Positions 1-64,000 of a stretch of DNA of 64,000 bases are shown here, one piece after another. Where the stretch lies: assembly GCF_014646055.1 (NCBI RefSeq), contig NZ_BMMS01000002.1, positions 79,729-143,728 of the forward strand, read 5' to 3'. The stretch is from Wenjunlia tyrosinilytica (GTDB taxonomy: Bacteria > Actinomycetota > Actinomycetes > Streptomycetales > Streptomycetaceae). The notes beneath the pieces are model-generated. The model made no database searches. It saw nothing but the letters and a program-made list of their open reading frames with translations, and was not told the DNA's origin. A program made the position numbers and the translations under genes. The number at the start of each line of letters is the position of its first letter. The stretch's first letter is position 1.

Positions 1-288
1 TACCGGCAGTCCCTCAAGCGCCAGGAGCTCGGCACTCCCTCCCCTCGGGCGCTGAGGTCCCTCGCGGACGAGCACGGCATCAAGCTGTTCACCGGCAAGG
101 CCGGTTCGGCGACGATGTTCGACTGCAACTGCATGCACGGGTCCGGCGACAACATCACGCCCTACCCGCGCAGCAATGTCTTCATCGTCTTCAACAGCGT
201 GGAGAACGCCGCCGAGGAGCCCTTCGCCGCGCCGGGACGCCGACCGGAGTTCATCGGGGCACGGGACTTCACCCCCGTGGGGGCGTAG
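1..288 (+). CDS. ectD: Ectoine hydroxylase, C-terminal part (5' end outside window)
   Basis: Ectoine hydroxylase (also called ThpD) is a non-heme Fe(II)/2-oxoglutarate dioxygenase that converts the compatible solute ectoine to 5-hydroxyectoine in the cytoplasm. Only the last 95 codons are here. They contain HGSGDNITPYPR, in which the His (iron ligand) and the Arg eleven residues later (2-oxoglutarate carboxylate binding) have the spacing of His248 and Arg259 in characterised EctD. The following VFIVFNSVENA is also typical. In other Streptomyces it ends an ectABCD operon, so ectA, ectB and ectC are expected just to the left. The gene ends at a TAG and is followed by a strong hairpin. Confidence 0.93.
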   Translation, partial: YRQSLKRQELGTPSPRALRSLADEHGIKLFTGKAGSATMFDCNCMHGSGDNITPYPRSNVFIVFNSVENAAEEPFAAPGRRPEFIGARDFTPVGA

Positions 289-326
289 GCACGGCAACCG
301 CGGGGTGAATCCCGCGGCAGCGCGCG

Positions 327-359
327 CAGGGGCGGGACCGTTCGTAGGCCCCGCCCCTG
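327..359. terminator. Bidirectional hairpin terminator between ectD and the ABC operon
   Basis: Perfect 10-bp arms CAGGGGCGGG (327-336) and CCCGCCCCTG (350-359) enclose a 13-nt loop. It lies between the convergent ends of ectD (288) and the ABC ATPase gene (373). There is no clear T tract, as is usual in Streptomyces. Confidence 0.75.
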
Positions 360-372
360 TCCGTGGTGCCTC

Positions 373-1245
373 CTAGGCCGCCCGGTCGATGGAGGTCATC
401 CTCTCCTCCAGGGTCGCGGGCACCTGCCGGACCTCCGCCCTGAGCCCCGCCCGCTCCAGCGCCTCGCCGACGCGCGGGAGCGCGGTGTCGGCCACCCGGA
501 CATGGCGCCCGGCCAGCGTCGCGGGCAGGCCCGCGTCGATCAGGGCGTCGAACGCGCGGGCCCACGCGTCGGTGCGCACCTCGACCGCCGTGGTCGGGCC
601 GATGATGTCCTTCTCGGTGCCCGCCGCCACCTGCCTGCCCCGGGACATGAGCACCAGGCGGTCGCACTGCTGGGCTTCCTGCATGTAGTGGGTGGTGACC
701 AGGACGCCGGTGCCCGAGTCCGCCTGCTCGTGGACGGTGTCCCACAGCCGGGCCCTGGCGAGCGGGTCGACCCCGGAGGTCGGCTCGTCCAGCACCAGCA
801 GCTTGGGACCGTGGCCGAGGGCGGCGACGAACGCGAGCTGCCGCTGGAGCCCCCAGCCGATCTCACCGACGAGCCGGTCCTCGGTGCCGCGCAGCGGACC
901 GGGCAGCTCGGACGGCCGTGGCCTGCCGAACGCCTCGGCGACGAACGCGAGGTTCTCCCTCACCGTCAGATCCGCGTACAGCCCCAGTCCCTGGGCCACG
1001 TATCCCAGTTGCCGCCGGGTCTGGCGCGAGGGCTCCCGGCCGAAGAGGCGCAGCGTGCCGCCGGTGGGGGCGATCAGGCCGAGGACCATCTTGATCAGCG
1101 TGGTCTTCCCGGCGCCGTTGGCGCCGAGCAGGCCGACGATCTCACCGCGTTCCACCCGCATGGAGACGTTGTCCACGGCGGTGAACGAGCCGAAGCGGCG
1201 CGTGGCGCCCTCGACCTCCACCAGCGGGGCATCGGGTGTGCTCAT
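373..1245 (-). CDS. ABC transporter ATP-binding protein (consensus nucleotide motifs, degenerate signature)
   Basis: ATPase subunit of an ABC-2-type exporter, 290 aa. Walker A is GANGAGKT, the Q-loop glutamine is present (GYVAQ), Walker B is LLVLDEPTSG and the H-loop histidine is present (VTTHYMQEA). The ABC signature that should read LSGGQ is instead IGWGLQRQ, so this subunit cannot offer a normal signature to its partner. The start ATG at 1245 overlaps the stop of the preceding gene as ATGA, which implies coupled translation. It is the last gene of a permease-ATPase-ATPase operon controlled, by position, by the divergent TetR gene. The substrate is unknown; drug or lipid export is the usual role of TetR-linked members. 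Confidence 0.88.
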   Translation of the reverse strand: MSTPDAPLVEVEGATRRFGSFTAVDNVSMRVERGEIVGLLGANGAGKTTLIKMVLGLIAPTGGTLRLFGREPSRQTRRQLGYVAQGLGLYADLTVRENLAFVAEAFGRPRPSELPGPLRGTEDRLVGEIGWGLQRQLAFVAALGHGPKLLVLDEPTSGVDPLARARLWDTVHEQADSGTGVLVTTHYMQEAQQCDRLVLMSRGRQVAAGTEKDIIGPTTAVEVRTDAWARAFDALIDAGLPATLAGRHVRVADTALPRVGEALERAGLRAEVRQVPATLEERMTSIDRAA

Positions 1246-2366
1246 GCGTTCCTCCCCTCGGAGCCGGCGGCCTCGGCGCGGACGGCGCCGTTGTCGCTGT
1301 TCGGATCGCGGCCGGTCGGGCCGGCGTCGGCGATGTCCTCCCGGTCCTCGCCGGTCCGGGCGCCACCGCCTGCTCGGGCCGCCCGGTCGGCGAGGGCGGC
1401 GGCGATCACCGCGTCCTCCATGTCCGGCTCCAGTGGCCGCTCCCCCGGCCCGGGCGGACCCGGATGCCAGGTGTGGAACTCGTGCCCGCGCCGCCACGAG
1501 TACCCGCGATCGACCGGGGCGGCAGTGGTGGGGCTTCCATGGTTCGCTTCTCCGCCCGCGAGGCGAGAGTCCCGATCCGCCGCCCCCTGCAGACGGGCAG
1601 CCTCGCGTGCGACGCTCACACCTCCATGGTTCGCTTCTCCGCCCGCGAGGCGAGAGTCCCGATCCGCCGCCCCCTGCAGACGGGCAGCCTCGCGTGCGAC
1701 GCTCACGGTCACGGTGCCGGGCGCCTGCGCCGTTACCTTCTCGGGCGGCCCGTACGCCAGGGTGCGGCCCTCGTCCAGGACGAGGACGGCCGCCGCCCGC
1801 TCCGCCTCGTCCAGATAGGTGGTGGCCATGGCCACGGCGGCTCCGTCAGCGGCGGCCCGCGCGATCAGGCGCCACAGGTCGACCCGGCTGACCGGGTCGA
1901 CACCCGTGCTGGGCTCGTCCAGCACCAGCAGCGTCGGCCGGTGGAGCATCGCGAGGGAGAAGGCGAGCTTCTGGCGCATACCGCCGGACAGCTGACCGGC
2001 GAGCCGGTCCCCCACCCCGGCCAGGCCCGCGGCCTCCAGCAACTCGGCGCGGCGGCCGCGCAGTTCCGCTCCCCGAAGGCCGTAGGCGGCGGCCACGAAG
2101 TCGACATTCTCGTCCACCGAGAGGTCCCGCCACACTCCCGACGCGGTGGGCATGAAGCCGATGTCCCGCAGCGCCGGGACGCTGATCGTGCCGGAGTCGG
2201 GCGGCACGACGCCCACCAGCGTCCTGAGCAGGGTGGTCTTGCCCGCGCCGTCGCCGCCGACGAGCGCGGTGACCTGTCCGGCCGGAACCTCCAGGGTCAC
2301 GTCGTCCAGGGCGGTCGTACGGCCGAACCGCACGGTCACGCCGTAGGCGCCCCACTCGCCGCTCAC
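1242..2366 (-). CDS. ABC transporter ATP-binding protein carrying two in-frame 29-residue tandem repeats
   Basis: Second ATPase of the export operon, 374 aa. Walker A is GGDGAGKT, the signature is LSGGM and Walker B is LLVLDEPSTG. The Q-loop glutamine is replaced (FMPTASG) and the H-loop histidine is a tyrosine (ATTYLDEAE). The C-terminal part, after LAYGPPEKV, holds two identical copies of a 29-residue unit beginning VSVAREAARLQGAADRD, encoded by an 87-bp tandem repeat (1533-1706). Without them the protein would be 316 aa, close to the family norm. The start is GTG at 2366, overlapping the permease stop as GTGA. The repeats fall after the ATPase core, so folding of the nucleotide-binding domain is probably not disturbed. 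Confidence 0.87.
   Translation of the reverse strand: MSGEWGAYGVTVRFGRTTALDDVTLEVPAGQVTALVGGDGAGKTTLLRTLVGVVPPDSGTISVPALRDIGFMPTASGVWRDLSVDENVDFVAAAYGLRGAELRGRRAELLEAAGLAGVGDRLAGQLSGGMRQKLAFSLAMLHRPTLLVLDEPSTGVDPVSRVDLWRLIARAAADGAAVAMATTYLDEAERAAAVLVLDEGRTLAYGPPEKVTAQAPGTVTVSVAREAARLQGAADRDSRLAGGEANHGGVSVAREAARLQGAADRDSRLAGGEANHGSPTTAAPVDRGYSWRRGHEFHTWHPGPPGPGERPLEPDMEDAVIAAALADRAARAGGGARTGEDREDIADAGPTGRDPNSDNGAVRAEAAGSEGRNA
1533..1706 (-). repeat. Two tandem copies of an 87-bp GTGAGC-element, inserted in frame
   Basis: Positions 1536-1619 and 1623-1706 are identical over 84 bp with a period of 87 bp. Read on the minus strand each copy starts GTGAGCGTCGCACGCGAGGC and ends GGCGGAGAAGCGAACCATGG. 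The first-transcribed copy is then followed by AGGT and the next GTGAGC, so a Shine-Dalgarno-like GGAGGT precedes a GTG. A related, diverged sequence lies between sufC and sufS (21660-21821), sharing CACGAGGCTGCCC and GGCGGAGAAGCGAAC. The unit length is a multiple of three and keeps the host frame open. Confidence 0.95.
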
Positions 2367-3442
2367 CGGGCACCCGCCTCGGCGGCCTGGGGCGGGGCGG
2401 CGGTGGCACGCCCGGTGGAGGGCCGGCTGGGCGCCAGGTCACGGCGGAAGCGCAGCACGGCGGCGGAGAAGACCACGACCGCCATTGCCGTCAGCAGGAG
2501 CAGCGGCAGCCAGAGCGAGGCGGCGGACGCCCCTCTGAGCATGATCCCCTGGGAGATCATATTGAAGTAGGTCAGCGGCAGCAGATAGCCGATCCAGCGC
2601 ACCCCTGCCGCCATGGAGGCGAGCGGGAAGAACATGCCGGAGAAGATGATCTGCGGCATCACCGTCATCATCGCGAGCTGGATCGCCTGGCCCTGGGTCT
2701 GGGAGACGGTCGAGATGAGCACCCCCACGCCGAGGACGACGAAGAGGAACAGCGCTCCGCCGACCGCGAAGACCCCGGCATTGCCCTGGAACGGCACCCC
2801 GAACAGCAGCGTTCCCAGGACGGTGACGACGATCATGTCGAGGGCGGCCAGCAGGAAGTAGGGCGCGATCTTTCCGATGATCACGTCCGAGGGTTTGAAC
2901 GGCATCACGGCGAGCTGTTCCAGGGTGCCGGACTGCCGCTCCCTGACCATGCCGATGCTGGTGATGATCGTGCCGATGAAGGTCAGGATCAGGCCGATGA
3001 GCGCGGGCACCATGATCCATGACGTCTTCAGGTCCGGGTTGAACAGCACCTTGGCCTCGACCTGCCCGCCGGCTCCGGCGAGCGCGCCGGTGGCCTTCTG
3101 GGCGGCGAACAGGTTCGAGCCGTCGATGTAGGCGACGGTCCCCGCGCCGCCCTTCCCGCTCCCGGTCACCACGACCACGTCCGCCTTGTCGTCGCGCAGC
3201 CGCTCGCGGGCCTGCGGCGCCCCCTGTCCGGGTGCGACCTTCTCGACGTCGAAGGGCTGGTGCAGGGCCGCCGCGACCTTCTGGGCCTGCGGGCCGACGA
3301 CATCGGTCTTGAGGTGGGAGACATTGAAGTTGGCCGCGTAGCCGAAGCCCACCAGCAGGACGAGCGGCAGCACGATCAGCATCGCCACCGTCCGCCTGTC
3401 CCGGCGCAGCTCCCGGAATTCCTTGAAGATCATCGCCCGCAT
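2363..3442 (-). CDS. ABC-2 type transporter permease
   Basis: Membrane subunit of the exporter, 359 aa. It begins MRAMIFKEFRELRRDRRTV, the usual cytoplasmic N-terminus of YhiH/Drr-type permeases. One transmembrane helix follows (about residues 20-38), then a large external domain (to about 170) and about five further helices. The segment MVRERQSGTLEQLAVMPFKP is the conserved cytoplasmic coupling region of the family. The ATG at 3442 is chosen because GGGGAAAGG lies just upstream; the GTG at 3466 would overlap the operator palindrome. It is the first gene of the operon and overlaps the next by GTGA. Confidence 0.87.
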   Translation of the reverse strand: MRAMIFKEFRELRRDRRTVAMLIVLPLVLLVGFGYAANFNVSHLKTDVVGPQAQKVAAALHQPFDVEKVAPGQGAPQARERLRDDKADVVVVTGSGKGGAGTVAYIDGSNLFAAQKATGALAGAGGQVEAKVLFNPDLKTSWIMVPALIGLILTFIGTIITSIGMVRERQSGTLEQLAVMPFKPSDVIIGKIAPYFLLAALDMIVVTVLGTLLFGVPFQGNAGVFAVGGALFLFVVLGVGVLISTVSQTQGQAIQLAMMTVMPQIIFSGMFFPLASMAAGVRWIGYLLPLTYFNMISQGIMLRGASAASLWLPLLLLTAMAVVVFSAAVLRFRRDLAPSRPSTGRATAAPPQAAEAGAR

Positions 3443-3465
3443 GTCGAGCCTTTCCCCTGCGATCA

Positions 3466-3487
3466 CACATCATCATGTGTTGATGTG
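3466..3487. promoter_or_regulatory. 22-bp palindrome, putative operator of the divergent TetR regulator
   Basis: Inverted repeat with 7-bp arms CACATCA (3466-3472) and TGATGTG (3481-3487) around an 8-bp centre. A second, nested palindrome (ACACAT-CATC-ATGTGT) spans 3465-3480. It sits between the divergent permease (start 3442) and tetR (start 3490) genes, as expected for autoregulated TetR/exporter pairs. Confidence 0.7.
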
Positions 3488-3489
3488 GA

Positions 3490-4164
3490 ATGGAGCTTAA
3501 CATTGAGCGGGTGACCGAGACCACCAGTACGGGGCCCGCAAAGGGCGAAGAGGGGCGCGCGCTCCCGCAGCGCGCCCGGCGTTCCCGCGAGGGCGCCTCG
3601 ATGCGCGAGGAGATCCTGAACGCCGCTCGCGAGGAGTTCGCCGGCGGCGGCTACGACCGCACGAGCGTGCGCGCGATCGCCCGGGCGGCGGGAGTGGACC
3701 CGGCGCTGGTGCACCACTACTTCGGCAGCAAGGAGAAGCTGTTCGCCACGGCGGTCGCACTGCCCGCCGTGCCCAGCGAGCTGATCGAAGCCCTGCTGGC
3801 GGGCGACCGGGAGCACATCGCGGAGCGCTGGCTGCGCACGCTGTTCACGATGTGGGAGAACGAGGACGCCAACAACCGGATGGCCGCCCTGGTGCGCTCG
3901 ATGACCAGCGGCGAGCCCCGTTCGGCCATGCTGCGCGACTTCTTGACCAGGCATGTGCTCGCCCGTATCGCCGCCGCCCTCGGCGTGGAGCGGCCGGAAC
4001 TGCGCGCCGCGATGGCGGGCTCCCAGGTCATAGGCCTGTTCATCGCGCGCAGCGTCGTGGGGGTGGAACCCCTGGCGAAGACGGACGCGGAGTATCTGAT
4101 CGCCTGCTACGCGCCCATCGTCCAGCGGTGCCTGACGGGACCGCTCCCGGATCCCGTCGGCTGA
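3490..4164 (+). CDS. TetR-family transcriptional regulator
   Basis: DNA-binding repressor of the TetR family, 224 aa. The N-terminal helix-turn-helix spans roughly residues 38-84: ILNAAREEFAGGGYDRTSVR, then AIARAAGVDPALVHHYFGSK, the classic recognition helix. The ligand-binding C-terminal domain contains RWLRTLFTMWEN and SQVIGLFIARSVVGVEPL, resembling the C-terminal domain common in Streptomyces exporter regulators. It is transcribed away from the ABC operon, so it most likely represses both. The ATG at 3490 almost touches the operator; the in-frame GTG at 3511 is an alternative start. The inducer is not predictable. Confidence 0.9.
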   Translation: MELNIERVTETTSTGPAKGEEGRALPQRARRSREGASMREEILNAAREEFAGGGYDRTSVRAIARAAGVDPALVHHYFGSKEKLFATAVALPAVPSELIEALLAGDREHIAERWLRTLFTMWENEDANNRMAALVRSMTSGEPRSAMLRDFLTRHVLARIAAALGVERPELRAAMAGSQVIGLFIARSVVGVEPLAKTDAEYLIACYAPIVQRCLTGPLPDPVG

Positions 4165-4217
4165 ACGGCCGGGGCTCGGGGCGGCGCACGCGCACGGCAC
4201 CCGGCCGCCGTATACAG

Positions 4218-4571
4218 CTAGGGCTCGAGGCCGCTCGCCCGGGCGATCCGCTCGACCTCATGGCGGTCGTGCTCGGCCACGTCGGCGCAGGGGCCCTCGG
4301 CGCCGTCCATGTCGATGACCACCCGCAGTCCCCCGGGCCCGAGGAACTCCACGAGTCTGGTCAGCTCCTGGGCCAGCTCGGCCGTGAACAGCTCCTTCTC
4401 ACCCGGGGCGAACTCGATCGAGATGCCGCCCGGCTGCCGCGTCAGGGCGTCGTTGATCCCACGCAGGACGCGCAGCAGGAGAGCGTACGACTCGGGGGTC
4501 AGACGCTCCTGTAATTCCGCCAGATGGAACGCGAATCGTTTGGTGCGCTCCAGGAAGTCCGCATCGGTCAT
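4218..4571 (-). CDS. Conserved hypothetical protein, small and acidic
   Basis: 117 aa starting at ATG 4571 (MTDADFLERTKRF). I do not recognise a family with certainty. The sequence is mostly predicted helix, rich in Leu, Arg and Glu (LQERLTPESYALLLRVLRGI), with a short strand-like stretch GLRVVIDMD near the C-terminus and no membrane segment or metal-binding motif. It stands alone between the convergent tetR and the downstream dehydrogenase gene on the same strand. Typical GC-rich third positions support real coding. Confidence 0.65.
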   Translation of the reverse strand: MTDADFLERTKRFAFHLAELQERLTPESYALLLRVLRGINDALTRQPGGISIEFAPGEKELFTAELAQELTRLVEFLGPGGLRVVIDMDGAEGPCADVAEHDRHEVERIARASGLEP

Positions 4572-4611
4572 CGCCCCATGGTGGCGAAGTCCGCTCACCG
4601 CCGCGAGTGTT

Positions 4612-6159
4612 TCACTGTGATCGGTTCATGCCAGGCTCCAGTCGGCCGTCGACCCGCCTCGGCAGTCCGAGGGGGTTGCCGTCGCGCAGTTCCGGCGGGA
4701 GCAGCGCCTCCGGAGCCCCTTGGTAGGCCACAGGCCGCAGCCAGCGTTCGACGGCGGTGGCGCCGACCGAGGTGGAGGTGCTGGTGGTGGCCGGGTAGGG
4801 GCCGCCGTGGTGCTGGGCGGGGGCGACGGCGACGCCGGTCGGCCAGCCGTTGACGAGGATCCGTCCGGCAAGGGGGGTCAGCTCGGCGAGCACGGCCGCG
4901 CCGGGGCCCTCGGCCTCGGCCGATCCGAGGTGGACCGTCGCCGTGAGGTTGCCGGGCAGCAGGGCGAGCAGGGCGCTGACCTCGCCGGTGTCGCGGTAGC
5001 GGGCGATCACGGTCACCGGGCCGAAGCACTCCTCGAGGAGGAGTTCGTGCGAGTCCTCGGTGAGGTGGGCGGCCGGGACCGTGAGGAAGCCGGGGCGCAC
5101 GCGGTGGCCGTCGGCTCCGCCCGGCTCGACGGGTGCCTCGACACCGGGGAGCGCGGCCCGCTGCCGTACTCCGGCGACAAAGGCCTCGCGCATCCGCGAG
5201 TCGAGCATGACACCGCCTCCCGCCTCGGAGGCGGCGCCGGTCAGCGCCTTGAGCAGGCGGTCACCGCAGTCGCCCTCGGGCGCGAGGACCAGGCCGGGCT
5301 TGGTGCAGAACTGGCCGACGCCGAGGGTGAACGAGCCCGCCAGGCCCGTTCCGATCTCCTCGGCGCGCTCGGTGGCGGCGGCCTCGGTGACGATCACGGG
5401 GTTGAGGCTGCCGAGTTCGCCGTGGAACGGGATGGGGCGCGGGCGGGCGGCGGCGGCGTCGAACAGCGCGCGGCCACCGGGGATCGAGCCGGTGAAGCCC
5501 GCCGCCGAGACCAGGGGATGGTCGACCAGGTCGACACCGGCCTGCCGGCCGTGGACCAGGCCGAGCACACCGGCGGGCAGTCCGACGGACTCGGCGGCGC
5601 CACGGAGGGTGGCGGCGACCAGCTCCGAGGTCGCGGGGTGGTCCGGGTGGGCCTTGACCACGACGGGGCAGCCCGCGGCGAGGGCGCTGGCCGTGTCGCC
5701 GCCGGGGACGCTGAAGGCGAGCGGGAAGTTGCTCGCGGCGAAGACGGCCACCACACCGAGCGGCACCTTGTAGCGCCGCAGGTCGGGGCGGGGCACGGGG
5801 CCGGCGTCCGGGTCGGCGTGGTCGATCACCACATCGAGGAAGGCGCCCTCGTCGACCACGTCCGCGAACTCGCGCAGTTGGTAGGTGGTGCGGGACAGTT
5901 CACCGCCGAGCCGCGCGGGCCCCAGCGCGGTCTCCGCGTCGGCCGCCTCGACCAGCTCGTCCCGGGCCGCCTCCAGGGCGTCGGCGCAGGCGCGCAGCAG
6001 ACGGGAGCGGGCATCCCGGTCGGCGAGGGAGGGCGCGGCCTGCGCCGCGGCCCGTACCGCCGCGTCCACATCCGCGGCGGTGGCTTCGACGGCCACCTGT
6101 TCCCGCGGCTTCCCCGTGCGTGGATCGACGCTCCAGACTGGGACTTCGGTGGTGGCCAC
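4612..6159 (-). CDS. NADP-dependent aldehyde dehydrogenase, probable 2,5-dioxovalerate (alpha-ketoglutarate semialdehyde) dehydrogenase
   Basis: Oxidises alpha-ketoglutarate semialdehyde to 2-oxoglutarate, the last step of oxidative uronate/glucarate catabolism. 515 aa of the ALDH superfamily. The catalytic Cys is in GVGQFCTKPG, the general-base Glu in FHGELGSLNP, and the cofactor loop is AAGFTGSIPGGRAL. The absence of the common GQxC context and the AASNFPLAFSVPGGD motif match the KGSADH subgroup. The GTG at 6159 has AGGAGG nine bases upstream; the longer TTG start at 6168 would abut that site and is unlikely. It diverges from iclR over an inverted repeat, and kdgD and udh lie nearby, which is the basis for the substrate assignment. 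Confidence 0.85.
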   Translation of the reverse strand: MATTEVPVWSVDPRTGKPREQVAVEATAADVDAAVRAAAQAAPSLADRDARSRLLRACADALEAARDELVEAADAETALGPARLGGELSRTTYQLREFADVVDEGAFLDVVIDHADPDAGPVPRPDLRRYKVPLGVVAVFAASNFPLAFSVPGGDTASALAAGCPVVVKAHPDHPATSELVAATLRGAAESVGLPAGVLGLVHGRQAGVDLVDHPLVSAAGFTGSIPGGRALFDAAAARPRPIPFHGELGSLNPVIVTEAAATERAEEIGTGLAGSFTLGVGQFCTKPGLVLAPEGDCGDRLLKALTGAASEAGGGVMLDSRMREAFVAGVRQRAALPGVEAPVEPGGADGHRVRPGFLTVPAAHLTEDSHELLLEECFGPVTVIARYRDTGEVSALLALLPGNLTATVHLGSAEAEGPGAAVLAELTPLAGRILVNGWPTGVAVAPAQHHGGPYPATTSTSTSVGATAVERWLRPVAYQGAPEALLPPELRDGNPLGLPRRVDGRLEPGMNRSQ

Positions 6160-6178
6160 GTGCTGCAACCTCCTGGCG

Positions 6179-6208
6179 TGTTCTATATGCTGAACAGCGT
6201 TTAGAACA
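6179..6208. promoter_or_regulatory. Inverted repeat between the dehydrogenase and iclR genes, putative IclR operator
   Basis: Arms TGTTCTA (6179-6185) and TAGAACA (6202-6208) are perfect complements separated by 16 bp, in the 97-bp divergent intergenic region. Related half-sites (GTTTAGA near 9351 and TTGAACA at 9380) occur upstream of kdgD, so the same regulator may control both promoters. The assignment to IclR rests on position only. Confidence 0.55.
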
Positions 6209-6256
6209 ATGAACTTCCCGGGACCTTATGCCGGGCCGAACGAAGGGGTCAAGAGC

Positions 6257-7027
6257 ATGGCCGTTCCCGAGAGCGGGGGCTCCCAGGTCAAGTCCGCGGT
6301 GCGCACCGTGGAGCTCCTTGAGTTCTTCGCCGGCCGTCCCGGCATGCACAGCCTGGCAGAGGTCCAGGAGGCAGTGGGATACCCCAAGAGCAGTCTTTAC
6401 ATGCTTCTGCGCACCCTGGTCGACCTCGGCTGGGTGGAGACCGACGCCACCGGCACCCGTTACGGCATCGGCGTGCGCGCCCTGCTCGTCGGCACTTCAT
6501 ACATCGACGGCGACGAGGTCGTGGCCGTCGCCCGTCCCACACTCGACCGGCTCTCCGACGACACCACGGAGACCATCCACCTCGCCCGCCTGGACGGGAC
6601 CAATGTGGTCTATCTGGCCACCCGCCAGTCCCAGCACTACCTGCGGCCCTTCACCCGGGTCGGCCGCCGCCTGCCGGCCCACTCGACCTCCCTGGGCAAG
6701 GCACTGCTGGCCACATGCACCGACGAGCAGGTGCGCAAGCTGCTGCCGAAGCACCTCGACCCGCTGACCGACAACACGATCACCGACCGGGAGAAGCTCA
6801 TCGAGGAGCTGCACCACATCCGCGAGCAGGGGTACGCCGTGGACCGGGAGGAGAACACGGCGGGGCTGCGCTGCTTCGGCGTCGCCATCCCCTACCGCAC
6901 TCCGGCGCGGGACGCGATCAGCTGCTCGGTGCCCGTCGCCCGGCTCACTCCGGGCCGAGAGCAGATGATCAAGGACGCGCTCTTCGACGCCCGGGACCGT
7001 CTCACTCTGGCCACCCGCAGACTGTAG
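6257..7027 (+). CDS. IclR-family transcriptional regulator
   Basis: 256 aa. The N-terminal winged helix is about residues 10-75: VKSAVRTVELLEFFAGRPGM, then LAEVQEAVGYPKSSLYMLLR as the recognition region. The C-terminal GAF-like effector domain contains VYLATRQSQHYLRPFTRVGR, LPAHSTSLGKALLA and CFGVAIPYR, all typical of IclR. The ATG at 6257 is preferred over the longer ORF because GGGGTCAAGAGC lies at ribosome-binding distance. Divergent to the ketoglutarate semialdehyde dehydrogenase, it is the likely regulator of the uronate/glucarate genes, with a sugar-acid effector by analogy to other IclR members. Confidence 0.9.
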   Translation: MAVPESGGSQVKSAVRTVELLEFFAGRPGMHSLAEVQEAVGYPKSSLYMLLRTLVDLGWVETDATGTRYGIGVRALLVGTSYIDGDEVVAVARPTLDRLSDDTTETIHLARLDGTNVVYLATRQSQHYLRPFTRVGRRLPAHSTSLGKALLATCTDEQVRKLLPKHLDPLTDNTITDREKLIEELHHIREQGYAVDREENTAGLRCFGVAIPYRTPARDAISCSVPVARLTPGREQMIKDALFDARDRLTLATRRL

Positions 7028-7055
7028 TCGGCGGTGGTTCGGCTCCGTTCGGGCT

Positions 7056-8348
7056 TCATCGGCGGCCGTCGCCGTGCGTCGGCGTGGCCGCCGTCCGCGC
7101 AAGCTCCCGAGTGATCCGCGCCAGATCGGAGTCCGAGGCGAGCCCCGCGTGGTACAGCCGCAGTTCGTCCGCGCCATGGGCCGCCGCGTGCCGTGCCGCC
7201 TCGGCCAGCTCGCCCGGCCGTCCGCCCATGCCGGTGACCACGGTGAAGTTGGCGGCGAGCACCGATCCCGGCCGACGTCCCCTTCCGGCGGCGCCGAGGA
7301 CCGCTGCCGTCTCCTCGGGAGCCCCGCACGGCAGCACCAGCCCGTCCGCGTCGGCAAGGATCTCCTCGGGCAGCACACCGACGTTGGCTCCGCAGCGGTG
7401 CGGAGCCGGGTCGGCATGCAGCATCACCCGGAACTCCCGCTCACCCGCCGTCTCACCCACGGCCTCGCCCCCGGGCCCGCTCAGGGCCCCACCGGCGGCC
7501 TCACGAGCCGCCCGCCGGACCGCCCCGACCGCCTCGCGCTGGAACGACAGGGCGACGGCCGTCCGGTAGGCGAGGGTCGCGGCCGCCGGCTCGTGGCCGA
7601 GGAGTTCCCGCACCCCGTCCCACTCGGCCGCCCGGCCCCCGGGAGTCTCCCGGTGCTCGCCGCGCCACACCGCGTCCATCGCCTTGACCACGGCCTGCCT
7701 CAGATGCACCGGGTCGACGCCGGTCCCCGCGTAGCCGTCGCGGCAGGCGCGGCAGAAGCACAGCGACATCAGATACTGCGCCGCCCCGCCCAGGGGCACT
7801 CCCCCGATCTTGTCGTGGGCGTGCAGATGGCCCACGCCGTACCAGCCGCACGACTCCAGCTCCGTGCCCCCGGCGCCGGGCCGGACCGCCGCCTCCGCCG
7901 CCAGGTCGACCAGGTACTCGCGCACCTCGTCCCGCGCGATGCACAGCGCCCAGGGGTAGCGGTCGCCGTAGGCGTTGCGCACGGTGGCCCGCGGATACTC
8001 CTCCCCCAGCCGTGAGTTGTGGGCAAGGATCACCCAGGAGTCGACGGCCAGACCGGCCTCCGCGAGCGCCTGGGCGGCCTCGCCGAACGCGTCCTTCGAC
8101 GCGACCCAGGCCTGCGGTTGGGGGCGCAGCGCCCTGCCCTTCCAGCGTCGCGGGTCGGGCGGGTAGTAGACGGCCGCGTGCCGTGCGGTGACGATCCGGT
8201 GCCGGGGGTGGCGCGGCACCAGCGCCCTGGTGCTGTGATAGGCCGAGGCCAGCGTCACCCGCCGCACACCCGTCTCGGCGATGCGGCGCGGTGCCTCGGG
8301 GTCGCCGACGACGTCCCAGGGGTAGAGGAACGCGGATGCCTTCACCAT
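7056..8348 (-). CDS. Unrecognised protein in the uronate/glucarate cluster (possible TIM-barrel hydrolase-like)
   Basis: 430 aa from ATG 8348 (MVKASAFLYPWDVVGDP). I do not recognise the family firmly. Visible features are an N-terminal strand-loop series of the kind seen in (beta/alpha)8 glycoside-hydrolase-like proteins, the acidic/aromatic segment ELESCGWYGVGHLHAHDK, a Cys cluster SLCFCRACRDGY, and a C-terminal half of repeated alpha/beta units ending GADELRLYHAGLASDSDL. There is no signal peptide, so it acts in the cytoplasm. It starts 22 bp after the kdgD stop on the same strand, so it is almost certainly co-transcribed with kdgD. A lactonase, isomerase or glycosidase supplying the pathway is possible but unproven. 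Confidence 0.75.
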   Translation of the reverse strand: MVKASAFLYPWDVVGDPEAPRRIAETGVRRVTLASAYHSTRALVPRHPRHRIVTARHAAVYYPPDPRRWKGRALRPQPQAWVASKDAFGEAAQALAEAGLAVDSWVILAHNSRLGEEYPRATVRNAYGDRYPWALCIARDEVREYLVDLAAEAAVRPGAGGTELESCGWYGVGHLHAHDKIGGVPLGGAAQYLMSLCFCRACRDGYAGTGVDPVHLRQAVVKAMDAVWRGEHRETPGGRAAEWDGVRELLGHEPAAATLAYRTAVALSFQREAVGAVRRAAREAAGGALSGPGGEAVGETAGEREFRVMLHADPAPHRCGANVGVLPEEILADADGLVLPCGAPEETAAVLGAAGRGRRPGSVLAANFTVVTGMGGRPGELAEAARHAAAHGADELRLYHAGLASDSDLARITRELARTAATPTHGDGRR

Positions 8349-8370
8349 GCCCTCCCGGAGTTCGCGGTGT

Positions 8371-9300
8371 TCAGGACGCCGGAAGGAGCGCACGCCCCCG
8401 GTCGATCAGTTCCGACAGCTCCTTGACGTGCTCCGGCGCGGGTTCTGCGAGCGGGGAGCGCACCGGGCCGACGTCCAGGCCGCGCAGCCGTACTCCGGCC
8501 TTCACGAGCGAGACCGCGTAGCCCCGGCCCCGGTTGCGCAGTTCCACCAGCGGCCGGTAGAAGCCGTCGAGGAGGCGGTTCGCGGTCACGTCGTCGCCGG
8601 TGTTGAGGGCGCGGTGGAAGGCCATGGCGATCTCGGGGGCGAAGCAGAAGACCGCCGAGGAGTACAGGCGCACACCGACACCCCGGTACGCCAGGCCGGT
8701 CAGCTCGGCCGTGGGCAGGCCGTTGAAGTAGAGGAAGCCGCCGTCGGGCAGTTCGGTGCGCACGGCGGAGACGATGCGCTGCATCAGGTCCAGGTCGCCG
8801 AGGCCGTCCTTGAGCCCGATGACGTTCGGGATCCGGGCGAGGGCGACGGCGGACTCCGGCGTCAGCACCGCGTTGTCCCGCTGGTAGACGATGACGTCGA
8901 GGCCGGTGGCGGCGGCGACCTCGGTGTAGTGCCGGACCAGGCCCTCCTGGTCGGGATGGACGAGGTAGGGCGGCAGCACGAGCAGCCCGTCGGCGCCCGC
9001 CTTCTCGGCGAGGCGGGCGAACTCGGCGGCCAGCGCGGTCCCATGGCCCACCCCCGCCAGCACCGGGACCTCCCCGGCGGCCTCGGCGACGGCGGCGGCG
9101 ACGGTCTCCCGGTACTCCTCGAGACCGAGCGCGTGGTACTCGCCGGTGCCGCAGCAGGCGAAGACGGCCCCGGCCCCGGCCTCGATACCGGCCCTGACAT
9201 GGGTGCGGAATGTGGCCGAATCCAGTCCCCCGTCGGGCCCGAAAGCGGTCACGGGGAAGAACAGAAGTCCGTCGAGGCGCTCGGCGAGGGACAAGGTCAT
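8371..9300 (-). CDS. kdgD: 5-dehydro-4-deoxyglucarate dehydratase (DHDPS family)
   Basis: Combined dehydratase/decarboxylase that turns 5-keto-4-deoxy-glucarate into alpha-ketoglutarate semialdehyde plus CO2 and water. 309 aa. It starts MTLSLAERLDGLLFFPVTAF; the FFPVT segment, the CGTGEYHAL motif and the Schiff-base lysine in VIGLKDGLGD fit the KdgD branch of the DHDPS/NAL superfamily better than DapA. The product is the substrate of the dehydrogenase at 4612-6159. The start at 9300 follows AGGGGAGCC. It is first in a two-gene operon with the unknown 430-aa protein and diverges from udh. Other DHDPS-like aldolases cannot be fully excluded. Confidence 0.85.
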   Translation of the reverse strand: MTLSLAERLDGLLFFPVTAFGPDGGLDSATFRTHVRAGIEAGAGAVFACCGTGEYHALGLEEYRETVAAAVAEAAGEVPVLAGVGHGTALAAEFARLAEKAGADGLLVLPPYLVHPDQEGLVRHYTEVAAATGLDVIVYQRDNAVLTPESAVALARIPNVIGLKDGLGDLDLMQRIVSAVRTELPDGGFLYFNGLPTAELTGLAYRGVGVRLYSSAVFCFAPEIAMAFHRALNTGDDVTANRLLDGFYRPLVELRNRGRGYAVSLVKAGVRLRGLDVGPVRSPLAEPAPEHVKELSELIDRGRALLPAS

Positions 9301-9436
9301 CAGGCTCCCCTGGGGCCGGGTACGAATCCGTCGACGCACCGCGCCAACATGTTTAGATTCATGACTTGCGTACACATCCTTGAACACAACCAAGATAAAG
9401 CGGTGCCGCCCGGGTGGTCAAGGCGGCAGGGCAGGG

Positions 9437-9496
9437 TTGACGGCAATCCGGCCACTCCCTACGCTGTCCATGGATATGAACTACATCCATGGATGT
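9437..9496 (+). promoter_or_regulatory. udh promoter with two TCCATGGA palindromes at and after the start site
   Basis: A -35 TTGACG (9437-9442) and -10 TACGCT (9460-9465) are separated by exactly 17 bp, a good HrdB-type promoter. TCCATGGA at 9467-9474 overlaps the expected transcription start. A second copy at 9486-9493 is the core of the 14-bp palindrome ACATCCATGGATGT (9483-9496). The two are 19 bp apart, nearly two helical turns, which suggests cooperative repressor binding. No regulator is assigned. Confidence 0.7.
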
Positions 9497-9523
9497 GATC
9501 CAGCCCACCGAGGAGACCCGCCC

Positions 9524-10321
9524 ATGACTGCTCCCCGCACCGTCCTGCTGACCGGCGCCGCAGGCGGCGTAGGCACCCTCATGCGCGAGCGCCTGCCGCA
9601 GTACGGGTACGAGCTGCGGCTCCTCGACGCCGCACCGGTCGAGGGGGCACCGGAGGCGATCACGGCCGACATCAGGGACACCGACGCGCTGCTCGCCGCG
9701 GTGCGCGGCGTCGACGCGATCATCCACCTCGCCGGCATCTCCCTGGAAGCCCCGTTCGAGAAGATCCTCGACTCCAACATCGAGGGCACCTACAGCATCT
9801 ACGAGGCCGCCCGCGCCGAGGGCGTCCGCCGGGTGGTCTACGCCTCGAGCAATCACGCGGTGGGCTTCACCCCCCGGCCCGCCGACCCCGCCGAGAAGGT
9901 GGGCGTCGGCACCGCGCCGCGCCCGGACACCTACTACGGCGTCTCCAAGGTGTTCGGCGAGGCGCTGGCCTCGCTCTACGCCGACAAGTACGGCGTCGAG
10001 ACCGTCTCCATCCGCATCGGTTCCTGCTTTCCCGAGCCGCGCTCGGTGCGGATGCTCGACACCTGGCTGAGCCCCGACGACTGCGCCCGCCTGCTGCACG
10101 CCGCGCTCACCGCGCCGGACGTCGGCCACACCGTGGTCTACGGACTGTCCGCCAACACCAGGGCCTGGTGGGACATGGAGCCGGCCAGGGCACTGGGCTA
10201 CGAACCCCAGGACGACTCCGAGGTCTTCGCGGAGAAGATGATCGCCGAGCACGGCGAGCCGGACCACGACAGCGTGGACCACCGACTCCTCGGAGGTCAT
10301 TTCACCACCATGGAGCCGTAA
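9524..10321 (+). CDS. udh: Uronate dehydrogenase (NAD-dependent epimerase/dehydratase fold)
   Basis: Oxidises D-glucuronate or D-galacturonate to the aldarolactone with NAD+, the entry step of oxidative uronate catabolism. 265 aa, the same length as characterised Udh enzymes. The Rossmann motif is TGAAGGVG near the N-terminus, DADIRD-type cofactor contact is ITADIRDTDALL, the catalytic Ser region is YASSNHAVGF and the active-site pair is YYGVSK (Tyr-x3-Lys). The segment RIGSCFPEPRSVRMLDTWLS is characteristic of the family. A GAGGAGA ribosome site precedes ATG 9524. Neighbouring kdgD and the ketoglutarate semialdehyde dehydrogenase support the call. A lactonase and a glucarate dehydratase must be encoded elsewhere. 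Confidence 0.9.
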   Translation: MTAPRTVLLTGAAGGVGTLMRERLPQYGYELRLLDAAPVEGAPEAITADIRDTDALLAAVRGVDAIIHLAGISLEAPFEKILDSNIEGTYSIYEAARAEGVRRVVYASSNHAVGFTPRPADPAEKVGVGTAPRPDTYYGVSKVFGEALASLYADKYGVETVSIRIGSCFPEPRSVRMLDTWLSPDDCARLLHAALTAPDVGHTVVYGLSANTRAWWDMEPARALGYEPQDDSEVFAEKMIAEHGEPDHDSVDHRLLGGHFTTMEP

Positions 10322-10350
10322 AGACTTGTCAAGGAATTACGGTGGGGCCC

Positions 10351-11661
10351 ATGACGACGATGACCCCGGGCTCCAACATCCCGCTCGCTCCTCCCCGAGT
10401 GATCGTGGAGGTGACCGCGCCCAAGGCCCTGGACGTCTCCGGCCTGCTGGTCACCCCCGCTGGGAAGGTGCGATCGGACGCCGACTTCGTCTTCTTCAAC
10501 CAGCCCCATGGGCCGGGGGTCGCCCACCGTCCCGCCTCCGCGGGGGCGCCCGACGCGATCACGGTGGACACCGGGTCCGTCCCGGCCGGCATCGACAAGG
10601 TCGTGGTGACCGCCAGCGTGGACGGCGGGGGCCAGTTCGCCGGGAGCGAACCGACCGCGACCGTGCGCAACGCCGACGACGGCACGGTCATCGCCTCGTT
10701 CACCCCGCCGAAGCTGGACACCGAGCGGGCGCTGGTGGTCGTCGAGGTCTACCGGCGTCAGGGCGCGTGGAAGCTGCGAGCGGTCGGCCAGGGCTACGCC
10801 GAGGGGCTGGCGGGCATCGCCACGGACTTCGGCGTGTCGGTCGACGACGCTCCCGCACCCCAGCCCCAGGCACCGCCGCCCCCGTCGGCACCGCAGGCAC
10901 CCCAGGCACCGCAGGCACCGGCCTGGCAGTCCCCGGCCTCTCAGACACCCCAGGCCCCTGCCTGGCAGCCCGCTCCCCAACCGCCCGCTCCGCCGCAGCC
11001 GTACAGCCCGCCGCCCGCGCCGCAAGCACCCGCGCCGCAGGCCCCGGCCGCCCCCGCTCCCCCCTCTGCCGCCGCGCCCTCGCCGGGCGTCATCAGCCTC
11101 GACAAGGGCAAGGTCAACCTCCGCAAGAACGAGACCGTCTCCCTGGTCAAGGAGGGCCGCCCCATGCTCTCCGTGGTCCGGATGGGCCTCGGCTGGGAGC
11201 CCGCCTACGGCGGCCGGAACATCGACCTCGACGCCTCCGTCATCGCCTACGACGGCCGCCGCAAGAAGGTCGACAACGCCTGGTTCATGAAGCTGTCCAT
11301 CCTCGGCGGCGCCGTCCAGCACCAGGGCGACAACCTCACGGGCGAGGGAGCGGGCGACGACGAGGTGATCACCGTCGACCTCGGCCGGGTGCCCGCCGAG
11401 GTCAGCGGCCTGGTCTTCGTGGTGAACTCCTTCTCCGGCCAGAAGTTCACCGAGGTGGCCAAGGCGTACTGCCGGCTCCTCGACTCCATGGGCAATGAGC
11501 TCGTGCGCTTCGACCTGACCAACTCCGAACCCCGCACCGGCGTCATCATGTGCAAGCTCATCCGGCAGTACTCCGGCGAGTGGCAGATGACGGCGATCGG
11601 CGAGTACGTCGACTCCAAGACCGTGCGCGGCATGATCAAGCCGGGAGCGGCGGCGCTGTAG
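10351..11661 (+). CDS. TerD-family protein with two TerD domains joined by a Pro/Gln/Ala linker
   Basis: 436 aa. The first TerD-like domain (about residues 12-165) ends with VYRRQGAWKLRAVGQGYAEG. A Pro/Ala/Gln-rich linker (about 170-250) is made of PQAP and QAPA-type repeats. The second TerD domain (about 255-436) contains SLDKGKVNLRKNETVSL, VVRMGLGWEP, NIDLDASVIAYD and GDNLTGEGAGDDEVITVDL, the acidic Ca2+-binding loop, and ends GEWQMTAIGEYVDSK. TerD proteins bind calcium and belong to a stress or chemical-defence system linked to tellurite resistance. The gene starts 29 bp after udh with only a weak ribosome site, so it may have its own promoter. Confidence 0.88.
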   Translation: MTTMTPGSNIPLAPPRVIVEVTAPKALDVSGLLVTPAGKVRSDADFVFFNQPHGPGVAHRPASAGAPDAITVDTGSVPAGIDKVVVTASVDGGGQFAGSEPTATVRNADDGTVIASFTPPKLDTERALVVVEVYRRQGAWKLRAVGQGYAEGLAGIATDFGVSVDDAPAPQPQAPPPPSAPQAPQAPQAPAWQSPASQTPQAPAWQPAPQPPAPPQPYSPPPAPQAPAPQAPAAPAPPSAAAPSPGVISLDKGKVNLRKNETVSLVKEGRPMLSVVRMGLGWEPAYGGRNIDLDASVIAYDGRRKKVDNAWFMKLSILGGAVQHQGDNLTGEGAGDDEVITVDLGRVPAEVSGLVFVVNSFSGQKFTEVAKAYCRLLDSMGNELVRFDLTNSEPRTGVIMCKLIRQYSGEWQMTAIGEYVDSKTVRGMIKPGAAAL

Positions 11662-11719
11662 ACAGGCGAAGGCTCCCGCGCCGGCCACCAGGTCGACGCG
11701 GGGGCCACCGCGTCTGCCG

Positions 11720-13165
11720 CTACCGCTGACGGCGCCAGGGACCGGTGATCGCGAGCATGATGCCCGGCTCCTGGATGTTGGCGAACAGCGTCCGCCCGTC
11801 GGGCGAGAAGGTCACACCGGTGAACTCGCTGAACTCCGGCTTGTCGGCAGTGCCGATGTTGAGCTCGTTACGGGCGATCGCGTAGGTGCGCCCGTCCGAC
11901 ACCGCGCCGAACAGGTGCTGCACACCCTCGCCGTCCTCGGCGATGACGAGTCCGCCGTGGGGGGAGACGGTGATGTTGTCCGGGCCGTCGAAGGCACCGT
12001 CCTTGCTCGGGTCGGGGTTGACGCCGAGCAGCACCTTCAGGGTCAGGGTGCGGCGCTTGGGGTTGTAGAACCACACCTGGCCGTCGTGCTGCGCCGGGCT
12101 CTCGGCACGGGCGAAGGACGCCACGACGTAGACGCCGCCGTCGCCCCACCACATGCCCTCGAGCTTGCGGGAGCGGGTGACCTCGCCGTCCTTGAACTGC
12201 TTGCGCGTGGGAACGGACTTGGCGTCCCGGTCCGGGACCTCGACCCAGTCCACGCCGTAGACGGTGCCGATCTCGTTGGCCCGCGAGAGGTCGTCGACGA
12301 AGCGGCCGCCGGAGTCGAAGCACTTGAACGCCTCGAGCACACCGGCGTTGTCGGCCAGGGTGCGCAGCTTGCCTCGGCCGTGGCAGTAGTGCTCCGGCGG
12401 GGTCCAGCGGTAGAACAGGCCGTTGGGGCCCGCGGCGTCCTCGGTGAGGTAGAGGTGCCCGCGGCGCTCGTCCACGACGACGGCCTCGTGCGCGTACCGG
12501 CCGAGCGCCTTGATCGGCTTGGGGTCGCGGTTGGCACGACGGTCGCGCGGGTCCACCTCGAAGACGTACCCGTGGTCCTTGGTCATGCCGTTCTGGCCGG
12601 CCTTGTCCTCGTTCTCCTCGCAGGTCAGCCAGGTGTTCCAAGGAGTGGCGCCGCCCGCGCAGTTGGTGGAGGTGCCGGCTATGCCGACCCACTCGGCGAC
12701 GTGGCCGCCGTGGCGGGCGACCTCGACGACCGTGCAGCCACCGGAGGCGGCCGGGTCGTAGACCAGGCGGTCGATCAGCGGAACGGGGTGGGGCCAGTTC
12801 GCGCGGGGGCCCCTGAGCTCGTGGTTGTTGACGAGGAGCGTCGCGCCGCGCGGGCCCTCGAAGGTGGCGGTGCCGTCGTGGTTGCTCGGCGTGGACTCGC
12901 CGGACTCCAGGGTGGTGACGCCGGTTCGAGTGATGATGCGGTACTCGAACCCCTTCGGCAGCGCGAGGATGCCGTCGGGGTCGGAGATCAGAGGGCCGTA
13001 GCCGAGCCCGTGGTGGTGGTCGGTCAGGGCCGCGTCGGTCGCCTCGTCGGCGTTCGCGGCCAGGGCGCCGGGCGCCGTCGCCAGCACCTCCACGCTGCCT
13101 GCCAGTACGACCCCCGCACCGGTGATCGCCGAACGCTGGACGAAGTCCCTGCGAGTGAAGGGCAT
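11720..13165 (-). CDS. phoX: Tat-exported PhoX-family alkaline phosphatase
   Basis: Secreted phosphomonoesterase of the PhoX (DUF839) family, which uses Ca2+ and Fe3+. 481 aa. The N-terminus MPFTRRDFVQRSAITGAG carries the twin-arginine motif (RR at residues 5-6) followed by a hydrophobic segment and an AAN cleavage region. Inside are STPSNHDGTATFEG, CAGGATPWNTWLTCEENEDK, GRYAHEAVVVD and GPDNITVSPHGGLVIAEDGEG, conserved acidic, Cys and His segments of the family. A direct repeat resembling a PhoP box lies upstream (13232-13249), so induction by phosphate limitation is likely. It is transcribed alone; the gene upstream on the same strand is unrelated. Confidence 0.9.
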   Translation of the reverse strand: MPFTRRDFVQRSAITGAGVVLAGSVEVLATAPGALAANADEATDAALTDHHHGLGYGPLISDPDGILALPKGFEYRIITRTGVTTLESGESTPSNHDGTATFEGPRGATLLVNNHELRGPRANWPHPVPLIDRLVYDPAASGGCTVVEVARHGGHVAEWVGIAGTSTNCAGGATPWNTWLTCEENEDKAGQNGMTKDHGYVFEVDPRDRRANRDPKPIKALGRYAHEAVVVDERRGHLYLTEDAAGPNGLFYRWTPPEHYCHGRGKLRTLADNAGVLEAFKCFDSGGRFVDDLSRANEIGTVYGVDWVEVPDRDAKSVPTRKQFKDGEVTRSRKLEGMWWGDGGVYVVASFARAESPAQHDGQVWFYNPKRRTLTLKVLLGVNPDPSKDGAFDGPDNITVSPHGGLVIAEDGEGVQHLFGAVSDGRTYAIARNELNIGTADKPEFSEFTGVTFSPDGRTLFANIQEPGIMLAITGPWRRQR

Positions 13166-13231
13166 CGTTGTCTCCTCGGAAGAAGCCGATCAATGCGTGC
13201 TGACGCACGCGGGCATACCCTCCCGAGGCCC

Positions 13232-13249
13232 GAAGAACACGGGGTAAAC
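13232..13249 (-). promoter_or_regulatory. PHO-box-like direct repeat upstream of phoX
   Basis: On the minus strand GTTTACC (13249-13243) and GTTCTTC (13238-13232) start 11 bp apart. Streptomyces PhoP boxes are 11-bp direct repeats with a GTTCACC core, so this is one good and one moderate unit. A further CCCACC just upstream may be a third. The position, 67-84 bp before the phoX start, is suitable. Confidence 0.55.
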
Positions 13250-13311
13250 GGTGGGCGACCACTGGTCGGCACGTTTCGAGCCGGTTTCGAGCTACTTCTG
13301 TCCGCCGAACG

Positions 13312-14916
13312 CTACTCCTCCTGTGCGCCCGAACGGGAGCGCGCCTTGAACGCCGCCTTCCGGGCCTCCTTGGCGACCGCACGGTCCGGGTGCAGCCTGC
13401 CCAGCGCCTCCAGCACCTCGGCCGTGGCCGGGTGGTCCACCTGCCAGGCGGCGGTGAAGAACGAGTCCGGCTGCTCCCGTACCGGGATGCCGCGCACCAA
13501 CTCGGCGAGCAGTTCCTCGTCGTCGTCGGCGAGTTGCGCGGCCAGGGTGTCCACGGTGAGCCAGAAGACCATCTCCTCCGAGGGCTCCGGTACATCCGCG
13601 GCCCCGTGCTCGACGAGGCGCACCCTGGCCAGGCCACCGAGGTGCCGGTCGTCCAGCACCTCACGCAGCGCGGGGTCCCCCTTCGGGCCGAGCAGCGCCA
13701 GGACCTGCTGGCAGTACAGTCGCCTCAGCGGGGCGTGCGGTTCGTCGCCGCGGCAGGCGGCCAGCAGCTCACGGGCGGCCTCGAGCGGTTCACGGCCCTC
13801 CAGCCATCCCTGTGCCTCCAGCCGGGCGGAGGAGTCGGGGTAGAAGGCCATGGCGTCCAGCAGTTCACCTGGCCGCGCGCCCGCGAGTTCGCCGAGGGCC
13901 GGGGCGACGACACCCGTGGCGAGCAGTCGGCGGCGCACCCCGTAGATGCCCAGGGGGGTCAGGCGCACCATGCCGTAGCGGGTGACGTCGGCGTCGTCGG
14001 GTTCCTCGCCGTACTCCCCGGACTCCCCGGATTCCCCCGGCAGCGTCCCGTCCTCGTCCTCGGCGACGAGCGCCGGGTCGACCGGCTGGTAGTCCACGAC
14101 TCCGGTGCCGATGACGAGTTGGAGCACCGCGTCGAGCTCCATCATCAGCGACGAGACCTCTTCCAGCGCCTCGTCGGTGGGCGAGTCCATGTCGTCCGGC
14201 ACGACCATGGAGGCGGCGAGCACGGGCAGCGGCACCGCCTGGCCACCGCCTTCATGGTGCCGGCCGTCATGGCTCCCGCCGACGCAGCCACCGCCGACAT
14301 GGCCTCCACCGTCAGGGCCTCCACCGTCAGGGCCACCGCCGTCGGGCTCGGGTTCGAGGGCCGCGATCAGATAGAGGTTCTCCAGGGCGGCGTACAGCAG
14401 TTCCGCCTCGGCCCCGAGCTCGAACTCCTCGTCCTCGTCGCCCTCCGCGGCGGCCATCAGCGCTTCCGGGCCGGGCAGGCAGGCGTCGGCGACGACCACC
14501 TCGGCCGCGTCCCACCACAGCTCCAGCAGGTCCTCGGTGCTCCCCCGGTCGACGGCGGTCAGCGCTCCGCCCGGCTCGGCGGTGTCGTCGTCGATGTCGA
14601 TCAGCCCCAGTTCCTCGGCGATCGACCAGGGCAGGTCGAGCTCCTCCAGCTCCTCGGCACCGCTCAACTTGCCGAGGACGGACTCCCGTTCGGCCTCGGG
14701 GAGCAGTTCGAGCTCGCGGACGGCACGGCGCGCGTCACCGAGTTCGAGCACGCCGTCCTCGGTGACGGGGCGGCGGGGCGCGATCCACCTGGCGAGCCGC
14801 ACGGCCGTGTCGAAGAGGGGGGACTCCATCGCCAGCCGGGCCAGTACGTCCTGCGGCAGCAGCCGCACGGGCGGCATGGCGGTGACGTCGTCGTCGTGCC
14901 CGGGACCATCAGCCAT
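13312..14916 (-). CDS. Hypothetical acidic protein with a Gly/His-rich low-complexity insert
   Basis: 534 aa, rich in Glu, Asp, Leu and Ala, with no signal peptide or membrane segment. I do not recognise the family. The N-terminal part looks helical (VRELELLPEAERESVLGKLS). The C-terminal 150 residues (from about LLAACRGDEPHAPLRRLYCQ) look like HEAT- or ARM-type helical repeats, including EALGRLHPDRAVAKEARKAA. About residues 193-226 are a Gly/His/Asp-rich run (DGGGPDGGGPDGGGHVGGG) encoded by degenerate 15-18-bp repeats near 14265-14345. The gene is read toward phoX and away from the secreted nuclease gene. Confidence 0.75.
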   Translation of the reverse strand: MADGPGHDDDVTAMPPVRLLPQDVLARLAMESPLFDTAVRLARWIAPRRPVTEDGVLELGDARRAVRELELLPEAERESVLGKLSGAEELEELDLPWSIAEELGLIDIDDDTAEPGGALTAVDRGSTEDLLELWWDAAEVVVADACLPGPEALMAAAEGDEDEEFELGAEAELLYAALENLYLIAALEPEPDGGGPDGGGPDGGGHVGGGCVGGSHDGRHHEGGGQAVPLPVLAASMVVPDDMDSPTDEALEEVSSLMMELDAVLQLVIGTGVVDYQPVDPALVAEDEDGTLPGESGESGEYGEEPDDADVTRYGMVRLTPLGIYGVRRRLLATGVVAPALGELAGARPGELLDAMAFYPDSSARLEAQGWLEGREPLEAARELLAACRGDEPHAPLRRLYCQQVLALLGPKGDPALREVLDDRHLGGLARVRLVEHGAADVPEPSEEMVFWLTVDTLAAQLADDDEELLAELVRGIPVREQPDSFFTAAWQVDHPATAEVLEALGRLHPDRAVAKEARKAAFKARSRSGAQEE

Positions 14917-15139
14917 CTGTGAGGTTCTCCTCTACGGGGGGTGACAGCCGCCCAGCCTAGTGCTGGCACGCCGGACGCGGCCGCGGTCGGCCGTATGCGG
15001 TGAGGGTTCTGGCCACGGCTATTGACAAGTGCCTTGACGCCACAGGAAATTGACGCGCGTAGAAAACCCGGTGTCCATCTGCCGGAAATGTTGGGCCACT
15101 AGAAATCCACCGCAGCCGAACGAATCCATTGGGGGGAAC

Positions 15140-16978
15140 GTGCCGTCTCACACCTCTGGCCTGCGCAGACCAGCGACCGTCGCCGCTCTCGCGGCCGCCG
15201 CGCTCGCCGCCGGGCTGCTGGCATCGCCCAGCAGCGCTGCCGCCGCCGATGTCCGCATCCACGACATCCAGGGCAGCACCCGTGTCTCGCCGCTCGCGGG
15301 CAAGCAGGTGACCGGCGTCTCCGGCACCGTCACCGCCGTCCGCGCCTTCGGCTCGGCCCGCGGCTTCTGGATGCAGGACACCGCCCCCGACGCTGACCCC
15401 GCCACCAGCGAGGGGATCTTCGTCTTCACCGGCTCGACCACGCCGGCCGTCGCCGTGGGCGACGACGTGGTGGTCGCCGGCACTGTCAGCGAGTTCTACC
15501 CGGGCGGAGCCTCCGCGGGCGGCCAGTCGCTGACCGAACTGAGCAAGGCCACCTGGACGGTGCGCTCCGGCGGCAATACCCTGCCCGAGGCGTTCACCCT
15601 CGACCCGCGCAGTGTCCCCGACCGCTACATCCCCCAGGCGGGCGGCGGCAGCATCGAGCCGCTGCCGCTGCGTCCGCGCTCCTACGCCATGGACCTGTAC
15701 GAGTCGCTGGAGGGCATGCGCGTCCAGGTCTGCGACAGCCGAGTGGTGGGGCCGACGACCTCGTTCCACGAGGTGTGGGTCACCTCCAAGCCGCGGGAGA
15801 ACCGCACCGAGCGCGGTGGCACCCTCTACAGCTCGTACGACGACCAGAACACCGGCCGCCTCAAGGTCGTCTCGCTCATCCCGTTCGCCGAGCGCCCGTT
15901 CCCCGAGGCCAACGTGGGCGATGTGCTCGAGGGCACCACGGCGGGCCCACTCGACTACGACCAGTTCGGCGGCTACGTGCTCGAGGCGACGGCCCTCGGC
16001 GAGCGGCGGGACAACGGGCTGGAGCCGGAGCGGACACGCGCCCAGAAGCGCGGCGAGCTCTCCGTGGGCACCTACAACGTCGAGAACCTCTCCCCCAAGG
16101 ACAGCCAGGAGAAGTTCGACCGCCTCGCCAAGGCCGTCGTCGGCAACCTCGCCTCCCCCGACATCGTGACCCTGGAGGAGATCCAGGACGACAACGGCCC
16201 GACGAACGACTCCGTGGTCTCCGCCGAGGAGACGCTGAAGAAGTTCACCGACGCGGTGAAGGCGGCGGGCGGCCCGGCCTACGAGTGGCGCCAGATCAAC
16301 CCCGTGGACGACCAGGACGGCGGCCAGCCGGGCGGCAACATCCGGGTGGCGTTCCTGTTCAACCCCGAGCGGGTCTCCTTCACCGACCGCCCCGGCGGCG
16401 ACTCCACGACCGCGGTCCAGGTCGTGGACAACGACGGCGAGGCGGCCCTGTCGGCCTCCCCCGGCCGGATCGACCCCGCCAACTCGGCCTGGAACAGCAG
16501 CCGCAAGCCGCTCGTCGGCGAGTTCTCCTTCCGCGGCCGCACGGTCTTCGTCATCGCCAACCACTTCAACTCCAAGGGCGGCGACCAGAGCCTGGACAGC
16601 CGCTTCCAGCCGCCGGTCCGCTCCTCGGAGACCCAGCGCGTCCAGCAGGCCATCGCCGTCAACGCGTTCGTGGGCAAGCTGCTCGACATCGACCCGCGGG
16701 CCAACGTGGTCGCGGCCGGCGACTTCAACGACTACTCCTTCTCCCCGGCCCTGCGGACACTCACCGGCGACGACACCCTGGTCGACCTCGTCGACGAACT
16801 GCCCCGGCGCGAGCGCTACTCGTACGTCTTCAACGGCAACTCGCAGACGCTCGACCACATCCTGACCAGCCCGGGCATCAGGAACTACGACTACGACGTC
16901 GTGCACATCAACGCGGAGTTCGCCGACCAGGCCAGTGACCATGACCCACAGGTTGTGCGGATCCACCCCCGCTCGTAG
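15140..16978 (+). CDS. Secreted endonuclease/exonuclease/phosphatase-family protein
   Basis: 612 aa. A Sec signal peptide (positive LRRPATVAALAAAALAAGLL, cleavage after ASPSSAAAA) precedes an OB-fold-like N-terminal domain (VRIHDIQGSTRVSPLAGKQV), as in ExeM/Streptomyces extracellular nucleases. The EEP catalytic domain starts at about residue 310: GTYNVENLSP, VTLEEIQDD (metal-binding Glu), VIANHFNSKGGD, AAGDFNDY and the terminal catalytic SDHDPQVV. It probably hydrolyses extracellular DNA or phosphoesters, which fits its position near phoX. The GTG at 15140 is preceded by GGGGGGAA. Three TTGAC elements (15022, 15034, 15050) lie in the promoter region. Confidence 0.87.
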   Translation: MPSHTSGLRRPATVAALAAAALAAGLLASPSSAAAADVRIHDIQGSTRVSPLAGKQVTGVSGTVTAVRAFGSARGFWMQDTAPDADPATSEGIFVFTGSTTPAVAVGDDVVVAGTVSEFYPGGASAGGQSLTELSKATWTVRSGGNTLPEAFTLDPRSVPDRYIPQAGGGSIEPLPLRPRSYAMDLYESLEGMRVQVCDSRVVGPTTSFHEVWVTSKPRENRTERGGTLYSSYDDQNTGRLKVVSLIPFAERPFPEANVGDVLEGTTAGPLDYDQFGGYVLEATALGERRDNGLEPERTRAQKRGELSVGTYNVENLSPKDSQEKFDRLAKAVVGNLASPDIVTLEEIQDDNGPTNDSVVSAEETLKKFTDAVKAAGGPAYEWRQINPVDDQDGGQPGGNIRVAFLFNPERVSFTDRPGGDSTTAVQVVDNDGEAALSASPGRIDPANSAWNSSRKPLVGEFSFRGRTVFVIANHFNSKGGDQSLDSRFQPPVRSSETQRVQQAIAVNAFVGKLLDIDPRANVVAAGDFNDYSFSPALRTLTGDDTLVDLVDELPRRERYSYVFNGNSQTLDHILTSPGIRNYDYDVVHINAEFADQASDHDPQVVRIHPRS

Positions 16979-17417
16979 CGGAGCCCGAGGGGAGGCGCCC
17001 CCAGCCCTGGCGCCTCCCCGGTCTCCCCGCCCCGGCGAACGCGAGGACGGCCAGTCCCGCGAGGACCAGCACCCCCGCGGACTCGACCCAGATCGTCGTC
17101 CGCACCCAGGGCGCCCCGATGACCTCCTGGAACCCGAACAGGCCCGAGGTGAGGCTGACCACCAGCCCGGCGAGCGTGCCGAGCGTGAACAGCGACCCCA
17201 GAACCGCCGGTACGCCCAGGTACCTCGTGGGCGAGGCCAGCACCGCGAGGCCCAGCACCCCGGCGCCGATGGCGTTGAGGAGGAAGAGCACACCGATTTT
17301 GGCCAGATCCCGGTACCCGTCGCTCCACAGGTAGAGGTGGATCGCGCCCATCGTCAGCAGCAGGCCCGCCCCCGCGACCCGCAGGACGAGGAGCGCGACG
17401 GCCCGGTCAGTAGCCAT
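16908..17417 (-). CDS. Small integral membrane protein, 3' end overlapping the nuclease gene
   Basis: 169 aa starting MATDRAVALLVLRVAGAG, with four hydrophobic helices (about residues 6-27, 40-58, 67-88 and 105-125) and a basic, Gly-rich C-terminal tail without obvious structure. No family recognised. Its ATG (17417) lies upstream of the stop of the cupredoxin gene, an 11-bp overlap, so the two are translationally coupled and the protein probably works with the copper lipoprotein at the membrane. The last 71 bp run antisense into the convergent nuclease gene; the tail reads like decayed or recently extended sequence. Confidence 0.7.
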   Translation of the reverse strand: MATDRAVALLVLRVAGAGLLLTMGAIHLYLWSDGYRDLAKIGVLFLLNAIGAGVLGLAVLASPTRYLGVPAVLGSLFTLGTLAGLVVSLTSGLFGFQEVIGAPWVRTTIWVESAGVLVLAGLAVLAFAGAGRPGRRQGWGRLPSGSATSGGGSAQPVGHGHWPGRRTPR

Positions 17418-17895
17418 TGCTCTTGGACGAGCCGGTGCCGCTGGGGCTGGTGCCACCGCCGCCACCGACGGTGATGTCCATCTTCATCCCCAGCTTCTTG
17501 TGACCGTCGACCGGGCAGTACACCACGTAGTGCCCGCTCTTCAGGGTGATCTTGACCGTGCCGGACTGGCCGGGCTGGAGCGTTGCCTTCAGCCGCGGCT
17601 CGGCGCCCTGGCCCTCGATCTCCAGCGAGTGGACCCGCTGCCCCTGGTTGCTTGCCACGAAGGTATAGGTGCCGGGCTTGAACGACATCTGCGACAGCGC
17701 CACATGGAAATCGGTCAGCTTCGCCTGGACCTGGGTCCCCCCTGCCGTCCCCGACGAGGCGCTGTGCGACGGCGTGGACGACGAGCCGCCGCCACCTCCG
17801 GAGCTGCCGCAGCCCGCCACGACGGCCGCTGCCGCCAGCGCCGCCGCGCCCAGGCCGACGCCGATGGCGTTCCGCTTGACGACTGCCCTTGCCAT
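17407..17895 (-). CDS. Cupredoxin-domain lipoprotein
   Basis: 162 aa, exported and lipid-anchored. The signal peptide (KRNAIGVGLGAAALAAAAV) ends in the lipobox VAGC, followed by a Gly/Ser-rich spacer. The cupredoxin fold spans about residues 55-145. A ligand His is in RVHSLEIEGQG, and the remaining type-1 copper ligands are in CPVDGHKKLGM, giving C-x4-H-x4-M spacing. It should bind copper and carry electrons at the outer membrane face. The gene is the first of a two-gene unit with the membrane protein and is divergent from an ECF sigma gene, which may control it. Confidence 0.88.
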   Translation of the reverse strand: MARAVVKRNAIGVGLGAAALAAAAVVAGCGSSGGGGGSSSTPSHSASSGTAGGTQVQAKLTDFHVALSQMSFKPGTYTFVASNQGQRVHSLEIEGQGAEPRLKATLQPGQSGTVKITLKSGHYVVYCPVDGHKKLGMKMDITVGGGGGTSPSGTGSSKSNGY

Positions 17896-17969
17896 GGCTC
17901 GGCCCTCCGCGCTGTCGGTGGTGTGGTTCTGGAGTAGGTACGGGCCACCGCCGCGAAGGGATTGCCCGC

Positions 17970-18062
17970 GCGTCGGGGCCGTCCGGCGCGCAGGACTGTC
18001 CGGCACGCAGGGTCGTCCAGGGCGTGGGGCCGTCCCGTGCGTGGGGCCGTCCGGCGCGCGAC
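17970..18062. repeat. Degenerate ~17-bp tandem repeats in the divergent cupredoxin/sigma region
   Basis: About five units related to GCGTGGGGCCGTCCGGC follow one another with small length changes: GGGGCCGTCCGGC occurs at both ends, with GGACTGTCCGGC, GGGTCGTCCAGGG and GGGGCCGTCCCGT between. They fill the space upstream of the sigma gene and contain no open gene on either strand. Their role, if any, is unknown. Confidence 0.7.
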
Positions 18063-18129
18063 AATGGAGGCGCTCCCGCATGGAGCAATCCCTTCGACGG
18101 GACCGGCCGTATGTACAGGTGTGCAGAGG

Positions 18130-18771
18130 ATGGGTCTCCCCCTCGGACGCGCCGCTGACGAGGCGCTGCTCGCCGGGCTCTCGACAGGCGATCCGGAGAT
18201 CGCCGTGGCCTTCGTGCGCCGGTTCCAGCGCACGGTCTTCGGCGTGGCCATCGCGGTCGTCAGCGATCCGCAGCTCGCCGAGGACGTGGCCCAGCAGACC
18301 TTCGAACGGGCCTGGCGGCACGCGCAGGTGTACGACCCCCGGCGCGGCTCGGTGAAGACCTGGCTGACCACGATCGCGCACAACCTGGCGATCGACGCCG
18401 TCCGCGCCCGCCGTCCCACCCCCGTGGATCCGGAGGACCTCACGACGCTGGTGGACATCGTCACCGAGACCCCGGAGCAGCGGGCGATCAGCGGTGAGGC
18501 GTCCGAGAGACTGCGCTCCGCACTGGGCACGCTCCCCCGCGAGCAGGCCCGGGCTCTGGTCATGGCGGGGATCTACGGCATGACCGCCAGGCAGGTCGCC
18601 GAACTCGAGCAGATCCCTCTCGGGACGGCGAAGACCCGCATCAGAGCGGCGATGGGAAAGCTGCGGACGACCCTGGAACCCGAACGAGCCGAACGAGCCG
18701 AACGAACCGAACGAGCCGAAAGAGCCGAACGAACCGAAACCGAACGAACCGAGCGAGCCGACCATGAATGA
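18130..18771 (+). CDS. ECF-type RNA polymerase sigma factor with a repetitive Arg/Glu tail
   Basis: 213 aa. Region 2 is LLAGLSTGDPEIAVAFVRRF to AEDVAQQTFERAWRHAQVYD, with SVKTWLTTIAHNLAIDAVRA as region 2.4. Region 4 is LGTLPREQARALVMAGIYGM to VAELEQIPLGTAKTRIRAAM. The C-terminus is then extended by about 30 residues of RAE/RTE triplets encoded by 9-bp tandem repeats, which is not usual. The start is uncertain: GTG 18121, six bases after a -10-like TATGTA, could be leaderless, while ATG 18130 is the conventional choice. It overlaps the anti-sigma gene by 8 bp (ATGAATGA), so the two are coupled. Confidence 0.87.
   Translation: MGLPLGRAADEALLAGLSTGDPEIAVAFVRRFQRTVFGVAIAVVSDPQLAEDVAQQTFERAWRHAQVYDPRRGSVKTWLTTIAHNLAIDAVRARRPTPVDPEDLTTLVDIVTETPEQRAISGEASERLRSALGTLPREQARALVMAGIYGMTARQVAELEQIPLGTAKTRIRAAMGKLRTTLEPERAERAERTERAERAERTETERTERADHE
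18679..18760 (+). repeat. 9-bp tandem repeats at the 3' end of the sigma gene
   Basis: About nine imperfect copies of GAACGAGCC (variants GAACGAACC, GAAAGAGCC, GAGCGAGCC, one truncated GAAACC) encode Glu-Arg-Ala/Glu-Arg-Thr triplets. The array stops just before the overlapping anti-sigma start codon at 18764. Confidence 0.95.
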
Positions 18772-19429
18772 CCTGACCTGCGCGGAAGTGCGCGACCTCG
18801 GTGCCGAGCTGGCGCTGGGCGTTCTGCCGGGTCGGGAGCGTGCCCTGGCGATAGCTCACCTGGACCACTGCCCGGCCTGCCGTGAGGAGATCGAGCAGAT
18901 GACCCTCATCGGCGACGGCCTGCTCGGCCTGCTGCCGGGCACCGAGCCTCCCGTCGGCTTCGAGAGCCGGGTGCTGGCCGGCCTCAATGTCCCTGCGCGC
19001 CGCTCCGCCCGCCGGCGCTTCCGCATGGCCTTCGCGGCCGTGGCGGCCGCCGCGGCGATCGCCCTGGGCTTCGGCGGCTGGACCCTGGCCACAACGGTCC
19101 TCGACCAGCCGGCCGCCACCTCGCAAAGCGCGCTGGTGAGCGCGCACCTGACCAAGGGCGCCCACCAGGTGGGCGAGATCTTCGCCCACCCCGGGTCTCC
19201 CGGCTGGGTGTACATGCACGTCGACTTCGACGACGGCTCCTCGGGCAAGGTCACCTGCCAGCTGATCCACCACGACGGCTCGACGGTGAACGCCGGCTCG
19301 TTCACGATGAAGGACGGCTACGGCTACTGGGCCGCCCCCTCGCACTCGAACCCCTCCGACCTCTCCGGCGCCCGCCTGCTCGCCGCCGACGGCTCGGTCC
19401 TGGCCACGGCCCACTTCCCGAAGACGTAG
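18764..19429 (+). CDS. Zinc-binding anti-sigma factor (ZAS domain), membrane-anchored
   Basis: 221 aa. The N-terminal ZAS domain has H32-x3-C36-x2-C39 (AHLDHCPAC) and an early Cys (TCAEVRDL), the arrangement of zinc anti-sigma factors that hold ECF sigmas. One transmembrane helix (about residues 86-110, MAFAAVAAAAAIALGFGGW) leads to an extracytoplasmic domain of about 110 residues with HVDFDDGSSGKVTCQLIHH and GYGYWAAPS, similar to anti-sigma-K-type outer domains. It should keep the preceding sigma inactive until a signal is sensed outside. The divergent copper lipoprotein is a candidate target gene or input. Confidence 0.87.
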   Translation: MNDLTCAEVRDLGAELALGVLPGRERALAIAHLDHCPACREEIEQMTLIGDGLLGLLPGTEPPVGFESRVLAGLNVPARRSARRRFRMAFAAVAAAAAIALGFGGWTLATTVLDQPAATSQSALVSAHLTKGAHQVGEIFAHPGSPGWVYMHVDFDDGSSGKVTCQLIHHDGSTVNAGSFTMKDGYGYWAAPSHSNPSDLSGARLLAADGSVLATAHFPKT

Positions 19430-19475
19430 CGGGCCCACGCAGCGGCGCGCGCAGGGAGGAGTGAGGGCCGGGGAA

Positions 19476-19515
19476 ACGGCCGTGCCCACCAGTTGTCACC
19501 GGTGGGCACGGCCGT
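19476..19515. terminator. Strong hairpin between anti-sigma and sufT genes
   Basis: Perfect 15-bp arms ACGGCCGTGCCCACC (19476-19490) and GGTGGGCACGGCCGT (19501-19515) with a 10-nt loop. It lies between two convergent genes and can act in both directions; it probably ends the SUF operon transcript. Confidence 0.85.
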
Positions 19516-19572
19516 GTCGCTCCACATGCCGGCAGGGGCACGTTCAGGGGCTGGGACCTGGGAGTCGGACGA

Positions 19573-19920
19573 TCAGACGTTGAAGCCCAGCGCGCGCAGC
19601 TGCTCGCGGCCCTCGTCCGTGATCTTGTCAGGGCCCCACGGCGGCATCCAGACCCAGTTGATCTTCAGATCGGAGACCAGTCCCTCGGTGGCGGACTTCG
19701 CCTGGTCCTCGATCACGTCCGTCAGCGGGCAGGCCGCCGAGGTCAGGGTCATGTCCACGGTCGCCACATTGGACTCGTCCACGTGGAGGCCGTAGATCAG
19801 GCCCAGATTGACGACGTCGATGCCCAGTTCGGGGTCGACGACGTCCATCAGGGCCTCGGTGAGGTCCTCGATGGAGGCGCTTCCCAGCGACGTGCCCTCG
19901 ATTACCGTGTTCTCGCTCAT
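19573..19920 (-). CDS. sufT: SufT-like metal-sulfur cluster assembly protein (DUF59/MIP18 family)
   Basis: 115 aa. It carries the DUF59 core IEDLTEALMDVVDPELGIDV (DPELGI), VNLGLIYGL and LTSAACPLTDVI with the conserved Cys, and ends INWVWMPPWGPDKIT. Such proteins assist maturation of iron-sulfur proteins. It is the last gene of the SUF operon, and its ATG overlaps the sufU stop as ATGA. Confidence 0.88.
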   Translation of the reverse strand: MSENTVIEGTSLGSASIEDLTEALMDVVDPELGIDVVNLGLIYGLHVDESNVATVDMTLTSAACPLTDVIEDQAKSATEGLVSDLKINWVWMPPWGPDKITDEGREQLRALGFNV

Positions 19921-20387
19921 GCGCCCTCCTCGTTGGGCACCGGGGCCTCGGACAGCGCCTTCGCCGTCGCGTCCTTCCAGGCCATCCAGCTCAGCAGGGC
20001 GCACTTCACGCGCGCCGGGTACTTGGAGACCCCGGCGAACGCGACCGCGTCCTCGAGGACCTCCTCCATCGCCTCGTCCGGCTCGAGCCGGCCCTTGCTC
20101 TGCATCAGTTCCAGGAAGGTCTCCTGGACCTTCATCGCCTCGTCGACCGACTGGCCGACGACGAGGTCGTTGAGCACGGAGGCGCTGGCCTGGCTGATCG
20201 AGCAGCCCTGCGACTCGTAGCTGATGTCCACGACCTTCTCGCCGTCGAGCTTCACCCGCAGGGTGATCTCGTCGCCGCACGTCGGATTGACGTGGTGCAC
20301 CTCGGCGTCGCCGTCCCGCAGGCCCTTGCCGTGAGGGTGGCGGTAATGGTCCAGGATGATGTCCTGGTACATCGAATCCAGCTTCAC
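19917..20387 (-). CDS. sufU: SufU-type sulfur-transfer/scaffold protein
   Basis: 156 aa. SufU accepts persulfide sulfur from SufS for cluster assembly. The zinc/sulfur ligands are visible: Cys in NPTCGDEITL, Cys in GCSISQASASVL and Cys in RVKCALLSW, with Asp in GDEI. The N-terminus MYQDIILDHYRHPHGKG is typical. The GTG start at 20387 is preceded by GAGGGC and lies 19 bp after the sufS stop. Length and motifs are complete. Confidence 0.93.
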   Translation of the reverse strand: MKLDSMYQDIILDHYRHPHGKGLRDGDAEVHHVNPTCGDEITLRVKLDGEKVVDISYESQGCSISQASASVLNDLVVGQSVDEAMKVQETFLELMQSKGRLEPDEAMEEVLEDAVAFAGVSKYPARVKCALLSWMAWKDATAKALSEAPVPNEEGA

Positions 20388-20406
20388 AGTGCCCTCAGCG
20401 CCCTCG

Positions 20407-21663
20407 TCACCCGAAGAAGTTCCGGACGTGCTCCAGACCGTCGATCAAGGCGTCGACCTCGGCCGGGGTGGAGTACAGATAGAACGACGCCCTGGTGGTC
20501 GCGGGAATTCCGTACCGCAGGCAGACGGGCCTGGCGCAGTGGTGGCCGACCCGGACCGCGATGCCCTGCTCGTCGAGCACCTGCCCCACATCGTGCGGGT
20601 GGATGTCGCCGAGGGTGAACGAGATCGCGGCGCCCCGGTCCTCGGCCGTGCCCGGGCCGATGATCCGCAGGTCGGGCACCTCCAGGAGCCGCTTCACCGC
20701 GTACTCGGTGATGGCGTGCTCATGGGCGGCGATGCTGTCCATGCCCAGGGAGGACAGGTAGTCCACGGCCGCGCCGAGCCCGACCGCCTGGGCGATCGGC
20801 GGTGTGCCCGCCTCGAACTTGTGCGGCGCCGGGGCGTACGTGGACGAGTGCATCGAGACCGTCTCGATCATCTCGCCGCCACCGAGGAACGGCGGCAGGT
20901 CCTCCAGGAGCTCCTGGCGGCCCCACAGCACACCGATGCCGGTCGGCCCGCACATCTTGTGGCCGGTGAACGCGACGAAGTCCGCGCCCAGCGACTGGAC
21001 GTCCAGCACCATGTGCGGTGCCGCCTGGGACGCGTCGATCAGGACCAGGGCCCCGACGTCCTGCGCCCGGCGGACTATCTCCTCGACGGGGTTGACCGTG
21101 CCGAGGATGTTGGACACCAGGACAAAGGAGACGATCTTGGTCTTCTCCGTGATGACCCGGTCGATGTTGGAGATGTCCAGACGGCCGTCGTCGGTGAGCC
21201 CGAACCACTTCAGCTTCGCGCCCGTGCGCTGCGCGAGCAGCTGCCACGGCACGATGTTGGAGTGGTGCTCCATCTCCGTGATGACGATCTCAGTGTCCCG
21301 GTCGACCCGGTACGGCTCATCGGCCCAGCCGAGCATGTTCGCCACGAGGTTGAGCGACTCGGAGGCGTTCTTGGTGAAGATCACCTCGTCGCGGCTCGGC
21401 GCGTTGATGAACGCGGCGACCTTGTCGCGCGCGCCCTCGTACAGCGCCGTGGCCTCCTCGGCGAGCACGTGCACACCGCGGTGGACATTGGCGTTGTGCC
21501 GCTCGTAGTACTCGTTCAGCGCGTCGAGGACCTGGCGCGGCTTCTGCGAGGTCGCCGCGTTGTCCAGGTACACGATCTTCTTCCCGTCGTGGACCAGGCG
21601 GTCCAGGATCGGGAAGTCCTTGCGGATCGCCTCGGTGTCGAGGAGGCCCTGCAGCTGTGTCAC
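20407..21663 (-). CDS. sufS: Cysteine desulfurase SufS
   Basis: 418 aa PLP enzyme that removes sulfur from cysteine to give alanine and an enzyme persulfide. The PLP lysine is in AFTGHKMCGPTGIG, the active-site Cys in VGHHCARPVC, and the N-terminal YLDNAATSQKPRQVLDAL and ANVHRGVH segments are standard SufS. The GTG start at 21663 has GGAGGGGAT upstream. Its initiation region (RBS plus GTGA) appears duplicated about 69 bp upstream inside the sufC-sufS spacer. Confidence 0.95.
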   Translation of the reverse strand: MTQLQGLLDTEAIRKDFPILDRLVHDGKKIVYLDNAATSQKPRQVLDALNEYYERHNANVHRGVHVLAEEATALYEGARDKVAAFINAPSRDEVIFTKNASESLNLVANMLGWADEPYRVDRDTEIVITEMEHHSNIVPWQLLAQRTGAKLKWFGLTDDGRLDISNIDRVITEKTKIVSFVLVSNILGTVNPVEEIVRRAQDVGALVLIDASQAAPHMVLDVQSLGADFVAFTGHKMCGPTGIGVLWGRQELLEDLPPFLGGGEMIETVSMHSSTYAPAPHKFEAGTPPIAQAVGLGAAVDYLSSLGMDSIAAHEHAITEYAVKRLLEVPDLRIIGPGTAEDRGAAISFTLGDIHPHDVGQVLDEQGIAVRVGHHCARPVCLRYGIPATTRASFYLYSTPAEVDALIDGLEHVRNFFG

Positions 21664-21821
21664 GCTCCATCCCCTCCGTTCACTTCCACACCCAGTCGAC
21701 CGTCGCCCACGTCACTCACGTCGCTCACGCTGCATCCCCTTCGTTCGCTTCTCCGCCCACTCGGCGAAGCTGCGGCTCGCCGGTTGTCTGCCGGATGGGC
21801 AGCCTCGTGTACGCCGCTCAC
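21660..21821 (-). other. sufC-sufS junction element: diverged GTGAGC repeat with a 53-codon open frame
   Basis: The frame starts with GTG at 21821 overlapping the sufC stop (GTGA) and ends in TGA at 21662-21660 overlapping the sufS GTG (GTGA). It is 162 nt with no internal stop. The first 93 nt (GTGAGC to GGGGATGCAGC) match the 87-bp element in the ABC gene at 1533-1706, notably CACGAGGCTGCCC and GGCGGAGAAGCGAAC. The next 69 nt begin again GTGAGC and end GAAGTGAACGGAGGGGATGG, a near copy of the end of the first unit. Codons such as GTA, AGA, AGG and CGA are rare for this genome, so a spacer kept open for coupling is more likely than a real 53-aa protein. Confidence 0.75.
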
Positions 21822-22582
21822 GCTGTGGCGCCGCCCTTCACATAGGCCTCGTAGCCCTCGTTCTCCAGCTTGTCGGCGAGCTCCGGGCCGCCGGACTCGG
21901 CGATGCGGCCGTTCGCGAACACGTGGACGTGGTCGGGCTTGATGTAGCGCAGGATGCGCGTGTAGTGAGTGATCAGCAGGGTGCCGACCTCGCCGGACTC
22001 GGCGACACGGTTCACACCCTCGGAGACCACCCGCAGGGCGTCCACGTCGAGGCCGGAGTCGGTCTCGTCGAGGATCGCGATCCTGGGCTTCAGCAGCTCG
22101 AGCTGAAGGATCTCGTGGCGCTTCTTCTCACCGCCGGAGAAGCCCTCGTTGACGTTGCGCTCCGCGAAGGCGGGGTCGATGGACAGCCGCTCCATCGCTC
22201 CCTTGACCTCCTTGACCCAGGTACGCAGCTTGGGGGCCTCACCGCGGATGGCGGTGGCGGAGGTGCGCAGGAAGTTGGACACCGACACACCGGGGACCTC
22301 GACCGGGTACTGCATGGCGAGGAAGACACCGGCGCGGGCGCGCTCGTCGACGGTCATCGCCAGCACGTCCTCACCGTCGAGGGTGACGGTGCCGCTGGTG
22401 ACGGTGTACTTGGGGTGACCGGCCAGCGAGTAGGCCAGGGTCGACTTGCCGGAGCCGTTCGGACCCATGATCGCGTGGGTCTCGCCCTGCTTCACGGTCA
22501 GGTCGACGCCGCGCAGGATCTCCCGGGGGCCGTTCTCGGTCTCGACGGAGACGTGCAGGTCGTGGATCTCAAGCGTTGCCAT
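21818..22582 (-). CDS. sufC: Fe-S cluster assembly ATPase SufC
   Basis: 254 aa ABC-type ATPase that works with SufB and SufD. Walker A is GPNGSGKST, the signature is FSGGEKKR (the SufC form), Walker B is IAILDETDSGLD, with the SufC-specific ETDSGLDVDALR, and the H-loop is LLITHYTRIL. It starts MATLEIHDLHVSVE at ATG 22582, 7 bp after the ferredoxin gene. The TGA stop is part of a GTGA overlap with the junction element before sufS. Confidence 0.95.
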   Translation of the reverse strand: MATLEIHDLHVSVETENGPREILRGVDLTVKQGETHAIMGPNGSGKSTLAYSLAGHPKYTVTSGTVTLDGEDVLAMTVDERARAGVFLAMQYPVEVPGVSVSNFLRTSATAIRGEAPKLRTWVKEVKGAMERLSIDPAFAERNVNEGFSGGEKKRHEILQLELLKPRIAILDETDSGLDVDALRVVSEGVNRVAESGEVGTLLITHYTRILRYIKPDHVHVFANGRIAESGGPELADKLENEGYEAYVKGGATA

Positions 22583-22589
22583 GGGGAAC

Positions 22590-22928
22590 TCAGGACTCCT
22601 GGGTGACGGAGACGAGAACCTCGTCCCCTTCGATCTTGACGGGGTAAACGGGGACTGGCCGGGTGGCGGGCAGCCCGGTCGGCTTGCCGGTGCGCAGGTC
22701 GAACATGGAGCCGTGCAGCCAGCACTCGACGTGGCAGTCCTCCACCTCGCCCTCCGACAGGGAGACGTTGGCGTGCGAGCAGATGTCGTTGATGGCGAAC
22801 ACCTCGCCCGACTCGGACGTGCGCACGATCGCCACCGGCGTGCCGTCGAGCTCCACCCGCCTGGGGGTGTCCTCCTCGAGCTCGCTCAGCGCGCAGACGC
22901 GGACGAAGCCATCAGCGGCGTTGGTCAT
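22590..22928 (-). CDS. Rieske-type [2Fe-2S] ferredoxin in the SUF operon
   Basis: 112 aa soluble Rieske protein resembling the ferredoxin component of non-heme dioxygenases. The cluster ligands are in CSH (ICSHANVSLSEG) and CWLH (HVECWLHGSMFD). It may supply electrons for cluster assembly or be matured by it. It sits between sufD and sufC, as in most actinobacterial SUF operons. Its ATG overlaps the sufD stop (ATGA). Confidence 0.9.
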   Translation of the reverse strand: MTNAADGFVRVCALSELEEDTPRRVELDGTPVAIVRTSESGEVFAINDICSHANVSLSEGEVEDCHVECWLHGSMFDLRTGKPTGLPATRPVPVYPVKIEGDEVLVSVTQES

Positions 22929-24166
22929 GCGACGGATGCCTCCAGCTCGGCGTCGATCTTGGCCAGCAGGCGCTCCTCGACGTCCTCGACGCCGATCTGC
23001 TGGACGAGCTCGGCGAAGAAGCCGCGCACGACCAGGCGGCGCGCCTCGTCGGCGGGGATGCCGCGCGCCATCAGGTAGAACAGCTGCTCGTCGTCGAAGC
23101 GGCCGGTCGCCGAGGCATGGCCGGCGCCGACGATCTCACCGGTCTCGATCTCCAGGTTGGGGACCGAGTCGACCCGCGCGCCGTCGCTGAGGACGAGGTT
23201 GCGGTTGAGCTCGTAGGTGTCGGTGCCCTCGGCCCCGGCACGGATCAGTACGTCGCCGATCCACACCGCGTGGGCGTCCTGGCCCTGGAGCGCGCCCTTG
23301 TAGGCCACGTTCGACCGGCAGTGCGGCACGTCGTGGTCGACGAAGAGGCGGTGCTCCTGGTGCTGCCCGGCGTCGGTGAAGAACAGGCCGTACAGCTCGG
23401 CCTCGCCGCCCGGAGCGCCGTAGACGACCCTCGGGTGGAGGCGGACGAGGTCTCCGCCGAAGGTGACGACGACCGACTTGAACAGCGCGTCGCGGCCGAC
23501 CAGCGCCGTGTGCTGGGCGACGTGCACGGCGGTGTCGGCCCAGTCCTGCACGGAGACGACGGTGAGCTTGGCACCGTCGCCGATGAGGTACTCGACATTG
23601 GCCGCCAGCGTGGCGTCACCGGTGTGGTCGATCACCACGACCGCCTCGGAGAAGGCGCCGATCTCGACCACGAGGTGGCCGAAGGCGGTGCCGCCCTCGC
23701 CGTGCACCTTCACCCGCACCGGCTCGGCGAGCACCTGCTCCTTGGGAATGGATACGACGGCGGCCTTCTCGAACGAGGAGAACGCCTGCGCCACCACCCG
23801 GTCCACCGGCATGCCCGACCGGCCGACGCGCTCGTCGTCGCGGCCGACCGTCTCGACACCCACGCCCTGCGGCGCCTCGACGGTGACGGCGACGCCGCCG
23901 TCCGCCTTGGCGCTGCCGTCGTGCAGTCCGCGAAGGCGCTCCAGCGGGGTGAACCGCCACTCCTCCTCGCGGCCGTGCGGCACCGGGAAGTCCGCCACGT
24001 CGTAGGACGCCGTGGCGCCGACGCGGGCGTCGACGGGCTGGTCGGCGCGGGAGGCAACAGCGGAGGCGCGCCCGGTACCGGGACCGGCCAGCTGCGCACC
24101 GGCACCCGCGGTGCCCACCTCGATCGACCCGGCTGTCGTGCTGCCGGCAGGAGTGTTCTCAGCCAT
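22925..24166 (-). CDS. sufD: Fe-S cluster assembly protein SufD
   Basis: 413 aa partner of SufB in the SufBC2D scaffold. The right-handed beta-helix core includes EYLIGDGAKLTVVSVQDWAD, and the C-terminal signature is VGAGHASATGRFDDEQLFYL, then MARGIPADEARRLVVRGFFA, where SufD carries the conserved His. An alanine/Gly/Thr-rich N-terminal 45 residues is a longer leader than in other phyla. It follows a 225-bp gap after sufB that contains a hairpin. Confidence 0.93.
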   Translation of the reverse strand: MAENTPAGSTTAGSIEVGTAGAGAQLAGPGTGRASAVASRADQPVDARVGATASYDVADFPVPHGREEEWRFTPLERLRGLHDGSAKADGGVAVTVEAPQGVGVETVGRDDERVGRSGMPVDRVVAQAFSSFEKAAVVSIPKEQVLAEPVRVKVHGEGGTAFGHLVVEIGAFSEAVVVIDHTGDATLAANVEYLIGDGAKLTVVSVQDWADTAVHVAQHTALVGRDALFKSVVVTFGGDLVRLHPRVVYGAPGGEAELYGLFFTDAGQHQEHRLFVDHDVPHCRSNVAYKGALQGQDAHAVWIGDVLIRAGAEGTDTYELNRNLVLSDGARVDSVPNLEIETGEIVGAGHASATGRFDDEQLFYLMARGIPADEARRLVVRGFFAELVQQIGVEDVEERLLAKIDAELEASVA

Positions 24167-24305
24167 GGCTGTCGTACTGCTCGCTTCCTCTGTGTCTGAG
24201 GTCTTCGTCCGAAGTCCTGGTCCGGAGTGGTCGTCCGAAGTCTTCGCCTTCGTGGGAGGCCTTCGTCCGAAAGCCCGGGTTCGCCCGTGAAGGGCGGTGG
24301 CGTCG

Positions 24306-24327
24306 GCCGCCTCCCCTTGGGGGCGGC
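24306..24327 (-). other. Hairpin in the sufB-sufD intergenic region
   Basis: GCCGCC (24306-24311) pairs with GGCGGC (24322-24327), extended by CCC/GGG around a small bulge. The 225-bp gap (24167-24391) otherwise holds short repeats of GTCCGAAGTC near 24200-24250 and no convincing gene. The stem could stabilise or partly terminate the operon transcript. Confidence 0.5.
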
Positions 24328-24391
24328 CCGCCCCGCGGCCTCGCGGACGGCCTCGCGCTCTCGCTCGGCCGACCGCTCGGCTCGCCCGGGG

Positions 24392-25804
24392 TCAGCCGAC
24401 CGCGCCCTCCATCTGCAGCTCGATCAACCGGTTGAGCTCCAGCGCGTACTCCATCGGCAGCTCGCGGGCGATGGGCTCGACGAAGCCGCGGACGATCATC
24501 GCCATGGCCTCGTTCTCCTCCAGGCCGCGGCTCATGAGGTAGAAGAGCTGGTCCTCACTGACCTTGGAGACCGTGGCCTCGTGGCCCATGGACACATCGT
24601 CCTCGCGGACGTCCACATAGGGGTACGTGTCGGAGCGGGAGATCGTGTCCACGAGCAGCGCGTCGCACAGCACATTGGACTTCGCGCCCTGGGCGCCCTC
24701 GCCGATCTCGATCAAGCCGCGGTACGAGGTGCGGCCGCCGCCTCGCGCCACCGACTTGGAGACGATGCTGGAGGAGGTGTTGGGCGCCATGTGCACCATC
24801 TTGGCGCCGGCGTCCTGGTGCTGGCCCTCGCCCGCGAAGGCGATGGACAGGGTCTCGCCCTTGGCGTGCTCGCCCATGAGGTACACGGCCGGGTACTTCA
24901 TGGTCACCTTGGAGCCGATGTTGCCGTCGACCCACTCCATGGTCGCGCCCTCGTAGGCGACGGCGCGCTTGGTGACCAGGTTGTAGACGTTGTTCGACCA
25001 GTTCTGGATGGTCGTGTAGCGGCAGCGGGCGCCCTTCTTGACGATGATCTCGACGACCGCGGAGTGCAGCGAGTCCGACTTGTAGATCGGCGCGGTACAG
25101 CCCTCGACGTAGTGGACGTAGGCGTCCTCGTCGACGATGATCAGCGTCCGCTCGAACTGGCCCATGTTCTCGGTGTTGATCCGGAAGTAGGCCTGGAGCG
25201 GGATCTCCACGTGCACGCCCTTCGGCACGTAGATGAAGGAGCCACCGGACCACACGGCCGTGTTCAGCGCGGCGAACTTGTTGTCACCCGCCGGGATGAC
25301 GGTGCCGAAGTACTCCTGGAACAGCTCCGGGTGCTCCTTGAGCGCCGTGTCGGTGTCCAGGAAGATGACGCCCTGCTCCTCCAGGTCCTCGCGGATCTGG
25401 TGGTAGACGACCTCCGACTCGTACTGGGCGGCGACACCGGCGACGAGGCGCTGCTTCTCCGCCTCCGGGATGCCCAGCTTGTCGTAGGTGTTCTTGATGT
25501 CCTCGGGCAGCTCGTCCCAGGAAGCGGCCTGCTTCTCGGTGGAGCGCACGAAGTACTTGATGTTGTCGAAGTCGATCCCGGACAGGTCCGAGCCCCAGGT
25601 CGGCATGGGCTTCTTGCCGAACAGCCGCAGGCCCTTCAGACGCATCTTGAGCATCCAGTCCGGCTCGGACTTCTTGGCCGAGATGTCCCGGACGACCTCG
25701 TCGGACAGGCCCCGCTTGGCAGCGGCTCCCGCCACGTCGGAGTCGGCCCAGCCGTACTCGTATGTGCCCAGACCCTCGAGCTCCGGGTGAGCGGTCGTGG
25801 TCAT
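24392..25804 (-). CDS. sufB: Fe-S cluster assembly protein SufB
   Basis: 470 aa, the main scaffold subunit on which clusters are built. It carries [20 protein letters not shown] at the N-terminus, then [38 protein letters not shown] and [20 protein letters not shown] with the conserved Cys, and the C-terminal [20 protein letters not shown]. The start ATG overlaps the sufR stop (ATGA), so the first structural gene is coupled to its repressor. Confidence 0.95.
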
Positions 25805-26778
25805 GCGGGGTTCCTCCCGGCCTCAACTGCGGATGCGACGTTCTCAGGACTTGCGTTCGGCGAAGCGTTCTTCGGCGAAGCGTTCTTCTGCAAAGCGGTA
25901 CTGCGGTCTTCCGGCTCTTCAACGGGGTCTTCCGGCGGCGCGCCGCCGCTCCGCGCGGGCGGCCGTTGAGCGGCCGGGGGCGCCGGCGTCGGCACGAACG
26001 TCGTGCACACTCCGTCGCCGTGGGCGATGGTGGCCAGACGCTGCACATGGGTGCCGAGCAGGCGGGAGAAGACCTCGGTCTCCGCCTCGCACAGCTGCGG
26101 GAACTGCTCGGCCACGTGCTGCACCGGGCAGTGGTGCTGGCAGAGCTGCTCTCCCAGCGGCCGGGCGGCGCGTCCGGCCACGGCCGGTGCGGGCGCGCTA
26201 CGAGCGGTAGCAGCGTACCCGTCCGCGGTCAATGCCTCGGCGAGTGCCCTCGCCCGCTCATGGGGCTCGGCGGCCTCGACGTCCTCGCGGTAGCGCTCGG
26301 CCTGCGCGGCGAAACGGGCTCGGGCGAACTCCGCCACCGCGGCCTCGCCCGCCTCGCCTCCGCCCGCGCTCCGTGCGATCCAGCGCATGGCGTCCGCCGC
26401 GAGCTGGTCGTACGCCTGGTAGAAGGCGTCACGACCGGAGTCGGTGAGCGCGAACACCTTCGCGGGACGGCCCCGTCCGCGGCTGCCGTACACCCGCTGC
26501 TCGCGCGGCTCGGCGATGCCTTCGGCCACGAGCGCGTCGAGGTGGCGGCGGACGGCCGCGGGGGTCAGCTCCAGCCGTTCGGCCAGGTCCGCCGCGGTGG
26601 ACGGGCCGTGGTCGAGGATGGAACGGGCCACCTTGTTACGGGTGCCGTGCTGGGTCTCGCCGCCGTCGGCGGCGGGGGCCATGTGCGCGGGCACGGCCGG
26701 CGCGGTGTGGGCAGGCACGGCCGACGGGGCGGCAGCCAGGGCCGCCTTCCGCTCCGAAGCCTTGCTCACGTTTTTCAC
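25801..26778 (-). CDS. sufR: SUF operon repressor SufR (Fe-S winged-helix regulator)
   Basis: 325 aa from GTG 26778. The winged helix-turn-helix spans about residues 45-110 ([54 protein letters not shown]). The C-terminal cluster-binding segment has the SufR cysteines in [20 protein letters not shown]. With a cluster bound it should repress the SUF operon. A Pro/Ala/Glu-rich C-terminal tail of about 60 residues ends in short KNASP repeats, encoded by repeats of GGCGAAGCGTTCTTC at 25858-25890. The GTG lies inside a CAAC-N6-GTTG box. No clear ribosome site is seen, so the message may be leaderless. Confidence 0.92.
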
Positions 26779-26791
26779 AACACCATTGTTG
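26778..26791. promoter_or_regulatory. SufR operator, CAAC-N6-GTTG
   Basis: CAAC (26778-26781), six bases, GTTG (26788-26791); the full palindrome is CAACA-CCAT-TGTTG. This is exactly the SufR consensus reported for cyanobacteria and actinobacteria. It overlaps the sufR start codon, which implies autorepression of the whole operon. Confidence 0.88.
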
Positions 26792-26850
26792 CTTAATTCC
26801 CGCGCGAGGGACAACCCGACGCGGATCACCGGCCCGGTGTCCTGCGTCAC

Positions 26851-26868
26851 TTAGGGGAACCTAACCCC
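26851..26868. promoter_or_regulatory. Possible iron box (DmdR/IdeR-like) between sufR and the ABC exporter
   Basis: TTAGGGGAACCTAACC on the plus strand, read on the minus strand as GGTTAGGTTCCCCTAA, matches about 12 of 19 positions of the actinobacterial iron-box consensus, with both TTAGG and CCTAA halves present. It lies about 75 bp before the sufR start and 90 bp before the divergent ABC gene. Confidence 0.4.
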
Positions 26869-26946
26869 TCTCCCGTGCTGACCTGCGCAAACGCCCGGAG
26901 GTTGCCGACCGGTAACCCAGTGGGTCTGAACGGGGCGTGGGCTTCG

Positions 26947-26960
26947 TAGACTTCGCTCCA
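26947..26960 (+). promoter_or_regulatory. -10 element TAGACT positioned for a leaderless ABC transcript
   Basis: TAGACT (26947-26952) ends eight bases before the ATG at 26960, so transcription would start at or next to the start codon. No ribosome site is present upstream, consistent with a leaderless message. Confidence 0.55.
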
Positions 26961-27886
26961 TGCAGAGACAGCCCGCGGTCGAGGTCGTCGGACTGGTCAA
27001 GCGGTACGGCGCGAAGACCGCGGTGGACCGGCTGGACCTGACCGTCGGTGAGGGGACCGTCACCGCCGTCCTCGGCCCCAACGGAGCCGGGAAGACCACC
27101 ACGGTCGAGACCTGCGAGGGCTACCGCAGACCCGACGGCGGGAGCGTGAGGATCCTGGGCCTGGACCCCGTGGCGGACAACGCGGCCCTGCGGCCGAGGA
27201 TCGGCGTCATGCTCCAGTCCGGGGGGGTCTACCCCGGCGCGCGGGCCGAGGAGATGCTGCGGCACACCGCGAGGCTCCACGCCCAGCCCGTCGACGTGGA
27301 CCTCCTCATCGAGCGGCTCGGCCTCGAATCGTGCGGCCGCACCACCTACCGGCGGCTGTCCGGCGGACAGCAGCAGCGCCTCGCGCTCGCCATGGCCGTC
27401 GTCGGGCGGCCGGAGCTGCTCTTCCTGGACGAGCCGACCGCGGGCCTGGACCCGCAGGCCCGGCACGCCACCTGGGACCTGGTGCGGGAGCTGCGCTCGG
27501 ACGGGGCGACCATCGTGCTGACCACCCACTTCATGGACGAGGCCGAGGAGCTGGCGGACGACGTCTCGGTCATCGACCGCGGCCGGGTGATCGCCCGGGG
27601 GACCCCCGAGGAGCTGTGCCGCGGCGGTGCGGAGAACACGCTGCGGTTCAGCGGACGCCCCGGCCTGGACCTGGCGTCCCTGCTGAAGGCCCTGCCGGCC
27701 GACACCGCCGCCGCCGAGATCACCCCCGGCAGCTACCGCATCGAGGGCAAGGTCAATCCGCAGCTGCTGGCGACCGTCACCTCGTGGTGCGCCCAGCACG
27801 GCGTGATGCCGGACCGGCTGGCGGTCGAGCGCCGCACCCTCGAGGACGTCTTCCTCGAACTGACCGGACGGGAGCTTCGCGGATGA
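26960..27886 (+). CDS. ABC transporter ATP-binding protein (ABC-2 exporter)
   Basis: 308 aa. All motifs are consensus: Walker A GPNGAGKTT, Q-loop VMLQSGG, signature LSGGQQQRLALAM, Walker B LLFLDEPTAGLDPQ, H-loop LTTHFMDEAEELA. The C-terminal domain after DRGRVIARGTPEEL is the usual DrrA-like extension. It is coupled to the following permease by an ATGA overlap. The gene is divergent from sufR and adjacent to ctaA; the ABC pair next to heme A genes in actinobacteria is common, but its substrate is not established. Confidence 0.88.
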   Translation: MQRQPAVEVVGLVKRYGAKTAVDRLDLTVGEGTVTAVLGPNGAGKTTTVETCEGYRRPDGGSVRILGLDPVADNAALRPRIGVMLQSGGVYPGARAEEMLRHTARLHAQPVDVDLLIERLGLESCGRTTYRRLSGGQQQRLALAMAVVGRPELLFLDEPTAGLDPQARHATWDLVRELRSDGATIVLTTHFMDEAEELADDVSVIDRGRVIARGTPEELCRGGAENTLRFSGRPGLDLASLLKALPADTAAAEITPGSYRIEGKVNPQLLATVTSWCAQHGVMPDRLAVERRTLEDVFLELTGRELRG

Positions 27887-28653
27887 GAGCGACGGGCACT
27901 TTCGCGCCCCGCCCGGGGGCGGCCCCGCTGCCCCGGATGATCCGGGCGCAGACGGCGCTGGAGACCCGGATGCTGCTGCGCAACGGCGAGCAGCTCCTGC
28001 TGACGATCGTCATCCCGTCGATGCTCCTGGTGCTCTTCAGCGCCGTGGCCATCGTGGACACCGGCGGCGGGGAGCGGGTGGACTTCCTCGCTCCCGGACT
28101 GCTGGCCCTCGCCGTGATGTCCACGGCGTTCACCGGGCAGGCCATCGCCACCGGGTTCGAGCGGCGGTACGGGGTGCTCAAGCGGCTGGGTGCGAGCCCG
28201 CTGCCCCGCTGGGCCCTGATGACGGCCAAGACCGGCTCGGTGCTTGTGACCGAGGCGCTGCAGGTGGCGCTGCTGACGGTGATCGCGCTGGCGCTCGGCT
28301 GGTCGCCGCACGGCAACCCCTTGGCCGTCCTGCTGCTGATCGTGCTGGGCACGGCAGCGTTCTCGGGCCTGGGGCTGCTGATGGCGGGGACCCTGCGGGC
28401 GGAGGCCACCCTGGCCGCCGCGAACCTCGTCTTCGTCCTCCTCCTGCTGGCCGGCGGCGTGATCGTTCCGCTGGACAGGTTCCCCGAGGGGGTGCGGTCG
28501 TTCCTGGAGCTGCTGCCGATCTCCGCCCTGTCCGACGGATTGCGCGAGGTGCTCCAGCACGGGGCCGGGATGCCCTGGGGCGATGTGGGAGTGCTGGCGC
28601 TGTGGTCGGTGGTGGGGCTGGCGGCGGCAGCCCGCTTCTTCCGCTGGGAGTAG
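27883..28653 (+). CDS. ABC-2 type transporter permease
   Basis: 256 aa with six predicted membrane helices: about residues 38-58, 68-85, 115-137, 145-165, 173-195 and 230-250. The cytoplasmic loop FERRYGVLKRLGASPLPRWA is the conserved element of DrrB-type permeases that contacts the ATPase. The start ATG overlaps the ATPase stop. The pair forms a complete exporter. Downstream to ctaA are 177 bp holding two copies of a 20-bp G-rich repeat (28677-28717). Confidence 0.86.
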   Translation: MRATGTFAPRPGAAPLPRMIRAQTALETRMLLRNGEQLLLTIVIPSMLLVLFSAVAIVDTGGGERVDFLAPGLLALAVMSTAFTGQAIATGFERRYGVLKRLGASPLPRWALMTAKTGSVLVTEALQVALLTVIALALGWSPHGNPLAVLLLIVLGTAAFSGLGLLMAGTLRAEATLAAANLVFVLLLLAGGVIVPLDRFPEGVRSFLELLPISALSDGLREVLQHGAGMPWGDVGVLALWSVVGLAAAARFFRWE

Positions 28654-28676
28654 GGTTCCGCCGGGAGTAGGGGCAG

Positions 28677-28717
28677 GGCGCTTGGGAGCAGGGACGGGGC
28701 GCTTGGGAGCAGGGACG
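28677..28717. repeat. Two tandem copies of GGCGCTTGGGAGCAGGGACG
   Basis: Identical 20-bp units at 28677-28696 and 28698-28717, period 21 bp, in the permease-ctaA intergenic region, followed by a GC-rich inverted repeat around GGCGCCCCTGCCC. No gene is seen in the 177-bp gap. Confidence 0.9.
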
Positions 28718-28818
28718 GGGGCGCCCCTGCCCGGCCGCCCGGGGCGGACCGGCCCGGGCGGGTCTCACGGCGCGGACGCCTGCCGGGACCCACGTGAAGG
28801 CATTCACAAACGGCCGCC

Positions 28819-28831
28819 TACGATGGGTCCG
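28819..28831 (+). promoter_or_regulatory. -10 element TACGAT placing the ctaA transcript start at its GTG
   Basis: TACGAT (28819-28824) is six bases before the GTG at 28831, and no Shine-Dalgarno sequence precedes that codon. ctaA is therefore a good candidate for a leaderless gene. Confidence 0.55.
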
Positions 28832-29814
28832 TGCTGAACTCGCTCAACCCCTTCGCCGCCATCGCCCGCCGCCGGCAGCCCTCCGCCGCCTTCGTCGAGC
28901 GGGCCGCGCTCGCGACCGTCGTGATGAGCGTCGTCATCGTCGTGACCGGGGGGGCCGTACGGCTGACGGAGTCCGGGCTCGGCTGCCCCACCTGGCCGAC
29001 CTGCACCGCCGAGTCGCTCACCCCGACCGGCCAGATGGGCATCCACGGCGCCATCGAGTTCGGCAACCGCATGCTCACCTATGTCCTGTGCGCGGCCGTC
29101 GGTCTGGCGATCGTGGCCGCCCGCGCCCGCTCACCCTGGCGAAGGGACCTCACCCGGCTCGGCTGGGCGCAGTTCTGGATCGTCATGAGCAACGCGGTCG
29201 TCGGCGGCGTCACCGTGCTGACCGGCCTCAACCCCTACATCGTGGGGTCGCACTTCCTGATCAGCTCGGCCCTGATCACGGTCGCCGTGCTCATGTGGAA
29301 GCGGGCGGGCGAGGGCTCGGGGCCCGCAAGGCCCCTGGTCGCCAAGCCGGTCGGGCAGCTCACCTGGGGCCTGGTCGCCGCCACGGGAGCGCTGATCGTC
29401 GTCGGCACGGTCGTGACGGGCGCCGGGCCGCACGCGGGCGACGCCAAGAAGGTCCACCGCATCCCGCTCGACTGGGAGCGGGTGACCCAGCTCCATGTGG
29501 ACCTGGTCTTCCTCGTCCTCGGTGTGTCCCTCGCGCTCCTCTTCGTGCTCCGGGCGACCGGCGCTCCGGCGGCCGCCCGCGCCCGCTGCCGTGATCTGCT
29601 GGTCGTCCTGCTCGCCCAGGGCGTGGTCGGGTTCGTCCAGTACTTCACCCACCTGCCCGAGCTCGTCGTCGGTGCCCACATGCTCGGCTCGGGCCTGGTG
29701 TGGATCGCGGTGCTGCGCCTGGCGCTGGCGCTGCGCGAGCGCCCGGTCGAGGAGCCCGGGGCAGCGGACATCCCGGGCCCGGTCAAGGACGAGCCCCGCC
29801 TCTCGGCGGTCTGA
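28831..29814 (+). CDS. ctaA: Heme A synthase (COX15/CtaA family)
   Basis: 327-aa membrane enzyme that oxidises the C8 methyl of heme O to give heme A for cytochrome aa3. Eight helices in two four-helix halves are visible. The extracellular Cys pair is in LGCPTWPTC, the heme-ligand histidines are in GIHGAIEFGNRM and VGSHFLISSA in the first half and TQLHVDLVFLVLG and VGAHMLGSGL in the second. A GAGPHAGD loop follows helix five. The GTG start is probably leaderless. The TGA stop is the first base group of a long 15-bp repeat array that extends to the next gene. Confidence 0.93.
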   Translation: MLNSLNPFAAIARRRQPSAAFVERAALATVVMSVVIVVTGGAVRLTESGLGCPTWPTCTAESLTPTGQMGIHGAIEFGNRMLTYVLCAAVGLAIVAARARSPWRRDLTRLGWAQFWIVMSNAVVGGVTVLTGLNPYIVGSHFLISSALITVAVLMWKRAGEGSGPARPLVAKPVGQLTWGLVAATGALIVVGTVVTGAGPHAGDAKKVHRIPLDWERVTQLHVDLVFLVLGVSLALLFVLRATGAPAAARARCRDLLVVLLAQGVVGFVQYFTHLPELVVGAHMLGSGLVWIAVLRLALALRERPVEEPGAADIPGPVKDEPRLSAV

Positions 29815-29963
29815 GGCCGACGGTCCGAGGCCGACAGGTCCGAGGTCGACGGGTCCGAGGCCGACGGGTCCGAGGCCGACGGGTCCGAGGCCGACGGGTC
29901 CGAAGTCGGCCGGGTCCGAGGCCGACGGGTCCGAAGTCGGCCGGGTCCGAGGTCGGCCGGTCA
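29814..29963. repeat. 15-bp minisatellite of about ten units between two stop codons
   Basis: Units of AGGCCGACGGGTCCG (14-16 bp, variants AAGTCGGCCGGGTCCG and AGGTCGACGGGTCCG) run without break from the last base of the ctaA stop (29812-29814) to the stop of the convergent gene (29961-29963). The whole spacer between the two genes is repeat. Confidence 0.95.
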
Positions 29964-30311
29964 GGCGCGTACCGGCGCCTGGATGCCCGCCATGCGCTTC
30001 CACTCGTAGGGGCCGGTGCGCACCTTCGCGGCGAGTTCGCCGTCGAACTGCTCGTGCACCGTGAGCTCGGCCAGCTCCGCCGCGCGCCGGGCGATGTCGT
30101 GGCTCGGGGCCACCAGGTCGCCCCAGCCCCCGTCGGCGCCGACGAGCACGATCCTCGTACCCGCCTCACCGATGTACTCGAGTGTGCCGTCGGCGCTGCC
30201 GCCGCGGGACTTGGCGAAGGCGCGGATCCGTTTGGCGAGCCGGGCCGCCCGACGCTCGGCGCGCTTGTCGGCGCCGTCCCGGGGGCCCTCGGTGATGGTG
30301 TCGTCAGCCAT
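29961..30311 (-). CDS. Conserved hypothetical protein
   Basis: 116 aa, no recognised domain. A basic helical N-terminus (ADKRAERRAARLAKRIRAFA) precedes an alpha/beta-looking core (GTRIVLVGADGGWGDLVAPS, HDIARRAAELAELTVHEQFD) and ends EWKRMAGIQAPVRA. It is soluble and convergent to ctaA, upstream of ctaB on the same strand (98 bp apart). Its stop codon lies in the last unit of the 15-bp array. Confidence 0.75.
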   Translation of the reverse strand: MADDTITEGPRDGADKRAERRAARLAKRIRAFAKSRGGSADGTLEYIGEAGTRIVLVGADGGWGDLVAPSHDIARRAAELAELTVHEQFDGELAAKVRTGPYEWKRMAGIQAPVRA

Positions 30312-30380
30312 GCCCCGATGCTACGCGCAGGTAGAGGAGCCCGCGGAAGCGGCTGCCGCTTCAGGCAGCCGGCACGGGAA

Positions 30381-30422
30381 GTCAGTGCAGGAAGGTCAGC
30401 GCAGGAACGTCAGCGCAGGAAG
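30381..30422. repeat. Three 14-bp tandem repeats across the ctaB stop codon
   Basis: GTCAGTGCAGGAAG, GTCAGCGCAGGAAC and GTCAGCGCAGGAAG follow directly at 30381, 30395 and 30409. The ctaB stop (TCA on the plus strand, 30410-30412) lies in the third unit, so the same stop triplet is present in all three. Confidence 0.92.
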
Positions 30423-31351
30423 GGGTCCACCGCGACGGCCACGAACAGCAGCGTCAGGTAGGTGATCGACCAGTGGAACAGCCGCATCTCCTGGAGCTTC
30501 GCCCCGACCACTCCCGCCTTGGCGCGGCTCCGCAGGCCGTGCGCCTCCTTCAGCCACAGCACACCGAGCGCGGCCGCGACCACGGGGTAGACGAGCGAGG
30601 TGTGCGCCAGGGGCCACAGGGCCAGCGAGACCGCGACCATCACCCAGCTGTAGAGGACGATCTGGCGGGCCACCTCCGCGTTGGAGGCCACGACCGGCAG
30701 CATCGGCACATTCGCCTTGACGTAGTCGTCCTTGACCTTCATCGACAGCGGCCAGTAGTGCGGCGGCGTCCAGAAGAAGACCACGAGGAAGAGGACGAGG
30801 GCCGCCCACGACAGCGAGTTCGTGACGGCGGCCCAGCCGATGAGGACCGGCATGCAGCCCGCGATCCCGCCCCACACGATGTTCTGCGAGGTTCGGCGTT
30901 TGAGGCCGAGGGTGTAGACGAAGACGTAGAAAAGGATGGCGGCCACGGACAGCACCGCGGACAGCGGGTTCACCAGGACGGCGAACCACACGGTCGAGAC
31001 GACAGCGAGGGTGATACCGAAGACGAGGCCTTCACGGGGAGTGACCATTCCCGTGACGATCGGACGCTGCTCCGTGCGGTGCATCAGCCGGTCGATATCG
31101 CGGTCGATGTACATGTTCAGGGCGTTGGCACCACCCGCCGACAGGTATCCGCCGAAGACCGTGGCCAGCACCAGCCACAGGTCCGGCACACCGTCCGCGG
31201 CGAGGAACATGACCGGCACCGTCGACATGAGCAGGAGCTCGATGACGCGCGGCTTCGTGAGCGCCACGAATGCCTTGACCCGAGCGCCGAACGGACGGTG
31301 CCCGCGGCTCGTTCCGATGACCCCTGCGGGTCGGGACTCGACGGCCGTCAC
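30410..31351 (-). CDS. ctaB: Protoheme IX farnesyltransferase (heme O synthase)
   Basis: 313-aa UbiA-family membrane enzyme that adds farnesyl to heme b, giving heme O, the substrate of CtaA. The first prenyl-diphosphate motif is [15 protein letters not shown] (N-x3-D-x3-D) and the second region is [15 protein letters not shown]; about eight to nine helices follow the usual pattern. The GTG at 31351 is preceded by AGGGG and begins [10 protein letters not shown]. Much longer open frames on this strand run antisense through tkt and are not used. It diverges from tkt across 294 bp with no other gene in it. Confidence 0.93.
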
Positions 31352-31645
31352 GAAAACCCCTGAAGAGATAAGACATGCAAGCCCCAGGGGTACAGCAGAT
31401 GTACGACCAGGGAGGTCCTTGCGCTTACCACGCCACTCTAGACGCATCGCAACTACCGTCTTGCGCCGGGGGTCGCCCGTGTTCCGCCGCCCCGCCGGCG
31501 CTCCGTCCCCGCTGGGAATCGGCTCGAGTACGGAACGGTTGGCCGGAAGGCCGAAAAGCCGAGCCCCCCATCGGCGGTAGGCTCGACAGCGCCGGTTTGC
31601 ACGCCGTTTCTCGGCGTTCGACATCGAGAGGAGCCCTGACTCAGG

Positions 31646-33766
31646 GTGAGCACCAAGTCGACCAACACAGCCTTGGACTGGACCGATCTGGACAAGCGGG
31701 CTGTGGACACAGCTCGAGTCCTCGCCATGGACGCCGTGCAGAAGGTCGGCAACGGCCACCCCGGCACGGCCATGAGCCTGGCACCCGCCGCCTACCTTCT
31801 GTTCCAGAAGCTGATGCGGCACGACCCCACGAACCCGGACTGGGCGGGCCGTGACCGCTTTGTCCTCTCCCCCGGGCACACCAGCCTGACGCTCTACACC
31901 GAGCTCTTCCTGTCGGGCTACGGCCTGGAGCTGGACGACCTGAAGGCGTTCCGCAAGTGGGGCAGCCGCACTCCGGGCCACCCCGAGCACGGCCACACCA
32001 TCGGGGTCGAGACCACCACGGGCCCGCTCGGCCAGGGCATCGCCAACGCCGTGGGCATGGCCATGGCCGCGCGGTACGAGCGCGGGCTGTTCGACCCGGA
32101 CGCACCCGAGGGCGAGTCCCCCTTCGACCACACCATCTGGGCCATCGTCTCCGACGGCGACATCGAGGAAGGCGTCTCGGCGGAGGCCGGCTCCCTGGCC
32201 GGCCACCAGAAGCTGGGCAACCTCGTCGCCCTGTACGACGACAACCACATCTCGATCGAGGGCGACACCGCCACCGCTCTGAGCGAGGACGTGCTGGCGC
32301 GCTACGAGGCCTACGGATGGCACGTGCAGCGCATCGAGCAGGCCGAGAACGGCGACTTCGACATCGAGGCGCTGCACAAGGCGCTCCTCGCCGCGAAGGC
32401 CGAGACGGGCCGTCCGTCCATCATCGGCGCCCGCACGATCATCGCCTGGCCGGCCCCGAACGCCCAGAACACCGAGGCGGCGCACGGCTCCGCCCTCGGC
32501 GAGGACGAGGTCAGGGCCACCAAGGAGGTCCTGGGCTTCGACCCGGACCAGCACTTCCAGGTGGAGGAAGAGGTCCTCGCCCACACCCGCGAGGCCCTCG
32601 ACCGGGGCCGCGCGATGCGCGCCGAGTGGGACAAGGCGTTCCAGACCTGGCGCGCCGCCGACCCCGACCGGGCCGCCGAGTACGACCGCATCGCGGCCGG
32701 CAAGCTCCCCGAGGGTTGGGACAAGTCGATCCCGAGCTTCCCGGCGGGCAAGGACGTGGCGACCCGCAAGGCCTCCGGCGAGGTGCTCAAGGCCCTCGGC
32801 GCGATCGTCCCCGAGCTGTGGGGCGGCTCCGCGGACCTGGCCGGTTCGAACAACACGACCATCGACTCGAGCTCGTCCTTCCTCCCCCCGGACAACCCGC
32901 TGCCCGGCGCGAGCCCGTACGGCCGCACCATCCACTGGGGCATCCGCGAGCACGCCATGGGCTCGACCATGAACGGCATCGCCCTGCACGGGAACACCCG
33001 TGTCTACGGCGGCACATTCCTGGTCTTCTCGGACTACATGCGCCCCGCGGTCCGGCTGGCGTCGCTGATGCGGCTGCCCGTCACCTACGTGTGGACGCAC
33101 GACTCCATCGGCCTCGGCGAGGACGGCCCGACCCACCAGCCGGTCGAGCACCTCGCCGCGCTGCGCGCCATCCCGGGCCTGAACGTCGTCCGTCCCGCCG
33201 ACGCCAACGAGACCGCGGTCGCCTGGCGCACGATCATGGAGCGCCACTCCGTCCCCGGCACCGGCCCGCACGGCCTCGCCCTGACCCGGCAGAACGTGCC
33301 GACGTGGGCGCGGACCGAGGACGGCCCGGCCACCGGCGAGGAGTTCAGCTCCGCCGAGGGCACGGCCAAGGGCGCCTACGTCCTGGCCGACGCCTCCAAC
33401 GGCGCCCCGGAGGTCATCCTCATCGGCACCGGCTCCGAGGTGCAGATCGCGGTCGCCGCCCGCGAGGTCCTCGAGGCCGACGGCATCCCCACCCGTGTGG
33501 TCTCTCTCCCCTGCCTCGAGTGGTTCAAGGAGCAGGACAAGGCCTACCAGGACAGCGTCCTTCTGCCGCGGGTCAAGGCACGTGTCTCGGTCGAGGCGGG
33601 CATCGCCCAGGGCTGGCGCGAACTCGTCGGCGACGCCGGCCGCATCGTCGGCCTGGAGCACTTCGGCGCCTCCGCCGACTACCAGGTCCTCTACGAGAAG
33701 TTCGGCCTCACGAAGGAGGCCGTCGTCGCGGCGGCACGCGACTCCATCGCTGCCGCATCCGCCTGA
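31646..33766 (+). CDS. tkt: Transketolase
   Basis: 706 aa thiamine-diphosphate enzyme of the non-oxidative pentose phosphate pathway. It transfers a two-carbon ketol unit between sugar phosphates. The ThDP/Mg2+ motif is [20 protein letters not shown] through NHISIEGDT, the N-terminal catalytic [13 protein letters not shown] is present, and the pyrimidine domain has [18 protein letters not shown] with the conserved Glu. The GTG at 31646 follows GAGAGGAG. It opens the operon tkt-tal-pgi-zwf-opcA-pgl. Confidence 0.96.
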
Positions 33767-33803
33767 CGGCGCCCAAGCAACGTATCGAGGAGATGCAATA
33801 GAC

Positions 33804-34946
33804 ATGGCAGACGCACTCAAGCGCCTCAGCGACGAAGGCGTGGCGATCTGGCTGGACGACCTGAGCCGCAAGCGGATCACGTCCGGCAACCTCGCCGAGC
33901 TGATCGACCAGAGCCACGTCGTGGGCGTGACCACGAACCCGTCGATCTTCCAGAAGGCGATCGGCGGCGGCGACGGCTACGACGGTCAGCTGCGTGACCT
34001 GGCGGTGCGCGGTCTCACGGTCGAGGAGGCGGTGCGCATGATCACCACCTCCGACGTCCGCGACGCGGCCGACATCCTGCGGCCGGTCTTCGACGCCACC
34101 GGGCAACACGACGGCCGGGTCTCCATCGAGGTGGACCCGCGCCTGGCGCACCGCACCGACGCCACCGTGGCCGAGGCCAAGCAGCTGTGGTGGCTGGTCG
34201 ACCGCCCGAACCTGTTCATCAAGATCCCGGCCACACTGGGCGGCCTGCCCGCGATCACCGAGGTGATCGGCCGGGGCATCAGCGTCAATGTCACGCTGAT
34301 CTTCTCCCTGGACCGGTACCGCCAGGTCATGGACGCCTACTTGGCGGGCCTGGAGAAGGCCAGGGCCGCCGGCATCGACCTGTCCACGATCGAGTCGGTC
34401 GCCTCGTTCTTCGTCTCCCGCGTGGACACCGAGGTCGACAAGCGCCTGGAGAAGATCGACACCCCCGAGGCCAAGGCGCTGCGCGGCAAGGCCGCCGTCG
34501 CCAACGCCCGCCTGGCCTACCAGGCGTTCGAGGAGGTGTTCGGCTCGGTGGACGGCTCGACTCCCCCGTCCGAGCGCTGGGCGGCCCTGGAGCGGGCGGG
34601 CGCGCACAAGCAGCGTCCGCTGTGGGCCTCGACCGGTGTGAAGGACCCGGCGTACAAGGACACGATGTACGTCGAGGAGCTGGTCGCTGCGGGCACCGTG
34701 AACACGATGCCCGAGTCCACGCTCGACGCCGTCGCCGACCACGGCGAGATCCGCGGCGACTCCGTCCGCGCCACCTATGAGCAGGCCAGGGCCGATCTGG
34801 ACGCGCTCGAGGGGATCGGTGTCTCCTACGACGACGTCGTCGAGGTCCTCGAGGACGAGGGCGTCGAGAAGTTCGAGACGTCGTGGAACGAACTGCTGGA
34901 ATCGGTGGACAAGGCCCTCAAGGACAACGCCCCGAAGGAGTCCTGA
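33804..34946 (+). CDS. tal: Transaldolase
   Basis: 380 aa. It moves a dihydroxyacetone unit between sugar phosphates through a Schiff base. The lysine is in [16 protein letters not shown] and the conserved [13 protein letters not shown] is near the N-terminus. The length fits the long actinobacterial transaldolases. The start ATG is preceded by GAGGAGATG. It lies 37 bp after tkt and 4 bp before pgi, so one transcript is likely. Confidence 0.96.
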
Positions 34947-34950
34947 CGCG

Positions 34951-36603
34951 ATGGCGGACTTTGCAGGCCTCGAAGCCCGGGACGGCGGCGTATCCGTCTC
35001 GGTGCGGAAGTTCGTGGGCACCGCCCTGGTGGAGGTGCTCAAGCAGCTGCAGTCGGACTCCGTCGCCTCCCGGCTGAGCGGATCGGACGCCACCTTGTGG
35101 GGCCCGGCCGCCGAGTCCGAGGCTTCCATCCGCCTTGGCTGGGTGGATCTGCCCACCTCCTCCCGTGCCCTTCTCCCGCAGCTCGCCGAGCTGCGGGAGG
35201 AGGTGGCCCGGGCGGGTCTCGACCATGTGGTCCTCGCCGGGATGGGCGGCTCCTCCCTCGCCCCCGAGGTCATCACCCGCACCTACGGCGTCCCGCTGAC
35301 GGTGCTCGACACCACCGACCCGCACCAGATCCGCCGGGCCGTCGCGGACCGGCTGGACCGCACGGTCGTCGTGGTCTCCTCCAAGTCCGGCGGCACCATC
35401 GAGACCGACAGCCACCGGCGCGCCTACGAGCAGGCGTTCCGTGACATGGGCCTGTCGGACGAGGAACTCGCCCAGCGGATCGTGGTCGTCACCGACCCGG
35501 GCTCCCCGCTGGAGCACACCGCCCGCGAGGCGGGCTACCGCGTGGTGCTGGCCGACCCCAACGTGGGCGGCCGCTACTCGGCGCTGACCGCCTTCGGCCT
35601 CGTTCCGAGCGCGCTGGCGGGCGTGGACGTGGCGAAGCTGCTGGACGAGGCCGCGGCCCTGTCCCCCGAGCTCGCCAGGAACGAGGCCACCAACCCGGGC
35701 CTCCTGCTGGGCGCGGCGCTCGGCACCGGAGCGGTGACCGGCCGTGACAAGGCCGTCATCGCCACGGCCACGGACGCCGGCGGACACGGCATCGTCGGCT
35801 TCGGCGACTGGGCCGAGCAGCTCATCGCCGAGTCCACCGGCAAGGAGGCCAAGGGCATCCTGCCGGTCGTCGTCGAGGGCACCGGCGCTCCCGGCTACGC
35901 CGACATCGGCGAGGACGGGCAGCGGGTCGTCCTGGGCTCCGACGAGTCCGCCGACATCGCTGTCGGCGGGCCGCTGGGCGCGCAGCTCCTGCTGTGGGAG
36001 TTCGCGACCGCGGTGGCGGGCCGGATCATCGGCATCGACCCGTTCGACCAGCCCAACGTCCAGGAGTCCAAGGACAACACGGCCGCCCTGCTGGAGAAGG
36101 CGGGCGACGGCCCCCTCCCCGAGGGCGAGCCGGCCTTCACCGACGGCGCCGTGCAGGTCTTCGGCGACTCGGCGGTGCTGGGCGGGGCGACCACGCTGGC
36201 AGGCGCCCTCGACGCGCTGTTCGGCGCGGTTCCCGAGCGCGGCTACCTCGCCGTGATGGCCTACCTGGACCGGGTGGGCGAGGCGTCCGCGGAGAAGCTG
36301 CGCCCCGCGGCGGCGGTGAAGGCCGGCAGGCAGGTGACCTTCGGCTGGGCTCCGCGCTTCCTGCACTCCACCGGGCAGTTCCACAAGGGCGGTCCGCCGG
36401 TCGGCGCATTCCTCCAGATCACCGGGGCGACGGCGCAGGACCTGGACGTGCCGGGCAGGCCCTACACCTTCGGGCGCCTCCAGCTCGCCCAGGCGCTCGG
36501 CGACCTCGGCGCCCTCACCTCGCGGGGCCGTCCGGCGCTGCGCCTGCATCTCACCGACCGTGCGGCAGGGCTGCGGCAGCTGCATTCCGCGCTAGGAGAG
36601 TGA
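34951..36603 (+). CDS. pgi: Glucose-6-phosphate isomerase
   Basis: 550 aa. Interconverts glucose 6-phosphate and fructose 6-phosphate. The SIS-domain core is seen in VLAGMGGSSLAPEVITRTYG and VVSSKSGGTIETDSHRRAYE, with DPFDQPNVQESKDNTAALLE toward the C-terminus. It belongs to the actinobacterial subfamily found inside the pentose phosphate operon. It starts 4 bp after tal and ends 4 bp before zwf. Confidence 0.93.
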   Translation: MADFAGLEARDGGVSVSVRKFVGTALVEVLKQLQSDSVASRLSGSDATLWGPAAESEASIRLGWVDLPTSSRALLPQLAELREEVARAGLDHVVLAGMGGSSLAPEVITRTYGVPLTVLDTTDPHQIRRAVADRLDRTVVVVSSKSGGTIETDSHRRAYEQAFRDMGLSDEELAQRIVVVTDPGSPLEHTAREAGYRVVLADPNVGGRYSALTAFGLVPSALAGVDVAKLLDEAAALSPELARNEATNPGLLLGAALGTGAVTGRDKAVIATATDAGGHGIVGFGDWAEQLIAESTGKEAKGILPVVVEGTGAPGYADIGEDGQRVVLGSDESADIAVGGPLGAQLLLWEFATAVAGRIIGIDPFDQPNVQESKDNTAALLEKAGDGPLPEGEPAFTDGAVQVFGDSAVLGGATTLAGALDALFGAVPERGYLAVMAYLDRVGEASAEKLRPAAAVKAGRQVTFGWAPRFLHSTGQFHKGGPPVGAFLQITGATAQDLDVPGRPYTFGRLQLAQALGDLGALTSRGRPALRLHLTDRAAGLRQLHSALGE

Positions 36604-36607
36604 AGCG

Positions 36608-38134
36608 GTGACGACGAACACCAATCCACTGCGGGCACCACAGGACCGGCGGCTCCCACGCATCGCGGGCCCCTCGGGTCTGGTCATCTTCGGCGTCACG
36701 GGCGACCTGTCGCGCAAGAAGCTGATGCCGGCCGTCTACGACCTGGCCAACCGCGGCCTGCTGCCGCCGGGCTTCTCGCTCGTCGGCTTCGCCCGCCGCG
36801 ACTGGGAGAACGAGGACTTCGCCCAGGTCGTCCACGACGCCGTCAAGGAGCACTCGCGGACCCCGTTCCGCGAGGAGGTGTGGGCGCAGCTCGCCGAGGG
36901 CTTCCGGTTCGTGCCCGGCGAGTTCAACGACGACGACGCGTTCGAGAAGCTGCGCAGCACCATCGACGAGCTGGACAAGGCACGCGGCACGGGCGGCAAC
37001 TTCGCCTTCTACCTGTCCGTTCCGCCGAAGTTCTTCCCCAAGGTCGTCGAGCAGCTCAAGAAGCACCACCTGTCCGAGGGGCGCAACGGATCCTGGCGCC
37101 GCGCCGTCATCGAGAAGCCGTTCGGCCACGACCTGGCCAGCGCCCAGGAGCTCAACCGGACCGTCCACGAGGTCTTCCCGCCCAACGAGGTCTTCCGGAT
37201 CGACCACTACCTGGGCAAGGAGACGGTCCAGAACATCCTGGCGCTGCGCTTCGCCAACACGATGTTCGAGCCCCTGTGGAACCGCTCCTACGTCGACCAC
37301 GTGCAGATCACCATGGCCGAGGACATCGGCATCGGCGGCCGTGCGGGGTACTACGACGGCATCGGCGCCGCCCGTGACGTCATCCAGAACCACCTCCTCC
37401 AGCTGCTCGCCCTCACGGCGATGGAGGAGCCGGCCTCGTTCGAGGCCGCCGCCCTGGTCCGGGAGAAGATCAAGGTGCTGGGCGCGGTCAAGCTCCCCGC
37501 GGACCTGAGCAAGCACACGGTGCCCGGGCAGTACGTCCGCGGCTGGCAGGGCGGACAGGAGGTGGCCGGGTATCTGGAGGAGGAGGGCATCCCCCCGGAC
37601 TCGCGCACCGACACCTACGCCGCGATAAAGCTGCAGATCGACAACCGGCGCTGGGCGGGTGTGCCGTTCTACCTGCGCACCGGCAAGCGGCTGGGGCGGC
37701 GGGTCACCGAGGTAGCGGTGGTCTTCCAGCGCGCGCCGCACCTGCCGTTCGACAGCACCGCCACCGAGGAGCTGGGGCAGAACGCCCTGGTGATCCGGAT
37801 CCAGCCGGACGAGGGCATCACCGTCCGCTTCGGTTCGAAGGTGCCGGGCACGGCCATGGAGGTCCGGGACGTGTCGATGGACTTCGCCTACGGCGAGTCC
37901 TTCACCGAGTCCAGCCCCGAGGCGTACGAGCGGCTCCTGCTGGACGTGCTGCTCGGCGACGCGAACCTCTTCCCGCGCCACCAGGAGGTCGAGCTGTCCT
38001 GGACGATCCTCGACCCGATCGAGGAGCACTGGGCCAAGCACGGCCGGCCCCAGCCCTACACGTCGGGCACCTGGGGTCCGGCCGCGGCCGACGAGATGCT
38101 CGCACGAGACGGACGGAGCTGGCGCCGGCCATGA
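36608..38134 (+). CDS. zwf: Glucose-6-phosphate 1-dehydrogenase
   Basis: 508 aa. Oxidises glucose 6-phosphate to 6-phosphogluconolactone with NADP+. The nucleotide-binding motif is [20 protein letters not shown] and the substrate-binding/catalytic motif is [23 protein letters not shown] start. The stop overlaps the start of opcA (ATGA), matching their physical partnership. Confidence 0.96.
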
Positions 38135-39312
38135 ACATCGATCTGACCCACACCACCTCGAGCCAGATCAACAACGCGCTGGTCAAGGCCCGTCGTGCGA
38201 TCGGCTCCCCGGCCGTCGGCATGGTGCTCACGCTGGTGATCGTGACCGACGAGGGCAACCACTACGACGCCCTGAAGGCGGCCAACGAGGCGTCCAGGGA
38301 GCACCCCTCCCGGATACTGGCGGTCATCAAGCGCCATGGACGCTCCCCCAGGGCGCGCGCCGAGGCCCGCCTCGACGCGGAGGTGAGGATCGGCGAGGAG
38401 AGCGGGGCCGGTGAGATCGTGCTGCTGCGGCTGCACGGCGAGCTGGCCAACCACGCCGAGTCGGTCGTCCTGCCGCTCCTGCTCCCGGACGCGCCCGTCG
38501 TCGTCTGGTGGCCGGAGGACGCTCCCGAGCGTCCCGCCGAGGACCCGCTGGGCGCGCTCGCCCAGCGCCGGGTGACCGACGCCGCGGCCACCGAGAACCC
38601 CATGGCGGCACTGATCGGCCGCGGGGAGAGCTACACCCCGGGTGACACCGATCTGGCCTGGACGAGGATCACCCCGTGGCGCAGCATGCTGGCCGCGGCC
38701 CTCGACCAGAAGCACTCCAAGGTCACCGGCGCCGTGGTCGAGGGCGAGGCCTACAACCCCAGCTCGGAGCTGCTGGCCCTGTGGCTGGCGGACCGGCTGA
38801 AGGTCGAGGTCGAGCTGGTGGTCTCGCAGGGGCCGGGCCTGACCGGTGTGCGGCTGCGCACCGCCGACGGCGACATCTGCCTGGACCGGGCCGACGGCGC
38901 GCTGGCCGAGCTGGCCATGCCGGGGCAACCGGACCGGCATGTGGCGCTCAAGCGCCGCGGGACCTCGGAGCTGATCGCCGAGGAGCTGCGGCGGCTGGAC
39001 CCGGACGAGGTATACGCGTCCACGGTGAGGTACGGGCTGGGCAGGCTGCCGGAGACGAACGGCTCGAGCGGCCATGTGATCCAGCCGCAGCGCACGACGA
39101 GGAAGGCCGCCGCGACGCGGTCCTCGGCACCGGCCTCCACAGCACCGGCCTCCACGGCATCGTCCGAGACGGCATCCGAGGCCGCGGAGCCGGCGGACGG
39201 CACCGCGGCGGAAAGCGCGGAGCCGACCGCCAAGCCGTCGAGGGCGTCTGACAAGCCGTCGGCCCAGGAGTCCGCCAAGCCGGCCGCTTCCCGCCGCAGG
39301 ACGACGAAGTGA
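38131..39312 (+). CDS. opcA: Glucose-6-phosphate dehydrogenase assembly protein OpcA
   Basis: 393 aa. OpcA promotes assembly or activation of Zwf in actinobacteria and cyanobacteria. The N-terminal [20 protein letters not shown] and the VVWWPEDAPERPAEDPLG segment are family hallmarks. The C-terminal 70 residues are a low-complexity Ala/Ser/Thr/Pro/Lys tail ending AASRRRTTK. It overlaps both neighbours by ATGA or GTGA. Confidence 0.93.
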   Translation: MNIDLTHTTSSQINNALVKARRAIGSPAVGMVLTLVIVTDEGNHYDALKAANEASREHPSRILAVIKRHGRSPRARAEARLDAEVRIGEESGAGEIVLLRLHGELANHAESVVLPLLLPDAPVVVWWPEDAPERPAEDPLGALAQRRVTDAAATENPMAALIGRGESYTPGDTDLAWTRITPWRSMLAAALDQKHSKVTGAVVEGEAYNPSSELLALWLADRLKVEVELVVSQGPGLTGVRLRTADGDICLDRADGALAELAMPGQPDRHVALKRRGTSELIAEELRRLDPDEVYASTVRYGLGRLPETNGSSGHVIQPQRTTRKAAATRSSAPASTAPASTASSETASEAAEPADGTAAESAEPTAKPSRASDKPSAQESAKPAASRRRTTK

Positions 39313-40091
39313 CGGCGCCTCAGGTGGTCGTGCACCGCGACAAGGACCTGATGGCGAAGGCGGCCGCGGCCCGGCTGATCACCAAGGTCGTGGACGCCCA
39401 GGCCGCCACCGGTTCGGCTTCGGTGGTGCTCACGGGAGGGCGCAACGGCAACGCACTGCTGGCCGCCATCGCCGAATCGCCCGCCCGGGACGCGATCGAC
39501 TGGTCGCGCCTTGACCTGTGGTGGGGCGACGAGCGGTTCCTGCCCGAGGGCGACCCCGAGCGGAACCACACCCAGGCCCGTGCGGCGCTTTTGGACTCGG
39601 TACCGCTGGACCCGGCGCGGGTGCGTCCCATGCCGGCGTCCGACGGGCCCGAGGGCAACGACCCGGAGGCGGCCGCCGAGGCCTACTCCGAGGAGCTCGC
39701 GAAGGCGACGCGCCCCGGCGACCACGGCGGGGTGCCCTCGTTCGACGTCCTCCTCCTCGGCGTCGGCCCGGACACGCATGTGGCCTCGCTCTTCCCCGAG
39801 CACCCCGCGGTGCGCGAGGTCGAGCGCACGGTCGTGGCGGTGCGCGGGGCCCCCAAGCCCCCGCCCACCCGTATCTCGCTGACCTTCCCGGCGATCCGGT
39901 CGGCGCGCGAGGTGTGGCTGCTGGCCGCGGGCGAGGACAAGGCGGACGCCGTGGCGATCGCCCTGGGCGGCGCCGGGGAGATCCAGGCACCGGCCGCGGG
40001 CGCGCGGGGAACCAGTCGCACCCTGTGGCTGCTCGACCGCTCCGCCGCGGCGAACCTTCCGCCGCAGCTGTACCCGCCGGCCTCCGCCTAG
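39309..40091 (+). CDS. pgl: 6-phosphogluconolactonase
   Basis: 260 aa of the SOL/DevB family. Hydrolyses 6-phosphogluconolactone to 6-phosphogluconate. Motifs seen are VVLTGGRNGNALLAAI, LWWGDERFLPEGDPERNH and FDVLLLGVGPDTHVASLFPE. The GTG start overlaps the opcA stop. It closes the operon, and a very strong hairpin follows at 40180-40231. Confidence 0.94.
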   Translation: MTAPQVVVHRDKDLMAKAAAARLITKVVDAQAATGSASVVLTGGRNGNALLAAIAESPARDAIDWSRLDLWWGDERFLPEGDPERNHTQARAALLDSVPLDPARVRPMPASDGPEGNDPEAAAEAYSEELAKATRPGDHGGVPSFDVLLLGVGPDTHVASLFPEHPAVREVERTVVAVRGAPKPPPTRISLTFPAIRSAREVWLLAAGEDKADAVAIALGGAGEIQAPAAGARGTSRTLWLLDRSAAANLPPQLYPPASA

Positions 40092-40179
40092 CGCCCGGCG
40101 CTCAGGCGCTGCCTCCGGCCAGGGCCGGGCAGGACCAGCCGGGAAGAACCGGGAAGAACGAAGAACTGGGAAGAACACG

Positions 40180-40231
40180 GAACGGGGTCCGGGTGGGCCT
40201 TCCTCGCGGAAGGGCCACCCGGACCCCGTTC
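40180..40231. terminator. Bidirectional terminator after pgl and the rbpA-like gene
   Basis: Two 24-bp arms with a single mismatch (GAACGGGGTCCGGGTGG at 40180 onward; CCACCCGGACCCCGTTC ending at 40231) and a TCGC loop. It separates convergent genes. Three GGGAAGAAC repeats precede it (40140-40180). Confidence 0.93.
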
Positions 40232-40258
40232 TCGTGTCGTGCGCGCAGGTGGACCGGC

Positions 40259-40594
40259 TCAGATCTCACCGCGGAGCTTGGCGAGGGCCTCGGCGAGGAT
40301 CGCCTCCCCGTCGGCGTCGCTGCGGCGCTCGCGCACATAGGCCAGGTGTGTCTTGTAGGGCTCGGTGCGCGGCGGGTCCGGCGGGCTCTCGCGGTTCTGC
40401 CCCGCCGGGAAACCGCACCGGGGGCAGTCCCAGGTGTCCGGGATCTGCGCGTCGCTGGCGAAGCTCGGCTGGGTCTCGTGCCCGTTGGAGCACCAGAATG
40501 AGATCCGCAGACGCGGGGCGGACTCGCCGCGCTCTGCTTCTCCCATCGGCCCGGCGCCGACCCGACTGCCACGGATCGCGTTGCCACTTGCCAC
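40259..40594 (-). CDS. RbpA-family RNA polymerase-binding protein
   Basis: 111 aa. RbpA proteins bind the sigma/RNA polymerase complex in actinobacteria and stimulate initiation. A zinc-type pair of motifs is visible: FWCSNGH and CPRCGFPAG. The C-terminal part THLAYVRERRSDADGEAILA corresponds to the sigma-interacting region (compare THWDMLMERR in classical RbpA). The N-terminus NAIRGSRVGAGPMGEAERG carries the basic linker. It differs clearly from the well-studied RbpA form, so it may be a paralogue; no symbol is given. The GTG at 40594 follows GGGAG. Confidence 0.8.
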   Translation of the reverse strand: MASGNAIRGSRVGAGPMGEAERGESAPRLRISFWCSNGHETQPSFASDAQIPDTWDCPRCGFPAGQNRESPPDPPRTEPYKTHLAYVRERRSDADGEAILAEALAKLRGEI

Positions 40595-40716
40595 GGTCGT
40601 AACTCCCTGCGTGATGGTGCTGCGCTGCCGCGCCCCCGAGGCCCGGCACCTGCGCGAGGACGTCCAGTGTAAGCCTGTCAGTTTTCCACAGGCGTCCGGA
40701 AGTTCTTCAGCTTACG

Positions 40717-40953
40717 TCAGCTGTTGAACTTGAGCAGCAGCCCGAGGACGACAATCGTGGCGAACCAGGCAAGCCCGACGACCACGGTGATCCGGTCCAG
40801 GTTCCGCTCGGCCACCGACGACCCGCCCACGGACGACTGCATTCCGCCACCGAACATGTCGGAAAGGCCGCCGCCCTTGCCCTTGTGCATGAGCACCAGC
40901 AGCATCATCAGCAGACTGAAGACGACGAGGGCGATCGAGAACCCCATGATCAC
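40717..40953 (-). CDS. secG: Preprotein translocase subunit SecG
   Basis: 78 aa membrane protein of the Sec translocon. Two transmembrane helices (GFSIALVVFSLLMMLLVLMH and TVVVGLAWFATIVVLGLLL) flank a Gly-rich loop KGKGGGLSDMFGGGMQSS. The start is GTG 40953 or ATG 40947. The position after tpiA is the usual one in many bacteria; a terminator-like stem lies between them. Confidence 0.92.
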   Translation of the reverse strand: MIMGFSIALVVFSLLMMLLVLMHKGKGGGLSDMFGGGMQSSVGGSSVAERNLDRITVVVGLAWFATIVVLGLLLKFNS

Positions 40954-41038
40954 GGCTGGACCAACTCTCTGGGTGGTGTGTACGGCGCTTGCGGTCGGGC
41001 GGTGCTTCGGCGAAACGGTGCTTCTCGGTAAAACCGGT

Positions 41039-41077
41039 GGGGGCCGGGCCGCCGCCTCAGCGGCTGCCCCGGCCCCC
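41039..41077 (-). terminator. Stem-loop between tpiA and secG
   Basis: GGGGGCCGGG (41039-41048) pairs with CCCGGCCCCC (41068-41077). On the minus strand the stem is followed by ACCGGTTTTACC, a short T run, so it can terminate the gap-pgk-tpiA transcript. Confidence 0.65.
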
Positions 41078-41159
41078 GCCAGGGTACGACTTGGATCCAC
41101 TGTACGGCGAGATCGGCCCCGACATGGGCCCTCTCCCCGCCGAAAGGTCCCCGGACCGG

Positions 41160-41936
<777 letters not shown>

Positions 41937-41941
41937 GTGGT

Positions 41942-43177
41942 TCAGTCCTCCAGTGCGGCGAGGCCGGGGAGCGTCTTGCCCTCGAGGTATTCGAGGCTGG
42001 CGCCACCACCGGTAGAGATGTGTCCGAACGCGGCCTCGTCGAAGCCGAGGATGCGGACGGCCGCGGCCGAGTCGCCGCCGCCGACCACGGTGAACGCCCC
42101 CTTCTCCTTCTGGGAGACCTCCACCAGAGCCTGGGCGACCGCTCGGGTGCCCTCGGCGAAGTCCGGGTGCTCGAAGACGCCCATCGGGCCGTTCCAGAAG
42201 ACGGTGGCCGTGTCGGAGAGCTTCGAGGCGTACAGCTCGCGGGTGCGCGGGCCGATGTCCAGGCCCATCACGTCGGCCGGGATGGCCTCGGCGGAGACGG
42301 TGACGGGGTTGGCCGGGGCCTTGGCCTTCAGGTCGGGGAACTCCGCGGCGGCCAGCACGTCGACCGGCAGCACGAACTCCACGCCCTTGGCCTCGGCCCG
42401 CTCGAGGTACTCGCGGACCACGGGGACCTGGTCCTCCTGGAGCAGCGACTCGCCGATCTCGTGGCCGAGTGCCTTGAGGAAGGTGTACGCCATGCCGCCG
42501 CCGATCAGGATGCGGTCGGCCTTGTCCAGCAGGTGGTCGATCACCCCGAGTTTGTCGGAGACCTTGGCCCCGCCGAGCACGACCGCGTAGGGGCGCGAGA
42601 CCTCCTCGGTGAGCTTCTTCAGGACGGTGACCTCGGCGATGATCAGGCCGCCCGCGGCGTGCGGCAGCCGCGCGGGGAGGTCGTAGACGGAGGCGTGCTT
42701 GCGGTGCACGGCGCCGAAGCCGTCGCCCACGTAGGCGTCGGCGAGGGTGGCGAGCCGGTCCGCGAAGGCGCCGCGCTCGGCGTCGTCCTTGGCGGTCTCC
42801 CCCGGGTTGAAGCGCAGGTTCTCCAGCAGGGCGACATCGCCATCGGACAGGCCCGCCACGGTCTGCTCGGCGCTGTCGCCGACGGTGTCGGTGGCGAAGG
42901 CGACGTCCTTGCCGAGGAGTTCGCCGAGGCGCGCGGCGACCGGGGCGAGGGAGAACTGCGGGTCGGGCTCGCCCTTGGGGCGGCCCAGGTGCGAGGCGAC
43001 GATCACCTTGGCGCCGCGCTCGGCGAGCCTGGTGATGGTCGGCAGGGCGGCGCGGATGCGCCCGTCGTCGGTGATGCTCCGACTTCCGGCTTCCGTGGCG
43101 CCCGAGAGCGGGACATTGAGATCGGAGCGGACGAACACCCGCTTGCCGGCGACGTCGAGGTCGTCGATGGTCTTCAT
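41942..43177 (-). CDS. pgk: Phosphoglycerate kinase
   Basis: 411 aa two-domain kinase making ATP from 1,3-bisphosphoglycerate. N-terminal substrate motifs [13 protein letters not shown] and [21 protein letters not shown]-terminal nucleotide motifs [17 protein letters not shown] and [14 protein letters not shown]. It lies 181 bp after gap with a long stem-loop between them, and runs directly into tpiA. Confidence 0.97.
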
Positions 43178-43283
43178 GCTGGGTAACCCCTAGGCGGTGA
43201 GGCGCGAGCAACTGGTCACGTCGTGGCCGAGGCAGCGTCTTCGGGGCCGAGCCACGTCTTGCGCGAGGACATGTCCTTCTCAA

Positions 43284-43331
43284 GGAGCAGGGCCCGAAAG
43301 GCGCTCCTTCGCGCCCTCCGAGCCCTGCTCC
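43284..43331 (-). other. Stem-loop in the gap-pgk spacer
   Basis: GGAGCAGGGC (43284-43293) and GCCCTGCTCC (43322-43331) are perfect complements around a 28-nt loop that can fold further (GGCGCTCCTTCGCGCC). The 181-bp spacer has no gene. The stem could partly terminate or protect the message so that gap and pgk are produced at different levels. Confidence 0.7.
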
Positions 43332-43358
43332 CTCATGTCGCGGTACCTGCGCTCGCGG

Positions 43359-44438
<1,080 letters not shown>

Positions 44439-44495
44439 CTACCGCGCCGGACCTCGAGGGGTGGCATGGGACTCAGTCCTTGGACACGCCGACGA

Positions 44496-44527
44496 GGCGG
44501 CCCCGTCCGGTTCCGGACAGGGCCGCC
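44496..44527 (-). terminator. Hairpin after the M14 carboxypeptidase gene
   Basis: GGCGGCCCCGTCC (44496-44508) and GGACAGGGCCGCC (44515-44527) pair over 13 bp with one mismatch and a 6-nt loop, 26 bp beyond the stop of the carboxypeptidase gene and upstream of gap on the same strand. Confidence 0.8.
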
Positions 44528-44553
44528 CCGCGCTACTGGTCAGTCGGGGGTGC

Positions 44554-47508
44554 TCACCCCTTCTTGGCCAGGTACTTCAGCGCGCCGCCGAGGAGCCGGG
44601 CGCGCTCGGTGCGGGTCGAGACATGCTCCAGGCCGAATCCGAACAGGACCGAGTCGCCGGTCGTGACGGCCGCCGAGGAGTGGAAGAGCTCGCGGGAGCG
44701 GACCCAGTCCACGGCGTTGGGCTGGCTGCCGTCCGGGGCGCCCGGGACGGTCCAGGGACCCAGGGATGTCTCGAATCCCTCGATGTCCTTGTCCGCGCCG
44801 CCGATCACCAGGCGGGTGTTGTCGGCGAACACACCGTGGCCGCCGGTGCCCGGGTCGGTGATGTACGACAGGTCGAGGTCGACCTTCTTGCCCGCGTAGG
44901 CGCTCAGGTCGAACGTCACCTCCTGCCAGCCGTCGGACGTGCCGGTGAAGCGGTTCCACTTGCCGGTGGTGCCCTGCGCCTCGCAGCCCGTGCCCGTGAG
45001 GGTGAGGTAGTGCTTGAGGAACGGGTGGTCGGCGATGTAGAAGCCGGCGTCGCACTCGGCCGGGACGGCCGTCCCGGTCGCGCCGCCCGCCTCGGGCAGG
45101 GTGGTCCAGTCGTCGGCGCCCGGTGTGTGCGCCTCCAGGACCGCGTTGTCGTAGTCCTGTTCGGTGTCGAAGCTGAGCCAGAACCGCAGTTGCGGCTTGT
45201 CCTCGGCCTTCACACCGGTCAGGTCCACGGTCCGTGCGAGCCGCATCCAGGAGTCGTCCCGGTGCTCGGCCGCGGCGAACCAGTCGCCCTCGTACGGCTG
45301 GAAGGGCGTCCTGGCGCCCGGGTAGTCACCGGCCGCCTTGCTGGCGAACTGCGGGAACTGCGACGGGGGAAGCGAGTCCGAGGTGACGGTGTAGGCACCG
45401 GCCGCGTCCAGCGGGTTCCCCACCGCGTCGCCGAGCTTGACGTCCCGGTCCTTGAGCCCGCCCAGACCCTTGAACTCCTTGGCGCCCTTGAGCGAGATCC
45501 GGGTGTCGGCGCCGAGGTAGTACTGGCTGAAGTCGTCTGTCAGGGCCGGGCCGACGACGGAGGACCCGCCCGCCTGCTCTCCCGCCTGGACCAGCTTGCC
45601 GCCCTCGTTGAGGAAGTCGCGCACGGCCAGCAGCGTCGCCCCGCCGGGACGGGCCGCGCCGTTGTACCAGACCGCGGTCTTGAAGTGGCTCAGGACGCCG
45701 AGCGCGCTCGGGGAGCCCTGGGTGGCGACGTCCCACACGGCCGGCTTGCGGCCGTTGTCCCGCAGCGCGCGGACATAGGTGCGGACGTACTTGGCGGCGG
45801 CGTCGCCGCCCTCCTCGGCGATGACCAGGGTGTCGGCCTTGGGCGTCGCCTCCACGATGTAGCTGAAGGGCGCGCTCGAGGTCTTCTTCCCCTCGGCGGT
45901 CCGGCCGGTGAACCAGACCTTGACCTTGTCGCCGACGCCGGCCTTGCTCACCTTCGCCCGGTACTGGTCGAAGAAGAGGTGGTCGGTGCCGCCGTAGCGC
46001 TCACCGCCCTTCCACGCCTTGAGCTTCACGGTGTGCAGCGGGCCGCCGTCGACGCGGTAGTTCAGCCGCTTGTCACGAACGCTCTTGCGGACGGTGACGG
46101 CCACCGGCTGGTCGCCCCCGCGGGCGTAGGACGAGGTGAACGCGTCCGGGGTGAAGTCGGGGGCGTCGATGCCGACCGGCGAGGAGGGCCGGTCGGGGTG
46201 GGAGGCCGACTTCGCGACGGCGAGCGCGAACGAGATGTTCTTCTCGAACTCCTGCTCGATGAGCTTCTCGCTGTCGGGGAAGTTGAAGCCGCTCTGGCAG
46301 TCCTCGGGCTTCCACTCGTCGTTGGGGTCGATCCGCGACACCGTGGTGCAGGTGGACATCTCGGGGGTGAACATCGCCATCCCGTTGACGTTGCCCGCGT
46401 GGCCGTCCGCCTCACCGTTGGTGGTGTAGAGCTCGGAGGACAGCTGGGAGTGGTAGCCGGGGATGGCCGGCTTCTCCGGCGTTCCGGCGAGCGACTTGAG
46501 CGCCACGTCGTCCGGGGTCGGGGTCTGCACCTGCCACCCGACGCCGTACAGCAGCAGTTCGGCGGCGGAGTGGTAGTTGATGCCGTACTCGAAGCCGATG
46601 CGCTTCTCGAAGGCGTCCAGGGCCTTGGTCTCCGGCTCGGAGCCGGCGGACGTGCCGCGGTACGTCTCGTCGGCGGGGTCGGGCGAGGAGCCCTCGTTGT
46701 CGTAACCCCACTTGTAGGCGAAGTTGCGGTTGAGGTCGACGCCGTCGCCAGAGGTGATCTTCCCGTCGCCGTTGTTGTCGTGCAGGTTCTTGCGCCACAG
46801 GCGGTTGGCGGGCGCCTTGTGGGTGTAGTCGTAGCCGTCGGGGTTGGCCGAGATCACGAACCACAGCTCGGTGGTGTCGAGGATCTTGGTGACCTTGCTG
46901 TCCTTGCCGTAGTTGTCGAGGTAGTAGTGCAGGAGCCTGCGGGTCATCTCCGGAGTGATCCACTCACGGGCGTGCTGGTTGGACACGTACAGCACGGCGG
47001 GCTTCTTGCCGTCCTTGACCTTCTTGGCGTCCTTGCTGACCTTGATCGCCAGGATGTCCTGCTTGTTGATCGTCCTGCCGATGCTCACGACCTTGGTGAG
47101 CCCCGGGTGCGCCTGCCCCGTCGTGACGATCTCCTGCTTGAGGCCGTTCTTGCCGCTGTAGGGGCGGAAGACGCCGTCACCGGCGGCCGCGACCCGCCGG
47201 GTGGCGGCCGCGGAGATCTTGCGCTCCTTCAACTCGACGCCCTGGGCGTCCAGCTGGTGCGCCTGGCGCTTGGTCAGGAACAGCTCGACCCTGCTCGAGC
47301 CCTTGGCCGGCAGCGAGCCCAGCTCATGCCCGTCGGCGCCCGCCCTCAGCAGCAGGGGCACCTGGTTCTTCGTCACCTGCGCGGTCCAGACCGACAGGCT
47401 GTCGCCGTCCGCGGCCGCCCTCGGCTGCGCCTGTGCCGTCTGGACCGCGGCACCCGCGCCCACCACCAGCGTCAAAGCCGCAAGTACCGACGTCGTTCTT
47501 CGCCTCAT
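44554..47508 (-). CDS. Secreted M14 zinc carboxypeptidase
   Basis: 984 aa exported peptidase. Signal peptide RRRTTSVLAALTLVVGAGAA with AQAQ cleavage. The M14 domain (about residues 115-430) has the zinc motif SNQHAREWITPEM (H-x2-E), substrate Arg in DLNRNFAYKWG, the third zinc ligand in YGINYHSAAELLLYG and FVISANPDGYDY; the general base is expected in the region EMSTCTTVSRI and beyond. A long C-terminal part includes a ThuA/GATase-like region (DTLVIAEEGGDAAAKYVRTY) and a jelly-roll-like domain (LRFWLSFDTEQDYDNAVLEA). It stands between gap and whiA, splitting an otherwise conserved cluster. Palindromes lie upstream (47587-47610). Confidence 0.88.
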   Translation of the reverse strand: MRRRTTSVLAALTLVVGAGAAVQTAQAQPRAAADGDSLSVWTAQVTKNQVPLLLRAGADGHELGSLPAKGSSRVELFLTKRQAHQLDAQGVELKERKISAAATRRVAAAGDGVFRPYSGKNGLKQEIVTTGQAHPGLTKVVSIGRTINKQDILAIKVSKDAKKVKDGKKPAVLYVSNQHAREWITPEMTRRLLHYYLDNYGKDSKVTKILDTTELWFVISANPDGYDYTHKAPANRLWRKNLHDNNGDGKITSGDGVDLNRNFAYKWGYDNEGSSPDPADETYRGTSAGSEPETKALDAFEKRIGFEYGINYHSAAELLLYGVGWQVQTPTPDDVALKSLAGTPEKPAIPGYHSQLSSELYTTNGEADGHAGNVNGMAMFTPEMSTCTTVSRIDPNDEWKPEDCQSGFNFPDSEKLIEQEFEKNISFALAVAKSASHPDRPSSPVGIDAPDFTPDAFTSSYARGGDQPVAVTVRKSVRDKRLNYRVDGGPLHTVKLKAWKGGERYGGTDHLFFDQYRAKVSKAGVGDKVKVWFTGRTAEGKKTSSAPFSYIVEATPKADTLVIAEEGGDAAAKYVRTYVRALRDNGRKPAVWDVATQGSPSALGVLSHFKTAVWYNGAARPGGATLLAVRDFLNEGGKLVQAGEQAGGSSVVGPALTDDFSQYYLGADTRISLKGAKEFKGLGGLKDRDVKLGDAVGNPLDAAGAYTVTSDSLPPSQFPQFASKAAGDYPGARTPFQPYEGDWFAAAEHRDDSWMRLARTVDLTGVKAEDKPQLRFWLSFDTEQDYDNAVLEAHTPGADDWTTLPEAGGATGTAVPAECDAGFYIADHPFLKHYLTLTGTGCEAQGTTGKWNRFTGTSDGWQEVTFDLSAYAGKKVDLDLSYITDPGTGGHGVFADNTRLVIGGADKDIEGFETSLGPWTVPGAPDGSQPNAVDWVRSRELFHSSAAVTTGDSVLFGFGLEHVSTRTERARLLGGALKYLAKKG

Positions 47509-47586
47509 GAGCCCCCCTTGATTCGACAACGGTTCACTCGTGTCACGCAGAAACCACGGCGACAGCCTCGAACCCAGCTCATGGCC

Positions 47587-47610
47587 ATGTCAATGACATT
47601 CGTGTGTCAT
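47587..47610. promoter_or_regulatory. Overlapping palindromes upstream of the M14 gene
   Basis: ATGTCA-A-TGACAT (47587-47599) and ATGACA-TTCGTG-TGTCAT (47593-47610) share a half-site, giving three TGTCA-type half-sites within 24 bp, about 80-100 bp before the start codon. The rest of the 304-bp gap (47509-47812) contains the whiA terminator and no gene. Confidence 0.55.
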
Positions 47611-47657
47611 GTTTAAAGATCAGCGGATTGGCTTCGAAAATGTGCTCCGCCAACCGC

Positions 47658-47700
47658 AAAAAGGCCGCCCCGGCGGCGCGTTGGGCGCGGCCGGGGCGGC
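47658..47700 (-). terminator. Intrinsic terminator of the uvrC-rapZ-yvcK-whiA operon
   Basis: GCCGCCCCGGC (47664-47674) and GCCGGGGCGGC (47690-47700) are perfect 11-bp arms. On the minus strand the stem is followed by CCTTTTT (plus-strand AAAAAGG, 47658-47664), a clear U tract, which is uncommon in this genome. Confidence 0.92.
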
Positions 47701-47812
47701 GGGAGCGTGCGGGTGCCGGGCGAAAGACCGCCCGGGATGGGGCTGGATGGAACGTCCGGGTGGGAGCGGCTGGCAAACGCCGGGGGCGGGCGGATCGCAG
47801 CAGTAAAGGCGG

Positions 47813-48790
47813 TCAGCCCACCATTTCCTCCGTGAGCGTGGACTCGGTGCCGGGCAGACCCAGCTCGGAGGCGCGCTTGTCGGCCATGGCCAAAAGCCTG
47901 CGGATCCGGCCGGCGACCGCGTCCTTGGTCAGCGGCGGGTCGGCCAGCGAGCCCAGCTCCTCCAGCGAGGCCTGCTTGTGCTCCATGCGCAGCCGTCCGG
48001 CCGCCGCCAGGTGCTCGGGCACCTCGTCGCCCAGGATCTCCAGCGCACGCTGCACCCGGGCGCCCGCGGCCACCGCGGCGCGGGCGGAACGGCGCAGATT
48101 GGCGTCGTCGAAGTTCGCCAGGCGGTTGGCGGTCGCCCGCACCTCGCGGCGCATCCGCCGCTCCTCCCAGGCCAGCACCGACTCGTGGGCGCCCAAGCGG
48201 GTCAGGAGCGCGCCGATCGCGTCGCCGTCGCGCACGACCACCCGGTCCACCCCGCGCACCTCGCGGGCCTTGGCCGCGATGCCGAGCCGTCGGGCCGCTC
48301 CCACGAGGGCCAAGGCGGCCTCGGGGCCGGGGCAGGTCACCTCCAACGAGGACGAGCGGCCCGGCTCGGTCAGCGAGCCGTGCGCCAGGAAGGCCCCGCG
48401 CCAGGCGGCCTCCGCGTCGCAGGTGGCCCCCGAGACCACCTGCGGGGGCAGGCCGCGGATCGGCCGTCCCCGGCCGTCCACCAGGCCTGTCTGCCGGGCG
48501 AGCTGGTCGCCCCCGGCCACCACGCGCACCACGTATCTGCTGCCGCGCCGCAGGCCCCCGGGGGCCATCACGACCAGGTCGGAAGCGTGCCCGAAGACCT
48601 CGAGGATGTCCTTGCGGAGCCGGCGTGCCGCGATACCGGTGTCCAGCTCCGCCTCGATCACAATGCGCCCGCTCACCAAGTGCAGTCCGCCTGCGAATCG
48701 CAGGATCGCCGAGACCTCCGCCTTCCGGCAGCAGGTCCGGGTGACGGGGAGCCGGCTGATTTCGTCCTTCACCGCTGCCGTCATCGCCAT
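47813..48790 (-). CDS. whiA: Sporulation transcription factor WhiA
   Basis: 325 aa. WhiA controls the switch from aerial growth to sporulation septation in Streptomyces, together with WhiB. It has a degenerate LAGLIDADG homing-endonuclease-like N-terminal domain ([34 protein letters not shown]) and a C-terminal helix-turn-helix ([20 protein letters not shown]). The start [16 protein letters not shown] at 48790 overlaps the yvcK stop by 10 bp. Confidence 0.96.
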
Positions 48791-49878
48791 GGGCCGATCC
48801 TTCCATGCATCCGGAAAATCCGGTCGTACGCGGCGGCCAACAGCTCGGGCTCGTGTCGCGAGCTGACGGCCTCGCCCTCACGGGGGCAGGCGGCGACCGG
48901 GGCCAGCTCGACGGTGCCGTTCAGCGCCTCGGCCGCCTTGCGCAGGCTGGCCCGGTCGTGCACGGCTGCCTCGTCGGCCAGCACCACGTCGATGCTGAGT
49001 TTAGGGGCGTGACCGGCCAGGACCTCCAGGTGGCGCTGCGGGGAGAAGCCCTCGGTCTCCCCCGGCTGGGGTGCCAGATTCAGCGTCAGGACCTTGCGGG
49101 CCTTGGTGCCCATGAGCGCGTCGGCCAGCTCCGGAACCAGCAGATGCGGCATGACGGAGCTGAACCACGACCCCGGGCCGAGCACCACCCAGTCGGCGTC
49201 CATCACCGCGGCGACGGCCTCGGGAACGGCCGGCGGGTCGGGCGGGTCGAGCCGTACTTCCTGCACTTCGCCGGGGGTCAGGGCCACGGTGGCCTGCCCG
49301 CGGACGGTGTCCACCTCGGTCGGCCGGGCCGGGTCGTGGCCGCGTACGGTCGCCTCCAGCTCCAGCGGCACCGCCGACATCGGCAGCACCCGTCCGTGCG
49401 CCCCCAGCAGCCGCCCCACGAGGTCCAGCGCGGCCACATGGTCGTCCAGCTGTTCCCACAGGGCGACGATCAGCAGGTTGCCCACGGCGTGGCCGTGAAG
49501 TTCACCCTGGCTGGTGAACCTGTGCTGGATCACCTCGGACCAGGTGCGTCCCCATTCGTCGTCCCCGCACAGCGCGGCCAGCGCCTTGCGCAGGTCTCCG
49601 GGCGGCAGCACACCGAGCTCGTCCCGCAGCCGCCCGCTGGAGCCGCCGTCGTCGGCCACGGTGACCACGGCGGTCAGATCGCCGGTGATCCGGCGCAGCG
49701 CGGCCAGGGACGCGGACAGGCCCTGCCCTCCTCCGAGGGCCACCACCTTGGGCTGAACACCGGAGCGGCGCCCCATGAGGCTGGGGATGCGGCCGCGTAC
49801 GGGACGCGAGGCGACCGCTCTCGCCCTGGCCACCTCGCCCCTGCTCTCACGGCTGCCGCGTCGGTTCGCCCGCGTCAC
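48781..49878 (-). CDS. yvcK: YvcK/CofD-like protein (gluconeogenesis factor family)
   Basis: 365 aa. The family binds UDP-sugars and is needed for carbon-source adaptation and cell shape; it is related to CofD transferases. Motifs [44 protein letters not shown] and [16 protein letters not shown] are complete. The GTG at 49878 (overlapping the rapZ stop as GTGA) gives a 34-residue basic leader; ATG 49776 would start directly at [17 protein letters not shown] and is the alternative. Confidence 0.93.
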
Positions 49879-50792
49879 TCGCGCCCCATGTCGCGGTGCA
49901 CGATCACGGTCTCCACACCGTCCGAGACCAGCCGGTGGGCCAGGCGCTCGGACATGGCGACACTGCGGTGCTTGCCGCCCGTACAGCCCACGGCGATGGT
50001 CACGTACCGCTTGCCCTCGCGGCGGTAGCCGGTGGCGATGATGCGCAGCAGCTCCGCGTACCGGTCCAGGAACTCCTTGGCGCCAGGCTGGTCGAACACG
50101 TACCGGGAGACCTCGTCGTCCAGGCCGGTGTGCGGGCGCAGCTCGGGGACCCAGTGCGGGTTGGGGAGGAAGCGGCAGTCCGCGACGAGGTCGGCGTCGA
50201 CGGGCAGCCCGTACTTGAAGCCGAACGACATGACGGTGGCCCGCAGCTCCGGCTCCTCGTCGCCCGCGAACTGGGCGTCCATCTTGGCGCGCAGCTCGTG
50301 CACATTGAGGCTGGAGGTGTCTATCACCAGGTCGGCCTCGCCGCGCAGCTCGCGCAGCAGGGCCCGCTCCTCGGCGATGCCGTCCACGATCCGTCCGTCG
50401 CCCTGGAGGGGGTGCGGCCGGCGGACGCTCTCGAAGCGGCGCACCAGCGCCTCGTCGGACGCCTCCAGGAACAGCACACGCCGCCGCACACCGCCGGTGT
50501 CGAGGTCGGCGAGGGACTGGCGCAGATTGTCGAAGAACCGACGGCCGCGCACATCGACGACCACCGCTATCCGGGGCACGGAGCCCTGGGAGCGGGCGCC
50601 GAGCTCGACCATGGTGGGGATCAGCGACGGCGGCAGGTTGTCGACCACGAACCAGCCGAGGTCCTCCAGGCACTTGGCCGCGGTGCTGCGCCCCGCCCCC
50701 GACATGCCGGAGATGACCACCAGCTCGGGGTTGGCCTCGCTCCCCGCTTCGGCCTTGCTCACGTCGTCCGCCGCTTCATTCACTTCGCTCAC
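49875..50792 (-). CDS. rapZ: RapZ-family nucleotide-binding protein
   Basis: 305 aa. P-loop GMSGAGRST near residue 32, Walker-B-like [20 protein letters not shown], and the C-terminal [20 protein letters not shown], which in E. coli RapZ is part of the RNA- and metabolite-binding domain. The role in actinobacteria is not well defined. The GTG at 50792 is preceded by GTAGGAAC; the TTG at 50843 would be a far longer overlap with uvrC. It overlaps uvrC by 17 bp. Confidence 0.93.
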
Positions 50793-53118
50793 TGTTCCTA
50801 CCCCCGTCGGTTGGGGCCTTCGGTGTCCGGTCGTCCTCTTCAATGATCTCGCCTGTGGCGGTGTTCACCGCCGGGACGGCCTTCGGGCCCTGTGCGAGTG
50901 CCACGGCGATCGCCTCCGCCGTGCGGCGGCCGATCCCGGGAACCTCGCAGATCTGCTCGATTGTCGCTGCTCGGAGCCGTTTCAACGAACCGAAATGCTT
51001 CAGGAGTGCCTGGCGGCGGGTCTCGCCGAGCCCGGGTACGGAGTCCAGGGCGCCCGCGGTCATCGACCTGGACCGCTTGCTGCGCTGGTAGGAGATGGCG
51101 AAGCGGTGGGCCTCGTCACGGACGCGCTGGAGGAGGTAGAGCCCCTCGCTGGTGCGGGGCAGCACCACGGGGTCCTCCTGGCCGGGCAGCCAGACCTCCT
51201 CGAGGCGCTTGGCGAGGCCGCACAGGGCGACGTCGTCCATGCCGAGCGCCTCCAGGGCGGCCTTGGCCGCCGCCACCTGGGGGCGGCCGCCGTCGACCAC
51301 GACGAGCTGGGGCGGGTACGCGAACTTGCGAGGCTTGCCCGTGTCCGGGTCGATGGGCCCGGACGCGGGGGCCGGGCGGCCGTAGCCGTCGGCCTCGACG
51401 TCCACGCCGCCGTGGCTGTCGCGGGGGCCGTTGCCGTCCTCCGTGCCGTCGTCCTCCGTGGCATTGACGTCCTTCGTGGCATTGACGTCGTCCGTGCCGT
51501 TGACGCTTGCGCCGTTGGCCTCGGTGTTGCCACTCCCGGCGTTGGCCTCGGCGTTCCCGATGGCGTTGCCGTTCCCGCCGTTGCCGTTCTCGCCGTTCCC
51601 GTTCTCGCCGTTGCCGCCGTTCCCGTTCCGGCCCTTCCCGTTGGACTCGGCGTTCCCATCTGCCTCGGCGGTTCCGCTGCCGTTGCCCTGGGCGGTCGGG
51701 CTCCACAGGTCGGCCTTCTCCTGCTCCTGGAGATAGCGCCGGAACCGCCGGGTGACCACCTCGTGCATCGACCGGACGTCGTCCTGGCCCGCGAAGCCCT
51801 TGATCTGGAACCGGCGGTACTCGCTCTTCCTCGCGAGGCCGTCCTCGAAGACGACCATGGAGGCGACCACGTCGTCCCCCTGGAGGTGGGAGATGTCGAA
51901 GCACTCGATGCGCAGCGGCGCACTGTCCAGCTCCAGGGCCTCGGCGATCTCCTCCAGCGCACGCGAGCGCGTGGTGAGATCTGACGCGCGCCGGGTCTTG
52001 TGCAGAGCGAGCGCCTGCTGGGCGTTGCGCTGCACGGTCGCCATGAGGTCCCTTTTGTCACCGCGCTGCGGGATGCGCAGATCGACCCTGGACCCGCGCC
52101 GCCCCGCCAGCCACTCGGCGACGGGCTCCACCGGGGCGGGCAGTGCCGGAACGAGGACCTCGCGCGGCACGGCGTCGCCCTGCTCGTCGCCGTAGAGCTG
52201 CTGGAGGGCGTGCTCGACGAGCCCCGCCGTGTCGACGGCCTCCACCTTGTCGGTCACCCAGCCGCGCTGGCCGCGCACCCGGCCGCCGCGCACATGGAAG
52301 ATCTGGACGGCTGCCTCGAGCTCGTCCTCGGCCACGGCCACCACGTCGGCGTCGGTGGCGTCGGTGAACACCACCGCGTTCTTCTCCATGGCGCGCTTGA
52401 GCGCCGTGATGTCGTCGCGCAGGCGGGCGGCCTTCTCGTACTCCATCTCGGAGGCCGCGTCCTTCATCTGCTGCTCCAGGCGGCGCAGATAGGTGCCGGT
52501 GCGGCCGGCCATGAAGTCGCAGAACTCGTCGGCGAGCGCCCGGTGGTCCTCGGCCGAGATCCGGCCGACGCAGGGCGCCGAGCACTTGCCGATGTAGCCG
52601 AGCAGGCAGGGGCGGCCGATCTGGGCGGAGCGCTTGAAGACGCCGGAGGAGCAGGTGCGCACGGGGAAGACCCTCAGCAGCAGGTCCACGGTCTCGCGGA
52701 TCGCCCAGGCGTGGGCGTAGGGGCCGAAGTAGCGCACGCCCTTGCGCTTGGGGCCGCGCATGACCTGCACCCGCGGGAACTCCTCGTTGAGCGTCACGGC
52801 GAGGGAGGGGTAGCTCTTGTCGTCGCGGTACTTGACGTTGAACCGGGGGTCGAACTCCTTGATCCAGGAGTACTCGAGCTGGAGCGCCTCGACCTCGGTG
52901 TCGACGACGGTCCACTCCACGGACGCGGCGGTGGTCACCATCGTGCGGGTGCGCGGATGGAGGAAGGCGATGTCCTGGAAGTAGGAGGAGAGCCTCTGGC
53001 GCAGGCTCTTGGCCTTCCCGACATAGACGACCCGCCCGTGGGCGTCACGGAACTTGTACACCCCGGGAGAGTCGGGAATCTGCCCGGGCTTGGGGCGGTA
53101 AGTCGACGGGTCGGCCAT
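50776..53118 (-). CDS. uvrC: UvrABC endonuclease subunit C with an Asn/Gly-rich insert
   Basis: 780 aa. UvrC makes the two incisions in nucleotide excision repair. Domains in order: GIY-YIG nuclease (about residues 12-95; [20 protein letters not shown]), UVR motif binding UvrB (about 205-245; [20 protein letters not shown]), RNase-H-like nuclease (first Asp in [12 protein letters not shown] near 407; second in [11 protein letters not shown] near 607) and C-terminal helix-hairpin-helix. Between the two catalytic aspartates, at about 470-585, lies a low-complexity run rich in Asn, Gly, Glu and Asp ([20 protein letters not shown]) that accounts for the extra length. It is the first gene of the rapZ-yvcK-whiA operon. 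Confidence 0.95.
51395..51690 (-). repeat. Low-complexity imperfect repeats encoding the UvrC insert
   Basis: Short units such as CCGTTGCCGTTC, TCGCCGTTCCCG and GGCATTGACGTC (plus strand) recur many times. They encode Asn-Gly and Asn-Ala-Thr runs. Base composition is lower in GC than the flanks because of AAC codons, while the reading frame stays intact. Confidence 0.85.
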
Positions 53119-53238
53119 GGCTCCACCCTACTGATTGGCGGGGACAGTCAGGCTCGCACCGTGGTCCTTGCCATGCCCCCTCCGCCCGGCCGCCGGCGCC
53201 TGCGGACCGCGCCCCCACCGCTCCTCGGGCAGGGCGCT

Positions 53239-53730
53239 TCAATGCGGCGGCGCGGGCCGCCGGGGCCTCCCGGGGGCTCCCCCTCCGGTCGTCCTCCAGT
53301 CGTCCTTGGGCTTTCCGCCCACCGTGATCCGGCCGTCCTCGACCCTCACCGGTATCGCCGGGAGGGCCTTGTCCGCCGGGCCCTGGGCCACTGTGCCGTC
53401 GGTGATGTGGAAGCGGCTGCCGTGGCAGGGGCAGTTCGCCGTGCCGTCCGCCACGGAGTCCACCACGCACCCGGCGTGCGTGCACACGGCGCTGAACGCC
53501 GTGAAGCGGCCCTTCTCCGGCTGTGAGACCAGCAGCTTCCGCTCGCGGAAGAGCTCGGCCCCGCCCACCGGGATCTGCGTCGCCGCCCCGAGGTCCACCG
53601 GCTCGGTGGGCACCGCGGGTGCCGCCGCTCCCGTGCCCGGCCCGCACGAGGCCGACGTGAGAGCGGCGGCAGCCACCAGAACACTGCGGCGACAGGGAAT
53701 CGGCCCCCGGCCGTCGTCGAACCCGTCCAC
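53239..53730 (-). CDS. Exported Rieske [2Fe-2S] protein, probable lipoprotein
   Basis: 163 aa. The N-terminus IPCRRSVLVAAAALTSASC combines a twin-arginine pair with a lipobox-like SASC, so it is probably Tat-exported folded and lipid-anchored. The Rieske ligands are in CTHAGCVVDS and CPCHGSRFHI. The electron partner is unknown. The GTG start shares one base with the uvrA stop codon (TAGTG), so it is read through from uvrA. The C-terminal 15 residues are Pro/Gly/Arg-rich. Confidence 0.87.
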   Translation of the reverse strand: MDGFDDGRGPIPCRRSVLVAAAALTSASCGPGTGAAAPAVPTEPVDLGAATQIPVGGAELFRERKLLVSQPEKGRFTAFSAVCTHAGCVVDSVADGTANCPCHGSRFHITDGTVAQGPADKALPAIPVRVEDGRITVGGKPKDDWRTTGGGAPGRPRRPAPPH

Positions 53731-56700
53731 TACTTCTTGGCCGCGGCCTTCTTCGCGGCGGTCTTCGAGGCGGCCGTCTTCGCGGCAGCCGTCTTCTTGG
53801 CAGCCGTCTTCGCGGCGGCCGTCTTCTTCACGGCGACCTTCTTCGCGGCCACCTTCTTCGCCGGGACCGTCACCGAGTTGGCCTTGGTGGTCCGGGCGGC
53901 CGTGGCCGCCGTGACGGAGCCCGCGGCCCTGTCCGGGTCGGACCCGGCCCTGCGCATCTGCGGCACGGTGGCGTCGCTGACCCGGTCCCCCAGGACGTCA
54001 CGGAGGAACTTGCCCGTGTGGCTGGCCGGGATCGCGGCCACCTCCTCGGGCGTGCCCTCGGCGACCAGCAGGCCACCACCGCTGCCGCCCTCGGGCCCCA
54101 TGTCCACGACCCAGTCGGCGGTTTTGATCACATCGAGGTTGTGCTCGATGACGATCACGGTGTTGCCCTTGTCGACCAGTCCGGACAGGACATTGATCAG
54201 CTTGCTGATGTCCTCGAAGTGCAGACCCGTCGTCGGCTCGTCCAGGACGTACACCGTCCGGCCGGTCGAGCGCTTCTGGAGCTCCGACGCCAGCTTGACC
54301 CGCTGGGCCTCGCCACCCGACAGGGTCGGCGCCGACTGCCCGAGGCGGACGTAGCCGAGACCGACGTCGTTGAGCGTGCGCAGGTGCCTCGAGATCGCCG
54401 GGACCGCGTCGAAGAAGTCCATGGCCTCCTCGATGGGCATGTCCAGCACCTCGGCGATGGACTTGCCCTTGAAGTGCACCTCCAGCGTCTCCCGGTTGTA
54501 CCGGGCGCCGTGGCACACCTCGCACGGGACGTACACGTCCGGCAGGAAGTTCATCTCGATCTTGATGGTGCCGTCACCGGAGCAGTTCTCGCACCGGCCG
54601 CCCTTGACGTTGAAGGAGAAACGCCCCGGCAGGTAGCCGCGGACCTTCGCCTCCGTCGTCTCGGCGAACAGCCGCCGGACATGGTCGAAGACACCCGTGT
54701 ACGTCGCCGGGTTGGACCGCGGGGTGCGGCCGATGGGCGACTGGTCCACATGCACGACCTTGTCGACGAGGTCGTCGCCGTCGACGCGGGTGTGGCGCCC
54801 CGGCACGGTGCGGGCGCCGTTCAGCTCACGCGCAAGGTGCGTGTACAGGATGTCGTTGACCAGCGTCGACTTGCCCGAGCCGGACACCCCCGTCACGGCC
54901 GTGAAGACACCGAGGGGGAAGGAGACATTGATGTCCTGGAGGTTGTGCTCGCGGGCTCCGCGTACGATCAGCTGCCGCTGCGGATCGCGCGGGCGCCTGA
55001 TCCGCGGCGTCGGAATGGCCTTGCGCCCCGACAGGTAGGCGCCGGTCATCGACTCCTTGTTCCCCAGCAGCTCCTTCAACGGGCCGCTGTGCACCACCTT
55101 GCCGCCGTGCTCGCCCGCACCCGGGCCGATGTCCACCACCCAGTCCGACGTGCGGATGGTGTCCTCGTCGTGCTCGACCACGATCAGCGTGTTGCCCATG
55201 TCCCGCAGCCGGACCAGGGTCTCGATCAGCCGGTGGTTGTCCCGCTGGTGCAGGCCGATGGACGGCTCGTCCAGGACGTACAGCACACCGACCAGGCCGG
55301 AGCCGATCTGCGTGGCGAGCCGGATGCGCTGCGCCTCGCCACCGGAGAGGGTGCCCGCGGCGCGGTTGAGCGAGAGGTAGTCGAGGCCGACGTCCACGAG
55401 GAAGCGCAGCCGCTCGTTGACCTCCTTGAGCACCCGCTCGGCGATGGTCTTCTCGCGGGCGGTGAGCTTCATCCCGCGCAGGAAGTCGGCGCAGTCGCTG
55501 ATGGACATCGCGGAGATGTCGGCGATGGACTTCCCCTGCACGGTGACCGCGAGGACGATCGGTTTCAGCCGCGTCCCGGAGCACGTCGGGCAGTGGACCT
55601 CGCGCATGTAGCCCTCGAAGCGCTCACGGCTGCTGTCGCTCTCCGCCTCGGAGTGCCGACGCTTCACGAACGGGATCGCGCCCTCGAACGAGGTCGTGTA
55701 GGACCGCTCGCGCCCGTACCGGTTGCGGTACCTCACCTGGATCTGGGTCCGGTGGCCGTGCAGCAGCGCCTTCTTCGCCCGCGCCGGAAGCCCGGCCCAG
55801 GGGATGTCGGTGCGGAAGCCCAACTCGCCGGCGAGCGCGCCGATCAGGCGGTTGAAGTAGTCCTTGGAGTGGCCCATCGACCACGGCCCGATCGCGCCCT
55901 CGTCGAGGGTCTTCTCCTCGTCGGTGACGATGAGCTCCGGGTCGACCTCCATCCGGGTGCCGATGCCGGTGCAGTCGGGGCAGGCGCCGAACGGGGAGTT
56001 GAACGAGAACGACCTCGGCTCGAGCTCCTCGAACGACAGGTCGTCGTACGGGCAGTACAGGTGCTCGGAGAACATCCGCTCACGCTGCGGGTCGTCCTCG
56101 GGCAGGTCGACGAAGTCCAGGATCACCATGCCGCCGGACAGGCCCAGCGCGGTCTCCACCGAGTCGGTGAGGCGGCGCTTGGCCGATTCCTTCACCGTGA
56201 GCCGGTCCACCACCACCTCGACGGTGTGCTTCTCCTGCTTCTTCAGCTTCGGCGGGTCGGTGAGCTGGATCGTCTGCCCGTCCACCCTGGCCCGGCTGTA
56301 CCCCTTGGCCTGGAGCTCGGAGAAGAGGTCGACGAACTCGCCCTTGCGGGAGCGGACCAGAGGGCTGAGGACCTGGAAGCGGCTGCCCTCCTCCAGCTCC
56401 AGCACCCGGTCCACGATCGCCTGCGGGCTCTGCCGGGCGATGGGGCGCCCGCACTCGGGACAGTGCGGCTTGCCGATGCGCGCGAAGAGCAGCCGCAGGT
56501 AGTCGTAGACCTCGGTGATGGTGCCCACCGTCGACCGCGGGTTGCGGGAGGTGGACTTCTGGTCGATGGAGACCGCGGGCGACAACCCCTCGATGAAGTC
56601 GACGTCGGGCTTGTCCATCTGGCCGAGGAACTGCCGCGCGTACGACGACAGCGACTCAACGTAGCGGCGCTGGCCCTCCGCGAAGATCGTGTCGAAGGCC

Positions 56701-56822
56701 AGGGAGGACTTCCCCGACCCGGACAGGCCCGTGAAGACGATGAGCGAGTCGCGGGGGAGGTCGAGCGAGACGTTCTTCAGGTTGTGCTCGCGAGCGCCAC
56801 GGACGGTGAGGCGGTCGGCCAC
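53730..56822 (-). CDS. uvrA: UvrABC subunit A with a lysine/alanine-rich C-terminal tail
   Basis: 1030 aa. UvrA recognises DNA damage as a dimer and loads UvrB. Two ABC modules with zinc motifs are visible: Walker [17 protein letters not shown] and [14 protein letters not shown], signatures [12 protein letters not shown] and [15 protein letters not shown], zinc clusters [15 protein letters not shown] and [19 protein letters not shown] with CEVCHGARY. After the conserved end the protein has about 50 extra residues (from about 980) of AAKK/TAAAK repeats like a histone H1 tail. The GTG start follows AGAAAGG. A LexA-like site lies in the promoter region. Confidence 0.96.
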
Positions 56823-56932
56823 GCTGGTGCGCCTTTCTTCCTGAGATGAGGAGAGGGCAGGGCCCCAGCAATGCTAAACGGGGGCGCTCCGGCTTTTCTT
56901 CCCGATGGGAAACTGTGCCACCGATGAGCCTA

Positions 56933-56948
56933 TAGCACGTACATTCGA
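56933..56948. promoter_or_regulatory. LexA-like box in the uvrA promoter region
   Basis: On the minus strand TCGAATGTACGTGCTA matches 11 of 16 positions of the actinobacterial SOS box TCGAAC-N4-GTTCGA, and it directly precedes a -10-like TATAGG/TAGGCT. uvrA is an SOS gene in several actinobacteria. The match is incomplete. Confidence 0.45.
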
Positions 56949-57063
56949 ATAGCGAAGCCGCCGGGAGAACTGCCGCCGCGAACGGGGCCGGAGGCCCATC
57001 CGTGTGACCGCGGCGCTCGGCGGGGATAGCGTCTGTGATGTTGACCCCGGACAAGGAGGGCAC

Positions 57064-57795
57064 GTGACGACCCGACCGCTCGACCCGGCCGAGGACCTTC
57101 TCGCAGTCCGCGACGCGACAAAGCAGCTCCTGGACGCGGTGGCGCAGCTCGACGCCGCCGCGGTCGGCGAGCCCTCACGGCTGCCCGGCTGGACCCGGGG
57201 CCATGTCCTCGCGCACATCGCGCGCAACGCCGACTCGTTGGTCAACCTCCTCACCTGGGCCACGACCGGCGAGGAGACCCCGCAGTACGAGAGCGGACAG
57301 CGCCGCAACGCCGACATCGAGGCGGGTTCCGGCCGCCCCCTGGAGGAGCAGATCGCCGATCTGCACGCGAGCGCCAACCGCTTCTGGGAGGCCGCGCAAG
57401 CCTTCCCGCCCCAGGCCTACGCGGCCCAGGTGGTCATGCGCTCCGGCCAGGTCATCGCCGCGGCCGAGATCCCCTGGCGGCGGCTGATCGAGGTGAACCT
57501 CCACCATGTCGACCTCGGCATCGGCTGGACCACCGAGCAACTGCCCGCCGAGTTCGTCGCGCGGGAGCTCGCGTTCGTCATGGACGGCCTGCATGCCCAC
57601 GACGGCATCGCCACGGTCCGGTTGCAGGACTCCGAGACCGGCGAGACGTGGGACATCGGCGCCGCCGAGAAACCCGAGGCCACCGTGTCGGGCCCCAAGC
57701 ACGCCCTGCTCGGCTGGGTGACCGGCCGGAGCGCGGGCGAGGGACTCGTCGTCGACCCCGAGGTCCCGCTGCCCACACTCCCACCCCTGGGCTGA
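57064..57795 (+). CDS. Maleylpyruvate isomerase-family protein (mycothiol-dependent DinB fold)
   Basis: 243 aa. The N-terminal four-helix DinB-like domain contains LPGWTRGHVLAHIARNADSL (metal-binding His), VMRSGQVIAAAEIPWRRLIE and VNLHHVDLGIGW, the pattern of mycothiol-dependent enzymes. The C-terminal segment GPKHALLGWVTGRSAGEGL is the usual second domain. The substrate is unknown. GTG at 57064 has AAGGAGGGC upstream. It is followed by the MBL-fold gene 94 bp downstream on the same strand, a common pairing. Confidence 0.86.
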   Translation: MTTRPLDPAEDLLAVRDATKQLLDAVAQLDAAAVGEPSRLPGWTRGHVLAHIARNADSLVNLLTWATTGEETPQYESGQRRNADIEAGSGRPLEEQIADLHASANRFWEAAQAFPPQAYAAQVVMRSGQVIAAAEIPWRRLIEVNLHHVDLGIGWTTEQLPAEFVARELAFVMDGLHAHDGIATVRLQDSETGETWDIGAAEKPEATVSGPKHALLGWVTGRSAGEGLVVDPEVPLPTLPPLG

Positions 57796-57815
57796 CAGAC
57801 TCCTCCCGCACATCC

Positions 57816-57875
57816 GAGATCCCCGCACCAGAGATCCCCGCACCAGAGATCCCCGCACCAGAGATCCCCGCCACA
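57816..57875. repeat. Four tandem 15-bp repeats before the MBL-fold gene
   Basis: GAGATCCCCGCACCA is repeated three times exactly (57816, 57831, 57846), with a fourth truncated copy at 57861. It fills most of the 94-bp spacer and ends 15 bp before the start codon, just ahead of the AAGAAAGGG ribosome site. Confidence 0.95.
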
Positions 57876-57889
57876 AGAAAGGGACGGCG

Positions 57890-58546
57890 ATGGCGTACCA
57901 CGGACAGGTGAAGGTCGGCGGCTCCCCGGACGTCCGCGAGCTCGCCCATGTGATCATCACCAAGGTCGCGGTGGGGCCGATGGACAACAACGCCTATGTG
58001 CTGCGTTGCCGTGCCACCGACGAGCAGTTCCTGATCGACGCGGCGAACGACGCCCATACTCTGCGAAGCGTCATCGGTGAGGGAGGACTGGCCTCCGTGC
58101 TCACCACCCACCAGCACGGCGACCACTGGCAGGCCCTCGGCGCCGTCGTCGCCGCCACCGGGGCGAGGACGCTGGCCGGCCGCGAGGACGCACCGGGCAT
58201 CCCCGTTCCCACCGATGTGCTGCTCGACGACGGGGACACCGTGCGGGTCGGCCGGGTGGAGCTCACGGCCCGCCACCTGGTGGGCCACACCCCCGGCTCC
58301 ATCGCCCTGGTCTACGACGACCCGCAGGGTCACCCGCACGTGTTCACGGGTGACTGCCTCTTCCCGGGGGGCGTGGGCAATACGCACAACGATCCGGAGG
58401 CGTTCCGGAGCCTGCTGAGCGACGTGGAGACCAAGATCTTCGATCCGCTGCCGGACGAGACATGGGTCTACCCCGGCCATGGCAATGACACCACCCTCGG
58501 TGCGGAGCGCCCGCATCTCGCGCAGTGGCGCGAGCGCGGCTGGTAG
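57890..58546 (+). CDS. Metallo-beta-lactamase-fold hydrolase (glyoxalase II-like)
   Basis: 218 aa. Zinc motif TTHQHGDHWQ (HxHxDH), further ligands in HTPGS and FTGDCLFPGG and YPGHGNDTTLG. This resembles glyoxalase II-type thioester hydrolases or mycothiol-linked relatives. A complete, ordinary-length protein, presumably cytosolic. It is co-directional with the mycothiol-type isomerase gene. Confidence 0.88.
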   Translation: MAYHGQVKVGGSPDVRELAHVIITKVAVGPMDNNAYVLRCRATDEQFLIDAANDAHTLRSVIGEGGLASVLTTHQHGDHWQALGAVVAATGARTLAGREDAPGIPVPTDVLLDDGDTVRVGRVELTARHLVGHTPGSIALVYDDPQGHPHVFTGDCLFPGGVGNTHNDPEAFRSLLSDVETKIFDPLPDETWVYPGHGNDTTLGAERPHLAQWRERGW

Positions 58547-58664
58547 GACGGCGGCTGATCGGAGCGCGGGCTCAGCGCCGGACGGCGCGGGAGCAGGTCG
58601 TTCACGGCGCTCGGGTGCGGCGCGCTGGTACGGCGTCGGTGTCGGCGCGCCGAAGGCGCCGGAA

Positions 58665-58698
58665 GGCCCGGACGGGATCCCGGGATCCCGTCCGGGCC
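58665..58698. terminator. 34-bp perfect palindrome between convergent genes
   Basis: GGCCCGGACGGGATCCC and its exact complement GGGATCCCGTCCGGGCC abut with no spacer. It sits in the 213-bp region between the MBL-fold gene and terC, where no gene is seen, and should terminate both transcripts. Confidence 0.88.
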
Positions 58699-58759
58699 TC
58701 GGCTTGTCCCGCGACCGCTGCCGCGTGCGCGGTCGTCCCGATCGCCGCCGCCGTCGCGG

Positions 58760-59746
58760 TCAGCGGGCCGCGTTCTCCCGCTCCTCAGCCTTCTCCTCGA
58801 CCTCGGCCTGCTTCTTCGACGCCCTCAGGCTGGTCACCGTGGTGACGGCGAGGACCAGGACGATGAAGCCGAGCGAGAAGGGGATGCCGATGTGCGGCAC
58901 GTGCACACCGGTGCCGTGCAGGGCCTCCAGCACGAGCTTCACACCGATGAAGCCGAGGATGACCGACAGGCCGTAGGAGAGGTGGACCAGCCTCTTCAGC
59001 AGCCCGCCGATGAGGAAGTACAGCTGGCGCAGACCCATCAGCGCGAAGGCGTTGGCCGTGAAGACGATGTACGGGTCCTTGGTGAGGCCGAAGATCGCGG
59101 GGATCGAGTCCAGCGCGAAGAGCACATCGGTCGTTCCGATCGCCAGCATCACGATCAGCATCGGGGTGATCAGGCGCTTGCCGTGCTCCCGGACGACCAG
59201 CTTGGTGCCGTGGTAGCGGTCCGTGGCGGGGACCCGCTTCTCCACGGCCTTGAGCAGGCGGTTCTCCTCGAACTCCTCGTCGCCCTTGTCGGCCCGCGCC
59301 TCCTGGACGAGCTTCCAGGCGGTGTAGACGAGGAACGCGCCGAAGATGAAGAACACCCACGAGAACGTCGTCACGATCGCGGCGCCCGCGGCGATGAACA
59401 CCGCTCGCAGCACCAGCGCGATCAGGACACCGACCAGCAGAACCCTCTGCTGGTAGACCGTGGGCACGGCGAACTTCGCCATGATGAGGACGAAGACGAA
59501 GAGGTTGTCCACGCTCAGGGACTTCTCGGTGATGAAGCCCGCGAAGAACTCCCCGCCGGGCCCGCCTCCGGCGAACACCAGGAGCCCGGCGCCGAAGAGG
59601 CAGGCGAGGGCGATCCAGACGACCGTCCAGATGCCCGCCTCCTTCATGGAGACGTCGTGCGGCTTGCGGCCGATGACGAAGTCAGCGGCGATGAGGGCCA
59701 TCAGGCCAAGGATTGTCGCGACCCACAGGGTCAGGGAAACGTCCAC
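58760..59746 (-). CDS. TerC-family integral membrane protein, probable Mn2+ exporter
   Basis: 328 aa, about nine helices. Acidic motifs in membrane segments, ALIAADFVIGR and SLSVDNLFVFVLIM near the start and GTTDVLFALDSIPAIFGLT later, are the TerC/Alx/YkoY signature for metal transport. The last 25 residues are charged (KKQAEVEEKAEERENAAR). The GTG start at 59746 has GGAGGACTG just upstream, and this ribosome site is part of a riboswitch stem. Members under this riboswitch export Mn2+, which fits. Confidence 0.92.
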   Translation of the reverse strand: MDVSLTLWVATILGLMALIAADFVIGRKPHDVSMKEAGIWTVVWIALACLFGAGLLVFAGGGPGGEFFAGFITEKSLSVDNLFVFVLIMAKFAVPTVYQQRVLLVGVLIALVLRAVFIAAGAAIVTTFSWVFFIFGAFLVYTAWKLVQEARADKGDEEFEENRLLKAVEKRVPATDRYHGTKLVVREHGKRLITPMLIVMLAIGTTDVLFALDSIPAIFGLTKDPYIVFTANAFALMGLRQLYFLIGGLLKRLVHLSYGLSVILGFIGVKLVLEALHGTGVHVPHIGIPFSLGFIVLVLAVTTVTSLRASKKQAEVEEKAEERENAAR

Positions 59747-59910
59747 CAGTCCTCCGGCAGATGCAGGCGTTTACAACGTCAGCTACGTAGCTGCCGGAGG
59801 TCTCTTCCACCCGGTGCTGCATCTGTGGGCCGGTGGCCCGGGCCCAGCGTGATCCAAGGATCCGCCAGGGCCGTGATGACGGGCCCGCCGCTAAAGGAAT
59901 ACTCCCCTCC
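59747..59910 (-). promoter_or_regulatory. yybP-ykoY-type (Mn2+) riboswitch controlling terC translation
   Basis: Read on the minus strand the leader begins GGAGGGGAGTA (59910-59900), as in the yybP-ykoY consensus. It closes with GAAGAGACCTCC (ending 59796), so P1 pairs GGAGG with CCTCC. The 3' strand CCTCCGGCAG (59800-59791) is also a perfect 10-bp complement of CTGCCGGAGG (59760-59751), which contains the terC ribosome site. Ligand-stabilised P1 would therefore free the ribosome site: translational ON control by Mn2+. Confidence 0.87.
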
Positions 59911-59972
59911 GCGTAAAGAACAGTACAGGAACACCAAGAGAAGGTAAAGGCGATCGATGTGCTGACGCACCG

Positions 59973-60013
59973 GCGCCCTGCGGCGCGGTCCTCAAGGAAC
60001 GGCCGCAGGGCGC
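59973..60013 (-). terminator. Hairpin after the large TerD-domain gene
   Basis: Perfect 12-bp arms GCGCCCTGCGGC (59973-59984) and GCCGCAGGGCGC (60002-60013), 17-nt loop, beginning 34 bp beyond the stop of the gene at 60047 and just upstream of the terC leader. Confidence 0.8.
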
Positions 60014-60046
60014 TTGACTGCGAGGCGTTGTCCGGCAGGCGGCCGC

Positions 60047-62041
60047 CTAGCGGTTGAACTGCTCGCGGGCGCTCGCCACCCGCTCCCCCACCTGCTGGAG
60101 CACCTGGCTCCCCGTCGGCGGTAGCAGCGGGCAGAACGTCCAGGCGTGCCCGACCCAGGGGTCGGCGAGGTGGTCGTCGGGGGTCGGCGTCAGGCGCAGA
60201 AGCGCCCGCCACAGCGGGTCGAGCACCGGGCCGTAGGCACGGGCGTCGTCCCGGTCGGCCACCATCATCAGCTGCACACCCACCGACGGCCCCTCGTCGG
60301 CGAGATAGCGCAGCTGGGTGACCGCGCGGTCGTCGAACCCGAAGGGGAAGTCATTGACGATCAGGAGCTGCTCGCTCAGGTCCAGATGCGGCGGCAGTGC
60401 GTCCGAGGCCCCGCCGCGCATCGCCATCTGCACCAGATCGACGCGCTGGATGAGCTTGGAGATCATCGCGGAAACTCCCTCCGCACCGGCCGCCGGAGGC
60501 TCCTTCAAGGCCCCCGACCGCACGAGCGGCGCCAGTGCGGCCGCCCCCGAACCGGCGGGGTCGATCACATTGACGTTGAACTCCCCGGCCGGGTACGCCG
60601 CGAGCATCCGCACGGCGAGGGAGACGGCCGTGTCCATCGCCAGGCGCTTGGCCTGCTCGGAGTCCACGGTCATGGGGGTGTTCGGCGACCGGCCCGCGTC
60701 GATCCACAGCCCGCGCTCGAGCGGAAGGCGCACCAGCATCGGGATCCGCAGCTGCGGCTGCTCCGGCAGGTGCAGATCGCCGAGGCGGACCGCCATGGGC
60801 GTTTCCATCGAGGGCTTGAACCCGTTCCAGACCGCGCTCTCCCACTGCGCGAACGCGGGCGGCAGCGCGGGCTCGACCACATTGGACTCGGCGGTGAGCT
60901 GGGCGATGTCGCGGTCCAGCGCGGCCCGGGCCTGGTCGACGAGCGCGCCGTGCTTGGCGCGGGCGGCGCCGCGTGCGGCGTCGGCGGCCGGGCCGACCCG
61001 GGTGGCCGGGTCGGCCAGCACCTTGTCGAGCTCCTGCTCCATGCGCGACTCGGCGAAATCCACCGCGCTGCGGTAGGCGGCCGTGGTGCGGGCCAGGTCC
61101 TCGAACATGCCCCAGACCTGGTTGTAGAGCCGCTCCTCCATGGTCCAGCCCGACGCGTTGCCCGCGACCGGCTCCGAACCGTCCTGACCAGCCACCGGCG
61201 CAACGGGCGCGGGGGCGCGATTGGGGTGCTGGTAGTTCAACGGCCCCGTACCGCCCGCCGCCGCAGCGGGCGCGGGCGTGGCCGGGCCGGGCTGCGGGGA
61301 GGCGGGGGCGGGCGTCGCCGGGGTGGACGTCGCCGGGGCGGGCGTCGCCGGGGTGGAGGCCGGGTCGGGGTGGGGCGCCGCGGAGGACCCGGCGGCATTC
61401 CCGCCCACCGTGGCCGCCCTGCGGACCCGTTCGCCTTCCTCGGTGCGCGGGGGAGGCGCGGCGACGGAGCGGGCGAGCCCTCGCGCCACGGCCTCGTTGA
61501 TCGAGGAGGCCAGCTCCATGGCCTCCGGCAGACCCTGGTCCCTCAGCATGTCGGACAGACCGCCGGCATACCCCTGCCCGACCGCGCGGACCTTCCAGGC
61601 GCCCTGGCGGCGGTACAGCTCGACGGCGAGCACCGCGGACTCGGAGTTGAGGTCAGTGATGGTGTAGGTGGCGATCTCGGAGCCGTCGAGGCCGGTGATG
61701 GCGACGAAGGGGGAGGCGATGGCGCCGAACCGCGAGGGAGCGCCGTCCACCTGGGGCAGGGCCAGCAGGATATTGACCCAGTGCACATTCTCGGGCATCG
61801 CGCCGAGGTCCACCGCGAGGTGGTTCTCGGCCGCGGCCTGGCGGGAGACCTCGAGCCCCGGCAGCTGGGGGGAGCCCGGGTGTGCGACCCACTCGACTCC
61901 CCGCACCCTGCCGTGCTCGTCGCCGAGGGTGGCACCGGCGATGACCGGCTTCCCCGTCGACACTCTCACTTCCAGGCGGCCCCCGCCGGAGATGTCCGCC
62001 GGGAGGGGGTGGTTCTGTCCCCGGGTCAACTCGGCAGTCAT
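60047..62041 (-). CDS. TerD-domain protein fused to a large P-loop-like C-terminal region
   Basis: 664 aa. The N-terminal TerD domain (about residues 1-185) contains NHLAVDLGAMPENVHWVNIL and LYRRQGAWKVRAVGQGYAGG, very close to the first domain of the protein at 10351-11661. A Pro/Ala/Thr linker (about 230-290) follows, then a helical segment (RTTAAYRSAVDFAESRMEQE) and a C-terminal domain with LRIPMLVRLPLERGLWIDAG, EFNVNVIDPAGSG and HLDLSEQLLIVNDFPFGFDD, a layout like an FtsK/EccC-type ATPase fold but without a clear Walker A. It probably acts with the TerD protein upstream in a stress-response complex. Confidence 0.85.
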   Translation of the reverse strand: MTAELTRGQNHPLPADISGGGRLEVRVSTGKPVIAGATLGDEHGRVRGVEWVAHPGSPQLPGLEVSRQAAAENHLAVDLGAMPENVHWVNILLALPQVDGAPSRFGAIASPFVAITGLDGSEIATYTITDLNSESAVLAVELYRRQGAWKVRAVGQGYAGGLSDMLRDQGLPEAMELASSINEAVARGLARSVAAPPPRTEEGERVRRAATVGGNAAGSSAAPHPDPASTPATPAPATSTPATPAPASPQPGPATPAPAAAAGGTGPLNYQHPNRAPAPVAPVAGQDGSEPVAGNASGWTMEERLYNQVWGMFEDLARTTAAYRSAVDFAESRMEQELDKVLADPATRVGPAADAARGAARAKHGALVDQARAALDRDIAQLTAESNVVEPALPPAFAQWESAVWNGFKPSMETPMAVRLGDLHLPEQPQLRIPMLVRLPLERGLWIDAGRSPNTPMTVDSEQAKRLAMDTAVSLAVRMLAAYPAGEFNVNVIDPAGSGAAALAPLVRSGALKEPPAAGAEGVSAMISKLIQRVDLVQMAMRGGASDALPPHLDLSEQLLIVNDFPFGFDDRAVTQLRYLADEGPSVGVQLMMVADRDDARAYGPVLDPLWRALLRLTPTPDDHLADPWVGHAWTFCPLLPPTGSQVLQQVGERVASAREQFNR

Positions 62042-62074
62042 CGCTGCTCCCCCTCTTTGCGCTTGTCCGTTGCG

Positions 62075-62135
62075 CTTGTCGTCTTGTCGCACTCGTCTTG
62101 TGGCACTCGTCGTAGGGCACTCGTCGTGCGGTATG
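62075..62135. repeat. Short CTCGTCGT/CTTGTCGT repeats before the large TerD gene
   Basis: Imperfect units of about 18 bp around GGCACTCGTCGT (GCACTCGTCTTGTG, GCACTCGTCGTAGG, GCACTCGTCGTGCG) plus TTGCGCTTGTC copies in the 275-bp spacer 62042-62316. No gene is seen there. Confidence 0.75.
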
Positions 62136-62244
62136 CGGCGTCCGCGACAGCTGTCGGTCGGCCGTGCCCTCCCCGGTGCGCGGGTCCTCACAGCGGGGCG
62201 CCGCCGCTTGGGCGGACGGCCCGCGCACCGGGGTCGGTACAGCA

Positions 62245-62327
62245 GGTGCTACGGGTGCTGCGGGTACTCAGGTGCTAAAGATTGCTACAGGTGCTACAGG
62301 CACGGTGCTGCGGGTGCTACAGGTGCG
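62245..62327. repeat. GGTGCTAC tandem array over the terD-like stop codon
   Basis: About eight units of GGTGCTACG/GGTGCTGCG/GGTGCTACA, some decayed, end over the TAG stop (62317-62319) of the TerD gene. The CTA of the unit itself supplies the stop codon on the minus strand. Confidence 0.85.
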
Positions 62328-62898
62328 CGGCGATCGCCGGCATGAGGTCCTGGAACGTGCGGCCGCTGGCCGGAGCGCCGATGGCGGACATCTGCCACTG
62401 GCCGTTGGCACCGCGAAACACCTTGGCCATGACCTGGGCGGTGTACTGGCCGCCACCGGTGAGGGTGTAGCGGGCCAGCTCCTGGCCGTTGGTCTCGTCG
62501 ATCAGGCGGCAGAACGCGTCCTGCACCTCCTGGAACGTCTGCCCGGTGAAAGAGTTCACTGTGAAGACGATCTGGTTGATGTGCACGGGCACGCGCTGGA
62601 GGTCGACGATGATCGACTCGTCGTCCCCGCCCGCACCGGCGCCACCCACCAGGTTGTCACCGGTGTGGCGCACGGAGCCGTCGTCGCTCACCAGGTGACG
62701 GAAGAAGACCACGTCCACCGGCTGGTTGTCCGCGAAGAGCACCGCCGAGGCGTCGAGGTCGATCTCACGGGTCCGGCTGCCGAACAGCCCGCGGCGAGGC
62801 GCGGCCTTCCAGCCCAGCCCCATCCGCACCACGCTGAGCGCGCCCCCGTCGGACTTCTGAAGGCTGATCTGCTGGCCCTTGGCCAGGTTCACCGTCAC
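62317..62898 (-). CDS. TerD-family stress protein
   Basis: 193 aa single-domain TerD. VTVNLAKGQQISLQKSDGGA starts the fold; VVRMGLGWKAA, REIDLDASAVLFAD and GDNLVGGAGAGGDDESIIVDL carry the acidic calcium-binding residues, ending NGQWQMSAIGAPASGRTFQD. The GTG at 62898 has GAGGAGGG seven bases upstream; earlier starts lack a ribosome site. It is upstream of the TerD/P-loop gene on the same strand (275 bp apart), so a shared function is likely. Proteins of this type bind Ca2+ and have been tied to tellurite resistance, metal stress and development. Confidence 0.92.
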   Translation of the reverse strand: MTVNLAKGQQISLQKSDGGALSVVRMGLGWKAAPRRGLFGSRTREIDLDASAVLFADNQPVDVVFFRHLVSDDGSVRHTGDNLVGGAGAGGDDESIIVDLQRVPVHINQIVFTVNSFTGQTFQEVQDAFCRLIDETNGQELARYTLTGGGQYTAQVMAKVFRGANGQWQMSAIGAPASGRTFQDLMPAIAAHL

Positions 62899-63051
62899 GC
62901 GCTGTCCCTCCTCATTGAACTGCCTTTGCCTTGCTGGTCGCACCCTACGCAGTGCCACCGACACCGGGCCCCGCAGGGCTGGCTTTGTGGCGGTGTTGAG
63001 ACATGAGGGCGGGACCGGACGAGGACAGGCGCGTACCGACCGCCGTTTCGG

Positions 63052-64000
63052 CTAGGCGATCCCCGCCTCTCGCATCTGCCGCAGCTCCTTCTTCAACTCC
63101 CCCACCTCGTCGCGCAGACGGGCGGCGACCTCGAACTGGAGCTCCGAGGCGGCGGTGTGCATCTGGTCCGTCAGGTCCTGGATCAGCTCCGCCAACTCCG
63201 CCGCGGGCAGGCTCTTCGCGCCCTTGCGCTTCTCCCCCGCCTTGGCGGACAGCCCCGGCACCGGAGCCTTCCCCCGCGACTGCTGGCGCCCGGACCCGAG
63301 CAGTTCGCCCGTGTCCGCGTCCTCGCGGGCGATGGAGTCGAGGATGTCGCCGATCTTCTTGCGCAGCGGCTGCGGATCGATCCCGCGCTCGGTGTTGTAC
63401 GCGACCTGCTTCTCGCGGCGGCGGTTGGTCTCCTCGATCGCCTTCTCCATCGAGGGGGTGACCCGGTCCGCGTACATGTGGACCTGGCCGGAGACATTTC
63501 GCGCCGCGCGTCCGATGGTCTGGATCAGCGAGGTGCCCGACCGCAGGAACCCCTCCTTGTCGGCGTCGAGGATCGACACCAGCGAGACCTCGGGAAGGTC
63601 GAGGCCCTCCCTGAGCAGGTTGATGCCGACGAGCACGTCGTACTCACCCGCGCGCAGCTCCCGCAGGAGCTCGACACGGCGCAGCGTGTCGATGTCGCTG
63701 TGCAGATACCGGACCCGGACCCCGAGCTCCAGCATGTAGTCGGTCAGGTCCTCGGCCATCTTCTTGGTGAGCGTGGTGACCAGGACCCGCTCGTCCTTCT
63801 CGGCCCGCAGCCGCACCTCGTGGACCAGATCGTCGATCTGGCCCTCGGTGGGCTTGACGATGACCTCGGGGTCGATGAGACCGGTGGGACGGATGATCTG
63901 CTCGACCACCCCGTCGCCCCGCGAGAGCTCGTACGGGCCCGGCGTCGCGGACAGGTAGACGGTCTGCCCGATCCGCTCCAGGAACTCCTCCCATTTCAGC
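63052..64000 (-). CDS. uvrB: UvrABC subunit B, C-terminal half (5' end outside window)
   Basis: 316 codons of the UvrB helicase-like damage-verification subunit. Visible: [14 protein letters not shown] (motif III region), [20 protein letters not shown], helicase motifs V and VI ([40 protein letters not shown]) and the C-terminal UVR motif that binds UvrC ([20 protein letters not shown]). A short low-complexity segment [15 protein letters not shown] precedes the UVR motif. It is separated from the downstream TerD gene by 153 bp with no gene. Confidence 0.96.

Follow-up and report, generated by a model that had tools for sequence, protein, structure and literature searches.

What controls terC in this genome, and can its leader be placed in a known RNA class? 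The window (the whole stretch of 64,000 nucleotides from Wenjunlia tyrosinilytica that was analysed) encodes on its minus strand, at 58760-59746, a 328-aa TerC protein (PF03741, E 7.1e-52) with a GTG start at 59746-59744. A first-pass annotation had proposed that the leader of this gene is a yybP-ykoY type (Mn2+) riboswitch that switches the terC ribosome site. Our analysis points the same way: the terC leader is very probably (we put it at about 0.88) a compact, P2-less yybP-ykoY riboswitch acting as a translational ON switch. We infer the Mn2+ ligand and the ON direction from homology and from the pairing, and the transcript start is predicted. Two TerD-domain proteins adjoin terC (60047-62964, minus strand), and the reading frames flanking these genes are, as we take them from their translations to be, uvrA-like (53730-56822) and uvrB-like (63052-63909).

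Scans with the public Rfam model

The Rfam yybP-ykoY covariance-model scan, which had been put forward as the check on this locus, is negative. With RF00080 (yybP-ykoY, Manganese; release 15) the window has no match at the gathering score of 45 bits, 59600-60060 has nothing at E up to 10, and the genome has no match at E up to 0.001; 20 relatives have no match at the gathering score either, and 15 of them none at E up to 10. The controls from E. coli K-12 behaved similarly: RF00080 does not match the alx locus (L130) at E up to 1, and mntP (L131) reaches 41.6 bits, under the cut-off of 45. Because the same model misses alx, we read the negative as a limit of the model that says little about the class, and the scan was dropped as the deciding test once alx failed too. 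It seems that the public RF00080 model needs a compact sub-model. Weak Rfam matches of microRNA, snoRNA and sRNA families at the locus, all under their own cut-offs, were set aside.

Parts of the aptamer

The yybP-ykoY type aptamer occupies 59911-59795 on the minus strand. The leader carries CGGAGGGGAGTA at 59911-59900 and GAGACCTCCG at 59804-59795; the two halves recognized by the first-pass annotation, GGAGGGGAGTA (59910-59900) and GAGACCTCC (59804-59796), are found exactly where it placed them. The switch helix P1 pairs CGGAGG (59906-59911) with CCTCCG (59800-59795) and is the same in all 77 distinct Streptomycetaceae aptamers (see below). Inside it, the 5' strand of L1, GGAGTAT (59899-59905), overlaps the GGGGAGTA motif at 59907-59900, and the P1.2 strand TCC (59896-59898) pairs with GGA at 59808-59806. 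P1.2 is unvaried in the 77, and one of its pairs shows a C-G/U-A double change in 25 of 70 diverse sequences (15 of the 58 from outside the family). P3.1, assigned by alignment and covariation, has its 5' strand at 59880-59890 (59890-59886 plus 59883-59880) and its 3' strand at 59831-59840 (59840-59837 plus 59835-59831), with a single C-A mismatch in this genome. The P3.2 hairpin (59841-59872) has double changes at its pairs, and the variable P4 hairpin (59809-59830) has them at all four modelled pairs. The element holds the class helices P1, P1.2, P3.1, P3.2 and P4, and it lies upstream of a gene of Mn2+ homeostasis.

The loops are equally typical of the class. L1 shows GGGGAGUA on its 5' side (59907-59900) and GAGACC on its 3' side (59804-59799). 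The GAGACC columns do not vary in the 77 sequences; the constancy of GGGGAGUA/GGGGAGTA in them is by construction, because that motif was the selection criterion. Outside Streptomycetaceae, GGGGAGTA is common to most matches of our model R1 (below), with few variants such as GGGCAGTA. In the L1 3' strand AGAGA (59801-59805), GAGA is unvaried and the first A is present in at least 90% of alignment A1. L3 (TCATCAC, 59873-59879) lies in a CGTCA context that is the same in 77/77 and occurs (as CGUCA) in the alx leader too. The published structures place in L3 an invariable adenosine that contacts Mn2+, A41 in Lactococcus lactis and A48 in Xanthomonas oryzae (PMC6754395). By its CGUCA context, A 59877 matches this adenosine and is its predicted counterpart.

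Covariance models and homology to known members

We collected 110 terC loci (30 + 80; L001 is the window, whose contig is also the source of L002 and L032). GGGGAGTA lies inside the 230 nt upstream of the terC start in 80 of them, giving 77 distinct aptamers, and the aptamer is missing from the other 30. The 77 sequences, with the window copy included, form alignment A1, from which model R1 was built. R1 finds the element in the window at 84.2 bits (E 1.1e-15), and the next match has E 0.93. Applied to 21 other loci (19 RF00080 matches, 18 of them under the cut-off, and two E. coli loci), R1 ranks L128 first and the alx leader second (39.1 bits, E 4.1e-6).

A second model, R2, draws on 58 actinobacterial elements from families other than the window's; it contains no letters from the window or from Streptomycetaceae and omits L186 (a member of the window's family), L201 and alx, though its 58 elements were originally found with R1. 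In a 70.5-kb search (the window plus the two E. coli loci), R2 finds the window element at 59795-59911 (73.9 bits, E 9.5e-14) and the alx leader at L130 1376-1500 (48.1 bits, E 3.6e-8), and these are the only two matches at E up to 10. The alx start lies at L130 1581, and its product carries the annotation of Mn2+ exporter. R2 also recognizes L111 (E 1.9e-5), the sole match above the RF00080 cut-off; with L111 included, R2 matches 14 of the 18 RF00080-type loci at E below 0.02. Covariance-model homology to a known member is thus found twice, to alx (R1 and R2) and to L111 (R2). E. coli mntP, a P2-bearing member, is missed by both R1 and R2 at E up to 10.

Covariation in the aptamer helices

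In A1 (77 sequences; P1 of 6 bp, P1.2 UCC/GGA, P3.1, P3.2 and P4), 98.7% of cells are paired and 45 cells carry double changes, as compared to 12.8 in shuffles. Just four pairs of A1 have double changes, a number that 24 of 500 shuffles reach, and P1 and P1.2 give no covariation within Streptomycetaceae because neither varies among the 77. The wider sets supply it. Among 70 diverse sequences (the 58 of alignment A4, L186, L201, alx, the window and eight training rows, so that nine of the rows are the window or R1 training rows), 95.6% of cells are paired and double changes occur at 23 of 27 pairs, including five of the six P1 pairs and all three P1.2 pairs; double-change cells number 324, as against 77.5 after shuffling and no more than 51 with slid partners. 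The 58 outside-family sequences, taken by themselves, behave alike: 95.0% of cells are paired (76.5% in shuffles), 22 of 27 pairs are double-changed, among them five of the six in P1, with 254 double-change cells (65.3 shuffled, at most 45 slid) and a covariation score of 0.529 (0.194 shuffled, at most 0.115 slid). Alignments A2 and A4 were fitted to the R1 structure, which favours P1.2; the slide controls and shuffles limit this bias.

RNAalifold had proposed a GGA/UCC hairpin inside L1, which we replaced by P1.2 (UCC/GGA). The two are indistinguishable in the Streptomycetaceae set, where both are unvarying, but in the wider sets double changes are found for P1.2.

The switch at the terC ribosome site

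The 3' strand of P1 extends to CCTCCGGCAG (59791-59800), a shared switching strand that would serve as an anti-Shine-Dalgarno and is fully complementary, over 10 Watson-Crick pairs, to CTGCCGGAGG at 59751-59760. The latter contains the Shine-Dalgarno GGAGG (59755-59751), 4 nt from the terC GTG. The alternative pairing of 10 bp that the first-pass annotation had drawn over the ribosome site is confirmed, and one strand of P1 is accordingly shared with the expression platform. A helix between the P1 3' strand and the ribosome site is kept in all 80 Streptomycetaceae aptamer leaders (8-11 bp with G-U allowed, 10 bp in 57 of them) and ends 4-10 nt ahead of the start codon in each, and base-shuffled downstream segments give a helix of at least 8 bp in 4% of cases. 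Because P1 and the Shine-Dalgarno both contain GGAGG, it is the helix beyond GGAGG that carries the weight.

We extended the pairing test to 52 other actinobacterial loci, drawn from 61 non-training rows (L130, L156, L172, L183, L186, L188, L193, L195 and L197 were omitted, their gene start being distant, uncertain or incomplete). Their own-partner score is 18.8 vs. 15.0 (sd 0.41) when partners are permuted, and none of 5000 permutations reaches it. A helix of at least 6 bp to the ribosome site is present in 43 of the 52, and none that long in nine; 20 loci exceed their own shuffles at the 5% level, and the own partner ranks first, alone or tied, in nine only. The start codon was mis-set in two of the 52 (L175 and L184), which were kept in the counts. 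Co-changing pairs in the wider set include CCTTCGGC/GCCGAAGG and CCTTCAACTG/CAGTTGAAGG.

Constrained folds of the window leader give -70.7 kcal/mol with P1 formed and -72.0 kcal/mol with the ribosome site sequestered. The sequestered fold is slightly favoured, by 1.3 kcal/mol, as would be expected if the switch depends on its ligand. Left unconstrained, the 173-nt leader takes up a third structure at its energy minimum (-74.8), in which P1 and the exact 10-bp helix are both absent. Even with P1 imposed, the start codon stays covered by a weak local hairpin of 8 bp that includes G-U pairs. A generic scan found no terminator-like site in 59650-60060.

Promoter block and predicted transcript start

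Upstream of the aptamer on the minus strand lie a -35-like TTTACC (59943-59948) and, 17 nt past it and 8 nt ahead of P1, a -10-like TACTGT (59920-59925) that is assigned from its sequence and positional conservation. The first T of TTTAC is 37-39 nt ahead of P1 in 69 of 77 leaders (this 77 being the subset of the 80 aptamer-bearing leaders with CTTTAC inside 60 nt). The assignment of the -35-like element is putative, because a generic sigma-70 scan found no consensus promoter. With the -10-like element 8 nt before P1, the predicted transcript start falls near the aptamer 5' end, which suggests that terC transcription begins near the first base of the aptamer (~59911).

The promoter block ahead of terC is itself conserved (59920-59948 in the window, minus strand). 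The pattern TTTACN, 0-8 nt, C[TA]TGG is found within 330 nt upstream of terC in 72 of 80 aptamer loci vs. 13 of 30 loci without the aptamer (leaders L001-L110). The conserved CTTGG in the promoter spacer may be an operator. We also considered the block as a genome-wide operator, which is unsupported: the stricter CTTTACCNNNNCTTGG occurs only twice in the genome, once here.

Distribution and partner genes

R1 matches 77 of 121 Streptomycetaceae genomes at 81 places. For 76 of these (the distance count took 76 terC rows), terC lies 26-101 nt downstream. Four others (L206, L207, L208 and L212) are ahead of GDT1 (UPF0016), as second copies in four genomes. The genome studied here has one R1 match, and thus no second Mn2+ riboswitch by this model, and it has no GDT1 (PF01169) at E up to 0.001, a search that was positive in three of 14 control genomes. 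One R1 match, L209:1792-1891 (minus strand), has an altered core, GGGAGTGGAGTA, and no clear partner gene; it would be a chance match or a decayed copy.

In two of the 30 terC loci without the aptamer (L005 and L108), both strands of P1 survive together with the sequestering hairpin some 120 nt ahead of terC, but the aptamer core is gone, and R1 finds nothing there at E up to 1. These leaders are to all appearances riboswitch fossils. No such leader was seen by eye in the other 28.

In a phylum sample of 396 actinobacterial genomes under strict filters, R1, at E up to 0.01, matches 66 genomes, of which 11 are Streptomycetaceae, and RF00080 matches 18, one over the cut-off. The 75 R1 places in this sample comprise 30 that were already among our loci, 40 that were added, one that is L128, and four that were left out. 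Gene calls were made for 58 of 59 loci, one gene per locus by codon GC bias (none at L179; L156 and L197 were left out, contig ends being near). The next gene at the 58 wider-set loci (57 actinobacterial plus alx) encodes TerC in 38, a P-type ATPase in 12, a Na/Ca exchanger in two, GDT1 in one, an M50 protease with CBS in two, a DksA/TraR-type zinc finger protein in one, and a protein without Pfam match in two. The unusual partners are at L145, L150, L157, L190 and L170: two proteins of ~290 aa without Pfam match, the two M50/CBS proteases and the one DksA/TraR-type zinc finger.

A sub-type without P2

The presence of P2 was measured by one rule across all sets, from the GUA of L1 to L3 with a 12-nt floor. 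This stretch measures 17-26 nt in the 80 terC copies of Streptomycetaceae, folding no better than -5.9 kcal/mol, and 12-21 nt in 60 other R1 matches, folding no better than -7.7 kcal/mol; alx has 18 nt here and no hairpin. Among 19 P2-bearing loci (18 RF00080-type loci and mntP) its length is 23-37 nt, with folding energies of -9.1 or better in 16 of the 19 (the weaker ones are mntP at -4.8 and two others at -2.2). Because the lengths overlap at 23-26 nt, it is the hairpin, not length alone, that sets P2 sub-types apart. A P2-like hairpin is present in one Streptomycetaceae terC aptamer, L211:1054-1200 (minus strand).

The published yybP-ykoY structures are described as four-way junctions (PMC6754395; PMC11087558), and the window element has neither P2 nor such a junction. 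We do not treat P2 as defining, because alx lacks it by sequence and the Streptococcus pneumoniae mgtA riboswitch is reported as a three-way junction (PMC9495176); for the latter reason the absence of P2 is not new in itself. A broader idea, which we offer as speculative and rather doubtful, is that P2-less actinobacterial elements might form a distinct, largely unannotated branch with its own Mn2+-plus-Ca2+ preference and a wider regulon (P-type ATPases, Na/Ca exchangers, the site-2 protease with CBS and unknown proteins), in which P2 would have been gained and lost repeatedly.

Alternative readings

The same fold and switch could serve a ligand other than Mn2+ alone, as in a Ca2+/Mn2+ sensor of the S. 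pneumoniae mgtA kind. The actinobacterial branch does lack P2, and the P-type ATPases (12/58) and Na/Ca exchangers (2/58) among its targets would fit; however, the target here is TerC, the nearest outside match is alx with its annotation as Mn2+ exporter, CGUCA of L3 with its adenosine is unvaried in 77/77, and mgtA transcription in vitro is itself reported to be activated more by Mn2+ than by Ca2+ (PMC9495176). We consider such a sensor improbable, and about as improbable, or slightly more so, that the leader acts on transcription by ending it prematurely, perhaps through Rho, the 10-bp helix then being of secondary importance. The yybP element before Streptomyces coelicolor SCO2347 is given as an example of attenuation (PMC4681348), but at our locus an intrinsic-terminator-like site is absent from 59650-60060 and the alternative helix over the ribosome site is present in 80/80 leaders.

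The alx leader was first described as alkaline-pH responsive, and both R1 and R2 match it, so one may ask whether the element answers mainly to alkaline pH; one source, referring to earlier studies, likewise describes the yybP element as responsive to pH (PMC4681348). This we regard as highly improbable: most partner genes encode metal exporters, the annotation of E. coli Alx is that of a Mn2+ exporter, and Alx is called riboswitch-controlled in a title cited by PMC10550928. That the locus shows a chance resemblance, or plain conserved promoter DNA, would agree with Rfam finding nothing, but against 73.9 bits from the outside-family model R2, the covariation and the alx match its probability is close to nil.

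Proposed mechanism and implications

The reading we prefer remains the Mn2+ riboswitch acting as a translational ON switch; its class, its terC target and its switch geometry, all named by the first-pass annotation, are supported by the alx matches, by covariation in each helix and by the conserved ribosome-site pairing. The transcript would start at ~59911, so that the aptamer is the first part to be synthesized. Mn2+, once bound between L1 and L3, would hold P1 (CGGAGG/CCTCCG) shut; closed P1 would occupy 59800-59795 and leave GGAGG at 59755-59751 open to the ribosome, and the TerC then made would lower or route manganese. Without Mn2+, CCTCCGGCAG would pair with CTGCCGGAGG and the ribosome site would be hidden.

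If so, terC in Streptomycetaceae gains an assigned, predicted control by manganese at the RNA level. The public model misses the compact branch, leaving the class under-annotated in Actinobacteria. Correcting the model would bring further candidate Mn2+-regulated genes to light, and the role of P2 in metal selectivity becomes testable.

Comparison with known systems

The yybP-ykoY class, its ligand and both of its control modes are described as already established (PMC9294342); in the accessible parts of the open-licence literature we found no description of the Streptomycetaceae terC leader. The E. coli alx leader, found by both R1 and R2, resembles the window element in the L1/L3 core, the TerC-family gene and the lack of P2, but differs in its longer P4 region, AT-richer composition and the sequence of its expression platform. 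The crystal structures of the L. lactis and X. oryzae riboswitches share the L1/L3 core, the invariable adenosine and a switch helix (P1.1) as described in PMC6754395, whereas those two are four-way and the window element is without P2. The S. pneumoniae mgtA riboswitch precedes another gene and is reported to bind Ca2+ more tightly than Mn2+ (PMC9495176). Bacillus subtilis meeY (ykoY), compared here by its description, is likewise a TerC-family gene under a Mn-responsive riboswitch (PMC10550928). Two actinobacterial cases are known from brief entries. Corynebacterium glutamicum terC (cg2157) also has a yybP-ykoY leader that matches RF00080, which differs from ours in that Rfam recognizes it (49 bits, from a table entry in PMC3890552). 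S. coelicolor SCO2347 is a Streptomyces gene that likewise carries a yybP element, and its product is called an integral membrane protein (PMC4681348).
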